DNA of 6,214 bases from Streptosporangiaceae bacterium. GTDB lineage: Bacteria; Actinomycetota; Actinomycetes; Streptosporangiales; Streptosporangiaceae. Both the position numbers and the translations under genes were made by a program. This document shows, one piece after another, positions 1-6,214 of the stretch (positions are counted from its first letter, which is position 1; the number at the start of each line of letters is the position of its first letter). The stretch is from positions 1 through 6,214 of the forward strand of contig JASIBJ010000359.1 of assembly GCA_030045215.1 (NCBI GenBank). The letters are read 5' to 3'. Under the pieces are notes generated by a model. The model was not told the origin of the DNA. It searched no databases and was given only the letters and a program-made list of their open reading frames with translations.

Positions 1-135
1 GCGATCATCAGGGGCGCCGCGGCGCCGAGTTGGCTGCATGACATCGGGCTCCCGGCCCGGCTGGTCCGCGAGGACGGAACGGTGGAAACGACGGCCGGCT
101 GGCCGCGCGACTATGGGCCGGGAGACGCAGCGTGA
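1..135 (+). CDS. apbE: C-terminal end of probable FAD:protein FMN transferase (ApbE family), 5' truncated by window edge
   Basis: Frame 1 is open from the window edge to a TGA at 133-135, giving the last 44 residues of a protein. The tail contains APSWLHDIGLPARLV followed by a short EDGTVETTAGWP segment. This resembles the C-termini I recall for actinobacterial ApbE proteins, where a WL..LGLPARLV..DG.V...GWP pattern closes the domain. ApbE enzymes use FAD to attach FMN covalently to Ser/Thr of extracytoplasmic flavoproteins such as NqrC, RnfG and FMN-binding-domain proteins. The stop overlaps the GTG start of the next gene (GTGA, 132-135), so the two are probably translationally coupled. The downstream heme and Fe-S redox genes fit an ApbE partner. 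The catalytic region lies outside the window, so the identity rests on a short tail plus context and is moderate only. Confidence 0.6.
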   Translation, partial: AIIRGAAAPSWLHDIGLPARLVREDGTVETTAGWPRDYGPGDAA

Positions 136-872
136 GCACGATCCCAGCCAGCCACGTGGCGGCGATCGTGGTGACCTCCTCGACGCCGCTGTGGTACGCG
201 ACGAGGGCCACCGGGCTGGTGGCACTGGTGCTGCTGACGTTCAGCATGGCCCTCGGGCTGCTGTCCTCGGTCCGCTTTGCCCGGCCGACATGGCCCAGGT
301 TCGTGACGCTCGGCCTGCACAGGAACGTGTCGCTGCTGGCGCTTGCCTTCACCGTCGCCCACATCCTCACCTCGGTGCTCGACGGATTCGTCAACATCCC
401 GATCCAGGACGCCGTCGTCCCGTTCATCTCGTCCTACCGGCCGTTGTGGACCGGCCTCGGTGCGATCGCGTTCGACCTCATGCTCGCTCTGATCGTCACC
501 AGCCTGCTCCGGACGAGAATGACCTACCGCGGCTGGCAGGTCGTGCACTGGACCGCGTACCTGTGCTGGCCGATTGCAGTCGTGCACGGCCTCGGCACCG
601 GCACCGATACCCCCGTACGCTGGGTGCTCGTGCTGACCGGTGCGTGCGTGGCAGTCATTGCCGGCCTCACGCTCTGGCGGTTGATTCGAGGCTGGTCCGC
701 CCGGCCGGTCGCGGCCACGGTCGGCGCGGTCGCCGTGGTGGCGACAATTGTCTTGGGCGCTGCGTGGCTGCGAGCCGGACCGCTTGCTCCTGGCTGGGCT
801 CGCAGATCGGGATCGCCGCCGACCGTGCAAACTCATGCGGGCGTGGCTAAGACGCGAGGGGTTGGCCGATGA
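132..872 (+). CDS. Ferric-reductase-like transmembrane di-heme cytochrome b protein
   Basis: This 246-residue membrane protein has about six hydrophobic helices (roughly residues 24-45, 60-83, 104-126, 136-155, 162-185 and 193-213). Four histidines fall in two helices: H63 and H77 in helix 2, H139 and H152 in helix 4. Spacings of 14 and 13 are the pattern expected for two b-hemes stacked across a membrane in ferric reductase/NOX-type domains. Basic residues concentrate in loops 1-2, 3-4 and 5-6, predicting outside N- and C-termini, an inner heme at H63/H139 and an outer heme at H77/H152. It lacks the FAD and NAD(P)H domains of complete ferric reductases, so it must take electrons from a separate protein. 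The next two genes are good candidates. The GTG start at 132 has GGGAG at 120-124, 7 bases upstream. It overlaps both neighbours by 4 bases. The heme-binding inference is strong; the final electron acceptor is unknown. Confidence 0.88.
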   Translation: MSTIPASHVAAIVVTSSTPLWYATRATGLVALVLLTFSMALGLLSSVRFARPTWPRFVTLGLHRNVSLLALAFTVAHILTSVLDGFVNIPIQDAVVPFISSYRPLWTGLGAIAFDLMLALIVTSLLRTRMTYRGWQVVHWTAYLCWPIAVVHGLGTGTDTPVRWVLVLTGACVAVIAGLTLWRLIRGWSARPVAATVGAVAVVATIVLGAAWLRAGPLAPGWARRSGSPPTVQTHAGVAKTRGVGR

Positions 873-2221
873 GCGCGCCCGACACGGCGGCCGCCGCGGC
901 GGGGCGACCGCCCTCGCGCCTGGAACTGCGCCTGATCCCGGCCGGCGGCCCGCTGGACCTCGCCGCTCACCTGGACCGCTACGGCCCGGTGCAGTTCGGC
1001 GCAGCCGACCGCCTTATCGCCGAGGTCGAGAGGTCGGGCCTGACCGGCCGCGGCGGCGGTGCGTTCCCGGCCGGGCGCAAGCTTCGCGCGGTCGCACGGG
1101 CGGCTCGGCGCGGCCCCAGGAGCGGCGCAGTCGTGGTCGCGAACGGATCAGAGTCGGAGCCGGCCAGCAGCAAGGACACTGTGCTGCTGCGCAGCGCGCC
1201 GCACCTGGTGCTCGACGGGATTGCACTGGCCGCGGCGGCAGTCGGTGCCACGCGCGCTTACCTGTGCCTCGGCGAGCGGGCACAGGCGGGCCAGGGTGCT
1301 CTGCGTGAGGCGATCGCACAGCATGAGCGGGCGGGCTTGAGCCACGTGCCGGTCGAGTTGGCCGCAACGGCGACCGGATACCTGTCCGGCCAGGAGACGG
1401 CGCTGATCTCGACGCTCAACGGCGGCCCGCCGTTGCCCACGCTGGTGCCGCCGCTCCCCGCCGAGCGCGGGGCTCACCGGCGCCCGACGCTCGTGATGAA
1501 CGTCGAGACGCTGGCGCATATCGCGTTGATCGGCCGGTACGGGGCCCGCTGGTTCCGCGAGGTCGGCAGCGAGGCCTCGGCCGGGTCCGCGCTGGTCACC
1601 ATCAGCGGCGCCGTGAGCCGGCCCGGCGTCTACGAGATCCCGCTCGGAACCATGCTCGGCGACATGCTGCAGCGGGCGGGCCTGCCCGAACGGCCGCAGG
1701 CTGTGCTGGCCGGCGGGTACTTCGGCGCCTGGCTGCCGTTGCCGGACGCGCTGGGCCTGGGCCTCAGCGAGGAAGGCTTGCGCCCCGCCGGTGCCGCGCT
1801 CGGGCCTGGCGTACTGGCGGTGCTGCCCGAGTCCCGCTGCGGGCTAGCCGAGACGGCCAGGATCACCGCGTATCTGGCGAGCCAGACCGCAAGGCAGTGC
1901 GGACCGTGCACTAACGGCATGCCCGCGATGGCGGAGGCCATGAACTGGATAGCGTTCGGCCAGCCCGATGCTGACCTGCTCGGCTGGGCGCACGAGCTAA
2001 CCCGGCTCGTGACCGGCCGAGGCGCGTGCCACCTTCCCGACGGCGCCGCCGCCCTGGTCGCCAGCGCGCTTGCCGTATTCGATGCCGACGTGCGCGCGCA
2101 TGCTGCAGTCGGCCCATGTGCGCGTGCCGCCGCGCCGCCGCTGCTGCCGATACCGCGGCCGGGGCAGAACTCACGCGCACGGCTGCCGCGGGGTCGCCAG
2201 ATGTCGCGGAGGGTCGGATGA
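869..2221 (+). CDS. NuoF/RnfC-like FMN and iron-sulfur oxidoreductase with SLBB domain
   Basis: This 450-residue soluble protein resembles the 51-kDa subunit of complex I (NuoF/Nqo1) with RnfC-like traits. The glycine-rich FMN loop GLTGRGGGAFPAGRK is at 57-71. NGSESEP with a following KD at 92-103 corresponds to NuoF NADEGEP...KD but reads more like RnfC NGAECEP. YLSGQETALISTLNG (171-185) and PTLVMNVET (206-214) match further flavin/NADH-domain motifs. An SLBB domain follows at about 240-290 (ISGAVSRPGVYEIP). The Fe-S region has C344-G-P-C347 and C387 in GACHLPDG, matching three of the four N3 ligands; the first Cys of CxxCxxC is Ala. C324 in SRCGLAE may substitute. The likely role is passing electrons between NAD(P)H or ferredoxin and the di-heme membrane protein encoded just upstream. 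The ATG has GAGGGG at 856-861, 7 bases upstream, and overlaps the previous stop as ATGA. The last ~30 residues are Pro/Arg-rich and probably disordered. The true electron donor cannot be told from sequence. Confidence 0.87.
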   Translation: MSAPDTAAAAAGRPPSRLELRLIPAGGPLDLAAHLDRYGPVQFGAADRLIAEVERSGLTGRGGGAFPAGRKLRAVARAARRGPRSGAVVVANGSESEPASSKDTVLLRSAPHLVLDGIALAAAAVGATRAYLCLGERAQAGQGALREAIAQHERAGLSHVPVELAATATGYLSGQETALISTLNGGPPLPTLVPPLPAERGAHRRPTLVMNVETLAHIALIGRYGARWFREVGSEASAGSALVTISGAVSRPGVYEIPLGTMLGDMLQRAGLPERPQAVLAGGYFGAWLPLPDALGLGLSEEGLRPAGAALGPGVLAVLPESRCGLAETARITAYLASQTARQCGPCTNGMPAMAEAMNWIAFGQPDADLLGWAHELTRLVTGRGACHLPDGAAALVASALAVFDADVRAHAAVGPCARAAAPPLLPIPRPGQNSRARLPRGRQMSRRVG

Positions 2222-2466
2222 GCGCCAGGCCATCCGACGGCCGGGCCGCGGCGCGGCCGGGCGATGCGCCGGGGCTGCGCGTCAACCCGATCGCGTGCGA
2301 GGCCCACGGCGTCTGCATCGAGTTGCTGCCGGAGCTGATCAGGGCCGATCCCTGGGGCTACCCGATCATCTCGCGCCGCCCCGTGCCTGCCCAGTTGCTG
2401 CCGCTGGCCCGGCGCGCCGTGGCGTCCTGCCCCACGCTCGCGCTGTTGCTAGGCGGGCAGAAGTAG
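2218..2466 (+). CDS. Small ferredoxin, three-cysteine [3Fe-4S] type
   Basis: This 82-residue protein has a low-complexity 18-residue N-terminus followed by a compact ferredoxin fold. IACEAHGVC supplies C27 and C33, ELLPEL and WGYPII follow, and SCP near the end supplies C71. C-x5-C with a single late CP is the arrangement of the [3Fe-4S] ferredoxins common in actinomycetes, where they often serve P450s or other reductases. Here no P450 is near. It overlaps the NuoF/RnfC-like gene as ATGA (2218-2221), so the likely partner is that protein, with the ferredoxin as donor, acceptor or electron-entry subunit. The frame is open further upstream, to an ATG at 2026, but that extension lies inside the NuoF-like gene and would add arginine-rich sequence. 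The 2218 ATG has GGAGGG at 2208-2213, so I prefer it. It is the last gene before the hairpin at 2521-2557. Confidence 0.88.
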   Translation: MSARPSDGRAAARPGDAPGLRVNPIACEAHGVCIELLPELIRADPWGYPIISRRPVPAQLLPLARRAVASCPTLALLLGGQK

Positions 2467-2520
2467 GCGGAGGCGCAACGCCGCAGCCGCCACCAGCCCC
2501 AGGGCATCTCAAGACGCCAA

Positions 2521-2557
2521 CGGCCCGGTCCGCCGGGATTGACGGCGGGCCGGGCCG
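2521..2557 (+). terminator. Strong GC-rich hairpin, probable terminator between convergent genes
   Basis: Arms 2521-2535 and 2543-2557 pair over 15 positions around a 7-base loop (GGATTGA), all Watson-Crick except one G-U at 2529/2549 in + strand RNA. It is followed by a mildly T-rich GCGTTGTTGCTGACTAG rather than a long U-tract, which is usual in high-GC actinomycetes. On the - strand the wobble becomes an A-C mismatch, so it should work best for the redox operon, but it may also serve the convergent secreted-protein gene in reverse. Confidence 0.72.
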
Positions 2558-2576
2558 GGCTGTGCGTTGTTGCTGA

Positions 2577-3272
2577 CTAGCTGATGAAGACCTTCGGGTT
2601 GTGCTTCACGCTCGTGTCCAGCACAGGACCAAACGTGGCCGTGAACGAGGCGTCGGTGCCCGCGGCCGAGCACAGACTCGTAGACGCCTTGGTGTCTAGC
2701 GCGAAGATCTGGTGGGAGAACGCCACGGTGTTGTGCGTGTTCGAGGAATGCCCCGTCGCGGAAGCCGCGGTGAAAATACACGACTGCGTGGGGAACCCGC
2801 TCACCACGACGGTGGCGTCGAAGCCGGTCGGCTTGCTCTTGCTCGACCCGGCGATGACGATTGGGTCGCCCTTGGCATCGCTGACAGTGCCGGCGTAAGG
2901 CAGATGGATCGCCTTAATGCTCACGGTCGCGGAGTGGCCAGCGACCGTGATCGTGGGGCAGCCGCTGATCGTCTCGCTGGTGATCGAGAGCGTGGCCTTG
3001 CCCTTGGCAGAGGGGTTCTTGACGACCGTTGCCGCGAAGCTGGCCGACTTGCAGGCGGCCGTGGCGCTGCCGATGCTCAGCACGGCCTTCGTGCCCTTCT
3101 CCAGACTGGCCTTGAGCACCGCTCCGTGCTTGACTGCCGTTCCGCCGACCTTTCCGATGGTGAGAACCGCCTTAGGGGCACTGTGCACGCTCGCAGCGAC
3201 CGCGGCGCCAGCTGGCACGGACAGCACCATCGCGGCGCCGGCCGCCAAGGCCAGATAGCGGTACTTACGCAT
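2577..3272 (-). CDS. Secreted protein of unknown family with four cysteines
   Basis: This 231-residue protein has a clear Sec-type signal peptide: MRKYRY, then a hydrophobic stretch (7-19) and a small-residue cleavage region around AAVAA (residues 23-27). The mature part is rich in Ser, Thr, Lys, Ala and Val with alternating hydrophobic residues, suggesting beta-sandwich or Ig-like folding. It has exactly four cysteines (C74, C105, C165, C201), which could make two disulfides outside the cell. There is no lipobox, LPxTG sorting motif, transmembrane anchor or catalytic motif that I recognise, so it is probably released. I recall similar short-signal, VLTIG-type hypothetical proteins in actinomycetes but cannot name a function. 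GGAAAGGA lies 8 bases before the ATG. Base composition is somewhat less GC-extreme than its neighbours, partly because of its Lys/Ser/Thr content. It is convergent with the redox operon, and no sequence feature links it to that operon's function. Confidence 0.85.
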   Translation of the reverse strand: MRKYRYLALAAGAAMVLSVPAGAAVAASVHSAPKAVLTIGKVGGTAVKHGAVLKASLEKGTKAVLSIGSATAACKSASFAATVVKNPSAKGKATLSITSETISGCPTITVAGHSATVSIKAIHLPYAGTVSDAKGDPIVIAGSSKSKPTGFDATVVVSGFPTQSCIFTAASATGHSSNTHNTVAFSHQIFALDTKASTSLCSAAGTDASFTATFGPVLDTSVKHNPKVFIS

Positions 3273-3280
3273 GGATCACG

Positions 3281-3288
3281 TCCTTTCC
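3281..3288 (-). promoter_or_regulatory. Ribosome binding site of the secreted protein gene
   Basis: On the - strand the sequence reads GGAAAGGA, ending 8 bases before the ATG at 3272-3270. It supports that start, which also gives an ideal signal peptide. Confidence 0.75.
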
Positions 3289-3349
3289 GTTGACTTCCGC
3301 TCCTACGCGAAAGACCACGTCTCAACCTAACGGCCCCGTCCCGTCCGCC

Positions 3350-3395
3350 GAAGGCCATAAACCAATGGACTTACCTTTAAGTAACATTCTTTCCG
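3350..3395. promoter_or_regulatory. AT-rich patch in the divergent spacer, candidate promoter/operator region
   Basis: The 183-base spacer 3273-3455 separates the divergent secreted-protein and racemase genes. Inside it, this stretch is only about 37% GC by hand count, against a very high-GC background. It contains the short inverted repeat TTAC-N6-GTAA (3371-3384). On the - strand, TTACTT and TTTATG sit 17 bases apart, a weak -35/-10-like pair. I see no convincing sigma-70 consensus on either strand. Position and composition suggest promoters for one or both divergent genes, possibly with a regulator site. The rest of the spacer holds nothing I can identify apart from the two ribosome binding sites. 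Confidence 0.4.
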
Positions 3396-3444
3396 TCAGG
3401 AGGCCGGGCGCAGACAGCGGCAGCGGCAGACACCCCCGACCCCC

Positions 3445-3449
3445 GGAGG
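3445..3449 (+). promoter_or_regulatory. Ribosome binding site of the racemase gene
   Basis: A perfect GGAGG lies 6 bases before the ATG at 3456. It fixes the start, which aligns with the N-terminus of mycobacterial MCR (both begin near GPL.G.RV.E). Confidence 0.8.
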
Positions 3450-3455
3450 CGGTAG

Positions 3456-4592
3456 ATGGGCCCACTGAACGGCGTGCGCGTCATCGAGATCGCGAGCCTG
3501 GCGCCGGCGCCGTTCGGCTGCATGATCCTGGCCGACCTCGGCGCGGACGTGCTCAGGGTGGACCGGGCCGAGCGCTGCGGGCCGCAGGCGAGGGTGCCGA
3601 CCGACCCGCTCAGCCGCGGCCGCCGCTCGATCGGCCTCAACCTTAAGGAGCGGGACGCCGTCGAAATCCTGCTCCGGCTCGTCGAAGAGGCCGACGTGCT
3701 GGTCGAAGGCTTCCGCCCGGGCGTCGCCGAACGGCTCGGATTCGGGCCCGAGGTTTGCGCGGCGCGCAATCCGAGGCTGATCTTCGCGCGGATGACCGGC
3801 TGGGGGCAGGACGGCCCGCTGGCACCGACGGCAGGCCACGACATCGACTACATCGCGATCTCCGGCGCGCTCGGGCCGATCGGCCGGGCCGGCGAGCGGC
3901 CGGTGCCGCCGCTGAACCTGATCGGAGACTTTGGCGGCGGCGGCATGCTGCTGGCCATGGGAATCCTGGCGGCGCTGGTCGAACGGGCGACTTCGGGCAG
4001 CGGGCAGGTGGTCGATGCCGCCATGGTGGATGGCTCCGCGCTCCTCACCTCGTTCCTTTATGGCTTGCTCGCCACCGGAGCCTGGCAGGACCGGCGCGGC
4101 AGCAACCTGCTCGACGGCGGCGCGCCCTTCTACGACACCTACGTCTGCGCCGACGGAGGCTACGTCGCGGTCGGGGCGCTGGAGCCGCAGTTCTATGCCG
4201 CGCTGCTGGCCGGGCTCGGTCTCGCCGACGCCGGCCTGCCTGCGCAGCACGACCGGGCCGGCTGGCCGGTGCTGCGCGAGAGGTTCGCCGCCGCGTTCGC
4301 CTCCCGCACCAGGGACGCGTGGGCGCAGGTATTCGCCGGAACCGACGCGTGCGTCTTCCCCGTGCTGAGCCTGACCGAGGCGCCGGTCCACCCGCACGCC
4401 GCCGCCCGCAGCTCTTTCATCGAGGTCGGCGGCATCGTGCAGCCGGCCCCGGCTCCTCGATTCAGCCGATCGGCGGCCCGTCACCCGGCGGCACCACCGA
4501 GGCCGGGTGACCACACCGCCGGCGAACTGGCAAAGCTCGGACTGAGCGAGCGCGAGGTCGCCGATCTGCGGGCCAGGGGCGTGATTGGCTGA
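3456..4592 (+). CDS. mcr: Alpha-methylacyl-CoA racemase (family III CoA-transferase fold)
   Basis: This 378-residue cytosolic enzyme probably interconverts (2R)- and (2S)-2-methylacyl-CoA thioesters, the step that lets branched-chain fatty acids or sterol side chains enter beta-oxidation. It is very similar along its length to my memory of Mycobacterium tuberculosis MCR (360 residues). Shared blocks include ADLGADVLRVDR, EGFRPGVAERLGFGPE (84-99), ARMTGWGQDGP (111-121), RPVPPLNLIGDFGGG (148-162), GQVVDAAMVDGS and LDGGAPFYDTY. The known MCR catalytic and binding positions R91, H126, D156 and E241 correspond to R93, H128, D158 and E243, a constant offset of two, so the active site looks intact. 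Other family III members transfer CoA between acids using an Asp nucleophile; the His/Asp pair and GAxEPQFY motif favour racemase. The last 8 bases overlap the MATE gene, indicating one transcript. The substrate is not determined by sequence. Confidence 0.92.
   Translation: MGPLNGVRVIEIASLAPAPFGCMILADLGADVLRVDRAERCGPQARVPTDPLSRGRRSIGLNLKERDAVEILLRLVEEADVLVEGFRPGVAERLGFGPEVCAARNPRLIFARMTGWGQDGPLAPTAGHDIDYIAISGALGPIGRAGERPVPPLNLIGDFGGGGMLLAMGILAALVERATSGSGQVVDAAMVDGSALLTSFLYGLLATGAWQDRRGSNLLDGGAPFYDTYVCADGGYVAVGALEPQFYAALLAGLGLADAGLPAQHDRAGWPVLRERFAAAFASRTRDAWAQVFAGTDACVFPVLSLTEAPVHPHAAARSSFIEVGGIVQPAPAPRFSRSAARHPAAPPRPGDHTAGELAKLGLSEREVADLRARGVIG
4575..4579 (+). promoter_or_regulatory. Ribosome binding site supporting the TTG start of the MATE gene
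   Basis: AGGGG within the end of the racemase gene lies 5 bases before TTG at 4585. The frame has a TGA immediately upstream (4582-4584), and no ATG, GTG or TTG follows before the first membrane helix. TTG 4585 is therefore the only conventional start available. Confidence 0.6.
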
Positions 4593-5958
4593 CAGCCGCC
4601 ACGCCGGGCGCCTAGTCGCCAGCCGTCTGCGTGAAGCTGTCGGAGGGCTGCGCGGGCCGCAGAACGGCGAGATCCTGCGGCTGGCCCTGCCGGCCTTCGG
4701 CGCGCTCGTCGCGGAGCCACTGTTCCTGCTGGCCGATTCCGCGATCGTCGGCCGGCTCGGCACGATCCCGCTCGGCGGCCTGGGCGTGGCCAGCCAGGTG
4801 CTGACCACGCTCGTCAATATCTCGATCTTCCTGGCCTACGGGACGACCGCCGCCGTAGCGCGGCAACTCGGTGCGGGTCACCGTGACGCAGCGATCCGGC
4901 TCGGGATCGACGGCTTGTGGCTAGCCGCGGCCATCGGGGTCGTCGTGCTGGCAGCCGGCTGGCCGCTGGCGCCGCCGCTGGTCCGCGCGTTCGGCGGCAC
5001 GGCGGACGTCAGTCACGAGGCGATCATCTACCTGCGGATCAGCCTGCTCGGCGCGCCCGCCATGCTGATCGTGCTGGCCGGCACCGGCATCCTGCGCGGG
5101 CTCCAGGACACCCGGACGCCCTTGCTCGTCGCGGTGGCGGCCAACGCGGCCAACGTGGTGCTGAACGCGACGTTCGTGCTCGGCCTCCACTGGGGCATCG
5201 CCGGCTCGGCGTGGGGCACGGTGATAGCCCAGGCCGGAACCTGCATCGCCTACCTGCTGGTGGTGTCCCGCGGCGCCAAGCGGGCAGGCGTGAGCCGCCG
5301 AGCCGACCTCGCCGGCGTGCGCTCCGCCGCCTTCGCAGGCGCGTCGCTGGTGCTGCGCACGCTCGCATTGCAGGCGGTCCCGGTCGTGATGACCGCGATC
5401 GCGGCCCGGCAGGGCGATGCGGCCCTGGCCGCGAACCAGGTCGCGATGCGGGTGTGGAACCTGTTCGTGCTCGCGCTCGACGCGATCGCGATCGCCGGCC
5501 AGGCCATCACCGGTCGCTACCTCGGTGCCGGCGACGTCGCCGCGGCCAGGGCCGCAACCCGTCGGATGATTGTGTGGGGCGCCGTCTACGGGGTCATCTT
5601 CTCGGCCGTGCTCCTGGCGATCCGCCCGGCCCTCCCGCCGCTGTTCGGCCTGGCGCCGGACGTGCGCCGGCTGCTGCTTGCCGTCGTGCTCGTCGTGATC
5701 GTGCAGCAGCCGGCGGCAGGGGTGGTGTTCGTGCTCGACGGAGTTCTCATTGGCGCGGGCGACCAGGACTACCTCGCGGTCGCCGGGCTAGTGATACTGG
5801 CGGTCTTCTGGGCTGCGGCCTGGGCCGTGGTGACGACCGGCGCGGGCCTGGTCGCGCTCTGGCTCGCGTACTGCGCGTGGATGGCGGCAAGGTTCGCGAC
5901 GCTTACGCTGCGCGTGCGGGGAACGAACTGGCTCGTCACTGGGGCGGTCCGCCGCTGA
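4585..5958 (+). CDS. MATE family multidrug/metabolite efflux transporter (DinF-like)
   Basis: This 457-residue protein is rich in hydrophobic helices, with a probable 12-helix topology in two related halves, the usual MATE size. The first helix begins near residue 29 (EILRLALPAFGALVAEP), followed by LADSAIVGRLG and FLAYGTTAAVARQLGAG, typical of the DinF branch. LRGLQDTRTP (170-179), with NAANVVLN and GIAGSAWGTVIAQ following, matches a family signature. In the second half, AANQVAMRVWNL (from A282) and GQAITGRYLGAGD repeat the pattern. Such proteins export organic cations, drugs or metabolites in exchange for H+ or Na+. The start is TTG, overlapping the racemase stop by 8 bases, so expression is probably coupled. 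The natural substrate is unknown; the link to racemase suggests, but does not show, export of a lipid-related or secondary metabolite. No truncation is seen. Confidence 0.92.
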   Translation: MADSRHAGRLVASRLREAVGGLRGPQNGEILRLALPAFGALVAEPLFLLADSAIVGRLGTIPLGGLGVASQVLTTLVNISIFLAYGTTAAVARQLGAGHRDAAIRLGIDGLWLAAAIGVVVLAAGWPLAPPLVRAFGGTADVSHEAIIYLRISLLGAPAMLIVLAGTGILRGLQDTRTPLLVAVAANAANVVLNATFVLGLHWGIAGSAWGTVIAQAGTCIAYLLVVSRGAKRAGVSRRADLAGVRSAAFAGASLVLRTLALQAVPVVMTAIAARQGDAALAANQVAMRVWNLFVLALDAIAIAGQAITGRYLGAGDVAAARAATRRMIVWGAVYGVIFSAVLLAIRPALPPLFGLAPDVRRLLLAVVLVVIVQQPAAGVVFVLDGVLIGAGDQDYLAVAGLVILAVFWAAAWAVVTTGAGLVALWLAYCAWMAARFATLTLRVRGTNWLVTGAVRR

Positions 5959-5972
5959 CTGCGGTCAGTGGC
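5951..5972. terminator. Short hairpin spanning both convergent stop codons, possible bidirectional terminator
   Basis: Arms 5951-5959 (GCCGCTGAC) and 5964-5972 (GTCAGTGGC) form a 9-base-pair stem with a TGCG loop. In + strand RNA there is one G-U pair; on the - strand this becomes A-C. The stem contains the MATE TGA (5956-5958) and the complement of the small gene's TGA (5965-5967), which pair directly. No U-tract follows on either side, so termination is plausible but unproven. Confidence 0.5.
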
Positions 5973-6102
5973 CGAGGGCCAGCACCACGATCCTGAACAC
6001 CACCGCCACCATCGCGACCACCAGGTAGGCCCACATTCCGAGCATGCCGACGCGCCGGCCGGTCGACATCGGTGCCGGCGTCAGCATCGCCAGCGCCGGC
6101 AT
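5965..6102 (-). CDS. Small single-helix membrane protein, 45 residues
   Basis: From the ATG at 6102 this encodes a short polar N-terminus (with PMSTGRRVG) followed by one strongly hydrophobic helix at about residues 20-43 (WAYLVVAMVAVVFRIVVLAL), ending GH. The two arginines just before the helix predict an inside N-terminus; one arginine lies within the helix. AAGGAG at 6117-6112 lies 9 bases before this ATG. The frame is open further, with a GTG at 6195 and no stop to the window edge, but the extra 31 or more residues are polar and arginine-rich with no supported start. The 45-residue form is therefore preferred. Internal ATGs at M6 or M12 are possible alternatives without as good a binding site. 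I do not recognise the family and assign no function. It is convergent with the MATE gene, 6 bases between stops. Confidence 0.62.
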   Translation of the reverse strand: MPALAMLTPAPMSTGRRVGMLGMWAYLVVAMVAVVFRIVVLALGH

Positions 6103-6214
6103 TCGCCAGTTCTCCTTGCCGGCTGCGGTATCCGACGCCGCCGCGCGTTCGCGCCGCCTCGTGCCGCCGGTGCCCACCGGCCCGGCCAGCAGCACCGGGC
6201 CAGCCCGAGTGGGG
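6103..6214. other. Right-edge sequence without an assignable gene
   Basis: Apart from the ribosome binding site, I see no gene or regulatory element here. On the - strand the reading frame of the small membrane protein stays open to the edge, so an N-terminally longer protein cannot be fully excluded. Confidence 0.4.
6112..6117 (-). promoter_or_regulatory. Ribosome binding site of the small membrane protein gene
   Basis: The - strand reads AAGGAG, 9 bases upstream of the ATG at 6102. This is the main reason for preferring the 45-residue start over the longer reading frame. Confidence 0.65.

Follow-up and report, generated by a model that had tools for sequence, protein, structure and literature searches.

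The 6,214-nucleotide stretch of Streptosporangiaceae DNA analyzed here (the window) opens with four overlapping genes, and our best reading is that they belong to a conserved actinobacterial module for moving electrons across the membrane. We consider it likely that this module exports electrons, which would pass from a NuoF-like protein and a ferredoxin through a di-heme protein to FMN carried by the C-terminal Ser of a small tether. With somewhat less assurance, we favor the reading that the small protein is a flavoprotein without a flavin-binding fold, and thus a natural flavin tag. A cytosolic ApbE would esterify FMN to the Ser, the tail would then be exported, and it would serve as a swinging-arm carrier across the wall.

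Gene cluster of the window and its relatives

The four genes are as follows.
1 to 135, + strand: 3' end of apbE (frame 1), encoding 44 aa at the C terminus of the FAD:protein FMN transferase ApbE; 86% identity to the C terminus of the ApbE of related locus L001
132 to 872, + strand: MsrQ-like di-heme b membrane protein; Ferric_reduct PF01794, 36.4 bits (Pfam)
869 to 2221, + strand: NuoF-like FMN/Fe-S protein; PF01512, PF10531, and PF10589 (Pfam)
2218 to 2466, + strand: small ferredoxin, CxxHxxC...C (three Cys); Fer4_15, 34.8 bits (Pfam)

The left end of the window falls inside apbE, and the 44-residue tail on its own had no Pfam match. The full ApbE of L001 matches PF02424 at 173.5 bits (cut-off, 25.6), which, with the 86% identity, bears out the probable ApbE tail of the initial annotation. 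The NuoF-like FMN/Fe-S protein and the three-Cys ferredoxin proposed there were recovered by the domain matches above. The 4-base overlaps said to join the genes can be read directly from the sequence (GTGA at 132 to 135, ATGA at 869 to 872, and ATGA at 2218 to 2221). The rest of apbE lies to the left of the window start, as presumably does this genome's own copy of the small carrier gene.

To follow the cluster across actinobacteria, we located loci with an MsrQ profile, mostly among the better-scoring matches; the denominators below are therefore chosen MsrQ loci and not random genomes. We counted 128 loci (L001 to L008, L070 to L109, and L195 to L274). L009 was omitted since it has no MsrQ; L010 to L069 and L110 to L194 are short loci with flanks of 1.5 kb and for that reason were left uncounted. 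The gene upstream of MsrQ proved to be apbE, as had been supposed, in 106 of the 128 loci. In 94, apbE and the genes for MsrQ, NuoF, and the ferredoxin all lie together on one strand, so the gene order is not a chance arrangement, and the suggested comparison of gene neighborhoods came out in favor of the four genes as a unit. A membrane di-heme protein fed from the cytosol by the NuoF-like and ferredoxin proteins, as first proposed, remains the best reading. Genes outside the cluster were called by third-position G+C rather than by a trained gene finder. No conserved acceptor gene was seen adjoining the cluster in the 96 loci examined. Only two protein families recurred often as extra neighbors (34 and 22 of these 96 loci); at L004 they are represented by a histidine kinase and a response regulator.

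The MsrQ-like protein has four predicted heme ligands, His63, His77, His139, and His152, that are invariant in all nine aligned proteins. Hydropathy and reading of the sequence give six helices in the window protein, the helix bearing His139 and His152 being below the hydropathy cut-off and added by eye. The earlier description of a six-helix di-heme protein without a flavin domain thus holds for the window, but the sixth, C-terminal helix is found only in the window and L001 among the nine proteins, and the core of the remaining ones comprises about five helices. The proposed assignment of an inner (H63/H139) and an outer (H77/H152) heme fits the positive-inside rule, with the loops read by eye. 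A Foldseek search with an AlphaFold model of mediocre quality (pLDDT 66), which served for fold hints only, gave STEAP and NOX as the top matches, all weak (best E, 3.2e-3; all E > 0.001). The membrane domains of NOX, STEAP, and ferric reductases likewise carry two His pairs on two helices. Unlike them, the MsrQ-like protein has no flavin or NAD domain, hence no FAD/NADPH domain in the same chain, and the role of that domain seems to have moved to the NuoF-like and ferredoxin proteins.

The NuoF-like protein scores 216.4 bits against NCBIfam nuoF_fam, under the cut-off of 558.65. We take its FMN-site residues, numbered after Thermus thermophilus Nqo1, to be G64, G66, G67, N92, D94, N219, N220, and T223. 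G64, G66, G67, N92, and N220 are kept in all 89 relatives and T223 in 88; D94 and N219 are not kept in the NuoF-like proteins. In complex I, the NADH adenine is stacked by two Phe residues, F78 and F205. The window protein has Ala and Leu at these positions, and Phe was absent among the residues listed for them (77 and 82 of the 89 relatives, respectively). Because the two Phe are not kept, plain NADH is doubtful as the donor. Three of the four canonical cluster Cys are present. Of the cluster N3 ligands, C353 is replaced by Ala in 84 of 89 proteins, and C356, C359, and C400 are each kept in 88 of 89. The ferredoxin domain has three Cys in 110 of 112 relatives.

A small membrane protein upstream of apbE

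Directly upstream of apbE, 96 of the 106 apbE-bearing loci have a small open reading frame encoding a basic N terminus, one membrane helix, and a disordered tail (median, 66 aa). We picked these frames without using their last five residues. The last residue is Ser in 90 of the 96 proteins, against 20.1 expected from each protein's own tail, and the C terminus reads [ST].[GA]S in 78, against 2.2 expected. With one protein per 60% cluster, the counts were 70 and 62 of 76. Background genes of the same loci ended in Ser in 101 and in the motif in 3 of 719 cases. Position -4 is S/T in 89 of the 96 proteins, and position -7 is enriched in D (16; 4.5 expected) and H (25; 1.2 expected), so that the commonest terminal form is [DHQ]xx[ST]x[GA]S. 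According to a review (PMC12052999), the residue of Dxx[ST]GA[ST] that ApbE modifies is the final S/T, and the terminal motif of the small proteins fits this sequence in register. The strict form [ST]G[GA]S occurs in only 35 of the 96, and Gly (63) is commoner at -2 than the canonical Ala (16).

Two trivial origins of the motif were considered and rejected. In 65 of the 90 cases, the codon of the terminal Ser could share bases with the start codon that follows, but background genes ending in NNA/NNG-TGA had a terminal Ser in 21 and the motif in none of 178 cases. Low-complexity tails alone do not produce the motif either, as such background tails had the Ser in 14 and the motif in 2 of 120 cases.

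Eighteen of the picks depart from the pattern, six without a terminal Ser and 12 with the Ser but no motif. Five of these 18 (L093, L225, L247, L260, and L263) look mis-picked, and an alternative pick at L263 ends in KSKGS. The variant at L076, L077, L079, and L080, whose tail has two Cys, is genuine. No frame was picked at ten apbE loci. In three of them (L205, L241, and L251) the motif is present but the helix fell short of the cut-off, and at L107 the motif was also seen; L204 and L274 are at contig ends, and L231 has FMN_bind. At L087, L243, and L248, no small protein with the motif was seen upstream of apbE. In genome G893, the sole ApbE match is away from MsrQ-NuoF-ferredoxin, and a frame ending in STTGGS lies directly before it. 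In G047 and G370, apbE is beside a ferredoxin-like frame, away from MsrQ-NuoF, and no clear peptide was found there. Seven close relatives of the L007 copy are all called "hypothetical protein" or unnamed and are without Pfam domains, and Pfam searches with five of the small proteins gave nothing over the cut-off.

ApbE, its substrate, and the side of the membrane

Two features of the cluster ApbEs bear on their activity. The Asp of the TADALST segment, which we take to be a metal ligand of ApbE, is replaced by Asn in 98 of 105 proteins; it is kept, as read by eye, in the seven distinct other ApbE loci with a full segment. In the HHxxDP segment, the second His is present in 105 of 105 and the first in 100 of 105; the conserved His is assigned a role in catalysis (PMC12052999).

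The initial annotation had expected an exported protein with an FMN-binding domain near the cluster, and this part did not hold. A regular-expression search found a genuine FMN_bind motif, SGATYT, in only one of the 128 loci (L231), where PF04205 coordinates confirm it; the other matches were judged by eye to be out of frame. We therefore rejected an FMN_bind carrier beside the cluster. We then compared 80 of the 95 listed genomes, after removal of 15 judged close relatives or near-duplicates. Of these genomes with the MsrQ module, 39 have no FMN_bind (PF04205) match and 41 have one. Exactly one ApbE match was found in 31 of the 39, and two or more in all 41 (Fisher p 4e-15), a match being here a match piece and not a gene, and many of the genomes being drafts. 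A search for hidden substrates in the 39 genomes covered DUF2271 and NQR2/RnfD/RnfE (PF03116). DUF2271 was over the cut-off in only one genome and PF03116 in none, and we rejected both DUF2271 and RnfD/NqrB.

These counts bear on the earlier model itself, an ordinary MsrQ-like flavinylation cluster of the type surveyed in 2021 whose FMN_bind protein is encoded elsewhere. It would suit the 41 genomes that have FMN_bind somewhere, and L231, where it is beside the cluster. However, it is largely excluded in the 39 genomes without FMN_bind, draft gaps apart, and wherever a genome has FMN_bind, it has further ApbE matches as well. Moreover, among 11 other ApbE matches from eight genomes, the classic SGATYTS is found at five loci, beside a different ApbE type. 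We consider this model very improbable. Six of the 11 loci are without SGATYTS. At one of these, L286, a 66-aa frame that includes a helix ends in PSDGS, and a peptide could conceivably accompany another type of ApbE too.

Could the small protein be unflavinylated? ApbE would then modify another protein or act on free FAD, and the motif would serve, for example, in glycosylation or wall attachment. The looseness of the motif relative to the canonical one, the Asn in ApbE, and the terminal variants at L008, L076 to L080, and L210 to L212 would all agree with this. Against it, the small gene adjoins apbE, the pair also stays together in G893, the register is exact with position -7 included, and the 39 genomes lack FMN_bind. 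We judge this reading unlikely and retain flavinylation of the terminal Ser.

The ApbE profile match starts a median of 39 nt past the stop codon of the small gene. When 60 nt of the small gene are included, fewer than 50 codons are open upstream of the match in 83 of 91 loci and at least 50 in 8, and the highest 15-aa hydropathy in these extensions is 1.6. From the short gap in most loci, the cluster ApbEs seem to have no signal peptide and to be cytosolic. This location would agree with a tail that is itself cytosolic, with the same flavin tag shuttling electrons between the NuoF-like protein or ferredoxin and the inner heme and the MsrQ-like protein passing them directly to an outside acceptor. 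However, the charge on the N side of the helix exceeds that on the C side in 88 of 91 small proteins (the five apparent mis-picks, probably mis-framed, are excluded here and retained in the motif counts), which places the tail outside. The tails also resemble wall-spanning linkers. Finally, some genomes (G488, G586, G515, and G514) have MsrQ-NuoF-ferredoxin but no ApbE match, and an inner arm is therefore not required. A cytosolic tail is thus improbable, and we prefer the outside tail.

Proposed route and comparison with known systems

We suggest that the NuoF-like FMN protein and the three-Cys ferredoxin take up electrons in the cytosol and hand them to the inner heme of the MsrQ-like protein, from which they would move to its outer heme and leave on FMN that ApbE has bound covalently to the small membrane-anchored protein. 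The carrier would consist of an anchor in the membrane, a flexible tail of about 30 to 180 residues, and the terminal motif, and this flavin-tagged string could swing back and forth between the cytochrome and cell-wall acceptors. The short space for a signal peptide in these ApbEs makes it probable that flavinylation takes place in the cytosol and that export of the tail follows. The gene order, the domains, the heme His, the motif counts, and the lack of other known ApbE substrate families in many of the genomes are observations; the flavinylation, the topology, the electron direction, the donor, and the acceptor are inferred. A cytosolic ApbE with an outside tail demands export of a flavin-bearing peptide, which counts against the model, as do the looser motif, the 18 deviating picks, the ten apbE loci without a pick, the Asn for Asp in ApbE, the overlap of Ser and start codons, G047 and G370, and L286.

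Meheust et al. (2021) described MsrQ-like flavinylation clusters, mainly from Actinobacteria, 31 of them with a NuoF-like protein (PF10589) (PMC8238504). Those clusters likewise pair a PF01794 di-heme protein with apbE. The clusters described here differ in having no FMN_bind, a small disordered protein as the proposed carrier, and an ApbE apparently without a signal peptide. The survey dropped genes without a predicted signal peptide or lipid site, so modules of the present kind would be under-counted in it. MsrQ and NuoF flavinylation clusters were already listed in that survey; the present analysis adds the small tether, which ends in a probable flavin-attachment motif.

The closest parallel to the motif is an artificial flavin-tag of seven residues that works best at a terminus (Tong et al. 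2021, as cited in PMC12052999). There, too, the last residue of a short motif receives FMN from ApbE; here the motif is natural, is on a membrane-tethered disordered protein, ends in Ser and not Thr, and often has H, Q, or D at -7. In ApbE-associated FMN_red proteins, mostly from Firmicutes, sites that resemble the flavinylation motif lie on a C-terminal extension that is unstructured (Huang et al. 2024, PMC11334425). That extension belongs to a folded FMN_red domain and is beside its flavin site, whereas here no folded domain was seen and the motif is the protein end. Titles and abstract openings in the open-license PMC literature named no natural C-terminal flavinylated tether, which is a weak negative.

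Rnf and Nqr resemble the proposed route in their cytosolic FMN/Fe-S entry, membrane carrier, and covalent outer FMN. The "Rnf-like" circuit of the initial annotation survives as this analogy and no further, since NQR2/RnfD/RnfE was absent from all 39 genomes tested. In a Gram-positive, Listeria, a flavinylated envelope protein likewise carries electrons outside; this carrier has folded FMN-binding domains, unlike the small tether. Such flavin-based extracellular electron transfer is mentioned in PMC8238504.

If the model is true, a tether plus a terminal motif, without any domain, would be a new type of covalent flavin carrier and a natural counterpart to the engineered labeling tag. It would have been missed so far because surveys seek folded FMN domains and signal peptides. 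It would also provide a substrate for actinobacterial ApbEs with no other apparent one, and would suggest that a cytosolic ApbE acts on an export-bound protein. The module would then be a concrete route for electron export through the thick Gram-positive wall, widespread in Actinobacteria.

The four-gene module and its conservation

Positions 1-2466 of the window carry four plus-strand genes that, as read from the sequence, are linked through three 4-base overlaps.

Features of the four-gene region
132-135, plus strand, overlap 1 (GTGA)
132-872, plus strand, gene 2, Pfam match Ferric_reduct (36.4 bits)
869-872, plus strand, overlap 2 (ATGA)
869-2221, plus strand, gene 3, Pfam matches Complex1_51K, SLBB and NADH_4Fe-4S
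2218-2221, plus strand, overlap 3 (ATGA)
Gene 4, plus strand, Pfam match Fer4_15

Gene 1 is present as a 44-aa tail only, without a Pfam match. The initial annotation read these genes as one set beginning with a probable ApbE tail. This was confirmed by the Pfam matches of genes 2 to 4 and by a relative, L001 (a Streptosporangiaceae MAG locus), whose NuoF is 89% identical to that of the window and whose full-length gene 1 is an ApbE (173.5 bits). The sixth, C-terminal helix of the 132-872 protein is seen, among nine aligned proteins, only in the window and L001. Downstream lie a minus-strand gene (2577-3272) for a 231-aa protein that starts like a signal peptide and matches nothing in Pfam or NCBIfam, and, on the plus strand (3456-5958), overlapping frames for a family III CoA-transferase (PF02515) and a MATE transporter (PF01554) with a TTG start at 4585. 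As far as seen, the latter two are not related to the module.

We built a profile (A1) from nine MsrQ-like proteins, in which H63, H77, H139 and H152 are invariant, and searched actinobacterial genomes with it (1,347 genome searches, counting repeats). Wider stretches were retrieved around 120 mostly better-scoring hits, giving 128 MsrQ loci together with L001 to L008. The apbE gene lies immediately upstream of MsrQ in 106 of the 128; NuoF is also present in 98 of these 106, and ferredoxin too in 94. The module is real and conserved. In a second class (L095 to L106, L108 and L109), MsrQ is followed by NuoF without apbE nearby, and ApbE had no match in four of these genomes (G488, G586, G515 and G514). 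Where the fused frame was read (L095, L102, L108 and L109), NuoF and ferredoxin are joined in a single protein, encoded after a longer MsrQ-like one, and this fusion supports a direct partnership of the two. Across 96 loci, one neighboring protein family recurs in 34 and another in 22; Pfam identifies the representatives of these families in L004 as a histidine kinase and a response regulator. The Amycolatopsis sp. MtRt-6 locus has a diverged NuoF-like frame, perhaps a remnant, with MsrQ, apbE and ferredoxin unmatched in the fetched stretch.

The NuoF-like proteins retain G64, G66, G67, N92, N220 and T223, most of what we take to be the FMN site in complex I numbering, and lack its D94 and N219. 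Also not retained are F78 and F205, the residues that the adenine of NADH stacks against in Thermus thermophilus complex I. In 84 of 89 relatives, Ala takes the place of the first Cys in the N3 cluster motif, with the other three retained. The ferredoxin has three cysteines in 110/112 proteins and CxxHxxC in 76/112, a pattern found in the [3Fe-4S] ferredoxins of actinobacterial P450s. We therefore suggest that, in place of NADH, the electron donor may be a different nucleotide or a reduced ferredoxin.

In 98 of 105 cluster ApbEs the usual metal-ligand Asp is Asn, whereas it is retained in seven other actinobacterial ApbEs with a readable segment. By this residue, the cluster ApbEs form a distinct subfamily.

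A small protein upstream of apbE

In each of L001 to L008, a small ORF terminates at or just before apbE. It encodes a basic N terminus, a single hydrophobic helix and a low-complexity tail, with ends such as VTSGAS, GSGAS, SSGS and TNGS (THSS in L008). An automatic pick, made blind to the last five residues, found such an ORF in 96 of 106 apbE loci. The C-terminal residue is Ser in 90 of the 96 (20.1 expected from each protein's own tail), and the end is [ST].[GA]S in 78 (2.2 expected); in 20,000 simulations the counts stayed at or below 35 and 10, respectively. The enrichment is compared with background genes of the same loci below.

Proteins ending in Ser and in [ST].[GA]S
Small proteins, one per 60% cluster: 70/76 and 62/76
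Background genes: 101/719 and 3/719
Background genes with low-complexity tails: 14/120 and 2/120
Background genes with an overlap-like end: 21/178 and 0/178

At position -7 from the C terminus, Asp in the canonical motif, the 96 proteins have Asp in 16 (expected 4.5) and His in 25 (expected 1.2). Among seven database relatives of the L007 protein the linker differs, but the terminal AHTGSGAS is common to all of them. Any copy belonging to the window would sit beyond its left end.

The small protein as a candidate ApbE substrate

The ApbE motif is given in PMC12052999 as Dxx[ST]GA[ST], with FMN on the last residue; Asp-to-Ala has minor effects only, Ser is tolerated less well than Thr, and a 7-residue tag performs best at a protein terminus. 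The initial annotation had expected an exported FMN_bind protein (PF04205). This was not supported: among 128 loci, a genuine one occurs only in L231 (VSGATYTS, with PF04205 at the same place). PF04205 had no match in 39 of 80 genomes carrying the MsrQ module. Exactly one ApbE match was found in 31 of these 39, and at least two in all 41 FMN_bind genomes (Fisher p 4e-15, the matches counted being pieces). In the 39, DUF2271 was above cut-off in one and NQR2/RnfD in none. In six FMN_bind-free, single-ApbE genomes (G612, G686, G933, G958, G1004 and G1179), the contig with the cluster roughly equals the genome in length, so these assemblies seem essentially closed. In genome G893, the sole ApbE match lies apart from MsrQ-NuoF-ferredoxin, and an ORF ending in STTGGS directly precedes it. 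Eleven other ApbE matches in eight genomes have SGATYTS in five loci and not in the other six. In one of these six, L286, a 66-aa frame with a hydrophobic helix and the end PSDGS lies near the non-cluster ApbE and may encode a peptide that partners a different type of ApbE.

Several observations count against a substrate role. The small-protein motif is less strict than the textbook form. In G370 (L275) and G047 (L276), a ferredoxin-like frame comes after apbE at a site far from MsrQ-NuoF, and no small protein is clearly visible there. The small proteins of four loci (L076, L077, L079 and L080) finish with a two-Cys tail of the C...PSG...C type, which may represent a carrier variant with a disulfide loop, and those of L008 and L210 to L212 end in SS. 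No candidate was seen upstream of apbE in L087, L243 and L248. From sequence, we still regard the small protein as probably an ApbE substrate, and there is a good chance that it is the flavinylated outer carrier.

Topology and relation to published work

In 88 of 91 small proteins the N-side flank of the helix has a higher charge than the C-side flank, which makes an outside location of the tail probable. The match to the ApbE profile starts a median of 39 nt past the small gene's stop, leaving scant room for a signal peptide; in some loci, though, the ApbE frame stays open farther upstream and into the small gene (at least 50 codons in 8/91). Flavinylation would hence come before export. RRx-hydrophobic pairs by the helix in 39/91 are no more than compatible with Tat export.

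The cluster type is already known in outline. A 2021 survey listed 31 MsrQ-like clusters that include a NuoF-like protein, and it discarded genes for which neither a signal peptide nor a lipid site was predicted (PMC8238504). The nearest precedent found, in a 2024 paper, is an unstructured C-terminal extension that bears flavinylation sites in folded FMN_red proteins (PMC11334425). As far as our searches show, the peptide upstream of apbE is undescribed in the open-licence PMC literature. What is new is the small terminal-motif protein, and not the outline of the module.
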